Source: Mesoflavibacter sp.
GTDB lineage: Bacteria; Pseudomonadota; Alphaproteobacteria; UBA8366; Aestuariispiraceae
Direction: 5' to 3'
Assembly (NCBI GenBank): GCA_017792345.1
Contig: CP051228.1
Span: 1,860,001 to 1,924,000, forward strand
Length of the DNA stretch: 64,000 bases
Shown: piece after piece, positions 1 to 64,000 of the stretch
Position numbering within the stretch: the stretch's first letter is position 1
Layout of the letters: every line of letters begins with the position of its first letter
Made by a program: the position numbers and the translations under genes
Notes under the pieces: generated by a model
Told to the model about the DNA's origin: nothing
Seen by the model: the letters and a program-made list of their open reading frames with translations, nothing else
The model's database searches: none

Positions 1-506
1 TCATCATGGGCTTCACCATGTGGTTCCAGCAGAAGCTGAACCCGCCGCCCGCCGACCCGATTCAGCAGCGCATCTTTGCGCTGATGCCGATCTTCTTCAC
101 CTTCATCCTGGGCGGGTTCCCGGCCGGTCTGGTGATCTACTGGGCCTGGAACAACTCGCTGTCGATCCTGCAGCAATACGTGATCATGCGCCGCATGGGC
201 GTCGCGATCGGCGGCGGGCGCATCGAGGATGCGGACAAGAAGTCGGAAGAGAGCAAGCCCGCCGAAACGAAGGTCGACGGCAAGAAAGACGCCGCCAAGA
301 AAACCTCCGGTAAAAAGGCCGAGGGCAAGAAGGCGGAAGGCAAGAAGGCTGGAGGCAAAAAGGCTGCCGGCAAGAAGGCCAAAGGCAAAAAAGCCGAAGC
401 CGAGGCGCCTGAACCCGTGACCACCGAAGACGCCGATACCGGCGACGCGGCAACCGGGGACAACACGGGCGGCGACGGGAAAGCCGACGAGACGAAGTCG
501 AGCTGA
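1..506 (+). CDS. yidC: Membrane protein insertase YidC/Oxa1, C-terminal part (5' end outside window)
   Basis: This is the C-terminal end of the inner-membrane insertase YidC, which inserts proteins into the membrane alone or with SecYEG. The frame is open to the left edge, so the start is missing. The visible part holds the last core helices of the Oxa1 fold, including the [17 protein letters not shown] segment and the following [10 protein letters not shown]. After the last helix comes a Lys-rich tail built of about six KKAxG-type repeats (roughly 295-405), then an acidic end. Basic tails on Oxa1-family proteins are known to contact ribosomes; that role here is inference. engB starts four bases after the stop, so the genes are probably co-transcribed. 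Confidence 0.95.
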
Positions 507-510
507 AATC

Positions 511-1164
511 ATGCCTGACTTCGAGGAGACCGGGCCGGATCCCGAACAGCGTGAGGCGGGCCGCAAGCTTTTCGCGGGCGAATGCCGCTTCATGCTGGGC
601 TGCGTTGCGATGGAGCAGCTTCCGGTCCCCGGCCTGCCCGAAATCGCCTTCGCCGGCCGGTCGAATGTCGGCAAGTCCAGCCTGATCAACGCCTTGACCG
701 GCCGCAAGACGCTGGCCCGCACGTCCAACACGCCGGGCCGCACGCGCGAGATCAATTTCTTCGAATTCGAAAACCGGCTGCGGCTGGTCGACATGCCCGG
801 TTACGGCTTCGCCAAGGTCCCGAAACCGATGGTCGAGGGCTGGACGCAGTTGATCCACGACTATCTGCGCGGCCGCGCGGTGCTGCGCCGGCTTTGCGTT
901 CTGGTCGACAGCCGCCACGGCCTGAAACCCAACGACGAGCAGTTGATGACCTTGCTGGACAAGGCGGCGGTCAATTACCGCGTCATCCTGACCAAGACGG
1001 ACAAGCTGGGCGGCGGCGGAATCCGCAAGGTCGAGGCGGCGGTGACGGAGGCCCTGAAGAAGCATCCGGCGGCCGTACCGGTCCCGCTGAGCACCAGTTC
1101 CGAAAAAGGCCTGGGCATCGAAGACTTGCGCGCCGAACTGGCAAGCTTCGCGGAGCCGGGGTAA
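511..1164 (+). CDS. engB: Ribosome biogenesis GTPase EngB/YihA/YsxC
   Basis: EngB is a small TRAFAC GTPase needed for large ribosomal subunit assembly. The 217-residue product has the G1 P-loop GRSNVGKSS at residues 49-57, G3 DMPGYG at 94-99 and G4 TKTD at 161-164, all intact. Length fits the family. The ATG lies four bases after the yidC stop and argB follows 52 bases later. The order yidC-engB-argB is common in alphaproteobacteria and supports both identity and co-transcription. Confidence 0.95.
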
Positions 1165-1216
1165 GGTCCGGGCAAAACCGGACCGGCGACAAGCAACAAG
1201 GGAGCAGGATGGGACG

Positions 1217-2149
1217 ATGACGACGGGTGACAGCGGCCACGTGGCGGCGGACAAGGCGCGGCGGCGCGTCGAATGGCTGGCGCAGGCCGGCATCCTGACC
1301 GAGGCGCTTCCCTTCATGCGCCGGTACAACGACAAGACCCTGGTCGTGAAATACGGCGGTCACGCCATGGGCGACGCCCATCTGGCGCGGCTCTTTGCCC
1401 GGGACATCGTGCTGCTGAAACAGGTCGGCGTGGACCCGATCGTCGTGCATGGCGGCGGGCCGCAGATCGGCCAGATGCTGAACCGGATGTCGAAGGAAAG
1501 CGTCTTCGTCGACGGGCTGCGCGTCACCGACCAGGAAACGGTCGACATCGTCGAAATGGTCCTGGCGGGTTCGATCAACAAACAGATCGTCGCCTCGCTG
1601 CAATCCGAAGGCGGTCAGGCGATCGGCCTGTCCGGCAAGGATGGCGGGCTGATCAAGGCGCGCAAGCTGCAGCGCACGACCAAGGACCCGGAAAGCAATA
1701 TCGAGAAGGTGCTGGATCTCGGCTTCGTCGGCGAGCCCTATGATTGCGACACGACGATCCTGGAAATCCTGCGCAAGAGCGATTTCATCCCCGTCATCGC
1801 GCCCATCGGTATGGGTGAAGGGGGCGAGACCTATAACATCAACGCCGATACGGCGGCGGGTGCCATCGCCGGCGCCGCGGGCGCCAAACGCCTGCTGCTG
1901 CTGACCGATGTCGCGGGCGTGCTGGACAAGGAAGGCCATCTGATTCCGGAACTGACCGTCTCCGAGGCCGAGAAGCTGCAGGAGAAGGGCATCATTTCCG
2001 GCGGCATGATCCCGAAGATTCAGACCTGTATCGAAGCCGTGCGAGCCGGGGCGGACGGCGCCGTCATCCTGGACGGCCGCCACCAGCACCAGATCCTGCT
2101 GGAACTGTTCACCGAACACGGCACGGGCACGCTGATCCGGGCAGATTGA
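1217..2149 (+). CDS. argB: Acetylglutamate kinase
   Basis: ArgB phosphorylates N-acetyl-L-glutamate with ATP, the second step of arginine biosynthesis in the cytoplasm. The 310-residue protein shows the amino-acid-kinase fold signatures: [10 protein letters not shown] near the N-terminus, the VHGGGPQI glycine loop, and a C-terminal [10 protein letters not shown] segment typical of ArgB. A GGAGCAGG ribosome-binding site precedes the ATG. The N-terminal extension of about 30 residues resembles the helix found in arginine-sensitive hexameric ArgB, so feedback inhibition is plausible, but this is inference. Confidence 0.96.
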
Positions 2150-2166
2150 CCGGGGCCGCGCGAGGC

Positions 2167-2997
2167 CTACTCGGCCGGGGCCTTCCCGATCCCCATCATG
2201 GTCCAGCGGCGGTAATAGATCGACTTGAACGCCGTCGCCGCCCAGGAGACGGGGACCATCAGGGCACGCAGCAGGGCCGGGACGGGGCTGGGACGGATCA
2301 CGTCCATGAAGACGACATAGCGGCGGCCGTCATGGTCGTTGACGGAGCGGTGCATCAGCGTGTCGTCGAAGATGAACAGCGGGTCGTCGGCCCAGTAATG
2401 CTTGGTCTTGCCGCATTCGATGAAGACCTCGGCATCGTTCACCGGCGTCAGATTGTAGAGCGCCCGCAGGGTCAGGCGCAGCGGGCCGAAATGGAAATTG
2501 GTCCGTTCCGTGCCCTGGAAGACCGAGACGGCGATGGTGCGGATATGCCGGAAATCGCCGTTCAGCGGCTCGAATTCGCGGTTGTAGCGCTGCCCGAACC
2601 AGCGGAACAGGAACATGCCGCGCTTGGCGTCGGGACCCAGCTCGCTGTCGATCCGCCGAATGACCGTATCCTTGTTGTCGCGGAAGAAAGACAAGACCGT
2701 GTCCAGTTCCGCCCGGCATTCTTCGGAGAAATCCTCCGGCCGATAAATCTTGCGGTTCCGGTGGCTGACCAGATCCAGCAGCAGGTTCAGCGGCGCGACC
2801 AGCCAGGTGGTGAAGCCGTTGCCGCTGAAATAGCGCTGGAACAGATAGAAATCCCGGCGCTCGTTACGGATCACGTCCAGCAGCCCGCAAACGAGATAGA
2901 CCGCCGTGATGACGGGAATGAAGGTCAGCGTCACCGCCAGGAACAGGGCGGCGATGATCGCCTGCTTGACCTTCTTCTTGCCGATGCGGACGGCCAA
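2167..2997 (-). CDS. Membrane-anchored aspartyl/asparaginyl beta-hydroxylase family protein (LpxO-like)
   Basis: The 276-residue product looks like an Fe(II)/2-oxoglutarate dioxygenase of the AspH family. A hydrophobic segment at about residues 10-40 would anchor it to the inner membrane. The dioxygenase part has HFGP, the DTLMHRSVN segment with the second histidine, and an Arg in RRYVVFMDV likely to bind 2-oxoglutarate. Bacterial relatives include LpxO, which hydroxylates lipid A acyl chains; the substrate here cannot be assigned. The start is TTG at 2997, chosen because a GGGGG ribosome-binding site lies just upstream and no ATG is available early. It begins 8 bases after the pheT stop, so it is probably co-transcribed with pheT. 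Confidence 0.75.
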   Translation of the reverse strand: MAVRIGKKKVKQAIIAALFLAVTLTFIPVITAVYLVCGLLDVIRNERRDFYLFQRYFSGNGFTTWLVAPLNLLLDLVSHRNRKIYRPEDFSEECRAELDTVLSFFRDNKDTVIRRIDSELGPDAKRGMFLFRWFGQRYNREFEPLNGDFRHIRTIAVSVFQGTERTNFHFGPLRLTLRALYNLTPVNDAEVFIECGKTKHYWADDPLFIFDDTLMHRSVNDHDGRRYVVFMDVIRPSPVPALLRALMVPVSWAATAFKSIYYRRWTMMGIGKAPAE

Positions 2998-3005
2998 TCG
3001 ACCCC

Positions 3006-5417
3006 CTATCGGCGCAGCGTGCCGCCGGTGGATTTCGTGACATTGGCGACGATCTTGTCGCCGACCGCCTCGATCTCCTTATCCGTCAGCGTCGCGTCGA
3101 CCGGCTGCAGCGTCACGGACAGGGCGATGGACTTCTTGCCGTCCATTTCCGCGCCTTCATAGACGTCGAAGACGGTGGCATCGGTCACCAGGGCCTTGTC
3201 GGCGCCCAACGCGGCGCGCACCAGCTTCTCCGCCGGGACATCGGCGTCCACCAGGAAGGCGAAGTCGCGCCCGACCGGCTGGAAGGACGAGGCCTGCAGC
3301 AGCGGACGGCCCTTGCCCGCGCCCTTCTTGGCCTTGGGCTGCGGGATGTTCTCGACGAAGATCTCAAAGGCCGCGACGCGGCCGCGCAGGTCATAGCGCT
3401 TGGCGACCGCCGGATGGATCTCGCCGAACCGGGCCAGCACGTTCGGGCCCAGGCGGAAACAGCCTGTGCGGCCCGGATGGTACCAGTCCGGCACGTCGGA
3501 ATTGTCCGATTGCAGCTTGTCGACCGGCGCGCCGCAGGCCTCCAGCACCGCCAGAACGTCCGCCTTGGCGTCAAAGACATCGGGTTCGCGCGCCTTCTCG
3601 GCCCAGTGGCGCGGCACCGCCTTGCCGGATCGCAGGCCGGTCGCGACCGTGTCCTGATCCTTCGGCCCGCGTCCGCGATAGGCGGGGCCGACCTCGAACA
3701 GGGCGACATCGCCGTATCCCCGGCCGGAATTGCGCTGCGCCGCCGCCAGCAGGTTCGGCAGGATGGACGGACGCATCGTGTCCAGATCGGCGCTGATCGG
3801 GTTGGCAATGGCCAGCACTTTGGCGTCGCCGCCGAAGGCAACCGCGTCGGCCTTGGCCATGAAGGACCAGGTCACCGCCTCGAACATGCCGCGCTGGGCC
3901 AGCACCTTCTTGGAGAAGGCGATCCGGCGCTGGGTTAAGGTCAGGATCGGCTGCGGCAGCGCCCCGTCCAGGGTCATGGAGACCGCCGGAATCTGATCGA
4001 AACCCTTAACCCGCAGCACTTCCTCGATCAGGCATTGTTCATGCTCGATATCGTTACGCCAGGTCGGGTTGTTGACCGTGATCATGCCGTAGGGCTGCAT
4101 CGTGACGAAGCCGAGCCGGTCGAGGATGTCCACCGCCTCTTCCGTCTTCACGGCAAGGCCGCCGAAGCTCTTCAGCCGTTCCGGGCGCAGCACGATGGTC
4201 TTCACATTGCTTTGGATTTCCCCGGCATCGACGACATGGGAGGTCTCGCCGCCGCACCATTCCGCAATCAGCTTGGCAGCCACGGCGACGCCCCATTTCG
4301 CGCCTTCCGGGTCCAGCCCGCGCTCGAACCGGTAGCGGGCGTCGGATTCGATGCCCAGACGCCGGCCGGTCTCCGCCACGCGCACCGCGTCGAACAGGGC
4401 GCATTCCAGGAAGACCTCGGTCGTCTCGTCGGTGCAGCCGCTCAATTCACCGCCCATGACGCCGCCGATCCCTTCCGGGCCGTTCTCGTCGGCGATGATC
4501 GGCATGCCGGCTTCCAGCGTGTACTCCTTGCCGTCCAGCGCCAGGATCTTCTCTCCGGCCTCGGCGTGGCGCATCAGCAGCGTGTCGCCCTTCACCTTGG
4601 CGGCGTCGAAGACATGCAGCGGGCGGCCCAGATCGTGGGTGACATAGTTGGTGACGTCGACCAGCGCCGAAATCGGGCGCAGGCCGATGGCCGTCAGACG
4701 GCGCTGAACCCAGGCCGGGGACGGGCCGTTCTTCACGCCCCGGAAATGCCGCCCGGCGACATAGGAACAATCATTGCCGATCGTCTCCGACCGCGCCCAT
4801 TTCAGCGGCGAGTCATAGGTCCCTTCGACCGGCGTCAGATCGATCGGCTTCAGCGTGCCCAGGCCCTTGGCGGCCAGGTCGCGCGCGATGCCGCGCACGC
4901 CCAGGCAATCGCCCCGGTCCGGGGTGATGGCGATTTCGATGACCGGGTCATCCAGGCCCATATACTCCGCGAAGGATTTCCCCAGCGGTGCGTCTTCCGG
5001 CAGGTCGATGATGCCGTCATGATCGTCCGACAGGCCCATTTCCCGCTCGGAACACAGCATGCCGTTGGATTCCTCGCCCCGGATGACGCCCGGCTTCAGG
5101 GTCATGTCCGTGCCGGGCACATAGGCACCGGACGGCGCAAAGACGCCCTTCATCCCGGTGCGCGCATTGGGCGCGCCGCAGACGACCTGAACCGGCTCGC
5201 CGCCTTCCTCGGTCTCGACCATGCAGACGCGCAGCCGGTCCGCATTCGGATGTTGCTTCGCCTCGCGGACATAGCAGATCGTAAACGGCTTCAGCTTCGC
5301 CGCCGGATCGTCGACGCCCTCCAGCTCCAGGCCCAGCGAGGTCAGCGCATCGGTGATTTCCGTCAGCGATGCCTCGGTTTCCAGATGGTCTTTCAGCCAG
5401 GAAAGGGTGAACTTCAT
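3006..5417 (-). CDS. pheT: Phenylalanine--tRNA ligase beta subunit
   Basis: PheT is the large subunit of the alpha2-beta2 enzyme that charges tRNA-Phe. The 803-residue protein has the N-terminal start MKFTLSWLKDHLE, an EMAP/OB-type tRNA-binding domain at about 40-150, the B3/B4 editing region, the B5 domain, and a C-terminal ferredoxin-fold anticodon-binding domain ending in a GGTLRR tail. All are full length. Unusually, pheT does not follow pheS directly: about 1.2 kb carrying three other genes intervenes. A sigma70-like promoter candidate sits 36 bases upstream of the ATG (5453-5481). Confidence 0.96.
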   Translation of the reverse strand: MKFTLSWLKDHLETEASLTEITDALTSLGLELEGVDDPAAKLKPFTICYVREAKQHPNADRLRVCMVETEEGGEPVQVVCGAPNARTGMKGVFAPSGAYVPGTDMTLKPGVIRGEESNGMLCSEREMGLSDDHDGIIDLPEDAPLGKSFAEYMGLDDPVIEIAITPDRGDCLGVRGIARDLAAKGLGTLKPIDLTPVEGTYDSPLKWARSETIGNDCSYVAGRHFRGVKNGPSPAWVQRRLTAIGLRPISALVDVTNYVTHDLGRPLHVFDAAKVKGDTLLMRHAEAGEKILALDGKEYTLEAGMPIIADENGPEGIGGVMGGELSGCTDETTEVFLECALFDAVRVAETGRRLGIESDARYRFERGLDPEGAKWGVAVAAKLIAEWCGGETSHVVDAGEIQSNVKTIVLRPERLKSFGGLAVKTEEAVDILDRLGFVTMQPYGMITVNNPTWRNDIEHEQCLIEEVLRVKGFDQIPAVSMTLDGALPQPILTLTQRRIAFSKKVLAQRGMFEAVTWSFMAKADAVAFGGDAKVLAIANPISADLDTMRPSILPNLLAAAQRNSGRGYGDVALFEVGPAYRGRGPKDQDTVATGLRSGKAVPRHWAEKAREPDVFDAKADVLAVLEACGAPVDKLQSDNSDVPDWYHPGRTGCFRLGPNVLARFGEIHPAVAKRYDLRGRVAAFEIFVENIPQPKAKKGAGKGRPLLQASSFQPVGRDFAFLVDADVPAEKLVRAALGADKALVTDATVFDVYEGAEMDGKKSIALSVTLQPVDATLTDKEIEAVGDKIVANVTKSTGGTLRR

Positions 5418-5452
5418 GGATCTGTCCGCACGTTTAAAGAAAGGGAGCGCTG

Positions 5453-5481
5453 TCTATACCGCCGCCGCCGGGACGGGGCAA
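5453..5481 (-). promoter_or_regulatory. Candidate sigma70-type promoter for pheT
   Basis: Read on the minus strand, TTGCCC (5481-5476) and TATAGA (5458-5453) are separated by exactly 17 bases. Each matches its consensus at four of six positions. The start of transcription would fall near 5446, about 30 bases before the pheT ATG. It lies between parE and pheT, where a promoter would free pheT from dependence on reading through the inserted genes. Prediction by eye only. Confidence 0.4.
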
Positions 5482-5497
5482 TGCCGGTCCGGCGATA

Positions 5498-5517
5498 AGG
5501 CCCGAAATCCGGGGCCT
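5498..5517 (-). other. Short hairpin at the parE stop codon
   Basis: AGGCCC (5498-5503) and GGGCCT (5512-5517) form a six-base-pair stem with an eight-base loop that overlaps the parE stop codon. No T-run follows on the minus strand, so it is not a convincing intrinsic terminator. It might stabilise the 3' end of the toxin-antitoxin message. Confidence 0.3.
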
Positions 5518-5837
5518 CAGCCGTCCCGCAGGAGGGCGGGGATGTCGCGATGGGCGTGGAGGACACGCAGCACCTCGACCCTGTCGGACAGGTCGCGATA
5601 GAAAATCAGGTATGGGAAGTCTCGCAGCGGCCACGCCCGCAAGCCTGGAACTCCTGCCGGCAACGCATAGCGCAGGGCGCCGATGGCCGGGTTGTCCGCA
5701 ATTCCGGCGACCCCGTCTCGGACGGCACCTGTAAAACGCCGCGCCAACGCTTTTCCGCCTTCGCCGACAAGATACTGCGCCGCATCCCGAAGGTCGGTTT
5801 CCGCCGACACCCGGTAGCGGACCGGCTTCGCCGTCAC
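5517..5837 (-). CDS. parE: ParE/RelE-superfamily toxin
   Basis: The 106-residue protein resembles the ParE branch of the RelE/ParE superfamily. Features are an N-terminal YRVSAETDLRDAAQY helix region and a C-terminal strand pair FPYLIFYRDLSDRVEVLRVLHAHRD cut here as FPYLIFYRD and VEVLRVLHAHRD. ParE toxins inhibit DNA gyrase and are neutralised by ParD. The start is GTG at 5837, overlapping the parD stop as GTGA, which suggests translational coupling. The pair lies between pheS and pheT. Toxicity is inferred from family membership only. Confidence 0.85.
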   Translation of the reverse strand: MTAKPVRYRVSAETDLRDAAQYLVGEGGKALARRFTGAVRDGVAGIADNPAIGALRYALPAGVPGLRAWPLRDFPYLIFYRDLSDRVEVLRVLHAHRDIPALLRDG

Positions 5838-6073
5838 TCGCGCTCCATCCGGTCGATTTCCGCATCCATCCGGTCGAAGAAGGCACCATCCATCGCGCCG
5901 CCTTCCGGCGAGTCCATTCCCTCGGCAATCAGCGCCCGGAAACGCTGACCCTCCAAATCCCTGCGGATCAAATCGCGGATGTACTCGCTGCTCGACACAT
6001 AGCCGCGCGTCGACACCGCCGTATCGACCTCGGCCTTCATCTCGTCCGTCAGGGATATGTTCATCGTCGCCAT
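5834..6073 (-). CDS. parD: ParD-type ribbon-helix-helix antitoxin
   Basis: The 79-residue product starts MATMNISLTDEMKAEVD and continues with a GYVSSSEYIRDLIRRD segment. This is the classic ribbon-helix-helix DNA-binding fold of ParD antitoxins, followed by an acidic C-terminus that would wrap the toxin. The ATG at 6073 is preferred over longer upstream options because a GAGGG ribosome-binding site lies just before it. Such antitoxins usually autorepress their operon. The gene overlaps parE by four bases and begins 80 bases after the stop of the membrane-protein gene upstream. Confidence 0.85.
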   Translation of the reverse strand: MATMNISLTDEMKAEVDTAVSTRGYVSSSEYIRDLIRRDLEGQRFRALIAEGMDSPEGGAMDGAFFDRMDAEIDRMERE

Positions 6074-6153
6074 GCCCTCAAAATAGGGGCGATGGCAAAA
6101 ATTGGCAATGACTGGTCCAGTCTTGCAGGTGTCGCTGGAAAGAAACCTACCGA

Positions 6154-6651
6154 TCAGGCTCCGTAGTCCCAAAAAATGAACCCAAGACTGGCTCCGAACA
6201 AAGCTATCTGCAGAAGGCTGGAGATCCAGGCCCCCACGATCGAAACGCCGCCATTTTCGTTCAGAAACGCCTCTCGATCATCGCCAACCAGGGAAAGCTC
6301 ATCAGCCATTGATACTGCGGCGACAGCCCGTCCCAATATGATGTGTTTTGCATTCACCGCGAAGAATGCAGCAATAACAAAGCCTTGGATGTAGAAGTCC
6401 AAATCAAGGACCCATTCGACAAGGGCCAGCCCAACCGACAGCGCCACTGCTGCAATCAACCAGCCCCATAGCCGTCGATATGCAAGCCAACTCAGTGGGA
6501 AAAGGAATGCAGCCCAGCTGAAGGAAAAGGCGTAGAGCCTCTGCCTTCTCTTCAATTTCGCCAGAACCTTCAGGTAGGCGAGACCGTTCTTCACCACAAA
6601 CGCCCTCAGATCTTCTTCGCGCAGATCGAGGACGGTTGGTTTCTCGCTCAC
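6154..6651 (-). CDS. Small membrane protein of unknown function (DUF2628-like)
   Basis: The 165-residue product has a soluble N-terminus rich in charged residues (about 1-40). Three or four hydrophobic segments follow, including AFSFSWAAFLFPLSWLAY, a second near 65-85, a third near 90-105, and one at the C-terminus. This layout resembles DUF2628 proteins, but the match is by eye. The start is GTG, overlapping the pheS stop as GTGA, so it is probably coupled to pheS translation. Its base composition is low for the window: 31 of 60 bases are G/C at 6301-6360, against 43 of 60 in pheS at 7441-7500. This suggests acquisition by transfer. Confidence 0.7.
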   Translation of the reverse strand: MSEKPTVLDLREEDLRAFVVKNGLAYLKVLAKLKRRQRLYAFSFSWAAFLFPLSWLAYRRLWGWLIAAVALSVGLALVEWVLDLDFYIQGFVIAAFFAVNAKHIILGRAVAAVSMADELSLVGDDREAFLNENGGVSIVGAWISSLLQIALFGASLGFIFWDYGA

Positions 6652-7745
6652 GGCGTCAGCCCGCGCACCAGGCTCGCCGCTTCCAGCGGGACGAAGCCGT
6701 AATGCTTCAGCCAGCGCAGGTCGGCGTCGAAGAAGGTGCGCAGGTCGGGGATGCCGTATTTCAGCATCGCGATGCGTTCGATCCCCATGCCGAAGGCAAA
6801 GCCCTGGTATTCTTCCGGGTCGACACCGGACATGGTCAGGACCTTCGGGTTCACCATGCCGCTGCCCAGGATTTCCAGCCAGCCGTCGCCATCGTCGCCC
6901 TTATGGCCGATGGTCAGGCCCCCATCCTTGCGGTTACAGCCGATATCGACCTCCGCCGACGGTTCGGTGAAGGGGAAATAGCTGGGGCGGAAGCGCAGCG
7001 GCACGTCCTCGACCTCGAAATAGGCGCTGCAGAAATCCTGCAGGCAGCCCTTCAGATGGCCGAAATGGGTCTTCTTGTCGACGACCAGCGCCTCGACCTG
7101 ATGGAACATCGGCGTATGGGTCATGTCGCTGTCGGAGCGATAGGTGCGGCCCGGCGCGATGATCTTGATCGGCGGCTTCTGCTTTTCCATCGTGCGGATC
7201 TGCACGGTCGACGTATGGGTGCGCAGCACGGTCGACATGTCCACGCCGCCAGTCTCGTCGGCCATGTAGAACGTGTCGTGCATCTGACGCGCCGGGTGTT
7301 CCGGCGGCATGTTCAGGGCGGTGAAATTGTGGAAATCGTCGTCGATATCCGGGCCTTCGGCGACGGCGAACCCCATTTCGCCGAAGATTGCGACGATCTC
7401 GTCCAGGGTCTGGCTGATCGGGTGCAGGCGGCCCATCTGGCCCGGCCGCGGCGGCAGCGAGACATCGACCCGGTCGCTGGCCAGCTTGGCATTCATCTCG
7501 GCCAGTTCCAGCGTGCCCTTGCGCGCCTCGATGGCTTCCGCGACCCGGTCCTTGACGGCGTTCAGTGCCTGACCGGCGGTCTTGCGGGCTTCGGGATCCA
7601 GGCCGCCCAGCGTTTTCATCTCGGCGGTGATACGGCCCTTCTTGCCCAGGGCCTCGACCCGGACCTCGTCCAGCGCCTTCAGATCGCCGGCCGCGTCCAC
7701 CCGGGCCAGCAGTTCGTCGCCTAACGCCTGCGCATCGATCGTCAT
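6648..7745 (-). CDS. pheS: Phenylalanine--tRNA ligase alpha subunit
   Basis: PheS is the catalytic subunit of phenylalanyl-tRNA synthetase. It has an N-terminal coiled-coil tRNA-binding arm (about 1-100) and the class II core. Visible core pieces are HPARQMHDTFY, the RTHTSTVQIR motif, the TYRSDSDMTHTPMFHQ motif 2 region, and motif 3 GFAFGMGIERIAML. The ATG at 7745 has a GAGGA sequence upstream and gives a normal N-terminus (MTIDAQ). A strong terminator hairpin lies 37 bases upstream, within the leader. Confidence 0.96.
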   Translation of the reverse strand: MTIDAQALGDELLARVDAAGDLKALDEVRVEALGKKGRITAEMKTLGGLDPEARKTAGQALNAVKDRVAEAIEARKGTLELAEMNAKLASDRVDVSLPPRPGQMGRLHPISQTLDEIVAIFGEMGFAVAEGPDIDDDFHNFTALNMPPEHPARQMHDTFYMADETGGVDMSTVLRTHTSTVQIRTMEKQKPPIKIIAPGRTYRSDSDMTHTPMFHQVEALVVDKKTHFGHLKGCLQDFCSAYFEVEDVPLRFRPSYFPFTEPSAEVDIGCNRKDGGLTIGHKGDDGDGWLEILGSGMVNPKVLTMSGVDPEEYQGFAFGMGIERIAMLKYGIPDLRTFFDADLRWLKHYGFVPLEAASLVRGLTP

Positions 7746-7781
7746 CGTATCCTCAGTCCCCAAACAAAAAGGCTTGGTCTC

Positions 7782-7834
7782 AAAACAAAAACGCCGGCTC
7801 TCTGCCCCGAAATCCGGGATGGGAGAGCCGGCGT
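7782..7834 (-). terminator. Rho-independent terminator / probable attenuator between rplT and pheS
   Basis: On the minus strand, a perfect 12-base-pair stem (7823-7834 with 7791-7802) and a 20-base loop are followed by a nine-base run of eight Ts broken by one G (7790-7782). This is a strong intrinsic terminator. A nine-base copy of the descending arm also occurs upstream at 7868-7876, across the rplT stop codon. It could pair with the ascending arm and act as an antiterminator. See findings. Confidence 0.85.
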
Positions 7835-7874
7835 CTTCGAACCTGTCGCCTGTGGTCGGCTAAGTGCCGCCGGC

Positions 7875-8246
7875 TCAGTTCGCGGTCAGCGCTTCCTGCG
7901 CCCGGCCGACCAGAGCCTTGAAGGCTTCCGGATCGTGCACCGCGATATCGGCCAGGACCTTGCGGTCCAGTTCGATGTCGGCCTTGTTCAGGCCGTCGAT
8001 AAAGCGGGCGTAGGTCATGCTGTGATCGGACGCATCCCGGACAGCGGCGTTGATGCGCTGAATCCAGAGCTTGCGGAAGTCCCGCTTGCGGGCGCGGCGG
8101 TCGCGGTAAGCGTACTGACCGGCCTTCTCCACCGCCTGGACGGCGGTGCGGAACGTATTCTTGCGGCGGCCGCGATAGCCGTCGGCCTGCTTGATGATCT
8201 TCTTATGCTTGGCGTGGGTGGTTACACCCCGTTTGACGCGTGCCAT
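7875..8246 (-). CDS. rplT: 50S ribosomal protein L20
   Basis: L20 binds 23S rRNA early in large subunit assembly and, in studied bacteria, represses its own operon. The 123-residue product begins [16 protein letters not shown] and contains the conserved [20 protein letters not shown] block, all standard for L20. It follows rpmI by 42 bases. infC, the usual first gene of this operon, is not next to rpmI here. Confidence 0.98.
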
Positions 8247-8288
8247 GGTTCAAGGCTCCTCGAAATCGAATTTAGGGGGACGGGGCGC

Positions 8289-8489
8289 TTACCGGCCGCG
8301 AAGCCAGTTGCGCTTCACCACCGTCGCATCCGAATCGCACATGATCTGGCCGCCACGGTTCTGGCGCTTCATCTGCGTCGGACGATTCGAGGTGTTGTGG
8401 CGCAGGCAGGCGCTGTAGAAACGCACCTTGCCGGTACCGGTGATCTTGAACCGCTTTTTGGCGGAACTTTTCGATTTGATCTTGGGCAT
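8289..8489 (-). CDS. rpmI: 50S ribosomal protein L35
   Basis: The 66-residue basic protein begins [20 protein letters not shown] and carries the family's core of Arg/Lys-rich residues. It is a small component of the large subunit near the exit tunnel. It is the first gene of the rpmI-rplT unit. A promoter candidate lies at 8625-8653, leaving a leader of about 130 bases. Confidence 0.97.
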
Positions 8490-8539
8490 TTCACACTCCG
8501 TCGGTGGGCGGATGATCTTGGGCTAACGCCTTGGATCAG

Positions 8540-8562
8540 GGCCGCTTTTTCGTCTGGCGGCC
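8540..8562 (-). other. Leader hairpin upstream of rpmI
   Basis: GGCCGC (8540-8545) and GCGGCC (8557-8562) make a six-base-pair stem with an 11-base loop in the predicted rpmI leader. No T-run follows on the minus strand. A role in L20 autoregulation is possible but unsupported beyond position. Confidence 0.3.
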
Positions 8563-8624
8563 GGGCATACCCATCAGGCCCGGACGCGCCGCTACACTGC
8601 CCCGGCCGGAACCGGGAACGCGGG

Positions 8625-8653
8625 CTTATACCGGGGCGGGGGCGGGCTTGCAA
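8625..8653 (-). promoter_or_regulatory. Candidate sigma70-type promoter for rpmI-rplT
   Basis: On the minus strand TTGCAA (8653-8648) and TATAAG (8630-8625) are spaced by 17 bases. They match the -35 and -10 consensus at four and five of six positions. Transcription would start near 8618. It lies downstream of the HAD-family gene and upstream of rpmI, where the operon would need a promoter because infC is absent. Confidence 0.5.
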
Positions 8654-8688
8654 GGCCCGAAAGGCGGCGGATCCCGCGACGCGCCGGA

Positions 8689-9411
8689 TCAGGCCCGTTC
8701 CAGGCTGTCCACGAAGTCCGTCAGCCAGGCGGTCAGGTCGTCGGTCTCGTGGTGGACGTAATCCTGCGACGCGCCGTCCCCGGACCAGGCGTGATCCGTC
8801 CGAACCCAGACCGTGCGCATGCCCAGCTCCGCCGGCACCATCAAATTCTTGGCGATATCCTCCACCATCACGGCGCGGCCCGCATCCACCGTGTGGCGTT
8901 CGACCATCACCCGATAGGGCTCGGCATTGGGTTTCGGGATGAAATCCGCATGGGCGATGTCGAAGATGCCGTCGAAGCGTGCGGCGATCCCCAGCCTGTC
9001 CAGAACTGCCTCCGCATGGGCCACGGTGCCGTTGGTGAAGATCAGCTTGCGGCCCGGCAGCCGGTCCAGCACGGCGCCCAGCGCGGCATTCGCCGGCACG
9101 GGGCTGTAATCGATATTGTGGACATGGCCCAGAAAGGCGTGCGGATCGACCGAATGGTTCAGCATCAGGCCGCGCAGGGTGGTGCCGTGGTCGCGGAAAT
9201 AGCGTTTCTGGATCGCCCGGGCCTCGTCATAGGAAATGCCAAGCAGATCCGAGATATAGCCGCCCATGCGCAGGTCGACCTGGTGGAACAGGTTGCATTC
9301 CGCCGGGTAGAGCGTGTTGTCGAGATCGAAAATCCAATCCCGCGCGGCGATCAGGGCGGGGTCGGTCGAGGCGGCCGGCCGGACCGGCGCGGCGGAGGGT
9401 TTCTGTGTCAT
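8689..9411 (-). CDS. HAD-superfamily pyrimidine 5'-nucleotidase-like phosphatase
   Basis: The 240-residue product is a haloacid-dehalogenase-fold hydrolase. Motif I is FDLDNTLYP with the nucleophile Asp, motif II is IFTNGT, and motif III/IV is in the FIPKPN and MVEDIAKNL segments. The LYP sequence after the nucleophile and the cap segment with RYFRDHGTTLRGL resemble yeast Sdt1/Phm8-type pyrimidine nucleotidases. Substrate is therefore likely a nucleotide monophosphate, by family inference. The ATG at 9411 is chosen over an upstream TTG because the extra N-terminal residues look non-conserved. Confidence 0.85.
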   Translation of the reverse strand: MTQKPSAAPVRPAASTDPALIAARDWIFDLDNTLYPAECNLFHQVDLRMGGYISDLLGISYDEARAIQKRYFRDHGTTLRGLMLNHSVDPHAFLGHVHNIDYSPVPANAALGAVLDRLPGRKLIFTNGTVAHAEAVLDRLGIAARFDGIFDIAHADFIPKPNAEPYRVMVERHTVDAGRAVMVEDIAKNLMVPAELGMRTVWVRTDHAWSGDGASQDYVHHETDDLTAWLTDFVDSLERA

Positions 9412-9599
9412 GGCGGCAAAAATGGCGCGCCGGCGGGCGGCGGGCAATCCCGAATTATCTCAATTTATAGGCAAATCGAAGCATACCGATTTACCCTTTC
9501 TTCACCAGTTATAGGTATAAGGATATGAGACGGAAGCCGCATGGTTGCGGCCAACAGGTTGAATGAGCCGGAAAATCTCCGGTCGGGGTCGGATCAGGC

Positions 9600-11276
9600 A
9601 TGGCAGTGGCAGAACGGACGGGCAATCCCAATCTTCCGGTACTGACCGGGGCCTTCGACAGTTATCCCGGTCCGGTTCTGGCGCTGGATGAAGAAGCGCG
9701 CCTGGTGCCGCTGAACGACGCGGCCATTCCGGTCGCGGACGATCTGAACGGCGATTCCGGCGTTTCCCTGATGCCCGCGATGGTTCAACTCGCGGTCAAG
9801 ACCCGCAGCGAGAACCGCGCCAAGACCCGCACTTTCACCTTGCCCAGCACCGGCCGTCAGGTCGAGTTCATCATGCTGCCCCAGCCCGACGGCTCGCAAT
9901 TGCTGATCGGCCGGGATGCGACGCTGGAAGTCAGCATCCGCTCCGCCCTGGCGGAATCCCGCACGCGCTTCAAGGACCTGGTCGAAGTCGCCGCCGATTT
10001 CGCCTGGGAGACCGACCGGGACGGGTTGATCTGTTACATCTCGCCGCGCGGGGCGATCGGCTACGCGCCGGAAGAATTGCTGGGTGAAGCGCCGGACACC
10101 TTGTTGTTGGCACCGGAAACCGCCCCCAAACCGCTGCCCTTCCTGGCCGATATGACGGTGCGGAATGTCGAAGTCTGGGTCCGCACGCGCGGCGGGGAAC
10201 CGGCCTGCGTCCTGGTGTCCGCGATCCCGGTCCTGGATAAGGACGGTGTCGTATCCGGCACCCGGGGCATCGCCATTGACGTCACCGAGGAACGGCAGCG
10301 GCAAAGCGAGCTGGCGCGGTTGAAAATTCGCGAGCGGCTGGTGTCCTATATCGTCGACTCCCTGCGCAATGAGGTTACGCCGACCGAAATGCTGCATTCC
10401 GCGGCAACGGCTTTGGGCCGGTCGACCTCGGCATCGGCCTGCATCGTGCAGGTGCGCGGCCCGCACGGCGCCCCGCTGGATATCGCCGCCTTTGGCGCGG
10501 CGCCCGACCCGGACCTGGCCGAAGAGGCGATGAACGCGATCCTGGCCAAGCATGGCAGCGCCGTCGACGGCCAGATCGGGACGCACAAATATCTGGGTAT
10601 CGCAACGGATTATCGCGGTGAAACCAATGGCGGCATCGTCCTGTGGCGCGACGAGGACGGCCAGGATTGGGATGACGAGGAACACGCATTACTGAAGGCG
10701 GTGGAACCGCAATTCGGCATCGTCTTCCGCCAGATCGCGGATCAGCACAAGCTGGAGCATCTGTCGCGCACCGACGACCTGACCGGGCTGCGCAACCGCC
10801 GTGCCTTCATGGAGGATCTGTCGCGCGAAATGGCGCGCTATGAACGCTATCAGGAAACCGGCGCGCTGTTGTTCATCGATCTGGACAATTTCAAACCGAT
10901 CAACGACCGGTTCGGCCATGAGAAGGGGGATGAGGCGCTGCAGGCCATCGCCGATATCCTGACCGGCGGCACCCGAACCTACGATCTGACCTGCCGGCTG
11001 GGCGGCGACGAGTTCGCGGCCTGGATCGAAGGCGCGGACCGAGAAATCGGCGCGGCGCGGGGTGAAAAATTCCTGTCGTCGCTGGAAGCCTGGAAAGCAG
11101 ACAATCTGGATCCCGAAATCGGCTTCGGCATGTCTATCGGGATCGCGATGTTCGAACCGGGAACGGGCGAAACGGTTGAAGGCTTGATCGCCCGGGCCGA
11201 TGCGGCAATGTACGATGCGAAGAAGGGTGGGAAGAACAGAATCGTGTTCGCGGATTCCCGCATTGTCGATGCTTAA
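9600..11276 (+). CDS. PAS-PAS-GAF-GGDEF diguanylate cyclase
   Basis: The 558-residue soluble protein probably makes cyclic di-GMP from GTP. Two PAS-like domains (about 10-110 and 125-240) and a GAF-like domain (about 255-375) precede the GGDEF domain (about 390-555). The active-site GGDEF lies near residue 468. An RxxD inhibitory site (RTYD) sits five residues upstream, so product inhibition is expected. The DLDNFKPINDRFGH motif is also intact. No membrane helix is seen, so the signal is probably cytoplasmic. The AT-rich 190-base region upstream (9412-9599) is the likely promoter zone. Confidence 0.9.
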   Translation: MAVAERTGNPNLPVLTGAFDSYPGPVLALDEEARLVPLNDAAIPVADDLNGDSGVSLMPAMVQLAVKTRSENRAKTRTFTLPSTGRQVEFIMLPQPDGSQLLIGRDATLEVSIRSALAESRTRFKDLVEVAADFAWETDRDGLICYISPRGAIGYAPEELLGEAPDTLLLAPETAPKPLPFLADMTVRNVEVWVRTRGGEPACVLVSAIPVLDKDGVVSGTRGIAIDVTEERQRQSELARLKIRERLVSYIVDSLRNEVTPTEMLHSAATALGRSTSASACIVQVRGPHGAPLDIAAFGAAPDPDLAEEAMNAILAKHGSAVDGQIGTHKYLGIATDYRGETNGGIVLWRDEDGQDWDDEEHALLKAVEPQFGIVFRQIADQHKLEHLSRTDDLTGLRNRRAFMEDLSREMARYERYQETGALLFIDLDNFKPINDRFGHEKGDEALQAIADILTGGTRTYDLTCRLGGDEFAAWIEGADREIGAARGEKFLSSLEAWKADNLDPEIGFGMSIGIAMFEPGTGETVEGLIARADAAMYDAKKGGKNRIVFADSRIVDA

Positions 11277-11349
11277 CATCGACGGGCGAGGCGATCCGCG
11301 GCGCACCCGATTGGTCGGGTCCGCGCGTAAGATTGGGGAAGGCGACGAC

Positions 11350-12588
11350 TTGGCGACGTATGAGGATCAGAAGCGACTGGCGCGCGATCCGGACCCTGAG
11401 GTCCGGGCGGCCCTGGCGGCCGATCCGGAGACGCGCCCGGAGATTCTCTACTTCCTGGCCGAGGATGAAGACCCGTCGGTTCGCCGCCAGGTGGCGCTGA
11501 ACGAAGGGTCTCCGCGCCAGGCCGATCTGCTGCTGACCCAGGATTCGGACGACGGAATCCGCACCGATCTGGCCGCGAAGATCGCGCGCCTGACGCCCGA
11601 CCTGCCGGACGATCGGCGGACGGCGCTCTACAAGCTGACCGTTCAGGCGCTGGAGGCGCTGGCCGAGGATCAATTGGTCCGGGTGCGCGAAATTCTGTCC
11701 AACGCCCTGAAGGATGTCGCCAAGGCGCCGCCCAATGTCATCCTGACCCTGGCCAAGGACCGGGCGCTGACCGTGTCCAGTCCGGTCCTGGAATTCTCGC
11801 CCGTCCTGTCCGACGCCGATCTGCTGGAAGTCATCAATTCCGGTCCGATCCAGGGCGCGATGAACGCCATCGCCAAACGCCAATCGTTGAAGGCGAGCGT
11901 GTCCGACGCGATCGCGCGGTCCGGCGACGAGGAGGCGATTTCAAACCTGCTGGCCAATGGCAGCGCGCAGATCCGCGAAGATACGCTGGATTTCATCATC
12001 GACCGTGCGCCCAATCATCTGGTCTGGCACGAGCCTCTGGTCATGCGCCCGAAACTGTCGCCGCGCGCGGTTCAGCGTCTGGCCAGTTTCGTCGCCATGA
12101 ACCTGCTCGACCGGGTGCAGAAACGCCTCGATCTGGACGACGAGACCCTGGTTGCCGTCGCCGATGCGGTGGAAAAGCGCCTGGCGGAAGATACCAAGCA
12201 GAGGCTCGCGGAGCCGCAATGGGCGGAAAAGGACGACCTGGACGCCCAGATCGAGCGCCTGTTCAAAACCGGCGGCCTGAACGCCAAGGCGCTGGAAAAG
12301 GCACTGGCGCAGGGCGAGAAACGGTTCGTCCTGAAGGCGCTGGCGAAGCTGGGCGGCGTCCCGGTGCAGACGGTGAACCGCATCGTATCCAATCGCAGCG
12401 CCAAGGCCGTGGTCGCCCTGACCTGGAAGGCCGGGTTGAAGCCGCATTTTGCCGCGCAGCTTCAGTCCCAACTGGTCGGTCTCGGCCCGTCTGAAATCGT
12501 CCGGATGGACGAGAACCGCTGGCCCATGTCGCCCGACGCCATGCAATGGCAGTTGGACTTCTACGCCGAGCCGAGCCACGTCGTCTGA
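11350..12588 (+). CDS. DUF2336 domain protein
   Basis: The 412-residue protein belongs to the DUF2336 group seen mainly in alphaproteobacteria. The N-terminal third has short helical repeats built on DPDPEVRAALA and EDPSVRRQVALNEG patterns that resemble HEAT-like repeats. The rest is mostly helical and has no catalytic motif I recognise. The start chosen is TTG at 11350, with GGGGAAGG nine bases upstream and a natural N-terminus (ATYEDQKRL). An ATG at 11269, overlapping the end of the cyclase gene, is the alternative. Co-transcription with the cyclase is likely. Function is unknown. Confidence 0.75.
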   Translation: MATYEDQKRLARDPDPEVRAALAADPETRPEILYFLAEDEDPSVRRQVALNEGSPRQADLLLTQDSDDGIRTDLAAKIARLTPDLPDDRRTALYKLTVQALEALAEDQLVRVREILSNALKDVAKAPPNVILTLAKDRALTVSSPVLEFSPVLSDADLLEVINSGPIQGAMNAIAKRQSLKASVSDAIARSGDEEAISNLLANGSAQIREDTLDFIIDRAPNHLVWHEPLVMRPKLSPRAVQRLASFVAMNLLDRVQKRLDLDDETLVAVADAVEKRLAEDTKQRLAEPQWAEKDDLDAQIERLFKTGGLNAKALEKALAQGEKRFVLKALAKLGGVPVQTVNRIVSNRSAKAVVALTWKAGLKPHFAAQLQSQLVGLGPSEIVRMDENRWPMSPDAMQWQLDFYAEPSHVV

Positions 12589-12634
12589 GGGTGCTGAGGA
12601 CCGCAAGCGTCAAGCGGTCTCTCGGGGGCAACTT

Positions 12635-13561
12635 ATGACGACGCTTTCCAAACGTGAAGAAGACATCGTGATCGACGGACCGACAGGGCCGCTGGGAGGC
12701 GCACTGCGTCCGGTCGAGGGTTCGGATCAGCTGGTCGTGATTCTGCCGGGATCGGGTCCTGTCGATAGAGATGGGAATGCGCCGAAACTGGGTCTCATGA
12801 CGGATACATACAGACTGTTGTCGGACGGTCTGGCCGCCGCCGGGATCGCTTCTTTGAGGGTGGACAAGCGCGGCCTGTTCGGCAGCATCCCGGCTCTGGC
12901 TGACCCGAACGATGTTACGATTGCAGACTATGCCGAAGACACTTTGGCTTGGATTCACTGCGCGATGAAACTCGCGTCGCATGTCTGGCTGGCTGGTCAT
13001 TCCGAAGGTGGCCTCGTTGCCCTGGAAACAGCACGTCGGGCCCGAGACGGAACACTGGCCGGGATGGCCTTGCTGGCAACACCGGGGAGACCGATAGGCC
13101 GATTGCTGATCGAGCAATTGCGCGCCATACCTGGGAATGCCGCCCTGATGCCCGAAATCGAATCGACCGTGGCGGCCCTGGAATCAGGACAGCGGCGGCC
13201 GGAAGCGAGTCTGTCGGAACCTCTTCGCGGTTTGTTTGCTGACCGACTTCAAGGGTACCTAATCGATCTGTTTGCGCATGACCCGGCGGCACTGGCACGA
13301 CACTGGTTAGGACCGGGGCTGATTCTTCAGGGCGATGCCGATCTGCAGGTAATGCCGATGGATGCCAAACGGCTCGGCGCGGCCATGCCGCAGGCCCGTT
13401 GCCGCATGCTGCCTAGTGTGACCCATATGCTGAAGGCGGACCTGCCCGGACAGCCTTATGCGACCTACACCGATCCGGCTTTGCCGCTTCACGCCGAAGT
13501 CATTCCCGAACTGGCGGCGGCCGTATTCGGCTCCGGTCCCTTTAGTTCCCGCGTCTCCTAA
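12635..13561 (+). CDS. Alpha/beta-hydrolase
   Basis: The 308-residue product is a serine hydrolase of the alpha/beta fold. The nucleophile elbow GHSEGG lies near residue 120 and the oxyanion segment PGSGPVDRDGN near 35-45. A C-terminal ILQGDADLQV segment and a later THMLK segment supply the acid and histidine. Relatives act on small esters or acyl substrates; I cannot assign one. The ATG at 12635 has a GGGGG site upstream. The gene converges on the ABC-like gene, and their stop codons overlap by four bases. Confidence 0.85.
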   Translation: MTTLSKREEDIVIDGPTGPLGGALRPVEGSDQLVVILPGSGPVDRDGNAPKLGLMTDTYRLLSDGLAAAGIASLRVDKRGLFGSIPALADPNDVTIADYAEDTLAWIHCAMKLASHVWLAGHSEGGLVALETARRARDGTLAGMALLATPGRPIGRLLIEQLRAIPGNAALMPEIESTVAALESGQRRPEASLSEPLRGLFADRLQGYLIDLFAHDPAALARHWLGPGLILQGDADLQVMPMDAKRLGAAMPQARCRMLPSVTHMLKADLPGQPYATYTDPALPLHAEVIPELAAAVFGSGPFSSRVS

Positions 13562-16500
13562 TCATCATGCTGTGCATGTACCAGCTCGTTCCGGGCACGG
13601 TTCAATTCGCTGGTGGTCAGGATCAGGCGGCGTCCCAATTCGCGGGTCATTTCGAAGGCGAATTGCGGGTCCTGGCGGGCCATTTCCGAGAAAACTTCCC
13701 GGTTCAGCCGCAGGGCCGTCGTGGTGATGCGGGCACGGACCGTGGCCGTGCGCTTCGAATCGCACAGCAGGGCCAACTCGCCGACCAGCTTGTTGGCGCC
13801 CAGTTCGAACAGGACCTGTTCGGACTCCTCGGTTTCGATCACGACCTCCGCCGCGCCGTCCAGGATGACATAGGCGTCCTCGCCGTCATCGCCCTGCTGC
13901 ATCAGGATTTCGCCCGGCTTGTAGGTCATGCGTTCGCTGGTAAAGGCCAAGAATTTCAGCTTCGTCGCGTCCAGATTTGAGAATAGCGGCAATTCCTGCA
14001 GCAGCCTCGCCTCCGCGCTCAACGCCTCGCTGGCCTTGGCGGTGGCGGCCGGGGCGGCGTGGGATTCTTCGGCCCCGCCCGGTTCCCCGTCGGACGAGGT
14101 CTGAACCCGGCCGTTGCGGATATCGAAGGTGCGGGCGAATTCGATCCCGTCCTGGGGCGACGACCCGACCCAGATCTGGGTGGTGCCGTCCAGCGCCTCG
14201 TGCAGCTTCGTCGCGATCCGCTTGCGCTGGCCCGGCTCGATATTGTTCAGCCCATCGGCGATGACCAGGATGTCGGGGCGTTTCAGGGCGACCCGCACCG
14301 CGTTCAGCTTCTGGCGCTGAATGCCGGACAGCCGCCCGCCGCCGATCCCGACCGGGAAGTTCAGGGCGGTCCGCAGGATCGCATTCTCCAGCCCCAGTTC
14401 GCGGGCGACCTCCTGCACCAGCGCGCCGACCTTCTCCATGGCGTCGGCACGGCCATGGACGATGCGGCCGAACAGCATGTTGTCCAGGATGCTGAGACCC
14501 CGGTTGATCTGATCGTCGCGATACGGGTCGACACCGCCGCCGGGTCCGAAGACCTCCGGATGGGTTTCATGCAGGTCGTGGCGCAGATCGACCAGGCGCT
14601 GCTGCATCGCATCGTCGATCAGGCCCAGACGGTGGCGCTGCAGGTTCAGGTTCAGCGGCAGGGTGATGATCAGCTGCCGCTCCGAAGCGGTCAGTTCGCC
14701 GACGCCGCCTTCCTTCTGGATTTTGCGGATCACCACCTTCAATTCGGGCAGCACGTCCTCGTTGACGAAGCTGTACTGGTCGAAGAAGGAGTGGCCGGGC
14801 GGAACGTCGCGGAACAGGTCGACAATCAATTCGGCGCTGCGCAGGCCGATATCGAAGAAATCGTCGATCAGACCGTGCTTTTCCATCATCGCGCGGATGA
14901 TCTTGTTCTTCGGCCAGTTCTCGTATTCCCATTCCGGCTTCACCGGCTTGCCGAAGATCATGTTGCCGGCGACCGAGGCATAGGTGTTGAACCGGTCGAA
15001 ATCATAGGCCTGGACCAGATCGTCCATGCCGCGCGAATCCAACAGCTCGCGAATGTGCAGCCGCGCCGCGCCGATCTGTTCCGCCAGATCCGGCACCATC
15101 TTCGGATCGATGCTCTGCCGCAGGCCCAGCGCGTACATATCGTCCTTCAGCTCGACCGCCTCGAACAGGCCGACCGCCTTGTCCAGAACGCCGGTCCGGT
15201 CCTCGGCCCCCGCGCTGGCATAGTCGATCCAATCGGCGGACGGACTGAACGGGCTGTTGCCCGACGCCACCGCCTCTTCGATTTCCTTCATGCGGTCTTC
15301 GTCGGCCTGGTCGCTTTCCAATTCGGCCGTCGGCGGCAGACGCCGCAGGCCCAGCAGCAGATTGTCCGCGATGGATTCGTTGAAGAAGATCGGGTCGCTG
15401 ACGACATAGCCGATGCGCGCGCCGGTCACCGCCTCGTGCAGCTTTTCGACATTCTCCCCGCCGATGGTCAGGCTGCCGCCGGTCGGCATCAGCACCCGCG
15501 CCATCAACCGCGCGAAGATTTCCTTTGCCGTGCCGTTCGGGGTGACCACGGCGATCGCCTCGCCCTGATTGACCGTGAAGCTGGAATTGTCGATGACCCG
15601 CACGCCGTCCTCGTCGGCCCAGGTCAGGCCGTTCGCCTCGACTGCGCCGGTCAGACGCGGCAGCTCCTTGGGCGGATCGCGCTGCAGGCTTTCGGGCAGC
15701 ATGCCCGGCGGTTCGAACTGGCTGATCAGCTGGTCGTATTTGATCTTGGAATCCGCCAGCCGCTGATACCAACCCAGCAGTTCTTTCCACGGCGCGGCCA
15801 GATCCTTGTAGGCGGCCAGGGCGGCGACCAGCGCCCCGATCGACAGATCGCCGAACAGCACCAGATAGCCGCCGATGGCATAGAACAGGAACGGCGTCAT
15901 CTGGTTGATGAAGTTGTTCACGAACTTCATGAAGAACTTGCGTTCGTAGATCTCCAGCCGGACCCAGAAGATTTTGCCCAGGCTGCGCGAGATGCCGGAC
16001 AGGACATAGCCGGTATTGTCGTGCGCGCGCACGTCCTGGACGCCGCCGACGACCTCACCGATCCGGTTCGACAGTTTGCGGACGTGCTTCACCCGCTCCT
16101 TGCCGAGCTGATTGATCTTCTTTTGCAGCTTCGGGATGATGTAGCCCTGAACCGGGACCAGGGCCGTCGCGGCCAGCCCCATCATCGGATCCTGTACGAA
16201 CAGGAAGGCGATGATCGTCAGGAAGGTGCCGCCCTGGAAGGCCAGCAGGACGATGGCGTCGCCGAAGAACCCGCCCAGCGGTTCGACTTCTGCCGTGACC
16301 ATGGTCACGACCTCGCCCGACGACGTCTTCTGGAATTGCGGCAGGGGGAAGCGCAGGGTGCGCTCGATCAGGATGAAGCGCAGGCGGCGCAGCAGGCGCT
16401 CCGCCATGATCCCCTTATAGGTGTTGATCCGCATCTTGAAGGCGCCATTGACGCAGACCAGGATCAGAAACAGCGCGCAAAGCAGGAAGAGATAGGGCAA

Positions 16501-16749
16501 TCGCTCCATCTCGATCCCGAACAGTTCGGTGAAGTCGAAGCCGAAAATTTCGACCGGAACGACCTCTTCCGGTACCGGGACGCCGGGGTCTTTCGCCTGG
16601 CTTGGGTCCTTGATCGCCCGGTTGACGATGGTCTTCGGCAGGTCGAAGGAGAAATACAGGAACGGGAAGGAGATGGCCGTCAGCGCCAACGCGAGCAATT
16701 GCTCGCGCTTCGAGTACGCCCAGATATAGCCGTACATCGACTTATGCAT
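13558..16749 (-). CDS. ABC-exporter-like protein with degenerate split ATPase domain and C-terminal cyclic-nucleotide-binding domain
   Basis: The 1063-residue protein has an ABC exporter-type membrane domain (about 20-340). An ATPase domain follows, split by about 300 residues. The first half (about 380-470) has VVTPNGTAKE where the Walker A GKS/T loop should be, and YVVSDP where the Q-loop glutamine should be. The second half (about 795-890) has LSGIQ instead of LSGGQ, Walker B ILVIADG without the catalytic Glu, and no H-loop histidine. The C-terminus (about 915-1040) is a cNMP-binding domain with GELALLCDSKRTATV, keeping the phosphate-binding Glu and Arg. ATP hydrolysis is therefore doubtful. 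A nucleotide cyclase gene lies directly upstream on the same strand. Start: ATG at 16749, giving MHKSMYGY. Confidence 0.85.
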   Translation of the reverse strand: MHKSMYGYIWAYSKREQLLALALTAISFPFLYFSFDLPKTIVNRAIKDPSQAKDPGVPVPEEVVPVEIFGFDFTELFGIEMERLPYLFLLCALFLILVCVNGAFKMRINTYKGIMAERLLRRLRFILIERTLRFPLPQFQKTSSGEVVTMVTAEVEPLGGFFGDAIVLLAFQGGTFLTIIAFLFVQDPMMGLAATALVPVQGYIIPKLQKKINQLGKERVKHVRKLSNRIGEVVGGVQDVRAHDNTGYVLSGISRSLGKIFWVRLEIYERKFFMKFVNNFINQMTPFLFYAIGGYLVLFGDLSIGALVAALAAYKDLAAPWKELLGWYQRLADSKIKYDQLISQFEPPGMLPESLQRDPPKELPRLTGAVEANGLTWADEDGVRVIDNSSFTVNQGEAIAVVTPNGTAKEIFARLMARVLMPTGGSLTIGGENVEKLHEAVTGARIGYVVSDPIFFNESIADNLLLGLRRLPPTAELESDQADEDRMKEIEEAVASGNSPFSPSADWIDYASAGAEDRTGVLDKAVGLFEAVELKDDMYALGLRQSIDPKMVPDLAEQIGAARLHIRELLDSRGMDDLVQAYDFDRFNTYASVAGNMIFGKPVKPEWEYENWPKNKIIRAMMEKHGLIDDFFDIGLRSAELIVDLFRDVPPGHSFFDQYSFVNEDVLPELKVVIRKIQKEGGVGELTASERQLIITLPLNLNLQRHRLGLIDDAMQQRLVDLRHDLHETHPEVFGPGGGVDPYRDDQINRGLSILDNMLFGRIVHGRADAMEKVGALVQEVARELGLENAILRTALNFPVGIGGGRLSGIQRQKLNAVRVALKRPDILVIADGLNNIEPGQRKRIATKLHEALDGTTQIWVGSSPQDGIEFARTFDIRNGRVQTSSDGEPGGAEESHAAPAATAKASEALSAEARLLQELPLFSNLDATKLKFLAFTSERMTYKPGEILMQQGDDGEDAYVILDGAAEVVIETEESEQVLFELGANKLVGELALLCDSKRTATVRARITTTALRLNREVFSEMARQDPQFAFEMTRELGRRLILTTSELNRARNELVHAQHDD

Positions 16750-16875
16750 GACTGAACTGCCCCCCAGCGGTAACCGCTCCGACCGGTACCGGGTTTCCCC
16801 AAACTCCGCCACCTGCGTTGCCGACCATTGCGACCAATCGTTCCCGCCTAGTCAAGAGTATCGCCCCGGTATCGC

Positions 16876-19098
16876 TCATTTCTTCGTCAGGTCCGTGACG
16901 CCGTCCCAGCCCGGCGGCGGCGGGTCCGCCAGCCGGGCGTCGCAGCGGGCGATCGCCTTCTGCGACGCCATGTCGCCGCGATCCGCCAGGGTTTGAAACG
17001 CCGCGCGCGCGCCGGTGAAATCTCCCGCCTGGAACTGGCCCAGCGCCGCTTCATAGGCGTCGCGCAGCGCCAGGATGTCGGCCGCGACCGTGCCTGCTTC
17101 GCCCAGCGGTTCGTAAAGCCCGACCGGGGTATCGCGGCCGACGACCCTGACGCGGTCGATCATGCGCCATTCGAACAGGCCGCCGGTCGCGGTCACGGTG
17201 TCTTCCCCCGCCATCAACAGGGTGCCGTACTGCTTGTTCACGCTTTCCAGCCGTGCGGCCAGATTCACGGAATCGCCCATCACCGTATAGGTCTTGCGCC
17301 GTTCCGCCCCAACATTGCCGGCGGTCATGAAGCCGGTATTGATGCCGATCCGGGTCCGCACCACCCGGCCTTCGGGCACGTCGAACCGGTCCTGGGCCGC
17401 CGCCAGGCCGCGATCGATGGCCAGGGCGCAGCGCACGGCATTGGCGGCATGGTTTTCATCGCGTACCGGCGCCCCGAAAACGGAACAGACGGCATCGCCC
17501 AGAAACCGTTCGATGATCCCGCCATGGGATTCGATCGCCCGGCCGATGACCTTGAAATATTCGTTCAGGAAGGCGACCAGTTCCGGCGGTCCCATCTTCT
17601 CCGAAATGCTGGAAAACGCCTCGATATCCGAAAAGAAGCAGGATAGTTCGCGGCTTTCCCCGCCCAGTTCCGGGACGTCGCCCGCGTCGATCATCGCCTC
17701 GATGACCTTGCGGTCGAGATATTGCGAGAAGGTATTGCGCACCTGGCGGCGTTCCTGATCGGCGGTCACGAAACGGAAGCCGATCATCCCGCCCAAGGCC
17801 AGCAGCGCCGCCGCGCCCGGATCGGTCAGCGGCAGGACGGTGCCGTCCGCGAAGACGATCCCCGCGATCACGCCGTAAAGCGCGATCAGCCCGACGGTCG
17901 CCGCCAGGGCGACGGGGGGACGGCGAAAGGCTGCGACTCCCGCTGCCGCCAGGGCCAGCGCGAAGGCGGCGGTCAGTCGAATGCCTGTGCCCGGCCGCGC
18001 GACGGCATCGCCGTCCAGCAGGTTGCGCACCGCCTGGGCATGCAGATAGACGCCGGATTCGGTATTGCGCGCGATGGCGGCGACCGGCGCCGGCGACCCG
18101 TCGCAGGCAACGGGCGCACCGTCGAAATCCGCATGGCGCACGAAGCGGTTCGACATCAGCTTGCGGTCCTCCAGATCGGTGACAAACCCGAACAGAACCG
18201 CGCGTCCCTCGAAGGCCCGGCGCAGATACTCTGCGTCGTCGCAAGCCAGGATATCGTGGAAGGTAAAGGACGGTACCGCGCCCGGGGACGGGTCGAAATT
18301 TACCAGCATATTGGTGCCCGACCCCGCTTCCGCCAGTACCGGAACGCGCCGTCCGCCGAATTCGAAGCGGTCCGGCGGCGACCAGGCGTGATCCAGTCCG
18401 CTATGCCGGCGCGCGACCTCCAGGGCGAAGAAGACATGTTCCGTGCCGTCTGCCGAGGGGGCCACCAGCGGAACACCGCGCACGATCCCATCCGGATCGA
18501 CATAGGCGTTCACGGAATGCAGCGCCGCCCCGCGCCCGATCATCTGGCGCAGCCCCTGATGCGGCAGGACCGGCCCCTGGGCCAGATCGGCATAACCCAG
18601 AACGACGCGCCCCTGGTCGCGGCCATAGGTCTTCATGCCGATCAGAAGGTCGCGGTCCAGACGCCGCAGGGCGCGTTCCGCCCCGGCGTCGAGGTCGACC
18701 CGCCCGCCCAGGATGCCGGTCATCGATTTGGCGGCGCTGTTCTGCAGGATCACGTCCCAGGCGAAGACCGTGGCCCCGGCGTCCAGCACTTTGGCCTGCA
18801 CCTTGGCCATCTGGTCCGTCCACAGAATGCGCGGAATGCCGGACAGGCCCGGCGCGGTAAAGGTTTCGGGTGTGATGGCGACCACGGCCACCGGACTGGC
18901 GTCCGGCACAGTGTCGCGCGGCGCCATGATCTGACGCACCAGTAATAGGATGTCTTCATCGATCGGATGGAACCGGTCGAACCCCGGTATCGCCGTGATC
19001 AGGGACGCACAAAGGGCGGCTGTCAGGCAGGCCAAAACCGCGCGGCCATGCCGCGGTGGGCGTCGCCGGGCGGCCCGTGTTTCCCTGTCTGCGCGCAA
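16876..19098 (-). CDS. CHASE2-domain class III adenylate/guanylate cyclase
   Basis: The 740-residue membrane protein should make cAMP or cGMP. An N-terminal helix leads to an extracytoplasmic CHASE2 sensor (about 45-345). Three closely spaced membrane helices follow (about 365-440), then a class III cyclase domain (about 490-680). Metal-binding aspartates are in FFSDIEAFSSISE and FLGDAVCSVFGAP, and YTVMGDSVNLAARLE carries the substrate and transition-state region. The residue usually Lys in adenylyl cyclases (KF-IGD) is Arg here (ERFLGD), so base specificity is uncertain. The start is TTG at 19098; no early ATG exists. It begins 13 bases after the secreted-protein gene. Confidence 0.88.
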   Translation of the reverse strand: MRADRETRAARRRPPRHGRAVLACLTAALCASLITAIPGFDRFHPIDEDILLLVRQIMAPRDTVPDASPVAVVAITPETFTAPGLSGIPRILWTDQMAKVQAKVLDAGATVFAWDVILQNSAAKSMTGILGGRVDLDAGAERALRRLDRDLLIGMKTYGRDQGRVVLGYADLAQGPVLPHQGLRQMIGRGAALHSVNAYVDPDGIVRGVPLVAPSADGTEHVFFALEVARRHSGLDHAWSPPDRFEFGGRRVPVLAEAGSGTNMLVNFDPSPGAVPSFTFHDILACDDAEYLRRAFEGRAVLFGFVTDLEDRKLMSNRFVRHADFDGAPVACDGSPAPVAAIARNTESGVYLHAQAVRNLLDGDAVARPGTGIRLTAAFALALAAAGVAAFRRPPVALAATVGLIALYGVIAGIVFADGTVLPLTDPGAAALLALGGMIGFRFVTADQERRQVRNTFSQYLDRKVIEAMIDAGDVPELGGESRELSCFFSDIEAFSSISEKMGPPELVAFLNEYFKVIGRAIESHGGIIERFLGDAVCSVFGAPVRDENHAANAVRCALAIDRGLAAAQDRFDVPEGRVVRTRIGINTGFMTAGNVGAERRKTYTVMGDSVNLAARLESVNKQYGTLLMAGEDTVTATGGLFEWRMIDRVRVVGRDTPVGLYEPLGEAGTVAADILALRDAYEAALGQFQAGDFTGARAAFQTLADRGDMASQKAIARCDARLADPPPPGWDGVTDLTKK

Positions 19099-19111
19099 GA
19101 TCCGCCGGCCG

Positions 19112-19774
19112 TCAGAGCGGAACCAGACGGGCGATCAGGGCGACCGCCTGGGCCTCGGCCAGTTTGGAGACCAGGACGGTCAACGTCCGGTCGCCGCGCC
19201 GGATCAGATAGGTCTGGCCAGGGGTCAGAGCGATTCCCGCCGCCCGGAAGTCGGCCAGACCTTCCGACGCACCGATCTTCGTCCATTGTCCGGTTCCCGC
19301 CGAACAGGCGTCGACATATTCCACCGACGCGGCCGGTTCGGTCAGGCGGACCAGCGGGCTGACATCGTAGACGACGACGTCGGGGACAAGACTGTCGCAG
19401 GGATTGCCCGGCCGCATGACCGTCGTGCCGGCTTCCTGCTGCTGGCTGGCGGACAGGGTGACGACCTGATCGTCGCAGGACACATAGGCAGTTTCGACCG
19501 TTCCGCCCGATACGTCGCTTTGCATGTCGCCGATCGTGACCGTGCCGCCGGTGATCGTTTCCTGGGCGCAGCTGAGGAAATAGCCGAGAGTCAGGGTTTC
19601 TCCCGGCGCCAGCGTGATCGTTTGGCCGGGCTCCAGATAATCCATCATCTGCACATCGTCGCGGCTGCTGGAGATATCCTCCACCATCGCGGACGGTTCC
19701 CCGGCCAGCGCGGGGCCGGCGACGATCATCGATCCGATCAGCAGCGCCGCCGCGCCAGCCCGTCGCATGTCCAT
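19112..19774 (-). CDS. Secreted protein with FecR-like N-terminal region
   Basis: The 220-residue product has a signal peptide of about 24 residues ending ALA-GEP, so it is exported. The mature N-terminus contains EPGQTITLAPGETLTLGYF, followed by a TVTIG strand. This resembles the beta-rich FecR fold, which is often found next to CHASE2 cyclases. Several cysteines (near 65, 97, 124 and 152) could form disulfides. It is the first gene of the cyclase set and has a strong GAGGAGG/GGAAGGG region before the ATG. A role as extracytoplasmic ligand or partner of the CHASE2 domain is inference. Confidence 0.7.
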   Translation of the reverse strand: MDMRRAGAAALLIGSMIVAGPALAGEPSAMVEDISSSRDDVQMMDYLEPGQTITLAPGETLTLGYFLSCAQETITGGTVTIGDMQSDVSGGTVETAYVSCDDQVVTLSASQQQEAGTTVMRPGNPCDSLVPDVVVYDVSPLVRLTEPAASVEYVDACSAGTGQWTKIGASEGLADFRAAGIALTPGQTYLIRRGDRTLTVLVSKLAEAQAVALIARLVPL

Positions 19775-19834
19775 TGCCCTTCCGCCTCCTCGTGTCGCGT
19801 TTCGCCCATTCCGTCCCCGATCACTATAGCAGGG

Positions 19835-20605
19835 TCAGGTGGCAAATTGCTCCTTCAGGATTCTTTCTTCCAGATTATGCTCGGGATCGAACAGGATCGT
19901 CGCCGCCATCTCGCGGTCTTCGACGATTTCCACATGGCGCACATTCCGCACTTCGGCGGAATCCGCCACGGCGCTGACCGGGCGCTTCTTGGTGTCGCGG
20001 ATCTCGAACTCGACCTTCGCCGATTGCGGCAGCAGCGCGCCGCGCCAGCGCCGGGGCCGGAAGGCGCTGATCGGCGTCAGGGCCAGGACGCCTGCGCCCA
20101 GCGGCACGATCGGCCCATGCGCCGACAGGTTATAGGCCGTGCTGCCCGCCGGCGTGGCCAATAGCACCCCGTCGCAGACCAATCCGTTCAGCCGCGCGAC
20201 TCCATCGACGCGGATGTCGATCTTCGCCGCCTGACGGGTTTCGCGGAATATCGAAACCTCGTTGATCGCCAGCGCCTCGACGGTCTCGCCGCTGGCCCGG
20301 GTGGCGCGCATGCGCAGCGGATGCAGGCGCAAGGCGACCGCCCCCTTGATCCGCTCCATCAGGGATTCGTGCACGAATTCGTTCATCAGGAAGCCGACCG
20401 TGCCACGGTTCATGCCATAGATCGGTTTGCCGCTGCCGATGAAGGTCCGCAGGGTGTGCAGCATAAACCCGTCGCCGCCCAGCGCGACGATGACGTCGGC
20501 GTCCTTTGGATCGTCGACGCCCGGAAAGGTCCGGCGCAGGCGCGACAGCGCTTCCTTTGCGCGCGGGGCATCGGACGCGACAAAGGCGAGTTTCGGGTCC
20601 GCCAT
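19835..20605 (-). CDS. nadK: NAD kinase
   Basis: NadK phosphorylates NAD to NADP with ATP or polyphosphate. The 256-residue protein has the [10 protein letters not shown] motif near residue 40, the [10 protein letters not shown] segment, and the [15 protein letters not shown] loop, all diagnostic. The ATG at 20605 starts a normal NadK N-terminus ([11 protein letters not shown]); longer upstream options add unrelated residues. It is transcribed away from the small secreted-protein gene starting at 20712. Confidence 0.96.
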
Positions 20606-20711
20606 CGGGTCGGTCTTCCCTGTTTTCCTCCAAGAAACCGCCCATGCGTGCTTGCCAGGCGTCCCGTGTCGCGGCCACACTAGAGGAAATTCGGACAGGG
20701 GGAAACGCCGT

Positions 20712-21224
20712 ATGTTCCAATCAGTTGCGCCGCGCCGGATCGGGCTGGCGCTGGTCTGCGCCGCGATCATGACCTTGGTTTCAAGTGCGGCGCGCGCCGA
20801 AAACCAACGCCATGACGGCTATTACTATCCCTCGCCCCAAACCGAGGAGCGCTATGCCGCCCGCGTCGCCAATGTGGGCGAGGCGGACCGCCGGACCCGG
20901 ATCGCCTTCACGACGGGATTGACGGCCCAGATGCTGGCCGCGCCGTCGCCGCCGCGCTTTGCGATCTTTGCCAAGGGCAATGACGCGGAGAAGTTGATCA
21001 TTGTCGGATTGCAGGACGACGCCTTCAACACGCTGTATCGGCTGCGCGCGCTTCTGGCCATGCTGACCGCCTATGCCCGGTCCAGCCCCGCCTTCAACAG
21101 TCACCCACACCCGGAAAACCTGACTTTTCTGGACCTGATCTATCTGATCGGCTTCGAACAGGTTACGGTGTCGGACGGCCGGGAAGTGTCGCACCGCATC
21201 TATCTCGACCCCCCGGTTCAATAG
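20712..21224 (+). CDS. Conserved secreted protein of unknown function
   Basis: The 170-residue product has a signal peptide ending SSAARA-EN, so it is probably periplasmic. The mature part begins with a Tyr-rich [12 protein letters not shown] stretch, then GLTAQML and [22 protein letters not shown] recall related sequences only as uncharacterised alphaproteobacterial proteins. A GGGGG ribosome-binding site precedes the ATG. The next gene starts five bases after its stop, suggesting an operon. Confidence 0.75.
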
Positions 21225-21228
21225 GCGG

Positions 21229-21657
21229 ATGACGGGAGATGCGGCCGTGACGACCGACCGGGACGACGCGGAAATCCTGTTCACCAACGAGCGCTTCTAT
21301 GCCGCTTTCGCGGGGGGCGACGCCGATGAAATGGCGCGCCTGTGGGGCGAGGCGGGGGAGATCTGCTGCCTGCATCCGGGATGGGAGCCGCTGTTCGGCC
21401 GCAACCGCGTCCTGGCGAGTTGGAAGGCGATCCTGCAAGCCCCGCCGCCGGTGCGCTGCGTCGCGCCCCGCGTGGTGCGGATGGGACCGGATGGCGGCGC
21501 GGTGATCTGCTGGGAGGAGATCGGCGGCGAATATCTGATTGCGACCAACCTGTTCCGACGGGAAGGGGACGGTTGGCGGGTCATCCACCATCAGGCCGGG
21601 CCGGTGCGCGGCGCGCCGCCTGACCCCGAATCCGAACCCGGGCGCAGCGTCAATTAG
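21229..21657 (+). CDS. SnoaL/NTF2-like protein
   Basis: The 142-residue protein has the small alpha+beta cone fold of the SnoaL/NTF2 group. The evidence is an N-terminal helix FTNERFYAAFAGGDADEMARLW and a later WEEIGGEYLIATNLFRREGDGWRVIHHQAGP, with typical VIHH-x-AGP ending (pieces cited are NERFYAAFAGGD and GWRVIHHQAGP). Such proteins are enzymes or binding proteins for many small molecules, and the role here is unknown. The stop codon falls inside a 13-base tandem duplication (21644-21669). Confidence 0.8.
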   Translation: MTGDAAVTTDRDDAEILFTNERFYAAFAGGDADEMARLWGEAGEICCLHPGWEPLFGRNRVLASWKAILQAPPPVRCVAPRVVRMGPDGGAVICWEEIGGEYLIATNLFRREGDGWRVIHHQAGPVRGAPPDPESEPGRSVN

Positions 21658-21669
21658 CAGCGTCAATTT
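21644..21669. repeat. 13-base tandem duplication across a stop codon
   Basis: The 13-base unit at 21644-21656 is repeated at 21657-21669 with one mismatch in the last base. The TAG stop of the SnoaL-like gene lies at the junction. A single copy would let the frame run about three codons further to a TGA. Confidence 0.7.
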
Positions 21670-21734
21670 ACGGTGATCCGAACTTTGCCCAACATCTTCC
21701 ATGGGTTAAGCTGGTTAACGATAAAGGGGCAGGA

Positions 21735-22247
21735 ATGGAGAAGACGATGCGACGATTCGCAAAGCGTGCCGCGTTGTCGCTATGGGCCGGTCTGACGGCC
21801 GGGGCACTGGTCGCCATGATGACCGGCCTGCCGGCCGGACCGGCGGCCGCCCAGACAAAGACGGAATTCGCCCAGGACTTCTATAACGCGACCCGATGCA
21901 TGGATGTGCGCGAAGTCAACGACAGCGGCATCCGTACCATCACCGCGAAGAATCTGTGCAACGCGACGGTCGCCGCGTTGATCTGCTATCGCATCATTTC
22001 CGGTTCCGGGGTCTATTCGGTGCCGGGCTGGTATTGCGAATATTCGAACCTGTACAATCCCGGTTCCTCCCGAACGATTTCGCGCGGCGGATTCTATCAT
22101 CCGAAACTGAAAGTCGCGGCCTGCGCGGCGGCAAATGTACGCTGCGACCGGGTCATCCGGTCGATCGACGTGCGCGTCGGCGACAGTTTCGAGGATCCGG
22201 AAAAAGTCGCGAAAGCCATCCGCGCCCAGACCGGCGCCGGCGGCTGA
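21735..22247 (+). CDS. Secreted cysteine-rich protein of unknown function
   Basis: The 170-residue product starts with a long basic and hydrophobic signal peptide (cleavage likely after PAAAQ, near 38-40). The mature protein has about seven cysteines (CMDV, NLCN, ICYR, WYCEY, AACAA, VRCDR), suggesting disulfide bonds in the periplasm. I do not recognise the family. It lies just ahead of fdhD with a 13-base gap and may share its transcript. Confidence 0.7.
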   Translation: MEKTMRRFAKRAALSLWAGLTAGALVAMMTGLPAGPAAAQTKTEFAQDFYNATRCMDVREVNDSGIRTITAKNLCNATVAALICYRIISGSGVYSVPGWYCEYSNLYNPGSSRTISRGGFYHPKLKVAACAAANVRCDRVIRSIDVRVGDSFEDPEKVAKAIRAQTGAGG

Positions 22248-22260
22248 TACCGGGGCTGCG

Positions 22261-23142
22261 ATGACCGATTACATTCTGGGGCCCGATCCGGCCGATCCGA
22301 AACTGACCCGTCAGGTCGACGGCATCGATCAGGACGGCAATCCGGTCGACACTTCGGTGGTCGTGGAACGGCCGCTGACCCTGTTCCTGAACGGGCAGGA
22401 AATCGTCACCAATATGACGATCGGCGACTACCCGGACTATCTGGCCGTCGGCTATCTGCTGAACCAGAACATGCTGCGCCAGGACGATGTGATCACCGGC
22501 ATCGATTATGACGAGGATCTGGAAACCGTCATCGTCCGGACGGAGCGCGAGACGAATTACGAAGAGAAGCTGAAAAAGAAGGTCCGCACCTCCGGCTGTG
22601 CCCAGGGCACGGTGTTCGGCGATCTGATGGAAAAGATCGAAGACACGAAACTGCCGGCCGGTGCGGTGTTGCGGACGTCCTGGCTGCAGACCCTGACCAA
22701 GGCTATCAACACGACGGACAGCCTCTATCTTCAAGCCGGGGCGATCCATGGCTGCGTGCTGTGTCAGGAAGACCGGCCGCTGGTCTATATGGAGGATGTC
22801 GGCCGCCACAACGCCGTCGACAAGATCGCCGGCTATATGTTCCTGAACGGCATCTCCGCCGCCGACAAGATCTTCTACACGACCGGCCGCCTGACCTCCG
22901 AAATGGTCATCAAGACGGTGCAGATGGGCATCCCGATCCTGGTTTCGCGCTCCGGCTTCACCGCCTGGGGGGTAGAACTGGCACGGGAGACCAATCTGAC
23001 CCTGATCGGCCGGGCGCGCGGCCGCCGGTTCACCGCGCTGGCCGGTCTCGACCGGATCGTCTTCGACGCGACGGCGGAGGAGGGTGAGGAAGAACCCGCC
23101 CGCCTGCGCCGTAAGGGGAGCTTGCCGCCGGATGCAGCCTGA
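22261..23142 (+). CDS. fdhD: Formate dehydrogenase accessory sulfurtransferase FdhD
   Basis: FdhD passes sulfur from a cysteine desulfurase to the molybdenum cofactor of formate dehydrogenase. The 293-residue protein has the VERPLTLFLNGQEI start, the EDVGRHNAVDKI motif and the GRLTSEMVIK segment of the family. In E. coli FdhD the reactive loop holds a CxxC pair. Here the matching loop reads SGCAQG, with only the first cysteine. A separate CVLC pair sits further on in GAIHGCVLCQ. The start is ATG at 22261, and the stop overlaps the next gene. Confidence 0.93.
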   Translation: MTDYILGPDPADPKLTRQVDGIDQDGNPVDTSVVVERPLTLFLNGQEIVTNMTIGDYPDYLAVGYLLNQNMLRQDDVITGIDYDEDLETVIVRTERETNYEEKLKKKVRTSGCAQGTVFGDLMEKIEDTKLPAGAVLRTSWLQTLTKAINTTDSLYLQAGAIHGCVLCQEDRPLVYMEDVGRHNAVDKIAGYMFLNGISAADKIFYTTGRLTSEMVIKTVQMGIPILVSRSGFTAWGVELARETNLTLIGRARGRRFTALAGLDRIVFDATAEEGEEEPARLRRKGSLPPDAA

Positions 23143-24031
23143 CGGCGCGAAACCGCTGGTCCCCGCCGATATCCTGCGCGCCGTCGACGCGGCGATCGAG
23201 GAGCAGGGGCGTTGGATGACGCGCTGGCACCGGGCGCTGGTCTGCCGCATTCCCGCCGAACCGGATCTGGTCGACCCGCGGTCGGACGAGCTGACGCAAT
23301 TCGGGCGCTGGCATGACGACCATCGCGACGATCCGCTGTTGTCGCAATCGGCCTTCCGCGAGCTTTGGCAGAGCTATCTGGACATGCACCGGGCCGCCCG
23401 GCTGGTCGCCGCCGACACCGCGCGGGACGCGGATTCGGCGGAATATGACGACGTCATCGACAAGGCCGACGAGTTCCTGACCCGGGCCCGGCGCATCCGC
23501 GACGCCTTCCGCAAGGCGGTTTCGGACCTGGATCCGCTGACCGGGCTCAGCAACCGGACGACGATGAATGCCGAACTGGCGGCGGAATACGAACGCGCGG
23601 TCCGCTCAAAGACGCCCTGCTGCCTGGCGCTGACCGATATCGACCATTTCAAGAAGGTCAACGACACCTATGGGCATGCGATCGGCGACGAGGTTCTGGC
23701 GGCGACGGCCGGGCGGTTCCTGTCGCGCATGCGGCCCTATGACCTGATCTACCGCTATGGCGGGGAGGAGTTTCTGCTCTGCCTGCCCAATGCCGATCCG
23801 GCGACGGCGGCGGGCGTTCTGGAACGTCTGCGCGAGGCGCTGGCCGACCGGCCGATCCCGCTGCAGGACGGCAGGGAATTGCCGGTCACCGCATCCTTCG
23901 GCTATTGCGAAATCGACGGTGGCGTGCCGCTCAAAAAGGTGATCGAACAGGCGGACGAAGCGCTCTATCGCGCCAAACAGGCGGGCCGGAACCGGGTCGT
24001 CGGCTATGCGGAAGGCAAGGGAAACGAATGA
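23132..24031 (+). CDS. DgcZ-like diguanylate cyclase with ligand-poor CZB domain
   Basis: The 299-residue protein has an N-terminal domain (about 10-125) that aligns without gaps to the zinc-sensing CZB domain of E. coli DgcZ, as I recall that sequence. A GGDEF domain (about 130-295) follows. The active site is GGEEF, with an RxxD inhibitory site (RPYD) five residues upstream. Of the four DgcZ zinc ligands (H22, C52, H79, H83), the aligned residues here are Q25, T55, Y82 and H86, so zinc sensing is probably lost. The ATG at 23132 lies inside the end of fdhD, and the stop overlaps mobA as ATGA. Confidence 0.9.
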   Translation: MQPDGAKPLVPADILRAVDAAIEEQGRWMTRWHRALVCRIPAEPDLVDPRSDELTQFGRWHDDHRDDPLLSQSAFRELWQSYLDMHRAARLVAADTARDADSAEYDDVIDKADEFLTRARRIRDAFRKAVSDLDPLTGLSNRTTMNAELAAEYERAVRSKTPCCLALTDIDHFKKVNDTYGHAIGDEVLAATAGRFLSRMRPYDLIYRYGGEEFLLCLPNADPATAAGVLERLREALADRPIPLQDGRELPVTASFGYCEIDGGVPLKKVIEQADEALYRAKQAGRNRVVGYAEGKGNE

Positions 24032-24645
24032 CGAAGGTTGCGGGATTGCTGTTGGCGGGCGGACTGGCGCGGCGCATGGGCGGCGGCGACAAGGGCATGC
24101 GGGAATTGGGTGGCGTGCCGATCCTGACCCGGATCATCGACCGCGTCCGGCCCCAGGTCGGGCCGCTGGCGTTGAATGCCAATGGCGACCCCCCCCGCTT
24201 CGCGGAATTCGGCCTGCCGGTCCTGCCGGATGCGGTCGACGGCTTCGCCGGGCCCTTGGCCGGGGTGCTGACCGGGCTGGAATGGGCCGCCAAGGAAGCG
24301 CCGGATTGCGACTATGTCGCGACCTTCCCGACGGACGCGCCCTTCCTGCCGCTGGACCTGGTCGAAAATCTGTTGAGCGCCGTCGAGCAGGGCGGGGCGG
24401 ACATGGCCTGTGCCGCCTCTTCCGGCCGGGACCATCCGGTGGTCGGTCTCTGGCCCGTGGATGCCGCGGAGGAACTGCGCCACGCCATGGTCGAGGAAGA
24501 TATCCGCAAGGTCGACAAATGGACCGCACGCTACGACCTCGCCGTCGTCCATTTCTCGACCCATCCGATCGACCCGTTCTTCAACGCCAACCGCCCGGAG
24601 GATCTGGCCGAGGCGGAAGCATTACTGGCCAAGCTGGACGATTAG
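24028..24645 (+). CDS. mobA: Molybdenum cofactor guanylyltransferase
   Basis: MobA attaches GMP to molybdopterin to make the MGD cofactor used by formate dehydrogenase and related enzymes. The 205-residue protein starts VAGLLLAGGLARRMGGGDKG, the nucleotide-binding loop, and has the PTDAPFLP segment with the metal-binding Asp and a C-terminal FFNANRPEDL. Length is normal. It overlaps the cyclase gene by four bases (ATGA), so fdhD, the cyclase and mobA look like one operon. It faces cobM across a palindromic repeat. Confidence 0.95.
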   Translation: MTKVAGLLLAGGLARRMGGGDKGMRELGGVPILTRIIDRVRPQVGPLALNANGDPPRFAEFGLPVLPDAVDGFAGPLAGVLTGLEWAAKEAPDCDYVATFPTDAPFLPLDLVENLLSAVEQGGADMACAASSGRDHPVVGLWPVDAAEELRHAMVEEDIRKVDKWTARYDLAVVHFSTHPIDPFFNANRPEDLAEAEALLAKLDD

Positions 24646-24652
24646 GCGCCGG

Positions 24653-24745
24653 CCCTCACCCCAACCCCTCTCCCGGGGGGAGAGGGGCTCTCCGAACGTT
24701 GCAGTGTGACTCCCTCTCCCTCAGGGAGAGGGCCGGGGTGAGGGG
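24653..24745. repeat. Large palindromic repeat between convergent mobA and cobM
   Basis: Outer arms CCCTCACCCC (24653-24662) and GGGGTGAGGG (24735-24744) enclose two inner hairpins at 24665-24687 and 24712-24732, both of the CCCTCTCCC/GGGAGAGGG type. The same style of sequence recurs at 44853-44884 and 61488-61600. It sits between convergent gene ends and could end transcription from both sides. Confidence 0.8.
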
Positions 24746-24747
24746 TT

Positions 24748-25506
24748 TTAGGCCTTCGGGCGCAGCACGTGGTGGTGGGCGGCGTCGTAGAGTTTGCTGT
24801 CGTCGAATCCTTCCGGGTCTAGCACCCGGCCAACCAGGATCAGCGCAGTGCGGGTGAAGCCTGCCGCCTTCACCTTGGGGCGGATGTCGCCAAGCGTGCC
24901 GCGGATGAAGGCCTCGTCCGGCCAACCGACGCGATAGGCGACGACGACCGGGCAATCCTCGCCGTAGTTGGGCACCAGCTCGCGGACCACCTTGGCCAGA
25001 TTGTTGACCGACAGGTGGATCGCCAGGGTCGCGCGGCTTTTGCCCAGCGTCTCGAGATCCTCCCCTTCCGGCATGCCCGACGCGCGCACCGCCGTGCGGG
25101 TCAGGATCACCGTCTGGCCGACACCCGCCAGGGTCAGCTCCGTCTTCAGCGCCGCCGCGGCGGCGGCATAGGCCGACACGCCCGGCGTCACGTCATAGGG
25201 AATTCCCAGAACGTCCAGACGCCGCATCTGCTCCGCCGTCGCGCCATAGATCGACGGATCGCCGGAATGCACCCGGGCGACATCCTGGCCCTTGGCATGG
25301 GCGGCCTCGATCTCGGCAATGATCTCTTCCAGATTCATCGGCGCCGTATCCAGCACCCGCGCCCCGTCCGGCGCGGCGGCGACCACTTCCTCGGGCACCA
25401 GCGATCCGGCGTAAAGGCACACCGGGCAGGACTGGATCAGCTTCAGCCCCCGCACCGTAATCAAATCCGGCGACCCCGGCCCTGCGCCGATAAAGTGAAC
25501 GGTCAT
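24748..25506 (-). CDS. cobM: Precorrin-4/cobalt-precorrin-4 C11-methyltransferase
   Basis: CobM (CbiF) methylates C11 of the corrin ring precursor using S-adenosylmethionine. The 252-residue protein begins [20 protein letters not shown], the SAM-binding glycine loop of tetrapyrrole methylases. It has [15 protein letters not shown] and [12 protein letters not shown], which are diagnostic. It is the last gene of the cob run and is separated from cobJ by the GxxExxY cassette. Its GGAGG ribosome-binding site (25512-25517 region) abuts the left inverted repeat, so the insertion left its translation signal intact. Confidence 0.95.
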
Positions 25507-25517
25507 GATATACCTCC

Positions 25518-25565
25518 AAGAGAACCGCTAAGGTCGCCAAGGGTGGCGCCAAGGACGCCAAGGGG
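25518..25565 (+). repeat. Left inverted repeat of the GxxExxY cassette
   Basis: A 48-base purine-rich arm that begins AAGAGAACCGC and contains repeated CGCCAAG and AAGGACGC units. It ends four bases before the stop of the GxxExxY gene. Confidence 0.75.
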
Positions 25566-25568
25566 TCC

Positions 25569-25952
25569 CTAGCGCTCGTCGAGTCCGTTGACGAAGCGTT
25601 GAATGCCGTCCCGGATTCGGGACGAATTGAAATTGATCAGGAAGCCCAGTTTGAAGCCGCCGAGTTTCAGGTAGTTGAGAATCTGCGCCCTGTGGACGTC
25701 GACGATTCTATCCACAGATTTGATTTCGACCACGACCAATCGGTTGATCAGGAGGTCGAGCCGATACCCCTGATCCACTTCGATATCCTGGTATCGAATG
25801 GGGATCGCGACCTGCCGCTCGACCTGCCAATTGCGCAGCTCCAATTCTCGGCACAGGCTTGCCTCATACGCACTTTCCAGCAGCCCCGGGCCAAGAGCCT
25901 TGTGAACCGTCAAGGCGGCGTCGACGACGGAGCGGCCGATCTCATTCTCCAT
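25569..25952 (-). CDS. GxxExxY protein (PD-(D/E)XK nuclease-like)
   Basis: The 127-residue product has the family signature GLLESAY (G23, E26, Y29). Asp66 in YRLDLLI and E76-I-K78 in VVVEIKSV match the PD-(D/E)XK nuclease core, so a nuclease-like fold is expected. Family function is not established to my knowledge. The ATG at 25952 is the first codon after the right inverted repeat. A longer frame upstream would merely translate that repeat into Lys/Ala-rich residues. It is co-oriented with the cob operon, which it interrupts. Confidence 0.85.
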   Translation of the reverse strand: MENEIGRSVVDAALTVHKALGPGLLESAYEASLCRELELRNWQVERQVAIPIRYQDIEVDQGYRLDLLINRLVVVEIKSVDRIVDVHRAQILNYLKLGGFKLGFLINFNSSRIRDGIQRFVNGLDER

Positions 25953-26000
25953 TCCCTTAGCGTCCTTTGCGACCTTCTTGGCGCTCTTCGCGGTTCTCTT
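25953..26000 (-). repeat. Right inverted repeat of the GxxExxY cassette
   Basis: Read on the minus strand, it begins AAGAGAACCGC at 26000 and matches the left arm at 38 of 48 positions. It encodes the final 13 residues (ENREERQEGRKGR) and TAA stop of the CbiG-CobJ frame. Confidence 0.75.
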
Positions 26001-27798
26001 CTCCCTCCCACTTCCCGGCATAGCCGCGCGGGGTGAAGGCGCGTTGGGTGCCGGAATGGTTGAAGGCGCGGGTTTCGCTGGAGCCGAAGACGACGAGGGT
26101 GAACATATCGACCACCGACGGGTCGAAATCGCGCAGATTGGTGACGGTGACGCTTTCTTCCGGCCGGCCGAGCTGGCGGCACAGGGCGACCGGCGTGTCG
26201 TCCGGGCGATGGGCCAGGAAGGTCTCCCGCGCCTCGGGCAGCAGCGTGCGGCGGCGCTGACTTTGCGGGTTGTAGAAGGCGGCGACGAAATCGCCGCGCG
26301 CGGCGGCGTCCAGCCGTTTGCGGATCGCTGCGACCGGGGTCAGCAGGTCGGACAGGCTGATCAGGCAGAAATCGTGGCCCATCGGCGCGCCCAGCCGCGC
26401 GGCGGCCAGTTGGAAGGCGGAAATGCCGGGCACGACCTCGACATCGACACCGCGCAGGGCGCGGTCTTCGGATTTCTCGATCAGCTCGAACACCAGGGTC
26501 GACAGGGCGTAGATGCCGGGATCGCCGGAACAGATCAGCGAGACCGTCTGTCCCTCGGCGGCCAGGGCCAGGGCCTTGGCGGCGCGCGCTTCCTCCGCCC
26601 CCAGATCGCTGTCATGGGTCGGCCGGTCACCGATCAGATCGGCGGCGAGATCGAGATAGAGTTTATAGCCGACCACCGCGTCCGAGGCCAAAATGGCCCG
26701 CGCCGCAGCGCCGGTCCGGTAATCCGCGTCGCCCGGCCCGATGCCGACGACGAACAGGCGGCCCGGCGCGCGTCCGGCATCCGCATCGACCGCCTTGTCC
26801 CGCGCCCGTGCGATGGCGCAGGTATAGGGGCCGCGCCGCTTCTTCTCGACCGCGAAACGGGCATCGCGCCCGGCCAGCGCCAGGGCGGAGGCCTCGGCCA
26901 CGCCGTGACAGCCGATTTCCTGGAAGACCACATCGGACGGATTCGGCAGATGTGGGGTCAGGGCTTCCAATTCCGCGGCAGTGAACAGGCGGATCGGGCG
27001 AACCAGATGCCGGGACGCCGCCTTCAACGCCGCCTCGTCGCCCTTCAGATCGACCGTGCCGATGGCCGCGACGGCGGACGGGTCCAACCCTTCCTCCGCG
27101 AAGACGTCGTTCAGGAAATCGATCAGTCCCTCCGCCGGGGCATGGCGTTCGCAGCCGATCCCGAGCGCCAGTGTCGGCGGGGTCAGGATAACCTGCCCGT
27201 CCGTCGCGGTGACGGCCCGGTCGGTGATCAGCACATCCGGCGTATCCCCCGGCCCGGCGGTCGAGAAGGAGGCATCATACGGCCAATCGGCGGCCCCGCA
27301 TTCGCGGCGCAGGCGGACGGGTTCCCCGGCCAGCAGACGCGCGGTGACACCCTTGACCGTGTCCGGCGTTTTCAGGGTCCATCCGGCGGGCGGATCGTCC
27401 AGGGCGAAGCCCAGGCGCCGATCTCCGGCGGTGGTCACGGCCGCCGCGCCGCCCAGCCCTTGCGCCAGTCTCTCGGCCAGTGCGTTCGCGCCACGATGAC
27501 CGCCCAGCAGCGGCACGGCGGTCTGACCGTCTTCGGACAGGGCCAGCACCGGCGCATCCTGCCATTTGTCGTTCAGGATAGGCGCCAGGGCCCGGATCAG
27601 GATGCCCGCCGCGCAGAGGCCAACAATGCTCCAGCCCTCGGCATAGAGTGTGCGGATGCAGTCCACCGTATCGTCGAAGTCCCGGTCCGCGCCATCGACA
27701 CGGCCCGTCCGTCCGAAGATTACGGCATCTGGGATCAGGGATTTGACGCGCCGGGCGGTCTCGCCGCCGCGCGCGGTCAGAGCCAGGATCGCGATCAT
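25957..27798 (-). CDS. CbiG-CobJ/CbiH fusion (cobalt-precorrin-5A hydrolase + precorrin-3B C17-methyltransferase)
   Basis: The 613-residue protein fuses two corrin-ring enzymes. Residues about 1-340 resemble CbiG: GLCAAGILIRALAP, a GGHRGANALAERLA segment, and a CobE/CbiG C-terminal part with LGIGCER. Residues about 345-600 are a CobJ/CbiH ring-contraction methylase, with LFVVGIGPGD, CSGDPGIYAL and PGISAFQLAAARLGAPMGHD. CbiG is a mark of the early-cobalt (anaerobic-type) route. Its ATG overlaps the cobI stop (ATGA). The last 13 residues come from the inserted cassette's repeat, so the native C-terminus is altered. Confidence 0.9.
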   Translation of the reverse strand: MIAILALTARGGETARRVKSLIPDAVIFGRTGRVDGADRDFDDTVDCIRTLYAEGWSIVGLCAAGILIRALAPILNDKWQDAPVLALSEDGQTAVPLLGGHRGANALAERLAQGLGGAAAVTTAGDRRLGFALDDPPAGWTLKTPDTVKGVTARLLAGEPVRLRRECGAADWPYDASFSTAGPGDTPDVLITDRAVTATDGQVILTPPTLALGIGCERHAPAEGLIDFLNDVFAEEGLDPSAVAAIGTVDLKGDEAALKAASRHLVRPIRLFTAAELEALTPHLPNPSDVVFQEIGCHGVAEASALALAGRDARFAVEKKRRGPYTCAIARARDKAVDADAGRAPGRLFVVGIGPGDADYRTGAAARAILASDAVVGYKLYLDLAADLIGDRPTHDSDLGAEEARAAKALALAAEGQTVSLICSGDPGIYALSTLVFELIEKSEDRALRGVDVEVVPGISAFQLAAARLGAPMGHDFCLISLSDLLTPVAAIRKRLDAAARGDFVAAFYNPQSQRRRTLLPEARETFLAHRPDDTPVALCRQLGRPEESVTVTNLRDFDPSVVDMFTLVVFGSSETRAFNHSGTQRAFTPRGYAGKWEGEENREERQEGRKGR

Positions 27799-28532
27799 TC
27801 CGCCGCTTCCCCCTTGCCGTCGATCCAGGCGTCCTTGCGGCGATGGACCAGGACCATGCTGAAATAGGGCGCCGTCTCGTTGGGATAGTCGGCCAGCGGG
27901 CAGACGGTCTGCCGGTCGCCCATCGTGGCGTGTCCGACATAGCGCGCGGCATCCGTCAGGCCCGCCGCCTTCAGCGCGCGGCGCAGTTTCGGCAAGTGAC
28001 GGCCGATCTTTATCACCGCCGCCGCATCGATCTGGGTCAGGCGGCGGGTCAGTTCCTCCTCGTCCAGCGGGGCCGGCAGGACGGTCAGAACATCGTTGCG
28101 CGCGGCCAGCGGCGCCCCGGTCGCGGCGGCGGTCGCCATCAGGCTGGAGACACCGGGCACGACCTCGACGGAATAGGCCTCCGACAGCCGCCCGAACAGA
28201 TACATGAAGGAGCCGTAAAAGAACGGGTCGCCCTCGCACAGGACCGCGACGTCGTTTCCGGCATCCAGTTCGGCCGCGATCTCGACCGCCGCTTCGTCAT
28301 AGACCTGCTGCGCCGGGAAGCGTTTCACATCCATCGGCATGCGGATCGGGATTTCCCGGTGGTGGCCGTCCAGATGCGGCGCGGCGATCCCGCGCGCCAT
28401 GGACTCGCCTTCCAGCGGCGCGGGCCAGGCCAGAACATCCGTTTCGCGCAGAATGCGCAGGGCCTTCAGCGTGATCAGTTCCGGGTCGCCGGGGCCGACG
28501 CCCAGGCCGTACAGGGTGCCTTTGGTGCTCAA
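27795..28532 (-). CDS. cobI: Precorrin-2/cobalt-factor II C20-methyltransferase
   Basis: CobI (CbiL) adds a methyl group at C20 before ring contraction. The 245-residue protein has LYGLGVGPGDPELITLKALR, CEGDPFFYGSFMYLF and VVPGVSSLMATAAATGAPLA, all typical. The start is TTG at 28532, overlapping the cobL stop as TTGA. An AAGGAAA site upstream supports it and no ATG occurs until far inside the domain. Coupled translation with cobL and cobJ is likely. Confidence 0.94.
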   Translation of the reverse strand: MSTKGTLYGLGVGPGDPELITLKALRILRETDVLAWPAPLEGESMARGIAAPHLDGHHREIPIRMPMDVKRFPAQQVYDEAAVEIAAELDAGNDVAVLCEGDPFFYGSFMYLFGRLSEAYSVEVVPGVSSLMATAAATGAPLAARNDVLTVLPAPLDEEELTRRLTQIDAAAVIKIGRHLPKLRRALKAAGLTDAARYVGHATMGDRQTVCPLADYPNETAPYFSMVLVHRRKDAWIDGKGEAAE

Positions 28533-29740
28533 ACGGGTTTCCTTACGCTGAATTGGGTCACTGTCATCAGGGGCTTCCAGCCGCGATAGGGGCCGACCGG
28601 TTCCATCCGCGACACGGCGATGCGGGCCAGCTCTCCGCCCCAATCGGAGTGCAACTGGGTCAGGATCGTCTCGCCTTCCAGAGTCACGACATTGGCGACC
28701 AGCACGCCGCCGGGGGCCAAACGGTCCCAGCAGCGCGCCGCCATATCCGGCCCGGTCAGACCGCCGCCGATGAAGATCGCGTCCGGCGCGCCCTCGGCCT
28801 CGTCCAAGGCGTCCGGCGCGGGGCCCTCGATCAGGTCCAGATGCGGAACCCCCAATGTCGCGGCGTTGCGGGCGATCAGGCGGCAGCGCGTCTTATCGCG
28901 TTCGAAGGCGACCGCATGGCCGCCCGCACGCATCCATTCAATGGCGATGGACCCGCAGCCCGCGCCGACATCCCACAGGGTGGCGCCGCGCCGGGGCATC
29001 AGCTTCGCCAGGGTCGCCGCGCGGACCTCGCGCTTGGTCAATTGGCCGTCATGATGGAAGGCGTCGTCCGGCAGGCCCGGGCCGCGATACAGGATACGTG
29101 TGCCCGGTTCGGCGCGGCATTCGACCGCGATCGTGTTCAAATCGGCGCCGGGCGCCGCATCCCAGCCGCGCGCCGTGCCGTCGAAAATGCGCTCCTTCGC
29201 GCCGCCCAGATGTTCCAGCACCCAGATAAGGCTGGCACCATATCCCTCTGCGGTCAGCATCCCGGCGACCTCTGCCGGGGTCCGGGCGTTTTCGGACAGG
29301 ATGAACAGTTTCGCGCCCGGCTCGATCTGCGCCGCCAGCAGGCTCAGCGGCCGGCCGTGCAGGGTCATCCGCGTCACGTCTTCCAACGGCCAGCCCAGCC
29401 GTGCGGCAGCCAAGGAGAAGGCGCCTGGCGCGGGCAGCACGGTCAGCGCGTCGCGCCCGAATTCCCGACCCAAAGTGACGCCGATGCCGTAGCTCATCGG
29501 GTCGCCGGTCGCCAGGACGCAGACCGCCTTGCCCTTGCGCGCGGCGATGTCACCGACCGTGTCCGTCAGCGGCACGCGCCAGGTCAGGCGCTCGGCCGGA
29601 TGGGTTTCCGGGATCATCGCCAGATGGCGTTTGCCGCCCAGCAGGACCTCCGCCCCGTCGATCAGCGCGCGGCCCGCCGGGGGCACGCCGTCGAGACCGT
29701 CTTCCCCGATCCCGACGATGGACAGCCAGGCGTCGCTCAT
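28529..29740 (-). CDS. cobL: Precorrin-6Y C5,15-methyltransferase/decarboxylase (CbiE-CbiT fusion)
   Basis: CobL methylates C5 and C15 and removes the C12 acetate carboxyl. The 403-residue protein has an N-terminal CbiE-like tetrapyrrole methylase (WLSIVGIGEDGLDGVPPAGR, then LATGDPMSYGIG). A C-terminal CbiT-like class I methylase follows (LWDVGAGCGSIAIEWMR, then IFIGGG). Fusion is normal in this class. The ATG overlaps the cobH stop (ATGA). Confidence 0.95.
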   Translation of the reverse strand: MSDAWLSIVGIGEDGLDGVPPAGRALIDGAEVLLGGKRHLAMIPETHPAERLTWRVPLTDTVGDIAARKGKAVCVLATGDPMSYGIGVTLGREFGRDALTVLPAPGAFSLAAARLGWPLEDVTRMTLHGRPLSLLAAQIEPGAKLFILSENARTPAEVAGMLTAEGYGASLIWVLEHLGGAKERIFDGTARGWDAAPGADLNTIAVECRAEPGTRILYRGPGLPDDAFHHDGQLTKREVRAATLAKLMPRRGATLWDVGAGCGSIAIEWMRAGGHAVAFERDKTRCRLIARNAATLGVPHLDLIEGPAPDALDEAEGAPDAIFIGGGLTGPDMAARCWDRLAPGGVLVANVVTLEGETILTQLHSDWGGELARIAVSRMEPVGPYRGWKPLMTVTQFSVRKPV

Positions 29741-30369
29741 GTCTCAAGTTCTCCGCACAGGGCGTTGACCGCCGCCGCCGCATAGGCGCTGCCGCCTTCG
29801 CGGCCGGTCAGGGCGATATGGGGCAGGCCGCTGGCGACCAGCGCGTCTTTCGATTCCGCCGCGCCGACAAAGCCGACGGGAAAGCCCAGAATCAAGGCGG
29901 GCTTCGGGAAGCCCTGATCGATGCGCTCCAGCAGGTGGAACAAGGCGGTCGGCGCGTTGCCGATGGCGACCACAGCGCCGTCCAGCCAGGGCTCCCACAG
30001 GTCGACCGCCGCCGCGGAACGGGTCGTGCCCAGGTGCTGGGCCAGCGGCGCGACTGCGCCGAGACCCAAGGTACACAATACATCGTTCTTTGCGGGCAGC
30101 CGCGACCGGATGATGCCCTTGCTGACCATTTCCACATCACAGAGGACCGGGCATCCGGCCTTAAGCGCGTCGCGGCCCGCCGTAACCGCATCGTCGCTGG
30201 CGGTCAGGTTGGCCAGGATATCGGGCCGACCGCCGGTATGGACCAGCCGGATCGCGACCGTGTGCAGGTCCTCTGGCACGCCGCTCAGATCCGTCGCCTC
30301 GCGGATCAGCCGTGCGCTTTCGCGATAGATCGCGGCCGGGTCCTTGATGTACTCGTAGGGCGGCTTCAT
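29737..30369 (-). CDS. cobH: Precorrin-8X methylmutase
   Basis: CobH (CbiC) moves the C11 methyl group to C12, giving hydrogenobyrinate or cobyrinate. The 210-residue protein starts MKPPYEYIKDPAAIYRESA, with the conserved IRLVHTGG catalytic His segment near residue 45 and a C-terminal GREGGSAYAAAAVNAL. The ATG overlaps the preceding stop (ATGA). Some longer upstream frame is open but reads a shadow of the neighbouring gene. Confidence 0.95.
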   Translation of the reverse strand: MKPPYEYIKDPAAIYRESARLIREATDLSGVPEDLHTVAIRLVHTGGRPDILANLTASDDAVTAGRDALKAGCPVLCDVEMVSKGIIRSRLPAKNDVLCTLGLGAVAPLAQHLGTTRSAAAVDLWEPWLDGAVVAIGNAPTALFHLLERIDQGFPKPALILGFPVGFVGAAESKDALVASGLPHIALTGREGGSAYAAAAVNALCGELET

Positions 30370-31283
30370 GCGGCGGCCTCCAGGGGTTCGGGCCGGTCGG
30401 TCACACCCAGGATCCAGGCCTCTTCCGTCTCGACGGCGTGGCGTTCCGCGTCGGTCAGGGCCGGGTCGGCGGCGAACAGGGCGGGCAGCCGTCCGGCCGC
30501 ATCCCAGCGCGCCAAGGCCTTCGCCATGGCGGAAACCTGGCCCGCATCCTTCGGCAGGCCGGGCAGCGCCTCCGGCGGCACCAGGGACGGATAGATTTCC
30601 GCCAGGATCACCTGGGCCTCCGGGCAGTCGGCCAGCCCGGTCTCGAACGGCCAAATCTGCGTGCGGAAGGCCAGCCGCCCGTCGGTGCGCAGGGCCCAGA
30701 CCCTGGGGATGCCGGTCAGCGCCTGACTGCCGACGGATCCGGTATAGGCCAGTTTCCAGACCGGCTGGGTCGTGCGCACCCGCGCCTCGCACAGGCGGCG
30801 TTCGGACAAATCGTCCGGCCCGTGCGGCCGCCGGTCGCGGCGCAGCAGATGGGGCCGCTCCCGGTTGCCGTCATGGCCCCAGAAGGGGAAAGCCTCGCCG
30901 GTCAGCGCCCGGTTCAGCGCCTCGCCGACATCGAAGCGGTTGTTGGCATTGTCCGCCGCGTCGTCCAGCAGCGCGTCGATCTGGGCCCAGATGCGCCGCC
31001 AGACCAACCCGTCATGGCCCAGCGCCGCCCCGGTGCCACGCGGATAGCCGAAGGGGAAGTCGAAGCCCGTCAGCACCCGTTTGCCCCGGTCGGCCCGGTT
31101 CGCGATCAGCCCCGCCAGACGGTCCGTCGCCTCGGCGCGGGTCGCTGGATTTTCCAGGACGCTGCGCCGGACCCGTCCGTCGGACAGGCGGTCGACGCAG
31201 GCGATCCAGATCGAATCCTTACCCCGCCGCGGCACGGCGGCGGCGGACCAATCGACCATGATGTAGCTGTCGAAGGCGGGCAT
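30366..31283 (-). CDS. Uncharacterised cob-operon protein, RNase H-like (DUF429-like) fold possible
   Basis: The 305-residue protein sits between cbiX and cobH with tight spacing (16 bases after cbiX, ATGA overlap with cobH), so it belongs to the operon. The N-terminus YIMVDWSAAAVPRRGKDSIW resembles the first strand and Asp of RNase H-like/DUF429 proteins. A second acidic segment TGFDFPFGYPRGT follows near residue 75. I do not know a function. Its place suggests a role in corrin synthesis or its control, which is inference only. Confidence 0.6.
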   Translation of the reverse strand: MPAFDSYIMVDWSAAAVPRRGKDSIWIACVDRLSDGRVRRSVLENPATRAEATDRLAGLIANRADRGKRVLTGFDFPFGYPRGTGAALGHDGLVWRRIWAQIDALLDDAADNANNRFDVGEALNRALTGEAFPFWGHDGNRERPHLLRRDRRPHGPDDLSERRLCEARVRTTQPVWKLAYTGSVGSQALTGIPRVWALRTDGRLAFRTQIWPFETGLADCPEAQVILAEIYPSLVPPEALPGLPKDAGQVSAMAKALARWDAAGRLPALFAADPALTDAERHAVETEEAWILGVTDRPEPLEAAA

Positions 31284-31299
31284 GGCGTCCGGGTCCGGC

Positions 31300-32502
31300 C
31301 TATTCGGAACGCGGCAGTTTCACGCCCTCTTTCATGCTGCGCGGCCCATGCGGATGGTCCGCCTGCGGATAGGGGTGATGATGGTGGTCGTGCCCATGAT
31401 CGTGGCCGTGCCCGTGGGAATGCCCATGGGAATGGTCATGCCCGTGGTCGTGATCATGCGAATGGCCATGATGTTGGTGATCATGATGGTGGTGATGGCC
31501 ATGGTCATGATGGTGATCGTGTCCGTGGTCGTGCCCATGGTCGTGATGGTGGTCCGTTTGGGCCGGGCCGGTACCGATGCCTTCCACGTGATGGTGGTGG
31601 CTTTCCTGCGGCAGGCCGACCTCGTCCTCGAAACCCAGGACCTGGGCGCGGAACTTGCACATCTGGCAGTTCATGTTGTTCGCGCCCTGCAGAATCTCCA
31701 TCACCCGCTCGACGAAGGTATCCATCACCGACGGGTGGTCGTTCAGATAGCCCGCCTTGACGAATTCGATCTCCGGATGCCGTTCCGCGACCTTGTCGGT
31801 GTAGTCGTAGATCCGGTTCACCAGAATGCCGGTAAACAGGAAATACGGGAACACGACGATCCGCTTGTAGCCCATGCGCGCGCAATGCTCGAGCGCCGGT
31901 TCGGTCAGCGGGAAGGTGACGCCGGAATAGCCGACCTCGCACCAGCCGAATCCCAGGCCTTCCCACAGCATGCGGGCGACTTTGGCGACGTTGGAATTGG
32001 CATCCGGGTCCGACGCGCCGCGCCCGATGACACATAGCAGCGTATCGTGACGCGCGATGCTGTCGTCGCATTTGGCCAGCGCTTCCTCGATGCGCGCGCC
32101 GGCGGCGTGCAGCATCTTCAGATCGACCGCGAGTTCCCGGGCATAGGTGATCGTCAGACCGGGATTCTGCGCCTGATAGGTGTTCAGCACCGACGGAATG
32201 TCGTTCTTGGCATGACCGGCGGCGAACAACATGCCCGGCACCGCCAGAACCTTGGTCACGCCCTGGTCGTGCAGCTTGTCCAGCCCGGTGCGGATGATCG
32301 GCGTGGCGAATTCCAGAAAGCCGTATTCGACCGGCAGATGCGGCCAGCGCGCCTTCAGCGTCTCGCCGATCTGCTGGAATTCGGAAACGGCACCGGTATC
32401 GCGGCTGCCATGGCCGCAGACCATGATGCCGACTTTCTCGCCGTCGATATGGGTGGGAATCTCGTTTGCGGGCGCCGTCACCGGCGCGCTTGCTACGGAC
32501 AT
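31300..32502 (-). CDS. cbiX: Long-form CbiX sirohydrochlorin cobaltochelatase with His-rich tail
   Basis: CbiX inserts Co2+ into sirohydrochlorin, the committing step to B12. The 400-residue protein has two chelatase half-domains: VCGHGSRDTGAVSEF with the metal-site His near residue 33, and the second starting about residue 145. An MNCQMC sequence (about 279-284) matches the MxCxxC Fe-S motif described in Bacillus CbiX. The C-terminal tail (about 302-383) holds about 42 histidines with Asp and Gly, likely for cobalt storage or delivery. The ATG at 32502 has GGACGGGGG upstream. It heads the corrin operon. Confidence 0.93.
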   Translation of the reverse strand: MSVASAPVTAPANEIPTHIDGEKVGIMVCGHGSRDTGAVSEFQQIGETLKARWPHLPVEYGFLEFATPIIRTGLDKLHDQGVTKVLAVPGMLFAAGHAKNDIPSVLNTYQAQNPGLTITYARELAVDLKMLHAAGARIEEALAKCDDSIARHDTLLCVIGRGASDPDANSNVAKVARMLWEGLGFGWCEVGYSGVTFPLTEPALEHCARMGYKRIVVFPYFLFTGILVNRIYDYTDKVAERHPEIEFVKAGYLNDHPSVMDTFVERVMEILQGANNMNCQMCKFRAQVLGFEDEVGLPQESHHHHVEGIGTGPAQTDHHHDHGHDHGHDHHHDHGHHHHHDHQHHGHSHDHDHGHDHSHGHSHGHGHDHGHDHHHHPYPQADHPHGPRSMKEGVKLPRSE

Positions 32503-32671
32503 ATTTGCCCCCGTCCTGACCTGTGGGTTCGCATTATGGTTCACCCGGCGCCGCATTTGCCCCCGCGTCCGGTAGGGTGCTCATAGGCAAAAGACCTAAC
32601 AGAGCGCCCCGCGCCCGTCAGCCTCAAAACCGCCGAAGAGTTTTGAAATCGCGACCAAATGCGTCGCGGCG

Positions 32672-33226
32672 CTACCCCCGCGGGGCGTGCTTGTTCAGGA
32701 TGCGCTGCAGGGTGCGGCGGTGCATTTTCAGGCGGCGCGCGGTCTCGGAGACGTTGCGGTTGCACTGTTCGAAGACGCGCTGGATATGTTCCCAGCGCAC
32801 CCGGTCGGCGGACATCGGGTCTTCCGGCGGCGGCGGCAGGGGGCGGTCTTCCTCCAGCAGCGCGGCGGCGATCTGGTCGGCGTCGGCGGGCTTGGCCAGA
32901 TAGTCGACGGCACCCTTCTTCACCGCGCTGACGGCGCTGGCGATATTGCCATAGCCGGTCAGCATCACGATGCGGATATCCGGCCGCGCGTCGCGCAGCG
33001 CCTCGACCACGTCCAGGCCGTTGCCGTCCTCCAGACGCATGTCGACGATGGCATAGGCGGGCGGACGTTCCGCCGCGGCTTCCAACCCTTCCGCAACCCC
33101 GGCGGCGCCGGTCACCACGAAACCGCGCTGTTCCATCGCCCGGCTCAGCCGGTTGCGCAGCGGGCTGTCGTCGTCGACGATCAGCAGGGTCTTTTCCCGA
33201 AGGTGCGAGGGAAGGGTTTCGGCCAT
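32672..33226 (-). CDS. regA: Redox response regulator RegA/ActR/PrrA
   Basis: The 184-residue protein has a receiver domain with acidic pocket LLIVDDDSPLR, phosphoacceptor Asp in IVDMRLEDGNG, and Lys in YLAKPAD. A Pro-rich linker (PLPPPPEDP) and a Fis-type helix-turn-helix SETARRLKMHRRTLQRILNK follow. The near-invariant C-terminal helix identifies the RegA family. These regulators adjust respiration, photosynthesis, CO2 and nitrogen fixation to redox state. The partner kinase gene ends 37 bases upstream. Confidence 0.95.
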   Translation of the reverse strand: MAETLPSHLREKTLLIVDDDSPLRNRLSRAMEQRGFVVTGAAGVAEGLEAAAERPPAYAIVDMRLEDGNGLDVVEALRDARPDIRIVMLTGYGNIASAVSAVKKGAVDYLAKPADADQIAAALLEEDRPLPPPPEDPMSADRVRWEHIQRVFEQCNRNVSETARRLKMHRRTLQRILNKHAPRG

Positions 33227-33263
33227 GCGCGGTTCCTTGCGAATTCAGCGGGTCATTGAAGGG

Positions 33264-34583
33264 TCATAATAACGTTTCCGCCGGGGCTTCCAAGTCGTCG
33301 CGATCCCAATGGACCAGGGCTTCCGCCCCGCGCCGGTTGCGGAAGGCGGAATGCCCGCCGATCCGTTCCAGCAGCGTGGTCGCGATGAAGACGCCCAGAC
33401 CCATATGCCCGTCCTGTCCGGCACGGGTCGACATATAGGGCTCGCCCAGCATCTGCAGCACGGAATGGGAGAAGCCCGGACCGTCGTCATGGACCGAAAT
33501 CCAGACGTCGCGCGGCGTCCAATAGATGCGGATCCAGACCTGTTTTTTGGCGTATTGCCCGGCATTTGACGCGAAATTCCCCAGGCCGTGCAGGAATTCC
33601 GGCGTACGCCGGACCATCGGTTCCGGCCCTTCGCAGGACTCGTCGATCAGGATGTCCAGTTCGACATGATCCGGCACATGTTCGTCGACTGCCAGTTCGA
33701 CCAGATTGGACAGGGGCAGGGTCTCGAACGGGTCGCCGGTCGCGTCCGGCTGGTGCGACAATCCGACCAGGATCTCGCGGCAGCGGTCGGACTGGCTTTT
33801 CAACAATTCGACGTCTTCGTAGAGCGGGCTGTCCTTGTCGACCTCGCTCATCAGCTCCTTGGAGACGACGGCGATCGTGGCTAGCGGCGAGCCCAGTTCA
33901 TGTGCCGCCGCGGCGGCCAGCGCACCAAGGGCGGACAATTCCCGTTCCCGCGCCAGGGCGGCGGCGGATTCCGACAGGGCGTCGCTCAATCGGCGGGATT
34001 CCTCCGACGCCGTCCAGACATAGGTCGCCATGAACACGATCGACATGGTCAGCGCCGTCCAGATGCCCAGCATATAGACCAGCGGCAGCTGCAGCCCCTC
34101 GTCGCCGCGCCAGGGCAGCGGCAGGTGAAAGAAGGTGACGAAGGTCGCGGCCATGACGGCCAAGCTGGTCAGCGCCAGGGTCGCGCGCCGCGACAATATG
34201 GTCGCGGATACGGTGACCGGGGCCAGCAGCAGCAGGGCGAACGGGTTCTGCAATCCGCCGGTCAATCCGATCAGGCTGGCCAGCTGCAACAGGTCGAAGG
34301 CTAGCAGCGACGCGGCGCGCAGCTCCGTCAATCGCCGCCGCTTGGACGCCATCAGGGCCAGGTTCGACGCCGCCAGCGCACCGATCGCAATCAGACAGGG
34401 AAAGACCGCGAGGTCGAAGCCGAAGGCGAAATGGATGACCAGCACGGTCGCCATCTGCCCGGCGACCGCAATCCAGCGCAACATGATCAAGGAGGTCAGG
34501 CTCAACCCGACCGGCCGACGTGCCTCCGGCAGGCGCTCCGGAAGGTTCGGTCGCGTGTCCCAGGTATATTTACTGTTCGCCAT
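33264..34583 (-). CDS. regB: Redox sensor histidine kinase RegB/ActS/PrrB
   Basis: The 439-residue membrane kinase has about six N-terminal helices (about 30-190) with the quinone-site motif GGLQNPF. The dimerisation region carries the phospho-His in AHELGSPLATIA (about residue 229). The redox cysteine of RegB is present in SDRCREIL (about 267). An ATPase domain with DDGPGF and GLGVFI follows. The key sensing residues are therefore kept. The ATG at 34583 (MANSKYTW) is preferred to an upstream TTG. The gene is upstream of regA on the same strand. Confidence 0.95.
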   Translation of the reverse strand: MANSKYTWDTRPNLPERLPEARRPVGLSLTSLIMLRWIAVAGQMATVLVIHFAFGFDLAVFPCLIAIGALAASNLALMASKRRRLTELRAASLLAFDLLQLASLIGLTGGLQNPFALLLLAPVTVSATILSRRATLALTSLAVMAATFVTFFHLPLPWRGDEGLQLPLVYMLGIWTALTMSIVFMATYVWTASEESRRLSDALSESAAALARERELSALGALAAAAAHELGSPLATIAVVSKELMSEVDKDSPLYEDVELLKSQSDRCREILVGLSHQPDATGDPFETLPLSNLVELAVDEHVPDHVELDILIDESCEGPEPMVRRTPEFLHGLGNFASNAGQYAKKQVWIRIYWTPRDVWISVHDDGPGFSHSVLQMLGEPYMSTRAGQDGHMGLGVFIATTLLERIGGHSAFRNRRGAEALVHWDRDDLEAPAETLL

Positions 34584-34697
34584 TGCCCCCAAAATCCTGC
34601 GGGTCCCGTATCGCCGGTTAATCCAGCAGGCGCGGCGCGCGGGGGCAAGCAGAATGGACGGCGGCCGGACCGCGCTGGACCCGGCCGCCGCCCGGAT

Positions 34698-35387
34698 TTA
34701 CGCGACTTCAACCAGATCGCGCATGTCGTCGCCCGTCATCCAGGTGATGTATTCGTCCAGCGTGCCCCGCCCGTCCGTCCGGCGCCAGCGCACGCCCAGC
34801 GGATGGGCGTGATTATAACCATATCGCGCTGGAATTCCTTTCATCACCAGGTCGGGATGGACCAGGCCATAGATATAGTCCGGGGCCCACCGAATCAGGG
34901 CGATGGCGACCGCAATCCGGGGCAGGATGATCGCCAGACCCCGGCCGCGGAATTCGCCGTCGGGGCTCAGCCAGACCTCGCCGTGATAACAGATCGTGCC
35001 GGCCATCTCGCGGACATAGCGGCAGGCACGATAGTCTGACCCGTCGGGCGTTGCCGGGATATGCGGCGACAGGAACAGGTTTCCGCGCCGCTCCAGATGA
35101 TCGGCCAGGGTTTCGCCGCGCAGATCGTCCATCCGGACGGCCTGCACATGAACCACGTGACCTTGCGCGGATCGACCCAGAATCCAAAACCCGTTATCGC
35201 CGGTGACGTCGCTGACCGTGTTGTCGAAGATCGGCGTCAACGGCGCCCGTCCGTCGGTCTCGGCGACCACCTGACGAAGCCGGTCGAAATCGCTTAACAA
35301 TTCTAGGGTGATTCCCTGGGTCTGCGCTTCTTCGACCCGCCGCGCAACATAGCACGAAGCCTTCAATTGATCGAAATGCACTGTCAT
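34698..35387 (-). CDS. Conserved hypothetical protein, possible GNAT-like fold
   Basis: The 229-residue protein is soluble and has no signal peptide. Its middle contains EVWLSPDGEFRGRGLAIILP, where an RGRGLA turn resembles the acyl-CoA loop of GNAT acetyltransferases. Close by is a YGYNHAHPLG segment. The resemblance is weak and I cannot name the family. An AAGGAG ribosome-binding site precedes the ATG, but that site lies inside the left arm of a perfect 11-base dyad shared with the divergent methyltransferase gene. Confidence 0.6.
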   Translation of the reverse strand: MTVHFDQLKASCYVARRVEEAQTQGITLELLSDFDRLRQVVAETDGRAPLTPIFDNTVSDVTGDNGFWILGRSAQGHVVHVQAVRMDDLRGETLADHLERRGNLFLSPHIPATPDGSDYRACRYVREMAGTICYHGEVWLSPDGEFRGRGLAIILPRIAVAIALIRWAPDYIYGLVHPDLVMKGIPARYGYNHAHPLGVRWRRTDGRGTLDEYITWMTGDDMRDLVEVA

Positions 35388-35425
35388 CTCGCTACTCCTT
35401 GTGGTTTATTTCCGGGAGTAGCGAG
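35388..35425. promoter_or_regulatory. Perfect 11-bp dyad covering a ribosome-binding site, between divergent genes
   Basis: CTCGCTACTCC (35388-35398) and GGAGTAGCGAG (35415-35425) are perfect inverted repeats separated by 16 bases. The left arm is directly before the ATG of the minus-strand gene and includes its Shine-Dalgarno sequence. The element could be a DNA operator or, in the minus-strand RNA, a hairpin hiding the ribosome-binding site. Confidence 0.6.
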
Positions 35426-35435
35426 TGCCCCTGTA

Positions 35436-36269
35436 ATGCGTCTTTTTATAGAAAAGTATGGGGATATGAAGCGGTACGAGGTCGACCAGTTTGACCGGCT
35501 CTATTCCACGGTTTGGGGCGACAGCATTCATTTCGGCTTTTATCCGGCGCCGGACACGCCGTTCGACGACGCCGTGCGGGCGGCGAAACGGGCCATGATC
35601 CGGGCGGCGGGGCTGCAGCGGGGACATTTGGTCTTGGAAGTCGCCAGCGGCTGGGGCGCGGCGGCGCGCCATCTGGCGGACGAGGCCGGCTGCCGTGTGA
35701 TCGCGACCAATTACGCTAGGCGACAGGCCGAAATCGCGGCCCGGCGCTGCGCCCGACAGATCGCGGCGGGCACGATCCGGCTGGCGATGGCGGATTATCA
35801 CGCGCTGCCCTTCGCCGACGCCCTGTTCGACGCGCATTGGTCTCAGGAATCGCTGGTCCATGCCCAGGACAAACCCCGGGTCTTCGCGGAGGCGTTTCGT
35901 GTCCTGAAACCGGGCGGAATCATGGTCTTTACCGATCAGACGACCCGGCGGGACAGCCTGACGGAGATCGAGGCACGGCGTATCGCCGACCGCCACGGCA
36001 GCGACGATCTGTGGTCCGAGACGGATTTCGAGGCGGGGCTGCGGGCGGCCGGGCTCGATATCGCGGCCCTACACGATTGGACCCCGCATATGGCGCGGCA
36101 TTTTCGCGCCCTGCATGGCCGGCTGGAGTTCCATCGTGCGGCCCTGTCCCGCCATGTCGACGCGGCGCTTCTGGACCAGAACGCGGATATGTGGCGCTGG
36201 GGCGCGGAACTGGCGGAGGCGGGGAAGATCGGCTACGCGATGGTCGCCGCGCGCAAGCCGGGCGGCTGA
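35436..36269 (+). CDS. Class I SAM-dependent methyltransferase
   Basis: The product (about 277 residues) has motif I LVLEVASGWGAAARHLAD, an acidic motif II region, and FRVLKPGGIMVFTDQ. The early YSTVWGDSIHFGFYP and the HWSQESLVHAQDK segments resemble the sarcosine/dimethylglycine or related N-methyltransferase group. The substrate is unknown. The start is uncertain: ATG 35436 or ATG 35466 (MKRYEVDQFDRLY). Neither has an ideally spaced ribosome-binding site. It is divergent from the gene at 34698-35387, and both share a dyad. Confidence 0.8.
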   Translation: MRLFIEKYGDMKRYEVDQFDRLYSTVWGDSIHFGFYPAPDTPFDDAVRAAKRAMIRAAGLQRGHLVLEVASGWGAAARHLADEAGCRVIATNYARRQAEIAARRCARQIAAGTIRLAMADYHALPFADALFDAHWSQESLVHAQDKPRVFAEAFRVLKPGGIMVFTDQTTRRDSLTEIEARRIADRHGSDDLWSETDFEAGLRAAGLDIAALHDWTPHMARHFRALHGRLEFHRAALSRHVDAALLDQNADMWRWGAELAEAGKIGYAMVAARKPGG

Positions 36270-36277
36270 CGGTCAGC

Positions 36278-37447
36278 TCAGCGCGGCGTCTGGAAATCCT
36301 GACCGTTGATCGCGATGATGAAGTCGTAGAACGGCTCCAGGTCGATCGCCTTCAGCGGCTTGCTCTTCTTGCCGGTGACATTGGACCAGGCATTGGCCGT
36401 ATGGGCCAGGACGCCGATTGCCAGGCCGACGGTCAGGAAGTTCTTCGGCGCGTCGCGCAGGAAGGCTTGGAACGGCCGCGGATCGTCGTGCTGGATCAAC
36501 TGATCAAAGGCTTCGTTATAGTTCTTGATGATGCGCATCACGGTCGAATGCGTGGCGCGGATCAACTGGCGCGCCCGGTCGCGGCGGAACTTGAATCGGT
36601 CCATGGCGGAATCCGTCATGCTTTCCCGGTCGCGCGGCAGCGATGACGCGGAGCCCAGCCATTCGAAGAACTGATAGAACAGGTCCTTATGCCGGGCATA
36701 TTGGAATTCGTAGTAGTTGATGCCCTTCCAGGCGAATAGGAATTGTTTGGTCTGGGCTTCGTTCAGGCGGAAGCTTCGGATCAGGCTGCGCGATCCTTCG
36801 GTCTCCTCGCCCTGCCAGATCGCGTCGACGACGGCGCTGGTCATCAGGCGCTTGCCTTCGTCTTCCTTGGTATCGTGCTCGCCGCCGACATATTCCTTGT
36901 AGACGTCCAGCTTGTTGCCGGAATTCGCCTTGGCGACCAATACGCTGATCTTTTCCAGCACCGGCCGGCGGATCAACAGCCAGTCGGCCTCCGTGATTTC
37001 GAAATAGTTTGCCGAGATCGCCCGTTCGACCTCCAGTTCCCGGCGCTGGGACAGCAGCAGGAACGGATCGAAGGTCGGCACCTTGGTCAGGATGTCCAGC
37101 ACCTTCTGATCATGGGCGCTCAGGCTTTCGTCGCGTTTGATCGCGCCGCGCTTGGCCAGGACGCGCACGATGCGGTCCGGATCGGCCTGGGTCGATTCGC
37201 CGCCCTGATCGACCTCGTCGTCGTTATAGGGGAAATACACGCGGGTCGAGACCAGGACTTCGTCGTCTTCATCCAGAGTGACTTCCTTGAAGAAAATCCC
37301 CAGATTCAACGTCGACAGGTCGAACAGCTTGGTTTTCGGAAACTCGTCCTCGGGCAGGCCGACTTTCAGATCCAGATAGACAGCGCGGGCGTCGAAACAG
37401 AGAAAGCGACCCGAACGCAACAACGTTTTCAATGCACGGCGATTCAT
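36278..37447 (-). CDS. Uncharacterised 389-residue protein
   Basis: The product has no signal peptide. It has an N-terminal basic stretch (MNRRALKTLLRSGRFL), an acidic middle (TLDEDDEV, YNDDEVDQGGE), and a largely helical C-terminal half with RDRARQLIRATHSTVMRI. One weakly hydrophobic segment (LTVGLAIGVLAHTANAW) is near residue 350. I do not recognise the family or any catalytic motif. The ATG at 37447 is chosen from the conserved-looking MNRRALK start. The stop is nine bases from the convergent methyltransferase stop. Confidence 0.65.
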   Translation of the reverse strand: MNRRALKTLLRSGRFLCFDARAVYLDLKVGLPEDEFPKTKLFDLSTLNLGIFFKEVTLDEDDEVLVSTRVYFPYNDDEVDQGGESTQADPDRIVRVLAKRGAIKRDESLSAHDQKVLDILTKVPTFDPFLLLSQRRELEVERAISANYFEITEADWLLIRRPVLEKISVLVAKANSGNKLDVYKEYVGGEHDTKEDEGKRLMTSAVVDAIWQGEETEGSRSLIRSFRLNEAQTKQFLFAWKGINYYEFQYARHKDLFYQFFEWLGSASSLPRDRESMTDSAMDRFKFRRDRARQLIRATHSTVMRIIKNYNEAFDQLIQHDDPRPFQAFLRDAPKNFLTVGLAIGVLAHTANAWSNVTGKKSKPLKAIDLEPFYDFIIAINGQDFQTPR

Positions 37448-37640
37448 CCGGCCGAGCGCCTCTCCCAATCGTCGCCTCGGCGACACCTGCCCCTTGCAAC
37501 CGCGCTACGGATCGGGGGTTTCCCACTCCGCGTTTCGCCTCTTATACTATGTATACAAACGGTCGACACACAAGGCCGGGAACTTGGTAAACGGATGTTA
37601 TGGTTAACGTCCGGACTGCGGGCGAAAGGCGACGGAACCC

Positions 37641-37967
37641 ATGCGATTCACCGAGGCTCGGGCGGAGCCAAGATACCCGTTTTCGGCGGGTTTCATCGAA
37701 ATCGACGACCGTCCGCTGGCCCTGGACGACCTCAGCGTCAACGGTTTGGGGTTCCATGCCGAGCGGCCGGATTCCTTCACGGTCGGTCTGCCGATCGACG
37801 GGTTTCTGGTCCTGCAGGATTCCGAGGAACAGTATGAAATGCCTGTCCATCTGGTCGTCCGACGGATCGAAGGCACGCGTATCGGCTGTTCGATGAGCTG
37901 CAAGATTCCGCACCACGTTTCGACCGTGCGGGAATTCGTCTCCAAACTGGGTATGAACGGCGGGTAA
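37641..37967 (+). CDS. PilZ-domain cyclic di-GMP receptor
   Basis: The 108-residue protein is essentially one PilZ domain. The RxxxR motif is present (R7-AEP-R11), as is DxSxxG (D30-LS-VN-G35), so it should bind cyclic di-GMP. No effector domain is fused, so it probably acts through a partner. It starts 11 bases after an AAGG sequence. Its stop lies only four bases before the first nitrile-hydratase-like gene, so the two probably share a transcript. Confidence 0.9.
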   Translation: MRFTEARAEPRYPFSAGFIEIDDRPLALDDLSVNGLGFHAERPDSFTVGLPIDGFLVLQDSEEQYEMPVHLVVRRIEGTRIGCSMSCKIPHHVSTVREFVSKLGMNGG

Positions 37968-37971
37968 GATC

Positions 37972-38322
37972 ATGACGACGGAACGGCGCCATCACGATAT
38001 GGGCGGGCTGGACGCGGGCCCGGTCCATCGCAGCGAACACAAATTCGAACCCTGGGAAAACAAGACCGACGCCATCGTGCGCCTGCTGTCCCAGCCGAAG
38101 CGCGGGCCGATGATGCGGATCGACGAGCTGCGGCGCGGGATCGAGGAAATGGGCCCGGGCGTCTATGACGAGCTGACCTATTACGAGCGCTGGATCGCCT
38201 CGATCGCCAATATCCTGCTGGAAAAGGGCGTGATCAATGTGGACGAGCTGGGCCGCAAGATCGAAGAGGTCAAGGCGCGCCACGTCCCCGCTTCCGGTTC
38301 CGCGAAACCGGCGGAGGGCTGA
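37972..38322 (+). CDS. Nitrile hydratase beta N-terminal-half homologue (thiocyanate hydrolase beta-like)
   Basis: The 116-residue protein matches the N-terminal half of nitrile hydratase beta: HHDMGGLDAGPVHRSEHKFEPWE, then YYERWIASIANILLEKGVI (pieces MGGLDAGPV and YYERWIASIANILLEKGVI). Thiocyanate hydrolase and toyocamycin nitrile hydratase use the same split, with separate polypeptides for the two beta halves. It is followed after four bases by the second half. The substrate (thiocyanate, cyanate-like compound or nitrile) cannot be decided from the sequence. Confidence 0.8.
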   Translation: MTTERRHHDMGGLDAGPVHRSEHKFEPWENKTDAIVRLLSQPKRGPMMRIDELRRGIEEMGPGVYDELTYYERWIASIANILLEKGVINVDELGRKIEEVKARHVPASGSAKPAEG

Positions 38323-38326
38323 TCGC

Positions 38327-38608
38327 ATGGCCTATGCCGTCGGCGATACCGTGCAGGTCCGCTATGCGACCCCGCCGGGCCATGTCCGCACCCCCTATTA
38401 CTGCCGCGGCCGTGCCGGCACGGTGGAGCGGGTCTGCGGCCGGTTTCACAATCCGGAGGAGCTGGCCTATGGCCGCACGGGCGAGACCCTGTTGACCCTC
38501 TACCGCGTGCGGTTCCGGCAGCGCGACCTGTGGCCGGACTATAGCGGCCCGGAAACCGATACCGTCGAGATCGAACTGTACGAACACTGGCTGGAGCCGC
38601 CGCGATGA
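38327..38608 (+). CDS. Nitrile hydratase beta C-terminal-half homologue (thiocyanate hydrolase alpha-like)
   Basis: The 93-residue protein has the SH3-like fold of the C-terminal half of nitrile hydratase beta. Evidence is an early GDTVQVRYATPPGHVRTPYY, then RGRAGTVERVCG and a final ELYEHWLEP. This half contacts the metal site of the alpha-type subunit. It overlaps the next gene by four bases (ATGA), which fits equimolar subunit synthesis. Confidence 0.82.
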   Translation: MAYAVGDTVQVRYATPPGHVRTPYYCRGRAGTVERVCGRFHNPEELAYGRTGETLLTLYRVRFRQRDLWPDYSGPETDTVEIELYEHWLEPPR

Positions 38609-39279
38609 GCCACGACCATAGCCATCCGCACGATCATCACCATGATCACGGCCACGACCATCCGCACCGGCATCCGAACCAGCCCGATCTGGAGGATCTG
38701 CCGCCGACCTATTACCAGGCCATGGCCGACGCGGTCGCCGAGCTGCTGATCGAAAAGAACGTGTTCTCGGGCGGCGAGCTGCGCGAGACCATCGAATACA
38801 TGCAGGGCCGCAATCCGGATCTGGGCGCGAAACTGACCGTGCGCGCCTGGACCGACCCGGACTTCAAAAAACGCCTGACGACCAATGCGAAAGAGGCCGC
38901 CGCCGAAATCGGCATCGATACCGGCCCGGCGCCGCTGCTGGTCATGGAAAATACGCCGGACGTCCACAACGTCATCGTATGCACCTTGTGCAGTTGCTAT
39001 CCGGTCTTTCTGCTGGGCAAGTCGCCGGACTGGTACAAGAGCCGCGAATACCGCAGCCGCATGGTCCGCGAACCGCGAGCCGTTCTGGCCGAATTCGGCA
39101 CCGAGATTGACCCGAGCCGCGAGGTCCGCGTCCACGATTCGACCGCCGACATGCGCTACATGATCCTGCCCATGCGCCCCGACGGCACCGACGGCATGAC
39201 CGAGGAAGAATTGGCGGCGCTGGTCACCCGCGACAGCCTGATCGGCGTCATCGAGGTGGCGGGACCGGCGGCGGGGTGA
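38605..39279 (+). CDS. Nitrile hydratase alpha-type / thiocyanate hydrolase gamma-like catalytic subunit with His-rich leader
   Basis: The 224-residue protein carries the metal-binding motif VCTLCSC (C126, C129, C131), whose middle cysteines become oxidised in active enzymes. CTLC is the cobalt-type form. The following LLGKSPDWYKSREYRSRMV and MILPMRP segments are family features, with YKS-EYR and REPR reminiscent of thiocyanate hydrolase gamma. The first 24 residues contain 12 histidines alternating with Asp, Pro and Gly, an unusual leader likely to bind cobalt. No activator gene is adjacent. Confidence 0.85.
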   Translation: MSHDHSHPHDHHHDHGHDHPHRHPNQPDLEDLPPTYYQAMADAVAELLIEKNVFSGGELRETIEYMQGRNPDLGAKLTVRAWTDPDFKKRLTTNAKEAAAEIGIDTGPAPLLVMENTPDVHNVIVCTLCSCYPVFLLGKSPDWYKSREYRSRMVREPRAVLAEFGTEIDPSREVRVHDSTADMRYMILPMRPDGTDGMTEEELAALVTRDSLIGVIEVAGPAAG

Positions 39280-39291
39280 CCGGAGCACGGG

Positions 39292-40083
39292 TCAAATGTG
39301 AAAGACCTGCTCCAACGGTTTGCCACTTGGCACGGAAAATTCGCGCATCCCCTTCAACCCCGCCGACAGGCAGGCTTCGTAGAAGGCTTGGTTCATGAAC
39401 AGTCCGGGACTGCCGGTGCCTTTGAACACCCAGAACGGAAAGGATTCCACGCAGGCCCGGATGTCCCGACGGTCGTAGATCGCCGAAACCGCCCAATAGC
39501 TCTCATCCCGAGGGCCACCAAACTGGTGGTCGAAGATCGGTTGCTTCGGCGCCAGACCCGGGATGTGCATCGTCCGGTTCTTGAGGTCGTATTTCCATAT
39601 GCGGCGGTTTCCGCCGGCATCGTCCATCGAGCGAACAGGAAACTCCCCGGAGCCGACCGGGTCGATTTCCAGCATGCGCCGATGGACCATCCAGTAGACC
39701 GGGCAGTCGTTGACGGTGTCGCCGTTCTTATCGAGGATCGCGGTCTCGAAATACTGATAGTCCAGCGTGTCGAACGCCTCGATGACCGCACGGGCGCGGC
39801 TCGATACCAGCGTCAACTGGGTGTAGAATGTCATGTCGGGGATCAGGTCCGGGGTCAGCTTGTTCTTGCCCAGAATGAACTCTCCCAACACGTAGCGCGG
39901 ATCGTAATGCCCCCGATGATACAGGCGCACATTGGGATGCAGGGTCGGATCGTCTATCCGTTGCGCATCGTGATCGAGGTTCTCCGTATAGCTGTATCTG
40001 TCTTTCGGCATGTCTGGGACCGGCTTTGTCGCCGTCTTCAATTGCCGGAGGACTTCGACTTTCTCCGTTCCTACAAACAGCAT
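39292..40083 (-). CDS. Imm11-like (DUF1629-like) protein, possible orphan immunity protein
   Basis: The 263-residue protein has no signal peptide or membrane helix. A central segment, VSSRARAVIEAFDTLDYQYF followed by TAILDKNGDTVNDCPVYW, resembles Imm11/DUF1629 immunity proteins of polymorphic toxins. The match is by memory and moderate. No toxin gene is adjacent, so it would be an orphan. GC is somewhat below neighbours (34 of 60 at 39901-39960). The ATG at 40083 gives MLFVGTEKVEV; longer frames add residues from an unrelated shadow. Confidence 0.5.
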   Translation of the reverse strand: MLFVGTEKVEVLRQLKTATKPVPDMPKDRYSYTENLDHDAQRIDDPTLHPNVRLYHRGHYDPRYVLGEFILGKNKLTPDLIPDMTFYTQLTLVSSRARAVIEAFDTLDYQYFETAILDKNGDTVNDCPVYWMVHRRMLEIDPVGSGEFPVRSMDDAGGNRRIWKYDLKNRTMHIPGLAPKQPIFDHQFGGPRDESYWAVSAIYDRRDIRACVESFPFWVFKGTGSPGLFMNQAFYEACLSAGLKGMREFSVPSGKPLEQVFHI

Positions 40084-40148
40084 CCCGCTCCCCTCTTCGG
40101 TCGCGGAAACGCTGCCATAACGCGCGTCGGTTGCCCAGCACAGATCCC

Positions 40149-40469
40149 CTACCCGAACGTGCCCGCCTGCCAGTGGGCGCCCAGAAGGCACAGGGAGACC
40201 CCGGCGATCAGGCTCAGGATCGTGCGACCGGTCCACAGATAAAGGCCGAAGGTGACGATCACGGCGGCGATGTCGGTCGGGGTGCCGCGCATGGCGGCGG
40301 GGGCGACGATCGCGGCCAGGGCGCAGCCGGGCAGGCAGTTGACGATGCGCTGGGTCTTCTCGCCGCCGCTGGACAGGGCCGCGCCCAGGATCATGCCACC
40401 GATGCGCATGCCGAAGACGGTCAGCGCGACCAGGGCGATGGTCAGATAGGCGGTATAGCTATCGGGCAT
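40149..40469 (-). CDS. azlD: AzlD-family branched-chain amino acid exporter subunit
   Basis: The 106-residue membrane protein has three to four helices and the family pattern MRIGG near the N-terminus and CLPGCALAAIVAPA mid-protein. AzlD pairs with AzlC to export branched-chain amino acids or analogues. It overlaps azlC by 11 bases, which is standard for the pair. Confidence 0.9.
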   Translation of the reverse strand: MPDSYTAYLTIALVALTVFGMRIGGMILGAALSSGGEKTQRIVNCLPGCALAAIVAPAAMRGTPTDIAAVIVTFGLYLWTGRTILSLIAGVSLCLLGAHWQAGTFG

Positions 40470-41184
40470 CGCGCATGACCTCCGACGCCAGGGCGGTGAC
40501 GGCGCCGGCCGCGACGGCGACCAGGACGGCCGCGCCCGGTTCTATCACACCGTCCAGCGCGATGCCGACGGCGGCGGAAACCGCCAGCGGCGCGCGCGGC
40601 GCATCGACGCCGCGCACCACGACGCCGACCAGAATGGACAGAAAGACGATCCCGGCGAAGGCGAGGCTTTGCGCCGTCACCGGATCGAACAGCCCGGCGG
40701 AAAAGACGCCTACCGCCGTCGCCGCGACCCAGATGACATACATCGGCGCGGAGACGCCCAGGTAATAGGCGGATTTGTTCGGGATCGATTTGGCCTGCAG
40801 GGTCAGGGCCCAGGCGGCATCGTTGATCACGAATATTGCGGGAAGGCGCAGCGGGCCCGGCAGGCCGCGCAGGGCGGGACCCAGCGACAGGCCCATCAGG
40901 GTCAGGCGGCTGGTCACCATGGCGGCGGAAATCAGGATCGCGAAATAGGGCATCTGATCCGACCACAGGGCCAGGGTCGCGAACTGGGCCGTGCCGGCGA
41001 AGATGAAGGCGCTCATGGCGACGGTCTGGCCCATGTCCAGCCCGGCGACGCTGGCCGCCGATCCGAACAGGATGCCGAACAGCAGCGCGCCGAAGAACAT
41101 GCCGGACGCGTCGCGGATCCCGGCGAGGAAGCTTGCGCCGGAACAGCCCGGCGGCGTGCCGGTCATATCTGTGGGAAAGGCCAT
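40459..41184 (-). CDS. azlC: AzlC-family branched-chain amino acid exporter subunit
   Basis: The 241-residue protein has about seven membrane helices. It contains ALLFGILFGSAA, the conserved FIFAGTAQFATLALW segment and AMVTSRLTLMGLSLGP, all features of AzlC. It is expected to export branched-chain amino acids together with AzlD just downstream. No regulator is adjacent. Confidence 0.92.
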   Translation of the reverse strand: MAFPTDMTGTPPGCSGASFLAGIRDASGMFFGALLFGILFGSAASVAGLDMGQTVAMSAFIFAGTAQFATLALWSDQMPYFAILISAAMVTSRLTLMGLSLGPALRGLPGPLRLPAIFVINDAAWALTLQAKSIPNKSAYYLGVSAPMYVIWVAATAVGVFSAGLFDPVTAQSLAFAGIVFLSILVGVVVRGVDAPRAPLAVSAAVGIALDGVIEPGAAVLVAVAAGAVTALASEVMRDAR

Positions 41185-41261
41185 TGGCGCGACTTAATCC
41201 TTTCGCGCGCCGGGCGAAACCGTCGCTTCGGCACAGCATTTCCGACGGTGCGGAAGCAAAC

Positions 41262-42824
41262 TCACCAGACCCCCATCTTGATGCGCCCGCCGAAGGTGTA
41301 ATCGGCGGTTTCGGCCTCGACCTCGGCCGCAGTGAAACTGGTCCGGGTCAGGCGCTCGGCGAATTGATCGAACAGCAGGTCGCGCATCCGCCGCACCGTC
41401 GCGGCATGGGCCGGGTCGCGGCCCAGATCGCGAAGCTCCCGCGGGTCTTCGATCATGTCATAGAGCTGTGGCGGCAGGTCCAGCCAATGGACGTATTTCC
41501 AGCGTTCCCCGCGCAGCATCCATCCGCGCGCCCGTTTCGGTGCGACACCCAGCGCGACGCGCGCCTGCCGGGTTGCGTAATCCAGCTCGCAGCACGCTGC
41601 CATGCGCCAGGCAGGCGGGGCTTCGCCTCTCAGGAAGGGTGTCAGCGGCCGTCCGTCCAGCATCTGGATATCGTGCGGATCGCCGCCCAACGCGTCCAGG
41701 AAGGTCGGCACCAGATCGATGCCTTCGACCAGCGCCAGGCTGACCTGCCCGCCCGGCAGGTCGGGATGAACGACGAAGAAAGGGATGCGGGCGGAGACAT
41801 CGTGGAACAATTGCTTCTCGCCCAGCCCGTAATCGCCCAGATAATCGCCGTGATCGCTGACGAAGGCGATCATCGTGTCGTCCAGGCGCCCGCGCGCCTC
41901 CAGAAAGGCGGTCAGGCGGCCGATATGGTCGTCCAACTCCCGGATCAGGCCCAGATAGGTGGGGATCACCCGTTCCCGCGCGCCGTCGCGGCGGAAACCG
42001 ACGCTTTCGGTATGGTCCAGAAAGGCGCGGTAGACCGGATGCGGGTCGGCGGCGGCTGGGGCGGCGGGCCAGACGCTATCCGCTCCGAACAGGTCGCAAT
42101 AGGGTTTCGGCGCGATATAGGGCCAATGCGGCTTGATATAGCTGAGATGCAGGCACCAGGGCGCGTCGCCCTGTTCGTCGATGAAGGCCATCGCCCGGTC
42201 GGTGGTCCAGGCGGTTTCGCTGTCCTCCGGCGCGACACGGGCGGGCTTGTCGGCGTGGCGCAGATACCAGCCGGACAGGATCTCGCCGTCCGGCCCCAGC
42301 GCGCTGTTGGCATGGTCGTGCCAGGGATTGTCGCCGTCATATCCCTTGCCCCGCAGATAGGCGTTGTAGCCCTTGTTCGGCGGCTTTTCCAAAGGATGCA
42401 GCCCGTCGTCGCGGGCAAAGGGTTCAAAGCCGCATTCCGCGGCCAGCACGCCCTGATCGGACAGGTCCGACAGGCCCATACGGGCCATGCCTTCGCGGTC
42501 GGCCTTCATATGGGTCTTGCCCGCCAGCGCCGTGCGCAGGCCCAGCTTCCGCATCCGGTCACCCAGTGTCACCGTCCCTAGGGGCAGCGGCGCCTGATTG
42601 ACGGTCGCGCCATGGGTCGACGGGTACAGACCGGTATAGAACCCCATCCGCGACGGACCGCATATGGGCGCCGGGCAATAGGCCCGGTCGAACCGCGTGC
42701 CGCGCCGGGCCAATGCCTCCAGATGCGGGGTTTCGATCTTTGCCCCCGGCACACCGATCCCCGCGCCCCAGCAATCCGCGCGCAACTGATCGGCCATGAT
42801 GAAGAGGATGTTCCGAACCGGCAT
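41262..42824 (-). CDS. Sulfatase-family hydrolase, phosphonate monoester hydrolase-like
   Basis: The 520-residue enzyme is an alkaline phosphatase-superfamily hydrolase. The N-terminal ILFIMADQLRADC supplies a metal-binding Asp. CGPSR (in PAPICGPSRMGFYTG) is the sulfatase C-x-P-x-R site whose cysteine becomes formylglycine. FVSDHGDYLGDYGLGEK supplies the second metal Asp/His pair. The C-terminal ERWKYVHWLDLPPQLYD and its overall length resemble Rhizobium/Burkholderia phosphonate monoester hydrolases as well as arylsulfatases. No signal peptide is seen, favouring a cytoplasmic enzyme. A sulfatase-modifying enzyme gene is not nearby. Confidence 0.85.
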   Translation of the reverse strand: MPVRNILFIMADQLRADCWGAGIGVPGAKIETPHLEALARRGTRFDRAYCPAPICGPSRMGFYTGLYPSTHGATVNQAPLPLGTVTLGDRMRKLGLRTALAGKTHMKADREGMARMGLSDLSDQGVLAAECGFEPFARDDGLHPLEKPPNKGYNAYLRGKGYDGDNPWHDHANSALGPDGEILSGWYLRHADKPARVAPEDSETAWTTDRAMAFIDEQGDAPWCLHLSYIKPHWPYIAPKPYCDLFGADSVWPAAPAAADPHPVYRAFLDHTESVGFRRDGARERVIPTYLGLIRELDDHIGRLTAFLEARGRLDDTMIAFVSDHGDYLGDYGLGEKQLFHDVSARIPFFVVHPDLPGGQVSLALVEGIDLVPTFLDALGGDPHDIQMLDGRPLTPFLRGEAPPAWRMAACCELDYATRQARVALGVAPKRARGWMLRGERWKYVHWLDLPPQLYDMIEDPRELRDLGRDPAHAATVRRMRDLLFDQFAERLTRTSFTAAEVEAETADYTFGGRIKMGVW

Positions 42825-42925
42825 GGCGCGAGATTAGTGCGGTTTCCCCCGGACGGAAAGGCGGGTCGGTCGAATCGGGAAAGGACGAAGGCGGAGGATA
42901 AAGAGCCGTTCCCGTTACTGTCCGC

Positions 42926-43059
42926 GTGCTCCTGCGGAAGCGGGAGCCTTCGCCGTATCGGCAGTGTGCTTGAGGGAACAAGGTTCCTGCTTTCGCAGGA
43001 ACATGGGTGTCGGGGCCGTGACCAACCAGAACCGTGCTCCTGCGGCAGCAGGAGCCTCG
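42926..43059. repeat. Three GCTCCTGC-type hairpin repeats
   Basis: Three short palindromes lie in the gap before the sulfatase gene: 42926-42949, 42982-43002 and 43034-43056. All have the form G(C/T)TCCTGC, a 4-base loop, then GC(A/G)GGA(G/A)C. A fourth copy is at 61407-61433. They look like a dispersed REP-like family. Nothing else is recognised in 42825-43076. Confidence 0.75.
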
Positions 43060-43076
43060 GTCGTTCTCTATCGGGT

Positions 43077-43307
43077 TCAGCCCTGACGGAAAAGGGTGCG
43101 GAAAACGGCCTTAACCGCCCGTACGGGGGCGAGCCTGGACGCTTCGGCTTCGATGTCGCCGAACGCGTCTTCCACCCAATCCACGGCGGCTTGCACTTCG
43201 CCTTCGATATCGGCCATGGCCGCGGCGAATTCGCTTCCCTCGAAGTCGGAATAGTCCAGCCGGTTGGCGTCGATCATCGTCCTCAATCCTTCGATACGGT
43301 CCCACAT
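43077..43307 (-). CDS. Small acidic protein of unknown function
   Basis: The 76-residue product begins MWDRIEGLRTMIDANRLDYS and is mostly helical and acidic (EGEVQAAVDWVEDAFGDIEAE) with a basic end. There is no signal peptide. I know no family. The ATG at 43307 fits a normal start, but expression is uncertain. It is divergent from the gene starting at 43460. Confidence 0.45.
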   Translation of the reverse strand: MWDRIEGLRTMIDANRLDYSDFEGSEFAAAMADIEGEVQAAVDWVEDAFGDIEAEASRLAPVRAVKAVFRTLFRQG

Positions 43308-43459
43308 GGGGTGTAAGGGGTGTGATTAACAGTGTTCTGTTACGAATCGGCGTCCCTTTGCTGAACCTTACGCTACGGCTTCGGGGCGAAACCGACCCTT
43401 TCACCGACCCGGCGGGTGACGTAGGCTGCGTTGAAACCCTTGGCAAAAATGAGGATCCG

Positions 43460-43927
43460 ATGACCGATCTCACCCTGGACGTTTGGCAGTTCGTCCGCCT
43501 GATGGTGTGCATGGAGGAGTCGCTGAATACCCGCAGCGGCGGGCGCGGCTCGGACCTGAAATCGCTCTATGACAAATGGGAGGATCTGTGGGTCGATCTG
43601 GATGCGCGCCTGGTCGATCTGGGGAAGCATGACATGGACGCCTTCGCCGACCTGATGATGGATCAGGAAGTCGTGCTGGAAGAGGTCACCGCGCGCGAAA
43701 AGGAACTGGTGCGGCAGGAATTCGACAAGGTCTTGCGCCAGATCAAGGCGCGCCTGGCCCAGACCGACGATCCTGCCGATGTCGAGGATTTGAGTTTCGA
43801 GCGCGACGAGATCGTCCTGACCCTCAAGGCGCTGGGCGATCGCCAGCATGGCAATACCGGGGGAAAACCCGGCTCGGCGCCGGCCGGCAAACCGCCGGCC
43901 AGGCCGGGCGGCAAGGCGCGTAAGTAG
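43460..43927 (+). CDS. Helical protein of unknown function
   Basis: The 155-residue product starts MTDLTLDVWQFVRLMVCME and is mostly charged helix, probably coiled coil (about 65-115, with EEVTAREKELVRQEFDKVLR). It ends in a Gly/Pro/Lys-rich tail (about 130-155). No catalytic motif is seen. A GAGG ribosome-binding site lies six bases before the ATG. Function unknown. Confidence 0.6.
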   Translation: MTDLTLDVWQFVRLMVCMEESLNTRSGGRGSDLKSLYDKWEDLWVDLDARLVDLGKHDMDAFADLMMDQEVVLEEVTAREKELVRQEFDKVLRQIKARLAQTDDPADVEDLSFERDEIVLTLKALGDRQHGNTGGKPGSAPAGKPPARPGGKARK

Positions 43928-44117
43928 ATCGGGACGGCGGCGGCGGAACGATCCGCCGCAACCGCCGTCGAATTCATGTATCCGATCCCATCGCATCCGG
44001 GGTCGGGATATGAGACAGTAGCAATGGCAATGCGTTACGCGCTGGGGAGAGGGCGGAGCGCGGCCGGGCAGTGAAGACGAGTTCAGGACCCAACAAGACT
44101 CAAGAGGGAGGAATCTC

Positions 44118-44840
44118 ATGAGCAGAGTGGCACTGGTTACGGGCGGTACGCGCGGTATCGGCGCGGCGATTTCCACGGCGTTGAAGGCGGCGGGCTATAC
44201 CGTCGCGGCGAATTACGGCGGAAATGACGCCGCCGCCAAGGCCTTCACCGAGGAAACCGGCATCGCGGCCTTTAAGTTCGACGTTTCCGATTTCGACGCT
44301 GTGACGGCCGCGGTGGCAAAGATCGAGGCCGATCTGGGGCCGATCGACGTCGTCGTGAACAATGCCGGTATCACCCGAGACGGCACCATGCATCGCATGT
44401 CGCCGGACCAGTGGCAGGCGGTGATCGATACCAATCTGGGGTCCTGTTTCAACTGCTGCCGCGCCGTCATCGACGGCATGCGGTCGCGGAAGTTCGGCCG
44501 CATCGTCAATATCGGCTCGATCAACGGCCAGGCCGGTCAGTACGGCCAGGTCAACTATGCCGCCGCCAAATCCGGCATTCACGGCTTCACCAAGGCCCTG
44601 GCCCAAGAGGGCGCACGGGCCGGCATCACGGTCAACGCCATCGCGCCGGGCTATATCGACACCGATATGGTGCGCGCGGTCCCGGCCGAGGTTCTGGAAA
44701 AGATCGTCGCGAAAATCCCGGTCGGGCGTCTTGGCCAGGCCGGCGAAATCGCCCGTGGCGTCCTGTTCCTGGTTTCGGACGATGCCGGGTTCATCACCGG
44801 GTCGACCCTGTCGATCAACGGCGGCCAGCACATGTATTGA
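44118..44840 (+). CDS. phaB: Acetoacetyl-CoA reductase
   Basis: PhaB reduces acetoacetyl-CoA to (R)-3-hydroxybutyryl-CoA with NADPH for polyhydroxybutyrate synthesis. The 240-residue short-chain dehydrogenase has VTGGTRGIG, NNAGITRDGTMHRM, the catalytic Ser in NIGSINGQAGQYGQVNYAAAK with Tyr and Lys (pieces NIGSING and VNYAAAK), and a GYIDTDMV segment. The ITRD and GQFGQ-like features favour PhaB over FabG. No phaA or phaC is adjacent. Confidence 0.92.
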   Translation: MSRVALVTGGTRGIGAAISTALKAAGYTVAANYGGNDAAAKAFTEETGIAAFKFDVSDFDAVTAAVAKIEADLGPIDVVVNNAGITRDGTMHRMSPDQWQAVIDTNLGSCFNCCRAVIDGMRSRKFGRIVNIGSINGQAGQYGQVNYAAAKSGIHGFTKALAQEGARAGITVNAIAPGYIDTDMVRAVPAEVLEKIVAKIPVGRLGQAGEIARGVLFLVSDDAGFITGSTLSINGGQHMY

Positions 44841-44852
44841 GGCCCCTGCAGT

Positions 44853-44884
44853 TACCCCTCTCCCTCAGGGAGAGGGGTGAGGGC
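44853..44884. repeat. Palindromic repeat between convergent phaB and chvG (copy 2)
   Basis: CCCCTCTCCC (44856-44865) and GGGAGAGGGG (44869-44878) form a perfect 10-bp stem, followed by TGAGGG. The sequence style matches the repeats at 24653-24745 and 61488-61600. Bidirectional termination is likely by position. Confidence 0.75.
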
Positions 44885-44910
44885 GGTTCGACCACTCGGC
44901 AATGACAAGG

Positions 44911-44973
44911 CGGCCTTCGGCCGCCCCCCTCATCCGGCGCTTTGCGCCGCCTTCTCCCGAAAAGGGGAGAAGG
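44911..44973. repeat. Second palindromic cluster before chvG
   Basis: Three adjacent hairpins: CGGCC-TTC-GGCCG (44911-44923), CGGCGC-TTT-GCGCCG (44935-44949), and CCTTCTCCC with GGGAGAAGG (44950-44958, 44965-44973). It resembles composite REP-type elements and is separate in sequence from the neighbouring copy at 44853. Confidence 0.7.
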
Positions 44974-45023
44974 AAATCCGATGGGGCCACTCACCCCGAC
45001 AGAGGGGGTGCGGTGCGCGGGTG

Positions 45024-46763
45024 TTACACGGCCGGCAGGCGCACCACGAAGCGGGCGCCTTTCGGTTTGCCGTCGGGCCCGGGGCGGTTTTCGGCATGGA
45101 TCGCGCCGCCATGGGCTTCGGCGATCTGTTTGCAGATCGACAGGCCCAGGCCGGAATGCGCCCCGAACTTTTCGTGTTGCGGGCGTTCCGTATAGAAGCG
45201 GTTGAAGATTTCCTCCAGCTTGGCCGCCGGGATGCCCGGTCCGTCATCTTCGCAGGTCGCGACGATCCAGGTGCCTTCGCGTGCGATCGTGACGGTGATG
45301 GTGCCGTCCCGCGGGCTGAAACTCTCCGCATTGCCGATCAGGTTCTGGAAGATCTGGACCAGCCGGCTTTCCATGCCGCCGACCCGGAAGGGGCCGTCCC
45401 CGGATCGGACAAACCGGACCACCGGGCCCTGACCGCCCGCATCCGGCACACCGTCGCCGCGCGCGGTGCGGTGCATCCCGACCAGCATCTCCAGCATGTC
45501 GGCCAGCTCGATCTCCTCGGTCTGCACCCGGCCCAGCTCGGCGTCCAGGCGCGACGCGTCGGAGATGTCCGTGATCAGCCGGTCCAGCCGTTCCACATCC
45601 TCCTTCACGATGCGCAGCAATTCGCGCTGATGATTCGGGTCCTTCACGCGCTGTACCGTCTCGATCGCGCTTTTCAGCGAGGTCAGCGGATTCTTGATCT
45701 CATGACTGACATCGGCGGCGAAGCGTTCGATCGCCGTAATCCGCATCGTCAGGGCGGAGGTCATTTCGCGCAGCACCGCCGACAGATCGCCGATTTCGTC
45801 CCGCCGGCCCGTCAGATCGGGAATGGTGTCCGGGTCTCGGCCGACGGAATGACGCACCTTCTCCGCCGCCTCCGCCAATCGGTGCAGCGGGCGGGCGATG
45901 GTGCTGGCGAAGTAGAGCGATACCAGGGTCGTGATGACCAGCGCGCCGGCGAAAACCGCCAGAATGGTCAGGCGGACATCGCGCATCGCCTCGTCGATCC
46001 GCCCACCGTCACGCGACAGCATCAGGCTGCCGAAGACATGGACATAGCGTTGGACCGGCAAGGCGACGGTCAGGACCAGATTGCGGTTGTCGTCCCGGCG
46101 CACCGCGAAGGCGCTTTCGCCCTGCAGCGCGCGGACGGATTCCGGGTAATCGGTGACGGTCGGATTCAGATGGTCGCGGTAAAGCGGATAGTCCCGGTTT
46201 TCGATCCAGTGGGAAAGGCTGTCCAGCCAGGACAGGACCGGGTTCACCACCGGCTGGATCGGATCCTCGGCGATCGGGTCCTCCAGCTCCTCGACCAGGA
46301 TCTGCTGGCCGGTCGATCCCAATTGACGGCTGTCCACCGCCAGCGACCCGTCGGCCAGGAAGAAGCGGGCGCGGACCTCGCTGGCAGCCGACAGGCGGCG
46401 CACCAGATCGCGCGCGGGTACGATGTTCAGGACTTCCTGCCCATTGTCCAACAGGCCGATCGCGCCCTCGCCCAGCGCGCCGGAGAAGATTTCCCCCTGT
46501 TCGCGCAGGGCGTCGATTTCCTGGGCGATCAGGCTTTCACGATAGGGGCCGAGATAGAGCATCCCGACGACCGGGATGAGGAGGGCCAGAAGATTGACCG
46601 CCAGAATCTTGCGGGTCAGCGGCGACAGACGTTGACGCCGCCGCAGACGCCGCGCGGCCCGGGACCGGTTCTTACCGTCACGCCTCTCCACACGCGCGGC
46701 CTTCTTGGCGGCGCGGGTTTCCTCTTCTCGGGAGACGGGCCTTTCGGCGGTGAGGCTGCCCAA
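45024..46763 (-). CDS. chvG: Sensor histidine kinase ChvG/ExoS
   Basis: The 579-residue membrane kinase has a basic, Arg/Lys-rich cytoplasmic N-terminus (about 10-50) and a first helix at about 55-75. A periplasmic sensor domain (about 75-305) and a second helix at about 310-335 follow. Next is a HAMP-like region, then the H-box FAADVSHEIKNPLTSLKSA and an ATPase domain with EDDGPGIP and GLGLSI. ChvG responds to acidity and envelope conditions and is held inactive by ExoR in rhizobia. The start is TTG at 46763, with AAGGG upstream; no early ATG exists. It follows chvI by 17 bases. Confidence 0.92.
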   Translation of the reverse strand: MGSLTAERPVSREEETRAAKKAARVERRDGKNRSRAARRLRRRQRLSPLTRKILAVNLLALLIPVVGMLYLGPYRESLIAQEIDALREQGEIFSGALGEGAIGLLDNGQEVLNIVPARDLVRRLSAASEVRARFFLADGSLAVDSRQLGSTGQQILVEELEDPIAEDPIQPVVNPVLSWLDSLSHWIENRDYPLYRDHLNPTVTDYPESVRALQGESAFAVRRDDNRNLVLTVALPVQRYVHVFGSLMLSRDGGRIDEAMRDVRLTILAVFAGALVITTLVSLYFASTIARPLHRLAEAAEKVRHSVGRDPDTIPDLTGRRDEIGDLSAVLREMTSALTMRITAIERFAADVSHEIKNPLTSLKSAIETVQRVKDPNHQRELLRIVKEDVERLDRLITDISDASRLDAELGRVQTEEIELADMLEMLVGMHRTARGDGVPDAGGQGPVVRFVRSGDGPFRVGGMESRLVQIFQNLIGNAESFSPRDGTITVTIAREGTWIVATCEDDGPGIPAAKLEEIFNRFYTERPQHEKFGAHSGLGLSICKQIAEAHGGAIHAENRPGPDGKPKGARFVVRLPAV

Positions 46764-46780
46764 TTCGATGGCCCTTCGCG

Positions 46781-47488
46781 CTATTCCTCGTCCTTGTAGC
46801 GGTATCCGACGCCGTAGAGCGTTTCAATCTTGTCGAACTCGGTATCGGTCGCCCGCAGCTTCTTGCGCAGGCGCTTGATATGGCTGTCGATCGTGCGGTC
46901 GTCGACATAGATGTTCTCGCCATAGGCGGCGTCCATCAGCTGATCCCGGTTCTTCACATGGCCCGGGCGCTGGGCCAGCGCCTTCAGCAGCAGGAATTCG
47001 GTAACCGTCAGCTTCACCGGGTCGCCCTTCCAGGTGCACAGATGGCGGTCGCCATCCATGACCAGCTCGCCCCGCGTGAAGGCGCCCTGGGATTTGCCGC
47101 CGCCTTCGGCCGTGCGCTGTTCCAGTTCGGCCCGGCGCAGCAGGGCGCGGATGCGCTCGATCAGCAGGCGCTGGGAAAACGGCTTCTTGATGTAATCGTC
47201 CGCGCCCATGCGCAGGCCCAGCAGTTCATCCACCTCGTCATCCTTGGAGGTCAGGAAGATGACTGGCAATTCCGACGATTGGCGCAGCTTCTGCAGCAGC
47301 TCCATCCCGTCCATGCGGGGCATCTTGATGTCCAATACCGCCAGGTCGACGGGCCGCGTGGTCAGGCCGCGCAGCGCGGTCTCGCCGTCGGTATAGGTGG
47401 TGACCTTGAATCCTTCCGCCTCCAGAGCGATCGAGACGGAGGTCAGAATGTTCCGGTCGTCGTCGACCAGGGCGATCTGCTGGGGCAT
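46781..47488 (-). CDS. chvI: Response regulator ChvI
   Basis: The 235-residue OmpR-type regulator has a receiver domain ([13 protein letters not shown], phosphoacceptor Asp in [11 protein letters not shown], Lys in IKKPFSQ). A winged-helix DNA-binding domain follows, with [12 protein letters not shown] and [15 protein letters not shown]. The [19 protein letters not shown] start is diagnostic for ChvI. ATG 47488 has GAGGA upstream and is preferred to a GTG at 47506. It is the first gene of the pair. Confidence 0.95.
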
Positions 47489-47675
47489 CTGTATTTCCTC
47501 GTTCACCGCGATAAGCAGGGGCCTGTTTCCAGGGTCCGTCTCCCGGCGTTGTCAGGCGAACCGGTAGCGGACGCTGTCCCTTACACCGTTGCAACAGGGC
47601 GGAAATAAGGCAAGGTCGCGGCAGTTATTGGAAAATATTTGTCATAATTCGGCGGTGCAATCCACCAGACCGCCG

Positions 47676-48251
47676 CTATTCCGCGGTTTTCCCACCGCCT
47701 TTGGGCACCGGAAGCCGGGGGGTGCGGAAGACCTGTTTGCCATGAACATGCGGGGACAGGGCTGCATGCGGCCCGCCCGCCTTCACCGGCCGCTCCGCGA
47801 ACCGGCCCCGGCTGATCATCCGGTCGTAAAGCGTGATCGCGCCCGCGATGCCGACATTGATGCAGAACGCCATCGGAATCTTCACCACGAAATCGCAGCG
47901 TTCGACCATCGCGTCGGACAGGGAGCCGCGCTCCGGCCCCAGGATATAGGCCGCCCGGTCCGGGTGGCGGAAGGACGGCAGTTCGACAGCGTCCTCGGTC
48001 AGTTCCACGCCGACCAATTGGCAACCCTTGGGCAGGGCGATCTCGCCGGCCGATTCCCACTGGTAGTAAGGCACCTGATCGGCGGTGCCGGACGTGTCCG
48101 ACTTGTTCAGCCCGCGCATGTTGACATAGGGCGAGACGGCGAAGACGAAACTGGCGCCGAAGGCATGGGCGGTGCGCAGCAGACTGCCTGCATTCATCGG
48201 TTTTGAGATGCCTTCGACCCCCAGGCCGAAATATCCGCGCGTCTGCGCCAT
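47676..48251 (-). CDS. SPOUT/TrmH-family RNA methyltransferase
   Basis: The 191-residue protein has the knotted SPOUT fold signatures: a start with NAGSLLRTAHAFGAS, AYILGPERGSLSDAMVERCD, and MAFCINVGIAGAITLYDRM. It methylates ribose or base of tRNA or rRNA; the target is not clear. The C-terminal 35 residues are basic and Pro-rich. It is divergent from the asparaginase gene. Confidence 0.88.
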   Translation of the reverse strand: MAQTRGYFGLGVEGISKPMNAGSLLRTAHAFGASFVFAVSPYVNMRGLNKSDTSGTADQVPYYQWESAGEIALPKGCQLVGVELTEDAVELPSFRHPDRAAYILGPERGSLSDAMVERCDFVVKIPMAFCINVGIAGAITLYDRMISRGRFAERPVKAGGPHAALSPHVHGKQVFRTPRLPVPKGGGKTAE

Positions 48252-48359
48252 GGCGCCGTTCCGTGACTTGTGAGAACCGGATCGCCGCCTTCTTGCACAA
48301 AGGGTCCGGGCAAGGCAAGTTTCCGGCCCCCAAGGACAGTAACCGGAAAGCCACGCGCG

Positions 48360-49403
48360 ATGCTCGACGACGCCATCACCCTATCTGGCAGCAACGCCAA
48401 CCCTCTGACCGTCGAAGTCACCCGCAACGGCGTGGTGGAAAGCCGCCATCGCGGCAGCGCCGCCGTGGTCGACGTGGCCGGCAAGCTGCAGGCCGCCTGG
48501 GGCGATATCGCCCGCCCGACCTATCCGCGCTCTGCCATCAAGGCGATCCAGGCGCTGCCGATGGTCGAATCCGGCGCGCCGGAAGCGTTCGGTTTCACGG
48601 ATGCGGAAGTGTCGCTGGCCTGCGCTTCGCATAATGGCGAAAAGGGACATACCGACGGCGCGGCGTCCATGCTGTCCAAGCTGGGTCTGGCGGAAGCGGA
48701 TCTGGAATGCGGGTCGCACTGGCCCTACCGCGAGGCGGATGCCCACGCGCTGGCCCGGGCGGCGGTTGAACCCAACCAGCTGCACAACAACTGTTCCGGC
48801 AAGCATGCGGGCATGCTGGCCCTGGCCAAACAGCTCGGCGTACCGACCAAGGGCTATACGAAACAGACCCATCCGGTACAGCAGCGCATTCTGGGCGCGA
48901 TGGAGCAGATGTGCGGCACCGATCTGTCCGGTGTGCAGCCCGGCATCGACGGATGTTCCGCGCCGAACTGGCCGATCCCGCTGGAAAATCTGGCCTATGG
49001 CTTCGCCCGCGTCGCCGACCCGAAGGATCTGCCGGAAGAGCGCGCCAAGGCCGTGCGCCGCATCACCTCGTCGGTCATGGCGCATCCCTTCATGGTCGCC
49101 GGCACCGGCCGGTTCTGCACCGAGGTCATGAAAATCCTGGGCACGCGCGCCTTCATCAAGACCGGGGCGGAAGGCGTGTTCTGCGCCGCGCTGCCGGAAT
49201 ATGGCCTGGGCGTCGCGCTGAAATGCGATGACGGTGCGACCCGGGGGGCGGAGACGATGATGGCGGCGCTGCTGCGCGAAATAGGCGTCATCGAGGACGA
49301 ACATCTGGAGGCGATGGCCCCCTGGCTCAATCCGCAGCTCAAGAACCGCCAGGAAACCGTCGTCGGCGACATCCGGCCGGCGGATAGCTGGCTGGCCTTC
49401 TGA
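48360..49403 (+). CDS. Asparaginase of the Rhizobium etli ReAII type
   Basis: The 347-residue protein belongs to the Asparaginase_II family (ReAII), unrelated to E. coli AnsA/AnsB. The serine-lysine pair is in RSAIKAIQALP, and CASHNGEKGHTDG and HNNCSGKHAGMLAL are conserved family blocks with the metal-site cysteine/lysine region. It hydrolyses L-asparagine to aspartate and ammonia by family. The ATG at 48360 gives the natural start MLDDAITLSG. The methyltransferase gene begins two bases after its stop. Confidence 0.9.
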   Translation: MLDDAITLSGSNANPLTVEVTRNGVVESRHRGSAAVVDVAGKLQAAWGDIARPTYPRSAIKAIQALPMVESGAPEAFGFTDAEVSLACASHNGEKGHTDGAASMLSKLGLAEADLECGSHWPYREADAHALARAAVEPNQLHNNCSGKHAGMLALAKQLGVPTKGYTKQTHPVQQRILGAMEQMCGTDLSGVQPGIDGCSAPNWPIPLENLAYGFARVADPKDLPEERAKAVRRITSSVMAHPFMVAGTGRFCTEVMKILGTRAFIKTGAEGVFCAALPEYGLGVALKCDDGATRGAETMMAALLREIGVIEDEHLEAMAPWLNPQLKNRQETVVGDIRPADSWLAF

Positions 49404-49404
49404 C

Positions 49405-50631
49405 ATGGCGGTGGATCCGGTCCGGGCCCAGTACGAAACCTACCCCTATCCGGCCCGCGACCCGAAGGACGAGGCGAAACGGCTGATTACCGGCTCGCCG
49501 AGCCATTTGCGGGAGTTGACCCATTGGCTGTTCGCCGGTCGCCTGCCGCAGGATAGGCCGTTTCGCGTGCTGGTCGCCGGCGGCGGCAGCGGCGATGCGC
49601 TGACCATGCTGGCGCAGCAGACCGCCGATGCCGGGATCGACGCCGACATCCACTATGTCGATCTGTCCGAGGCGACCCGCAAGATCGCCGAGGCGCGGAT
49701 CGCCGCGCGCGGCCTGACGGGGCGGGTTACGTTCCGGACCGGGTCGCTGTTGGACGCGGCGGAATGGGGACCGTTCGACTATATCGACTGCTGCGGCGTG
49801 CTGCATCACCTGCCGGTGCCGCAGGACGGGTTCCGGGCCTTGGCCGCAGCCCTGGCGCCCCAGGGCGGCATGGGCGTCATGGTCTATGGCGAGACCGGCC
49901 GGACCGGGGTCTATGAAACCCAGGCGGCGCTGCGCCTTCTGGCGCGCGACGACGAACCGCCGGCGAAACGGGTCGCCCTGGCCAAGCGCTATCTGAATGC
50001 GCTGCCCGCCAGCAACCGGCTGGTCCGCAATCCGCTGGTGCGCGACCACAAGACCGGCGGCGATGCCGGCCTTTACGATCTGCTGCTGCATTCGACCGAT
50101 CGCGCCTATACCGTGCCGCAGCTGGAGGCGGAAATTGCGGCGGCGGGCCTGCGCACCGTGACCTATATCGACCCCGCCCGCTATGCGCCGGAAACCTATA
50201 CCCGCGAGCAGGATCTGCGGAACCGCGCCGCCACCCTGGCAGCGGGCGACCGGGCGGCATTGGCCGAGGCCATGGCCGGGAACATGCCGGTCCATATCGC
50301 CTATCTGACCCGCGCCGACCGGGCGGAAAGCACGGTGGCCCGGATCGCGCCGGACGCCGTTCCGGTGTTCCGCGATGCGGAGACGGAGGCCGAGTTCCGC
50401 GCCATGCCGCCGGGCGCGCCGTCGCTGCCGGTCTCCATCGACGGGCTGGACCTCGCCCTGCCGCTGCCGCGCGACGCCAAGGCCATCCTGGACCGCATCG
50501 ACGGGACCAGCAGCCTGGAGCAGATCCGCCAGGATCTGCCCGCCGCACCGGACTGGGACCGCTTCCATAAAGGCTTCACCCAGCTCTTCGCCGCGCTGAA
50601 CGGGTTCTCGCAACTGTTCCTGACGCGCTAG
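49405..50631 (+). CDS. Class I SAM-dependent methyltransferase
   Basis: The 408-residue protein starts VRAQYETYPYPARDPKDEA, then has motif I FRVLVAGGGSGDALTMLA and acidic VDLSEATRKIAE, and a DCCGVLHHLPVP segment. The QYETYPYP start is a recognised feature of one methyltransferase group, often near sugar or amino-acid genes. The C-terminal third (about 300-408) is an extra domain I do not recognise. Substrate unknown. Confidence 0.8.
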   Translation: MAVDPVRAQYETYPYPARDPKDEAKRLITGSPSHLRELTHWLFAGRLPQDRPFRVLVAGGGSGDALTMLAQQTADAGIDADIHYVDLSEATRKIAEARIAARGLTGRVTFRTGSLLDAAEWGPFDYIDCCGVLHHLPVPQDGFRALAAALAPQGGMGVMVYGETGRTGVYETQAALRLLARDDEPPAKRVALAKRYLNALPASNRLVRNPLVRDHKTGGDAGLYDLLLHSTDRAYTVPQLEAEIAAAGLRTVTYIDPARYAPETYTREQDLRNRAATLAAGDRAALAEAMAGNMPVHIAYLTRADRAESTVARIAPDAVPVFRDAETEAEFRAMPPGAPSLPVSIDGLDLALPLPRDAKAILDRIDGTSSLEQIRQDLPAAPDWDRFHKGFTQLFAALNGFSQLFLTR

Positions 50632-50773
50632 TGGGCTTTCCGCCTTCTTCCGCGCGCTCCGCGTTCCAGTTCGGCGCCGGGGCCGTAGTGGCGAAATCCA
50701 CGTGCGTCTAGCCATTCCGCGCCGTGCCTGCTATTTGCAGCGCATTCGATGGATCGAATGAAGGAAAACGGTG

Positions 50774-51373
50774 ATGCGGCAGGCGTCGGTCGAGCGCAAT
50801 ACGAAGGAAACGCGGATCTCCGGGTCGGTGAACCTGGACGGGGCGGGCGTCTATGATGTCCAGACCGGAATCGGCTTCCTGGACCATATGCTGGAGCAGT
50901 TGTCCAAGCATAGCCTGATCGACCTGACCCTGCGGGCCGAGGGCGACCTGCATATCGATTTCCACCACACGACCGAGGACAGCGGCTATGTCGTCGGCGA
51001 GGCCGTCTTGAAGGCGCTGGGCGACCGCAAGGGGATCGAGCGCTATGGCCATGCCTATATCCCGATGGACGAGACCCTGACCCGGGTGTCGATCGACCTG
51101 TCGGGCCGGCCCTATCTGGTCTGGAAGGTGAATTTCACCAAGCCGAAACTGGGCGATTTCGACACGGAGCTGTTCAAGGAATGGTTCGCGGCCTTCGCCC
51201 AGGCGGCGGGCGCGACCCTGCATGTCGAGAATCTCTACGGCGAGAACAATCACCATATCGCCGAGAGCTGCTACAAGGGCCTGGCCCGCGCGCTGAAGGC
51301 GGCGACCGCCATCGACCCGCGCAAGGCGGACCAGGTGCCGTCGACCAAGGGCACGCTGGGCGAGTCGCTGTAG
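50774..51373 (+). CDS. hisB: Imidazoleglycerol-phosphate dehydratase
   Basis: HisB removes water from imidazoleglycerol phosphate in histidine synthesis. The 199-residue protein has the two manganese-binding repeats, [16 protein letters not shown] with [10 protein letters not shown], and [18 protein letters not shown] (cited in parts). It is monofunctional, without a phosphatase domain, as usual outside enterobacteria. ATG 50774 follows AAGGAAAA. It begins a plus-strand his cluster. Confidence 0.96.
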
Positions 51374-51379
51374 ACGGCC

Positions 51380-52012
51380 ATGCGGACAGTCATCGTCGAT
51401 TACGGGTCGGGCAATCTGCATTCCGCCGCGAAGGCGTTCGAGCGGATGGCCGGGCCGTCGGACCGGATTTCCGTCACCGACGACATCGTCGAGATCGCGG
51501 CGGCGGACCGGATCGTGCTGCCGGGCGTCGGTGCCTATGCCGATTGCCGCGCGGGTCTGATGAAGGTCGAAGGCCTCTACGAAACCCTGCAGGGCGCGGT
51601 GATCGACAAGGGCCGGCCCTTTCTGGGTATCTGCGTCGGCATGCAGCTGATGGCGACTTTGGGCGAAGAACACGGCGAGACGCCGGGTTTCGACTGGATC
51701 CAGGGCAGGGTCACGGCGATCCGCCCGAACGATCCGGCGCTGAAAGTGCCGCACATGGGCTGGAACGATCTGACCCGCGTCGCCGACCATCCGGTTTTCG
51801 ACGGGATCGGTCCCGGCGCCTATTGCTACTATGTCCACAGCTATCATCTGAAGACGGACAGGCCGGATCAATGCCTGGCCCAGGTCGATTACGGCGAGGC
51901 ACTGACCGCCGCCGTCGGCCGCGACAACATGGTCGGAACCCAGTTCCACCCGGAAAAGAGCCAGGCAGCCGGCTTGCGACTGATTTCGAACTTTCTGTCC
52001 TGGAAACCGTAA
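51380..52012 (+). CDS. hisH: Imidazole glycerol phosphate synthase, glutaminase subunit
   Basis: HisH supplies ammonia from glutamine to HisF. The 210-residue class I amidotransferase has the oxyanion strand region [10 protein letters not shown], nucleophile Cys in GICVGMQLM, and the His-Glu of [10 protein letters not shown]. Length is normal and it starts six bases after hisB. Confidence 0.96.
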
Positions 52013-52023
52013 AGAGAGGCGCC

Positions 52024-52755
52024 ATGATCCTGTATCCCGCGATCGACCTGAAGGACGGCGCCTGCGTGCGCCTGCTGCGCGGCGACATGGACGCGGCGAC
52101 GGTGTTCAACACCGATCCCGGCGCCCAGGCCCGCGCCTTTGTCGATGCCGGGGCGGAATGGATTCACGTGGTCGATCTGAACGGCGCGTTTTCCGGCAAG
52201 TCGGAAAACGCCGATGCCGTCTCGGCCATTCTGGATGCTGTCGGCAATAAGGCACAGGTCCAGTTGGGCGGCGGCATCCGGTCGGTGTCGCATGTCTCGT
52301 CCTGGCTGGAGCGCGGCGTGTCCCGGGTCATTCTGGGCACGGTCGCGGTGAAGGACCCCGACACGGTCAAGGCGGCCTGCGCGGCCTTTCCCGGTCAGGT
52401 CGCGGTCGGCATCGACGCGCGCGCCGGCAAGGTCGCGGTCGAGGGCTGGGCCGAGGCGACGGAGCTGGAAGTCCTGGATCTGGCGCGGATGTTTGAGGAC
52501 GAAGGCGTCTCCGCCATCATCTATACCGATATCGACCGCGACGGCGCGTTGCAGGGTGTGAATGTCGCGGCGACCAAATCGCTGTCCGACGCCATCGCCA
52601 CGCCGGTCATCGCATCCGGCGGCGTCACGTCGTTGGACGATCTGCGGGCACTGAAGACGGCGGGCGGTATTGCCGGCGCGATTTCCGGCCGGGCGCTGTA
52701 TGACGGCCGCATCGATCTGGCCGAGGCCATCGCCGTTCTGAAGGGCAAGGGGTAA
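52024..52755 (+). CDS. hisA: ProFAR isomerase
   Basis: HisA opens the ribose of ProFAR in an Amadori-type reaction. The 243-residue half-barrel protein begins [20 protein letters not shown] with the catalytic Asp8, and has the second catalytic Asp in [12 protein letters not shown], plus phosphate loops VQLGGGIRS and IASGGV. It follows hisH by 11 bases. Confidence 0.97.
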
Positions 52756-52762
52756 CGCCGCC

Positions 52763-53563
52763 ATGCTGACGACCCGCGTCATTCCCTGTCTGGACGTCAA
52801 GGACGGCCGCGTCGTCAAGGGCGTCAACTTCGTCGGCCTGCGCGATGCCGGCGACCCGGTGGAACAGGCCAAGATCTACGATGCCGCCGGGGCGGACGAA
52901 CTGACCTTCCTGGACATCACTGCCAGCAGCGACAATCGCGACACGATCTATGACGTGGTCGCGCGCACGGCCGCCGTGGCCTTCATGCCGCTGACCGTCG
53001 GGGGCGGGGTGCGGGTGGTCGAGGATATCCGCAAGCTGCTGCTGGCCGGGGCCGACAAGGCGTCGATCAACACGGCGGCGGTGAAACGGCCGGAATTCGT
53101 AAAAGAGGCTGCGGAACGCTTCGGCTCGCAATGTGTCGTCGTCGCCATCGATGCCAAATCGGTCGGGCCGGACCGCTGGGAAATCTTCACCCATGGCGGG
53201 CGGGAGCCGACCGGCATCGACGCCGTCGCCTTCGCGCGGCAGGTGGTCGAACTGGGCGCGGGCGAAATCCTGCTGACCTCAATGGATCGCGACGGCACCA
53301 AATCCGGCTTCAACATCCCGCTGACCCGGGCCATTGCGGACGCCGTGCCGGTACCGGTGATCGCGTCCGGCGGCGTCGGGACCCTGGATCATCTGGTAGA
53401 GGGCGTGCGCGACGGCCATGCCTCCGCCGTTCTGGCCGCCTCCATCTTCCATTTCGGCGAATATTCCATCGCGGAGGCCAAGGCCCATATGGCCGCCGCG
53501 GGCCTGCCCGTCCGTCCGGTCGACGGCGGCAGCAACGCCCCGACGACAGGAGCAGGCGCATGA
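52763..53563 (+). CDS. hisF: Imidazole glycerol phosphate synthase, cyclase subunit
   Basis: HisF joins ammonia to PRFAR, giving imidazoleglycerol phosphate and AICAR. The 266-residue barrel has [19 protein letters not shown] with catalytic Asp11, the LTVGGGVR loop, and [15 protein letters not shown] with the second Asp. A short Gly/Ala/Thr-rich end follows. The hisE start overlaps its stop (ATGA). Confidence 0.97.
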
Positions 53564-53892
53564 GCGAGATCGACGCGACGGTTCTGGACCGCCTTTACGC
53601 CACCGTGGCCGCCCGCAAGGGCGCCGATCCGGACACGTCCTACACCGCCAAGCTGTTCGGCAAGGGCCGCGGCAAGATCGCCCAGAAACTGGGTGAGGAA
53701 TCGGTCGAAACGGTGATCGAGGCGATGAAGGACGACCGTGAAGGCATCGCGTCCGAAAGCGCCGACCTTCTGTATCACTTGATGGTGCTTTGGGCCGACG
53801 CGGGCTTGAAGCCCGACGAGGTCTGGGCGAAGCTGGCCGCCCGCGAAGGCACGTCCGGACTGACGGAAAAGGCGTCGCGCAAGCAAGATTGA
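53560..53892 (+). CDS. hisE: Phosphoribosyl-ATP pyrophosphatase
   Basis: HisE hydrolyses phosphoribosyl-ATP, the second step of histidine synthesis. The 110-residue MazG-like helical protein has [21 protein letters not shown] and EAADLLYH-type [13 protein letters not shown], with the metal-binding Glu and Asp residues kept. HisI is encoded elsewhere. It is coupled to hisF by a four-base overlap. Confidence 0.95.
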
Positions 53893-53908
53893 TCGAAGGG
53901 GAGGCGTC

Positions 53909-54562
53909 ATGTCCTGGGAACTCTGGCTGGTTTTCGTCGCGGTCTGGTTCCTGGCGGGCATCCCCCTGGGTCCCAATGCGCTGAACTGCATCGCGATCTC
54001 GTCGAATTCCGGGTTCCGCCATGCACTGTGGGCGGTCGCGGGCATCCTGATCGCCGCCTTTCTGTTCATCGCCGCCGTGTCCGCCGGTTTCGCCACCCTG
54101 CTGGCGGCCAATGCCACCCTGTTCACGATCCTGAAAATCTGTGGCGGGGCCTATCTGATCTGGATGGGGATTTCGATGTGGCGCAAATCCGGACGCGACG
54201 TCGCCGTGAAGGCGGAGGCCGCGAAGCCGGCCGGACGCATCCTGCGCGATTCCATCCTGATATCGCTCAGCAATCCGAAGGCGGTCCTGGCCTATGCCGC
54301 CGTCTTCTCGCAATTCGTCGACCCGGCGCAGCCGCTGGCCCCGCAATTGGCGGTCCTGGTGCCGACCGCCCAGGCAATCACGGCGTCGATCTATATCGGC
54401 TATTGCGGTTTCGGCACCGCCATCGGCCGCTTTCTGAAATCCGCCCGCCGACGCCTGGTGTTCAACCGTCTGATCGCGGGGTTCTATGCCTTGGCCGGGA
54501 CCGGCCTGATCGGCGCGGAACTGTCTGGCGCGGTCGGCGGCAGGCCCGCCGCGCCGCGCTGA
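53909..54562 (+). CDS. LysE/RhtB-family amino acid exporter
   Basis: The 217-residue membrane protein has about six helices. The conserved LysE features are GPNALNCIAISSNSGFRHALW near the N-terminus and SNPKAVLAYAAVFSQFV mid-protein (cited as GPNALNCIA and SNPKAVLAYAAVFSQFV). It likely exports an amino acid such as lysine, threonine or homoserine; which one is not evident. It starts 16 bases after hisE. Confidence 0.88.
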   Translation: MSWELWLVFVAVWFLAGIPLGPNALNCIAISSNSGFRHALWAVAGILIAAFLFIAAVSAGFATLLAANATLFTILKICGGAYLIWMGISMWRKSGRDVAVKAEAAKPAGRILRDSILISLSNPKAVLAYAAVFSQFVDPAQPLAPQLAVLVPTAQAITASIYIGYCGFGTAIGRFLKSARRRLVFNRLIAGFYALAGTGLIGAELSGAVGGRPAAPR

Positions 54563-54572
54563 ATGCTGAACC

Positions 54573-55055
54573 ATGCCCGATACCGGCATACGCATACGCG
54601 CCGCTGAATCGGACGACCTGGCGTTCCTGATCGAGCTGATTTGGGACGATCCGCTGGGCCGCGCGCGCGAGGACATAAGCGAGGCATCCCGCCCGGCATA
54701 CGCCGCCGCCTTTTCGGCGGTCCTGGACGATCCCAACAGCACCATCCTCGTCGCCGAGGATCGCGGCCTTGTGGTCGGCTGTATCCAACTGACGGTCAAG
54801 GCGGGCCTGTCCTATCGCGGGGCCTGGCGCATGGTCGTCGAAGATCTGCGCGTCGCCCGGAATCGCCGGGGCGACGGGATCGGCACCCTTTTGATGCGCG
54901 CGACCGAGAGCTGGGCCGTCGAACGCGGTTGTCAAATCATCGAACTTTTTGTCCATTCGGACCGGGTGGATGCCCACAGATTCTATGACAGGCTGGGATT
55001 CGCCGGTGCGCATCGCGGATTCCGCAAGACCTTGCCGGGGAGGCAGACCGAATGA
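54573..55055 (+). CDS. GNAT-family N-acetyltransferase
   Basis: The 160-residue protein has the GNAT layout: an N-terminal IRIRAAESDDL strand-helix, a VEDLRVARNRRGDGIGTLLM acetyl-CoA loop, and ELFVHSDRVDAHRFYDRLGF near the C-terminus. The RRxDGIG loop is intact. Substrate unknown. It starts 10 bases after the LysE gene and overlaps the HIT gene by four bases. Confidence 0.88.
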   Translation: MPDTGIRIRAAESDDLAFLIELIWDDPLGRAREDISEASRPAYAAAFSAVLDDPNSTILVAEDRGLVVGCIQLTVKAGLSYRGAWRMVVEDLRVARNRRGDGIGTLLMRATESWAVERGCQIIELFVHSDRVDAHRFYDRLGFAGAHRGFRKTLPGRQTE

Positions 55056-55420
55056 CCTATGACGACCAGAATGTGTTCGCGAAGATCCTGCGGGGCGAGA
55101 TTCCCTGCAACAAGGTCTATGAGGACGATTACGCCCTGGCCTTTCACGACATCGCGCCGCAGGCCCCGGTCCATGTCCTGGTCATCCCGAAGGGCCCCTA
55201 TGTGTCGACCGCCGATTTCACCGAAAAGGCCAGCGACGCGGAGGTCGCCGGCTATTTCAAGGCCATCGGCACGGTCGCCCGGCAGTTGGGTCTGGACGAG
55301 CCGGGCTACCGCCTGATCGCCAATCACGGCGCAGATGCCCATCAGGAAGTTCCCCACCTGCATTTCCACATTTTCGGTGGCCGCAAGATGAAGGGCATGA
55401 TCCCGAAATCGGGGCAGTAA
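55052..55420 (+). CDS. HIT-family nucleotide hydrolase/HinT-like protein
   Basis: The 122-residue protein has the histidine triad HLHFHI in HQEVPHLHFHIFGGR near the C-terminus and the N-terminal FAKILRGEIPCNKVYEDDY of HinT-type phosphoramidases. It hydrolyses AMP-linked substrates. It is translationally coupled to the GNAT gene (ATGA). Confidence 0.93.
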   Translation: MTYDDQNVFAKILRGEIPCNKVYEDDYALAFHDIAPQAPVHVLVIPKGPYVSTADFTEKASDAEVAGYFKAIGTVARQLGLDEPGYRLIANHGADAHQEVPHLHFHIFGGRKMKGMIPKSGQ

Positions 55421-55426
55421 GGACCT

Positions 55427-55834
55427 TCAATCCGGCAGGCGCGCGATCAATTCCAGTTCGATCTGCAAGTCCGGCCCGGCCAGCGCGGCTACGCCGATTC
55501 CGGTGAGGCTTGGCAGCGTGTTGCCGAACAGGTCCTCCAGATGCGGCATCGCCTCGCCGATCCGCGCCGGGGTCAGATCGGTCACATAGACGCGCGCCAT
55601 GACGACATCCTTCGGCGCGGCCCCGGCGGCAGCCAGGGCGGTGCGCGCATTCCGCACCACCAGCGCCGCCTGACCGGCGAGATCGCCTGGCACGTCCGGC
55701 GAGTCCGGACTCCAGGCGACCTGCCCCGAAATATAGGCCATCCGTCCCGGCTCCGCGATCGTGACCTGGGAATGGCCGTATTTGGAGGAATCGGGAAGTC
55801 CGTCCGGGATCAGTCGGGTCAGGGGCTGGGTCAT
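55427..55834 (-). CDS. RidA-family protein
   Basis: The 135-residue protein resembles RidA/YjgF: YISGQVAWSPD, a middle VVRNARTALAAAGAAPKDVV, and PSLTGIGVAAL near the end. RidA deaminates reactive enamines, but the family arginine and other key residues differ in many homologues. The C-terminal Arg in LIARL may or may not be the catalytic one. The ATG at 55834 (MTQPLTRL) fits family length. It is divergent from a LysR gene that may control it. Confidence 0.85.
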   Translation of the reverse strand: MTQPLTRLIPDGLPDSSKYGHSQVTIAEPGRMAYISGQVAWSPDSPDVPGDLAGQAALVVRNARTALAAAGAAPKDVVMARVYVTDLTPARIGEAMPHLEDLFGNTLPSLTGIGVAALAGPDLQIELELIARLPD

Positions 55835-55942
55835 TGTCACGTTCTTTCGGTTTGTCGGGGCCCTAAGCGGCAGAACCCGGATATGGTGTCTCTTTTGTTG
55901 AACTAGGATCGACATTGAGGCGCTCAGCATACGACAATAAGA

Positions 55943-55958
55943 TTCCAGAACCATGGAA
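55943..55958. promoter_or_regulatory. Short dyad near the LysR gene start
   Basis: TTCCA (55943-55947) and TGGAA (55954-55958) form a 5-bp dyad with a 6-base spacer, five bases before the LysR-type ATG in the divergent gap. Such spacing is compatible with a regulator site but is short and could be chance. Confidence 0.3.
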
Positions 55959-55963
55959 CCTTC

Positions 55964-56863
55964 ATGATGACCGGCACCAATCTGAACGACCTTGCCGTCT
56001 TCGCTGCGATCGTCGCGGCGGGCAGCATCGCCGGCGGCGGCAAGGCGTCCGGCCTGTCACGGTCCGCGGCCGCGAAGGCCGTCGCACGGCTGGAAGGCCG
56101 GTTGGGCGTCCGGCTGCTGCACCGGACCACAAGGTCGCTGTCCCTGACCGAGGAGGGCCGGGTTTTTCACGATAAGGCGTTGAGCGTTCTGGACGCGGTC
56201 GACGCGGCGGAGGCCAGCGTCGCCGGGTCGGGCGGGACGCCGCGCGGGATACTGCGCCTGACCCTGCCGGACGCGTTCGGGCGGCATGTCGTCCTGCCGC
56301 TGCTGCACCGCTATCTGACGGAATGGCCGGATCTGCAGGCGGAGGTCAGCCTGACCGACCGGGTCGCCGATGTGATCGGGGAAGGGTTCGATCTGGCCAT
56401 CCGGATCGGCGGGAGCGATGCCGACAGCGGCCTGATCGCGCGGGTGCTGACGCGGTTCAGTGCGCCGCTCTGCGCCGCGCCCGCCTATCTGGCCGCGCGC
56501 GGGACGCCCGCGACGCCGGGGGCGCTGAACGACCACGATTGCCTGTATTTCAGCAGCGCGGCCCGGCGTCAGGCCTGGCGCCTGCCCGGTCCGGACGGCG
56601 CGGAACGGGCCGTTTCCGGCCGCAGCCGCCTGCGTCTGGACAGCGCCGAAGCCCTGCGTGACGCGGCGCTGGCCGGGCTGGGCATCGCTCAATTGCCGGA
56701 TTTCCTGATCGCCGACGATCTGGCCGCGGGGCGTCTGGTGCCCGTCCTGCCGGCATGGCAGACCGACGCGGTGCCGGTCCTGGCGCTCTATCCGGACCGG
56801 CGTTACCTGGAACCCCGCGTCCGCCGCTTCATCGACCTGCTGGCGGCATCCCTGCCTTCCTAG
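55964..56863 (+). CDS. LysR-family transcriptional regulator
   Basis: The 299-residue protein has an N-terminal winged helix (about 8-65), with LNDLAVFAAIVAAGSIAGGG and RLGVRLLHRTTRSLSLTEEG. A periplasmic-binding-like effector domain follows (about 95-295). LysR proteins usually control a divergent neighbour, here the RidA-like gene. The effector is unknown. Confidence 0.9.
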   Translation: MMTGTNLNDLAVFAAIVAAGSIAGGGKASGLSRSAAAKAVARLEGRLGVRLLHRTTRSLSLTEEGRVFHDKALSVLDAVDAAEASVAGSGGTPRGILRLTLPDAFGRHVVLPLLHRYLTEWPDLQAEVSLTDRVADVIGEGFDLAIRIGGSDADSGLIARVLTRFSAPLCAAPAYLAARGTPATPGALNDHDCLYFSSAARRQAWRLPGPDGAERAVSGRSRLRLDSAEALRDAALAGLGIAQLPDFLIADDLAAGRLVPVLPAWQTDAVPVLALYPDRRYLEPRVRRFIDLLAASLPS

Positions 56864-56872
56864 GCGCGGAGG

Positions 56873-57028
56873 CTATTTTCCCCATAACAGGGTCTGAACG
56901 AACACCACCGGCACCAGGATCAGGGCGATCCATAAGACGGCCTCCACGCCGAACCACAGCGTGGCGGCGAAGCCGAGAATGACGAGGACCCCCGCGAGGG
57001 CCAGTAGAATTGGTTTCAGCGCTTCCAT
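56873..57028 (-). CDS. Small two-helix membrane protein
   Basis: The 51-residue product is almost all hydrophobic, with two likely membrane helices (ILLALAGVLVILGFAATLWF and LWIALILVPVVFVQTLLW). No family is recognised. The ATG at 57028 gives MEALKPI, but its ribosome-binding site is weak, so the call is uncertain. Confidence 0.5.
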   Translation of the reverse strand: MEALKPILLALAGVLVILGFAATLWFGVEAVLWIALILVPVVFVQTLLWGK

Positions 57029-57181
57029 GATGTGACGATCCCGGACCTGACGTTTCAATGCGATATGATCCTAGGAAGCACGGCCGCGAGGGTCATTGAC
57101 CTGGGTCAAGCGCATTGGTTGGTTGAACCGACCGGCGGCTTGCGCTTTCGTATCGGCGCAGCAGGGGGAGCGCCCAGACGC

Positions 57182-59191
57182 ATGGCACAACAGCCGGCCG
57201 GATCGGCCCTACAATCCATATTGAACGCGGCCGTCTCGGCCCATCAGGCCGGGGATGTCGCCGCCGCCGTGTCCGGCTATCGCCGCGTACTCGCGGCCAT
57301 GCCGAAGCACGCCCCGACCCTGCATCTGATGGGCGTTGCCCTGACCCAGTCCGGCGATGCGGAAGGCGGTGTCCGGTCGATCAAGTCGGCAATCAAGCTT
57401 GCGCCGCGCGACCCGGTTTTTCATTTCAACCTGGCCAATGCCGAAAGGGCGGCGGGCCGAGATTCGCGGGCGCTCGCGGCGCTGGAGGCCGCCATCGCGC
57501 GCAAGCCCGATTATGCCGAGGCGCATCTGAACCGGGCCAACCTGCTGGAGCGGACCGGAAAGGTGGAAGAGGCCGAGCGGGCCTATCGCGCCGCCACCCA
57601 ATACGCGCCTGACTGGCCGCTGCCGCGCATCAACCTGACCCTGCTGCTTGCCCGAACAGGCAAGGTCACGGCGGCGCTGGAATTGGCGGCAAGCCTGCCA
57701 GGGAACGGGGCGGGGTTGAATGCCTCCGGCGTGGCGTTGCGCGCCGCCGGGCGGCTGGACGAGGCGGAGGCCGCGTTCCGCGCCGCGCTGAGCCAGAATG
57801 CCGCCGACCGGGATGCGCGCGGCAATCTGGGCGCGGTGCTGCTGGAAGGGGGCGCGCTGGACGAAGCCGAGCCGCTGCTGGAATCCGCCGCCGCCGGCGG
57901 CGGCCCGGTCGAGGCGCGGGCCAATCTCGCGCGGCTCTATTTCAAGCGATCGCGCACGCGCGACGCGCTGGCGCTGTTGGACGCGGTCATCGCGGAACGG
58001 CCGACGGACCCGGCCCTGATGGCGCAGCGTGCCGTCCTGCGCGAGATGATCAGCGACGAAGCGGGCGCGCAGGCGGATGTCGATGCCGGACTGGCGCTGA
58101 AACCGGGCCATCCGGAACTGACCTATGTCGCCGCGCTGCTGCGCCTGCGCGAGGGCGCGGCCGACGCGGCCCTGGATCTGCTGGACAGCCTCGACCCCGA
58201 CAGTCTGACCGAAGGCACCCTGGCGCTGCAGGCGGCGTTCGAGCGGGCGCGGGCCCTGGACAGGCTGAACCGGACGGAGGACGCGCTGGCGGCCTTCACC
58301 GAGGCCAACCGGCGGGCCCAGTCGGTCCATGGCGCGGCGGCGGATCCTGCGCCGAATAGGGCGCTTCTGGACCGGCTGGAGGGGTTCGATCCCGCCCGGA
58401 CGGCGCTGGCGCCCTTGCCGGAGGACGGGATCGAGGATCCGATCTTTCTGATCGGCTTCCCGCGCTCGGGCACCACGCTTCTGGACCGGATGCTGGACGG
58501 CCATGGCGGGCTGAAGGTGATGGAGGAAGAACCCATCCTGGACGGGTTGGCCGCGCGGCTGGCGGAGCGGCCGGAGGGCTATCCCGAGGCACTGGCGGTG
58601 CTGAATGTCGAGGACCGTCTGGCCCTGCGCCGCCAATACGCCGACTGGGCGGCGGCGAAGGGGCCGCAGGGTCCGGGCCGGCTGATCGACAAACTGCCGC
58701 TGAACGCGATCCATGTGCCGCTGATCCGCAGCCTGTTTCCGCGCGCCCGCTTCATCCTGGCCCTGCGCCATCCGATGGATTCGGTGCTGAGTTGCTTCAT
58801 GCAGAACTTCCACATGAATGCCGCCATGGCGAATTATCTGACCCTGGACGGCGCGGCGCATCATTACGACCGGGTCATGGGCCTCTGTCAGGCCGCCTGC
58901 TCGGCGCTGGAGATCGCGCCGATCCGCGTGCGCTATGAAGATCTGATCGACGATCCGGAAGATGTCGCCGGGAAAGTCATCGGCGCGCTGGGACTGGAGT
59001 GGGACGAGGCGGTTCTGGACCATGCCGGACGCGCCAAAGGGCGCCGGATCAACACGCCAAGCTACGCCCAGGTGTCGGAGCCGGTCTATAAGCGCGCGGC
59101 CGGACGCTGGCAGCGTTACGAGGCGGCGCTGAAACCCCTGGAGCCGGTTCTGGCCCCCTGGATCGACCGCTGGGGCTATTCCGCCGGCTGA
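57182..59191 (+). CDS. TPR-repeat sulfotransferase
   Basis: The 669-residue protein has an N-terminal array of tetratricopeptide repeats (about 15-400, e.g. YAEAHLNRANLLERTGKVEEA). A C-terminal sulfotransferase domain follows (about 420-665). The PAPS-binding loop IFLIGFPRSGTTLLDRML and the 3'-phosphate segment ALRHPMDSVLSCFMQNF are intact. Substrate, a protein tyrosine or glycan, is unknown. ATG 57182 follows GGGGGAG. Its end overlaps the convergent MFS gene by 16 bases. Confidence 0.88.
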   Translation: MAQQPAGSALQSILNAAVSAHQAGDVAAAVSGYRRVLAAMPKHAPTLHLMGVALTQSGDAEGGVRSIKSAIKLAPRDPVFHFNLANAERAAGRDSRALAALEAAIARKPDYAEAHLNRANLLERTGKVEEAERAYRAATQYAPDWPLPRINLTLLLARTGKVTAALELAASLPGNGAGLNASGVALRAAGRLDEAEAAFRAALSQNAADRDARGNLGAVLLEGGALDEAEPLLESAAAGGGPVEARANLARLYFKRSRTRDALALLDAVIAERPTDPALMAQRAVLREMISDEAGAQADVDAGLALKPGHPELTYVAALLRLREGAADAALDLLDSLDPDSLTEGTLALQAAFERARALDRLNRTEDALAAFTEANRRAQSVHGAAADPAPNRALLDRLEGFDPARTALAPLPEDGIEDPIFLIGFPRSGTTLLDRMLDGHGGLKVMEEEPILDGLAARLAERPEGYPEALAVLNVEDRLALRRQYADWAAAKGPQGPGRLIDKLPLNAIHVPLIRSLFPRARFILALRHPMDSVLSCFMQNFHMNAAMANYLTLDGAAHHYDRVMGLCQAACSALEIAPIRVRYEDLIDDPEDVAGKVIGALGLEWDEAVLDHAGRAKGRRINTPSYAQVSEPVYKRAAGRWQRYEAALKPLEPVLAPWIDRWGYSAG

Positions 59192-60450
59192 ACCGCGCCG
59201 GGCCCGGGCCGCGTCAGGACCGTCTCGTTCCCCGCTTCCGGGTCGCGCGGCACCAGCAGGGCCAGGATCAGCGAGATCACCGCCATGCCGGCGCCCAGCA
59301 GGAAGACCAGCCCCTCGTCTTCCAGATACAGGTAGCCGAAGGCGGCCGGAATACCGACGGCGGCGATATGGTTGATGGTGAAGCTGACCCCCGCCGTCGA
59401 CGCGATATCCTTCGGATCGGCGATCTTCTGGAAGTAGGTCTTGATCGCCATGGAGAAGGCGAAGAACAGGTGGTCGACGATGTAAAGGAAGGCCGCGAAA
59501 GACGCATCCTCGACCACCGCATAGCTGCCGAAGACACAGATCAGGCCGATATATTCCAGGATCAGCGCCCGGCGCTCGCCCATCTTCACGATGAAGCGGC
59601 CGATATAGGGGGCGATCCAGATATTGGCGACGAGGTTGATCATGAACAGCAACGTGATCGCCGTCGCGTCATAGCCGAATTTCTCGACCATCAGGAATCC
59701 GGCGAAGACCATGAAAATCTGACGCCGCGCCCCGCCCATGAAGGTCAGCGCATAGTACAGCCAATAGCGCCGCCGCAGGAACAGCGACTTGGTCTGCACT
59801 TCCGCCGCCTCATAGAACGGATAATAGATTTTGCAGAACACCGCGATCACCGCCGTGACCGCGCCGGCGAAGACATAGATCGGCACATAGCCCAGATTGA
59901 GGCCGGTGAGCGGGTCTGCGATTCCCAGGTTTTCCTGAACCCGCACGAAGGCCGAATCGTTGAAGAAGGCGATGATCACGATGAAGATGAAGAAGGTCCC
60001 GATCGACGCCGCCTTCAACTGCGTCGCCAGATGAATCGGCGCGCGCTTCTTTTCGATCATCTGAAGCGTCAGGGACTGGTTCATCGTCTCGTAATAGTGG
60101 AAGCCCGTCGACATCAGCAGCGTCGTCAGATAGAGACCCAGCTCCGTCGGGAAATAGCCGGTCAGCGCCGTGCCGATACCCAGCAGGAACAGTGACAAGA
60201 AGGCCAGGTTCTGCTCACGGATGAAGGGCAGCAGCAGGACCGCCGCGAAGGACAGGAAGCCCGGAATTTCCCGGATCGACTGCAGGAATCCGATTTCCTT
60301 GCCGGTGAAATTCGCCCGTTCCACCACGAAATTGTTCAACAGCGCGAACCAGCCTTGCATGCTGATCGCCATGGCGAAGGCCATCAGGATCAACATGCCT
60401 TCGGGACCCTGAAGGAATCGGGGCAGGAAACGGGTGACATAACGGCTCAT
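59176..60450 (-). CDS. MFS transporter
   Basis: The 424-residue protein has about 12 hydrophobic segments in the major facilitator pattern. The N-terminal region reads LILMAFAMAISMQGWFALLNN. The loop with KEIGFLQSIREIPGFLS follows helix 1. Substrate is not predictable. It is divergent from the AraC-type gene, which may regulate it, and its stop end overlaps the TPR-sulfotransferase. Confidence 0.85.
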   Translation of the reverse strand: MSRYVTRFLPRFLQGPEGMLILMAFAMAISMQGWFALLNNFVVERANFTGKEIGFLQSIREIPGFLSFAAVLLLPFIREQNLAFLSLFLLGIGTALTGYFPTELGLYLTTLLMSTGFHYYETMNQSLTLQMIEKKRAPIHLATQLKAASIGTFFIFIVIIAFFNDSAFVRVQENLGIADPLTGLNLGYVPIYVFAGAVTAVIAVFCKIYYPFYEAAEVQTKSLFLRRRYWLYYALTFMGGARRQIFMVFAGFLMVEKFGYDATAITLLFMINLVANIWIAPYIGRFIVKMGERRALILEYIGLICVFGSYAVVEDASFAAFLYIVDHLFFAFSMAIKTYFQKIADPKDIASTAGVSFTINHIAAVGIPAAFGYLYLEDEGLVFLLGAGMAVISLILALLVPRDPEAGNETVLTRPGPGAVQPAE

Positions 60451-60500
60451 CGCGGGCGCTTTCTGGGTCTGACCGGCCGGATTGTGGCGGCGAAAGGGGC

Positions 60501-60521
60501 AGGCGTTAAACGTAAGCGCCT
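60501..60521. promoter_or_regulatory. Imperfect palindrome between divergent MFS and AraC genes
   Basis: AGGCGTT and AAGCGCCT face each other across a short AT-rich centre (60501-60521), a near-palindrome with one inserted base. It lies in the 140-base divergent gap and is a candidate operator for the AraC-type protein, by position only. Confidence 0.35.
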
Positions 60522-60592
60522 ACCCTCTAGGTTCGAATGATCTGAGATTTACGCCTCGCCAGACCGGCTGTCTCTCGTTATTCTGACAAACG

Positions 60593-61378
60593 ATGTCTAG
60601 AATCAGCCAGGCCCCGTCCCGGGACGCCGTCCCGTCACAACTGCTGCGCCCGGTCGAGGTCCGCGCCTTCGACATGAGCGTCGGCGAGACCGTGACGCCG
60701 CATTTCCACGATTGGGGGCAGTTCACCTATTCGGCGGAGGGGGTTCTGACCGTGCTGACGCCGCAGGGCCGGTTCACGGCGCCGCCCGCCATGGCGGTCT
60801 GGATTCCGCCCGGCATCCTGCACGACATCCGGCCCGTCGGACGGGCCAAATTCCGCAGTCTCTATGTCGCCGCCGAAGCGATGACCGGCATGCCTGACCG
60901 CTGCGCCGTCCTGTCGGTCGATCCGCTGCTGCGTCAGTTGATCCTGGAAGCCGCCGCCTTCCCCCGCGACTGGCAGGAGGACGGGCCGCAGGGCCGCCTG
61001 ATGGCCGTTCTGCTGGACCAGATGCGCGCCGCCCCGCCCGCCGAGCTGCATTTGCCGCTGCCCGAGGATTCGCGTCTGCGCGCCGTCACCGACGCCCTGC
61101 TGGAAGACCCCGCGGACCGGCGCGGGCTGGAGGAATTCGCAAAGGTCAGCGGCGCCGCCCCGCGCACCCTGGCGCGCCTGTTCCAGAAGGAAACCGGCAT
61201 GAGCTTCGGCGTCTGGCGCCGCCAGCGCGTCCTGCTCTCCGCCCTGGAGCGCCTGTCGGAAGGCGTCCCGGTGACCAGCGTCGCGCTCGATCTGGGCTAT
61301 GACAGCCCCTCCGCCTTCATCGCCATGTTCCGCCGCACCCTGGGCGATACGCCGACGCGGTATTTGCGCGGCGATTGA
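60593..61378 (+). CDS. AraC-family transcriptional regulator with cupin sensor
   Basis: The 261-residue protein has an N-terminal cupin-like domain (about 20-100, HFHDWGQFTYSAEG). A C-terminal AraC DNA-binding domain follows (about 165-258), with two helix-turn-helices: LEEFAKVSGAAPRTLARLFQ and VTSVALDLGYDSPSAFIAMF. The second is the most conserved AraC signature. It is divergent from the MFS gene, a common pairing. Confidence 0.92.
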   Translation: MSRISQAPSRDAVPSQLLRPVEVRAFDMSVGETVTPHFHDWGQFTYSAEGVLTVLTPQGRFTAPPAMAVWIPPGILHDIRPVGRAKFRSLYVAAEAMTGMPDRCAVLSVDPLLRQLILEAAAFPRDWQEDGPQGRLMAVLLDQMRAAPPAELHLPLPEDSRLRAVTDALLEDPADRRGLEEFAKVSGAAPRTLARLFQKETGMSFGVWRRQRVLLSALERLSEGVPVTSVALDLGYDSPSAFIAMFRRTLGDTPTRYLRGD

Positions 61379-61406
61379 GCCGGGCGCGCACGGCGCAGGT
61401 ATCGCG

Positions 61407-61433
61407 AAGGCTCCTGCTTCCGCAGGAGCACGG
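61407..61433. repeat. GCTCCTGC-type hairpin repeat, fourth copy
   Basis: GGCTCCTGC, a short loop, then GCAGGAGC. It matches the copies at 42926-43059 in inverted orientation. Confidence 0.75.
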
Positions 61434-61487
61434 AGGTGTTCTCTCGGCGCCGGACAGATCAAGAGTTCTGCCATCGCAGAAGCGCCA

Positions 61488-61600
61488 GTCCCCTCTCCCC
61501 CCTGGGAGAGGGTGGCCCGAAGGGTCGGGTGAGGGCCTGCGGCCGTGGCCTGGGGCACCATCTCCCCCTCACCCCGGCCCTCTCCCTCAAGGGAGAGGGA
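61488..61600. repeat. Palindromic repeat between convergent genes (copy 3)
   Basis: Contains CCCCTCTCCC with GGGAGAGGG (61490-61512), GGTGAGGG, CCCTCACCCC and a final CCCTCTCCCTCAAGGGAGAGGG hairpin (given as arms CCCTCTCCC and GGGAGAGGG). It is the third copy in the window of this style of element. Confidence 0.75.
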
Positions 61601-61655
61601 GCAGGCGGCATATCTTTTGACCTAACCCGGCCACAAACACTGCCTATGCAGACTC

Positions 61656-61690
61656 GTCATCCCCGCGAAGGCGGGGATCCAGGGCATCCG
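61656..61690. repeat. CCCCGC-type dispersed palindrome
   Basis: ATCCCCGC-GAAG-GCGGGGAT forms an eight-base-pair hairpin. This motif style is common as an intergenic repeat in many proteobacteria. Confidence 0.65.
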
Positions 61691-61730
61691 GCACGGCTGG
61701 TCGGGAACACTGCTGGCCAAGGCCGGAGCC

Positions 61731-62387
61731 CTACCCCCGGTGCAGCCACCAGCGGTCTTCGTTGATCGAGAAGATCGGCTTGTAGTGCTTGATGCGGCTG
61801 GCATCGATGACCTGGGGGATCTGGTTGTCGAGGACCAGGGCCTGATTGTCGATGTAGACGACCAGAATGGCGTGAGGCGTATTCAGGTTCAGGTCCTGCA
61901 GAACCACAACGCGCATCTGTTCCTTCGGCCAGCCGAGATGGATCAGCGAGACGTATTTCGAGATCGCGTAATCCTCGCAATCGCCGGTGCGGTACATGAA
62001 TTCGCGCGGCGTCGCCCAGTAATCCTTCTTCCCGTAATTGATCGGGTCCAGGATATAGGCGTATTGATTCAGGTACTTATTGACGTATTGCAGTTGGTCG
62101 ACCGGCGGATGGCCCTTCAGCTTGTTCAGGAAAATCCGCCATTTCGCGATATGGCAGGGCTCGGTCGCGGTGATCTGGCAGGCGCTCAGCTCCGTGCCCT
62201 TCTCACCGCCATAGCGATCCAGGACGCCGGTCCATTTCTCAAACTTGTCGAGCTTGGTCGAGCTGATTTCCTTGGTGCCGAACAGGTTCACGCCGGCCGC
62301 ATGGGCATCCGGCGCCGATAGGACCGGGGCGACCAAAAGCGCCGCGACGGCCGCGGCCATCATCAGGAAAGGCTTCCTGCGCAGCAT
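61731..62387 (-). CDS. Transglutaminase-like periplasmic cysteine protease (LapG-type)
   Basis: The 218-residue protein has a signal peptide (about 1-30, ending AHA). Its catalytic triad is Cys137 in TGDCEDYAISKY, His172 in PHAILVV and Asp187 in LVLDNQI, as in BTLCP proteases such as LapG. LapG cleaves a surface adhesin when cyclic di-GMP is low. The partner LapD is not in view. The sensor that starts at 62613 is divergent and truncated at the window edge. A GGAG site precedes the ATG at 62387. Confidence 0.88.
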   Translation of the reverse strand: MLRRKPFLMMAAAVAALLVAPVLSAPDAHAAGVNLFGTKEISSTKLDKFEKWTGVLDRYGGEKGTELSACQITATEPCHIAKWRIFLNKLKGHPPVDQLQYVNKYLNQYAYILDPINYGKKDYWATPREFMYRTGDCEDYAISKYVSLIHLGWPKEQMRVVVLQDLNLNTPHAILVVYIDNQALVLDNQIPQVIDASRIKHYKPIFSINEDRWWLHRG

Positions 62388-62612
62388 GTCTCTCCGCTCC
62401 AATCCTTTGGACCCAACCCATGGCCAGCCCCGACGGCACACGTTCCCCCGCCGCTGGCGACGGTAACCATATTTGATAATCCCGGCGGCTGCCAAGCGTA
62501 TGGATCGGAATTTGCGCGAATATGGATAAAACGTCGGGGTGTACGTTGATGCGGAATTTGGGCATTATCCGCGTCGATACACGTATCCTTTTGGGATCAG
62601 GGGGGATTACCG

Positions 62613-64000
62613 GTGAGCAGCACGACGAGTGACGGCGGCGCGAAGGACAGCGACAAGGCCGCCAAACCCGCCATGAGCGCGCGGATGAAGATGATTCTGA
62701 CCGGCGTCGGGGTGGCCATCTTCGTCGCCGTCGGCATCTTCCTGATGCTGCAATTCAAGGCGTCGGAACAGGCGCGTGAAATGCGCCAGTGGCAGAGCCG
62801 CATGTCGATCGTCATCGACAGCCGCTACACCGATATCGAGCGCTGGCTGGGCGAACAGACCGCCGATCTGCGCGGCATTTCCGACAATGCGTCGGTCCAG
62901 CTCTACCTGACCGTCTTCCACGAGGCCGGCGGCGGCGGCGAGGAGGCCCAGGCGGAACTGGGCTATCTCGGCAACCTCCTGGAGGTCGTCGCGGATCGCG
63001 CCGGGTTCCGCAAGGACGATACCGGCCCGCAGGTCGGCGCCAACATCGCCAAGGAAGGCACCCACGGCCTGGCGCTGATCGACCTGAACTACGAATACAT
63101 CGTCCGGACCGACAATTTCCCCCAGATCAAGGGGCCGATCCGGACCTTCCTGGACAATACGGAAAAGGGTGTCTCCGCCGTTTCCGACATTTTCCTGAAT
63201 GCCGACAACAAGCCGTCCATGGCCTTCCTGGTCCCGGTCTATGCCATTCAGGCGGATGAGAGCGCGGAATCGCAGCTGGGGTATGTCCTGGGGATCAAGG
63301 AAATCGAGGAGGAACTCTATCCCCTGCTGGAACAGCCGGGCGCGACGGAGGAAACCGCCGAGACCCTGATCGTCCGCCAGGCCAAGAACCAGATCGAGTA
63401 TCTGACGCCGCGCCGCGACGGCACGCCGCCGCTGAAAAAGCCGCTGGCGGTCGACACGCCAAACCTGGCCAGCGCCTGGGCGGTCCGCACGGTCGGCGGG
63501 TTCACCACCGCGACCGACTATGCCGGCAACGAGGTCCTGGCAATCTCCCGCGCCTTCCAGCAGGTTCCCTGGACCCTGGTCCACAAGGTCGACACGTCGG
63601 AAGCGCTGAAGGAATCGCGCGAGCGCATCCAGCTGCTGATGATCGTCTTCGGCGCCATCATCGTCCTGGTCCTGATCGGGATGCTGGCGCTTTGGTACTA
63701 CGGCACGTCGCAGCGCGCGACCGAGGCGGCGCATAAATTCGAGGAACTGGCCAACCGCTTCCAGGGGCAGCGCAATTTCATGCACCTGGTGACGGACAGC
63801 CAGCCCAACGCCATCGTCATCCTGGACGAGTCCGGCCATTACCGCTGGTTCAACAAAACGGCGCTGGACCTGTCGCGGATGGACCGTAAGGACATGTTCG
63901 ACAAGCATGCCTCGGCCATTCTGGGGCCGGTCGAGGGCAAGCGCATCGCCGCCTGGGTCAAGGAGGCCCTGGCCAAGAATGAACGCCTGACCGTCACCCA
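62613..64000 (+). CDS. Membrane sensor with dCache-like domain and PAS (3' end outside window)
   Basis: The open frame runs past the right edge (462 residues visible). A GTG at 62613 with GGGGGG upstream is the likely start; later ATG codons at 62673 and 62685 are alternatives. A helix at about residues 27-48 precedes an extracytoplasmic region (about 50-345) of the double-Cache type. A second helix lies near 345-370 (LLMIVFGAIIVLVLIGMLAL). A PAS-like domain begins near 390 (MHLVTDSQPNAIVILDESG). The output domain, kinase, GGDEF/EAL or HD, is outside the window. It is divergent from the LapG-like gene. Confidence 0.8.
   Translation, partial: MSSTTSDGGAKDSDKAAKPAMSARMKMILTGVGVAIFVAVGIFLMLQFKASEQAREMRQWQSRMSIVIDSRYTDIERWLGEQTADLRGISDNASVQLYLTVFHEAGGGGEEAQAELGYLGNLLEVVADRAGFRKDDTGPQVGANIAKEGTHGLALIDLNYEYIVRTDNFPQIKGPIRTFLDNTEKGVSAVSDIFLNADNKPSMAFLVPVYAIQADESAESQLGYVLGIKEIEEELYPLLEQPGATEETAETLIVRQAKNQIEYLTPRRDGTPPLKKPLAVDTPNLASAWAVRTVGGFTTATDYAGNEVLAISRAFQQVPWTLVHKVDTSEALKESRERIQLLMIVFGAIIVLVLIGMLALWYYGTSQRATEAAHKFEELANRFQGQRNFMHLVTDSQPNAIVILDESGHYRWFNKTALDLSRMDRKDMFDKHASAILGPVEGKRIAAWVKEALAKNERLTVT

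Follow-up and report, generated by a model that had tools for sequence, protein, structure and literature searches.

Inverted iteron arms, private dialects and gene-less copies of GxxExxY units point to a small and little-known type of mobile DNA

Genes of the GxxExxY family lie between matched inverted arms made of short tandem iterons. These arms, their dialects, and the copies of them that carry no gene point to a type of mobile DNA that is small and little known. In the explanation preferred here, to which we give a probability of roughly 0.6, the unit is self-contained and mobile, and its GxxExxY nuclease would recognise iterons of its own dialect, cut at or near the arms, and drive the spread of both the unit and its miniatures.

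A GxxExxY unit at the cobJ-cobM junction

The window, which is the whole 64-kb stretch of DNA that was analysed, carries one such unit between a CbiG-CobJ fusion gene and cobM, both of them cobalamin (vitamin B12) genes. Its features are as follows.

24748..25506, minus strand, cobM, with GGAGG (25513-25517) directly outside the downstream arm
25507..26010, minus strand, cobJ-cobM junction; GxxExxY unit present in the window genome (G000) and in G003-G005; empty, with a 5-nt gap, in G001
25518..25564, plus strand, downstream arm (in the sense of the gene), four CGCnAAG iterons at 25526-25541 and 25547-25562, outer end AAGAGAACC
25569..25952, minus strand, GxxExxY / PDDEXK_3 gene, 127 aa from the ATG at 25952
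25954..26000, minus strand, upstream arm (in the sense of the gene), four CGCnAAG iterons at 25956-25971 and 25977-25992
25957..28239, minus strand, CbiG-CobJ fusion gene, its final 13 codons and stop inside the arm

The arms are 47 nt long, inverted, and identical at 38 of 47 positions; the initial annotation had given them as 48-base arms with 38 matches, of which the inversion and the matches stand and the length does not. The iteron pair CGCnAAGnnCGCnAAG (16 nt) occurs four times in the window, each time within the arms, where 0.02 occurrences would be expected. Read in the sense of the gene, the upstream arm is CGCGAAG-2-CGCCAAG-5-CGCAAAG-2-CGCTAAG and runs into the likely start codon, its last iteron, CTAAGGGA, directly preceding the GxxExxY ATG. 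The open frame extends back to 26021, with the likely start at MENEIG (ATG 25950-25952), just inside the arm. Nine positions differ between the arms, three at the fourth base of an iteron and six in spacers, and this confinement of the mismatches gave a first hint of iteron recognition rather than base pairing.

The initial annotation had also described the enclosed gene as lower in GC than its surroundings, which is the case (0.57, against 0.67 and 0.69 in the 2 kb on either side), and as encoding a PD-(D/E)XK-like GxxExxY protein, which is borne out below. The CbiG-CobJ frame does read 13 codons into the arm before its TAA stop, and the ribosome-binding site of cobM does lie directly outside the other arm, both as it had stated. 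Its view that the unit is tuned to its neighbours is not retained, since a tolerated insertion at an operon junction could also account for the cobJ overlap and the retained ribosome-binding site. The CTCC that it had seen flanking the unit is present on both sides in the window genome and should not be read as a target-site duplication, because it is not conserved in the near relative G003 (GGGG vs GGAG, in the sense of the gene) and because none above chance was found in 31 Caulobacteraceae elements, in which the best direct-repeat counts are within the shuffled range.

A second type of dispersed repeat is seen in the window at 24653-24745, just 3' of the cobM stop, as an inverted CCCTCACCCC...GGGGTGAGGG palindrome with cores CTCTCCC/GGGAGAG; a similar palindrome adjoins the solo arm in L007, at about 2830-2960. 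No Rfam family matched at gathering score in five loci, and a match to MIR821 in one of 11 loci (L368), at 70.7 bits against a cut-off of 249, was taken as a chance long-hairpin match.

Inverted arms across the GxxExxY family

When species genomes were scanned, GxxExxY loci turned up in many phyla, 46 in all, and a single genome had as many as 22 matches (fragments included). For the arm score, the 3' flank was reverse-complemented and aligned to the 5' flank; the threshold of 20 was set after the first scan had been seen, which covered 44 of the 46 loci, two with short flanks being left out. Further copies, from multi-copy genomes and from relatives, brought the matches to 139, or 108 unique genes, and the main test covered the 105 non-redundant loci among them that had sufficient flank. 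Part of these come from genomes chosen for their many GxxExxY copies, and the loci are not fully independent, since several Chryseobacterium loci share one site. Inverted arms scoring at least 20 are present at 85 of the 105 loci, against none of 105 with shuffled flanks, 3 of 210 shifted positions, and 13 of 625 mismatched loci; 20 of the 105 are below the threshold. The same score is reached in direct orientation at 20 of 105 loci, by eye mostly where the arm is itself palindromic or tandem. Matched inverted arms are thus a family-wide architecture of GxxExxY loci.

The arms consist of C[AG]CnRAn iterons repeated every 9-10 nt, and in 104 of 170 arms the array aligns best with itself at a lag of 9 or 10. 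Agreement between the two arms of a unit is 0.93-0.97 at iteron positions 1-3 and 5-7, 0.72 at position 4, and 0.77 outside the iterons. The contrast between positions 4 and 7 is unbiased, as both were free in the iteron search pattern.

Some GxxExxY genes (L030, L031, L042, L044) appear to have palindromic arms on both sides, as if these were whole miniatures. Two GxxExxY units in a different family, L059 and L061, also occupy the cobJ-cobM junction, and their arms (score 16 in L059 and 23 in L061) are by eye G-rich, with GGGGATA/GGGGATG and not CRCnRAn.

Private iteron dialects

Cross pairing within genomes was restricted to those with three or more GxxExxY copies, giving 66 loci in 12 genomes. 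At 54 of the 66, the two arms of a unit match each other better than either matches any foreign arm from the same genome, and 15 of 354 cross pairs within genomes score 20 or more. The dialect is private to each unit copy within its genome; Asticcacaulis biprosthecium, for one, has several dialects. The classical MITE model, with one shared end per genome, is contradicted by this cross pairing and was rejected.

Over the 85 loci scoring at least 20, the median arm similarity goes from 8 below 45% protein identity to 23 above 70%, where 52 of the 69 locus pairs look like one shared site. A dialect could be defined for 75 of these 85 loci, with 60 left after removal of near-duplicates and 46 used for the genome label. 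On the protein tree, iteron position 7 changes 9 times, against at least 30 times in every shuffle, and 8 times against at least 25 in every shuffle once near-duplicates are removed. Positions 2 and 5 have a weaker tree signal, which without the near-duplicates is not below every shuffle. The host genome changes 32 times on the same tree, the shuffles having a mean of 35.6 and a minimum of 31. The dialect follows the GxxExxY protein tree; the host genome does not.

Gene-less copies

There is one GxxExxY gene in the window genome, with two further arm sites. The first (L006) is a gene-less nested inverted pair with a score of 31, beside trpF and pyrF, and the second is a solo arm after cysS, the gene names at both sites being assigned by eye. 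The pair in L006 was itself spotted by eye and then aligned, the repeat finder not listing it at the settings used. Across 39 genomes, that of the window included, CGCnAAG arm sites number 4 in G000, 2 in G001, 4 in G003, 18 in G004, and 20 in G005, with none in G002 and a single site outside the window genus, in G037. The resident units of G004 and G005 have GAG in the second iteron of both arms, as do 28 of the 34 dispersed sites in these two genomes and none of the 6 in G000, G001, and G003; since the G004 and G005 sites are partly shared or clustered, they represent fewer than 34 independent events. Two gene-less CGCnAAG inverted pairs (L317, L323) are present in G001, where no GxxExxY gene was found in the genome.

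In L006 and L327 (G000 and G003), the CGCnAAG pair encloses a second inverted pair, with CGC[AG]GAG iterons, as if dialects were nested. L319, L335, and L336 (G004 and G005) are tandem clusters of repeats of about 300 nt, each with an arm, and their copy number differs between close species.

In the Caulobacteraceae, a three-iteron CACGAA[AC] pattern has matches in 7 of 62 genomes, each of which belongs to the 23 that carry a GxxExxY gene (P 0.0005); the reversed-pattern control has two matches, in one genome (G097). All four genomes with a CACGAA[AC] unit hold 18-51 arm sites of that dialect, the arms of the unit included. Going by the gene copies that were covered (in G098 three of six, in G123 two of three), dispersed arms of this dialect are present in 4 of 4 genomes with a matching unit and 3 of 19 other GxxExxY genomes (P 0.004). 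Dispersed CACGAA[AC] arms are found in G077, G112, and G123 (16, 5, and 18 sites), where the GxxExxY units with readable arms are of other dialects; one of the two G123 copies examined, out of three in the genome, has no arms.

The nearest inverted pairs in G055 and G053 are 12-197 nt apart, and some gene-less copies reach a length of roughly 250 nt and have an inner part that is conserved. Of the 24 inner sequences, nine make up a single family of 70-92% identity, matching in both directions, with flanks that are mostly unrelated and common only among L364/L366/L369 and L367/L368. The best match between inner sequences and a gene-bearing unit has an E of 0.001. The terminal consensus of 31 Caulobacteraceae elements has aAAGGnTTTTgAC before the first iteron.

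Neighbourhoods and empty sites

Three Asticcacaulis units with near-identical arms and proteins that are 84-87% identical have no common ORF outside the unit, the similarity ending at the arms, and the same is true of the units L101, L121, and L098 (75-83%). L106 and L151 have the gene alone in common, while L044 and L097 share, besides the gene, nothing but frames that seem to derive from repeats. All three relatives read have an empty L036 site, the spacers being too diverged for a base-resolution comparison of these three empty sites; in a match table of 60 genomes the L036 flanks are close together in many other genomes, going by the positions in the table only.

Thirty cobJ-cobM loci were read, including the window: a unit is present in 6, the two genes lie 2-88 nt apart in 23, and one could not be judged, which leaves the junction empty in 23 of the 29 relatives. 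The units of the window, G003, G004, and G005 are one clade in the protein tree (support 70), and those at the same junction in G023 and G029 are another (support 98), so that the junction was entered at least twice. Within its genus the window unit looks vertically inherited. That CobM of G001, with its empty junction, is closer to the window (92% identity) than that of the filled G004 (88%) makes loss in G001 likely, and the empty site there is probably to be read as a loss.

The reading of the locus in the initial annotation as a small mobile unit without a recognisable transposase agrees with the common architecture, the unrelated neighbourhoods, the empty junctions, and the further arm copies. 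It had pointed to the flanks of other GxxExxY genes, to the cobJ-cobM junction in relatives, and to other arm copies in the window genome as the places to look, and the inverted arms at 85 of 105 loci, the 23 empty junctions, and the gene-less pair and solo arm were found there. Homologues do carry arms in their flanks, and empty sites at cobJ-cobM do exist.

A preference for the 3' ends of genes was also considered and dropped, because the long flanking ORFs of 47 elements point toward the element in 49 cases and away from it in 41. G004 and G005 were rejected as a fine-scale pair of filled and empty genomes, the sites compared being mostly shared or in tandem clusters. As there are no phage records with GxxExxY and only six plasmid records, there is no near-identical filled and empty plasmid pair.

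The GxxExxY protein

The window protein scores above the curated cut-offs for TIGR04256 (GxxExxY, 137 bits, cut-off 35) and PF13366 (PDDEXK_3, 139 bits, cut-off 22), the latter being its sole Pfam match. In 32 homologues E49, E59, D89, E99xK101, and Q113xxxY117 are kept (numbered on the 150-aa frame), without exception apart from D89 and K101, which are present in at least 90%. QxxxY is known as a RecB/Cas4 motif. A structure model of the protein has a pLDDT of 89.2. By VIA the nearest solved structure is Cas4 SSO0001 (4ic1), with Z 10.0 over 98 residues, followed at Z 7-8.6 by restriction-endonuclease-like proteins and Holliday-junction resolvases. The best Foldseek E for the model is 3.3e-3, with nothing at 0.001 or better, and the PADLOC match to Cas4b is at 18.5 bits (E 4e-4). 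No sequence relative in the PDB was found at E up to 1, nor any match for GxxExxY in PHROG. On its predicted fold and conserved residues, the GxxExxY protein is a putative Cas4/RecB-like PD-(D/E)XK nuclease.

Where defined, dN/dS is 0.04-0.2 in 11 of 12 pairs and 0.33 in the remaining one, which has very few changes; two further pairs are saturated. By these ratios the protein is under purifying selection. It diverges faster than its neighbour, the window GxxExxY being 61% identical to the G004 copy, with 88% for CobM.

A parallel in the four-helix-bundle genes

Genes for an unrelated family, the four-helix-bundle (S23-type) proteins of TIGR02436, are present in 14 of the 18 GxxExxY-study genomes searched, and 46 of 49 such genes entered the arm test. 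Matched inverted arms are found at 25 of the 46, the controls giving 1 of 92 (shifted) and 1 of 266 (mismatched). These arms, in loci within L167-L216, are heptamer arrays, with a best lag of 7 or 14 in 39 of 50, and in 27 of 31 cases the copy has a dialect of its own. The Coxiella 23S rRNA intervening sequence (IVS) is described as an S23-protein element with inverted ends and with tandem heptamers before the gene (PMC4990558). We infer that the 23S rRNA insertions would belong to this four-helix-bundle kind of unit. Transitions in the four-helix-bundle arms have a modest excess of the G-U-compatible type (45 vs 25 incompatible), and RNA stems may matter there.

Explanations for the spread of the units

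In the preferred explanation the unit consists of one small gene for a putative Cas4/RecB-like nuclease between inverted iteron arrays that form its ends. Each lineage of units has its own iteron dialect, alike in both arms, and in some genomes gene-less inverted pairs of the same dialect are dispersed as miniature elements. The nuclease would most likely recognise the iterons of its own dialect and cut at or near the arms, and copying into new sites may then be completed by host replication or repair. We infer that binding and cutting of the arms, and with them the movement, are the work of GxxExxY. It is favoured as the mover because a mover must be dialect-specific and GxxExxY is the only dialect-linked protein in the unit, and because it is a conserved nuclease and Y1 transposases (PF01797) were not found in the window genus (G000-G005) or in G053, G058, G077, G110, G112, and G123, nor between the repeats of the window. 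In its favour are, as observations, the matched arms, the private dialects and their fit to the protein tree, the unrelated neighbourhoods, the empty sites, the dispersed gene-less copies with their conserved inner sequence, the conserved catalytic residues, and the purifying selection. Counted against this explanation are the unmatched miniatures (G077, G112, G123, G001), the 20 low-scoring loci of 105, the lack of a target-site duplication, the single-copy and vertical-looking window unit in its genus, an enzyme class not known to join DNA, and the Y1 matches in G055 and likewise in G042, G056, G061, and G063.

It might instead be that the unit and its miniatures are truly mobile with GxxExxY as a cargo or regulator, and that a host or element enzyme of loose specificity moves any inverted iteron arrays. 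PD-(D/E)XK nucleases cut DNA and, to our knowledge, are not known to join it, so that joining needs another activity. The parallel arms of the unrelated four-helix-bundle family would suit such an enzyme, as would the genomes that hold miniatures with no matching unit found. There are also four Y1-transposase matches in G055, the genome with the most dispersed sites. One general enzyme would not explain, however, why each copy has a dialect of its own and why these dialects track the GxxExxY tree, and Y1 transposases were not found in the genomes listed above, so this explanation is considered rather unlikely.

Quite improbable is a role for the arms in RNA, where they would form a long stem around the gene, as an insulator, terminator, or RNase III substrate, with selection on pairing keeping the match. 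The predicted RNA fold does pair the arms (MFE -218.6, z -4.15), the stem of the Coxiella IVS is reported to be cut by RNase III (PMC4990558), and there is the G-U-compatible excess in the four-helix-bundle arms. In the GxxExxY arms themselves, however, 183 transitions are G-U-compatible and 184 incompatible, which gives no sign of RNA-stem selection. Iteron position 4 is not kept complementary, and the tandem iterons and the dispersed copies at unrelated flanks would be left unexplained.

That GxxExxY is an ordinary, vertically inherited host gene with autoregulating operator repeats, for which the purifying selection and the single clade in the window genus might speak, is largely refuted by the alike units in unrelated neighbourhoods, and is made very improbable indeed by these together with the dispersed gene-less pairs, the empty sites, and the absence of a host signal in the gene tree.

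Relationship to known systems

RAYTs are mostly single-copy, and orphan REPs exist. In the RAYT-REP system as reported, the gene lies between inverted repeats, repeats and protein co-vary, the RAYT evolves faster than its neighbours, and its presence accompanies an abundance of cognate repeats that occur as inverted doublets (PMC2817692, PMC3116915). The GxxExxY unit likewise has flanking inverted repeats, co-variation of repeat and protein, fast evolution of the gene, and cognate dispersed repeats, which would suggest that it works like a RAYT-REPIN system; the gene is bounded by the inverted dispersed repeat in the window genus and in 4 of the 7 Caulobacteraceae genomes where CACGAA[AC] sites are present. 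Because both the enzyme and the head of the repeat differ, the unit does not belong to that system. The enzyme is a predicted PD-(D/E)XK nuclease where the RAYT is a Y1 HUH transposase, and in place of the GT(A/G)G-headed palindrome of REPINs there are tandem 9-10-nt iteron arrays, with ends aAAGGnTTTTgAC in the Caulobacteraceae and AAGAGAACC in the window. Some gene-less copies also differ from REPINs in being up to some 250 nt long and in having a conserved interior.

Like MITEs and their parent transposons, the gene-less copies are short elements with terminal inverted repeats that are related to a gene-bearing element; unlike them, they have no target-site duplication that was found, no known transposase, and an inner sequence that does not clearly match the unit (best E 0.001). 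The 23S rRNA IVS with an S23 protein is similar in its size of about 0.4-0.5 kb, its inverted ends, and its one small gene, and its tandem heptamers in Coxiella resemble the period-7 arms of the four-helix-bundle genes seen here. The window unit differs from it in protein family, in site (cobJ-cobM rather than a 23S rRNA gene), and in period (9-10 rather than 7). The GxxExxY protein has the D-ExK-QxxxY residues of Cas4 and RecB-like nucleases and probably a similar fold, but it is shorter than these and has the cobalamin genes CbiG-CobJ and cobM as neighbours rather than cas1/cas2 or a CRISPR array. No description of arms around GxxExxY genes was found in what was searched of the PMC literature.

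Implications

It is possible, and is proposed here tentatively, that these units are a new class of mobile element in which a Cas4-like nuclease alone would specify the iteron ends and on which dialect-matched miniatures would depend, with a parallel S23/heptamer class as the free-living source of the IVS. The heptamers of the 23S rRNA intervening sequences would in this way be linked to a wider class of free-living units. The widespread GxxExxY gene would gain a context, as part of a replicator system that resembles REPINs but uses another enzyme. The private dialects, each paired with its own protein, would make a protein-DNA specificity code directly testable.
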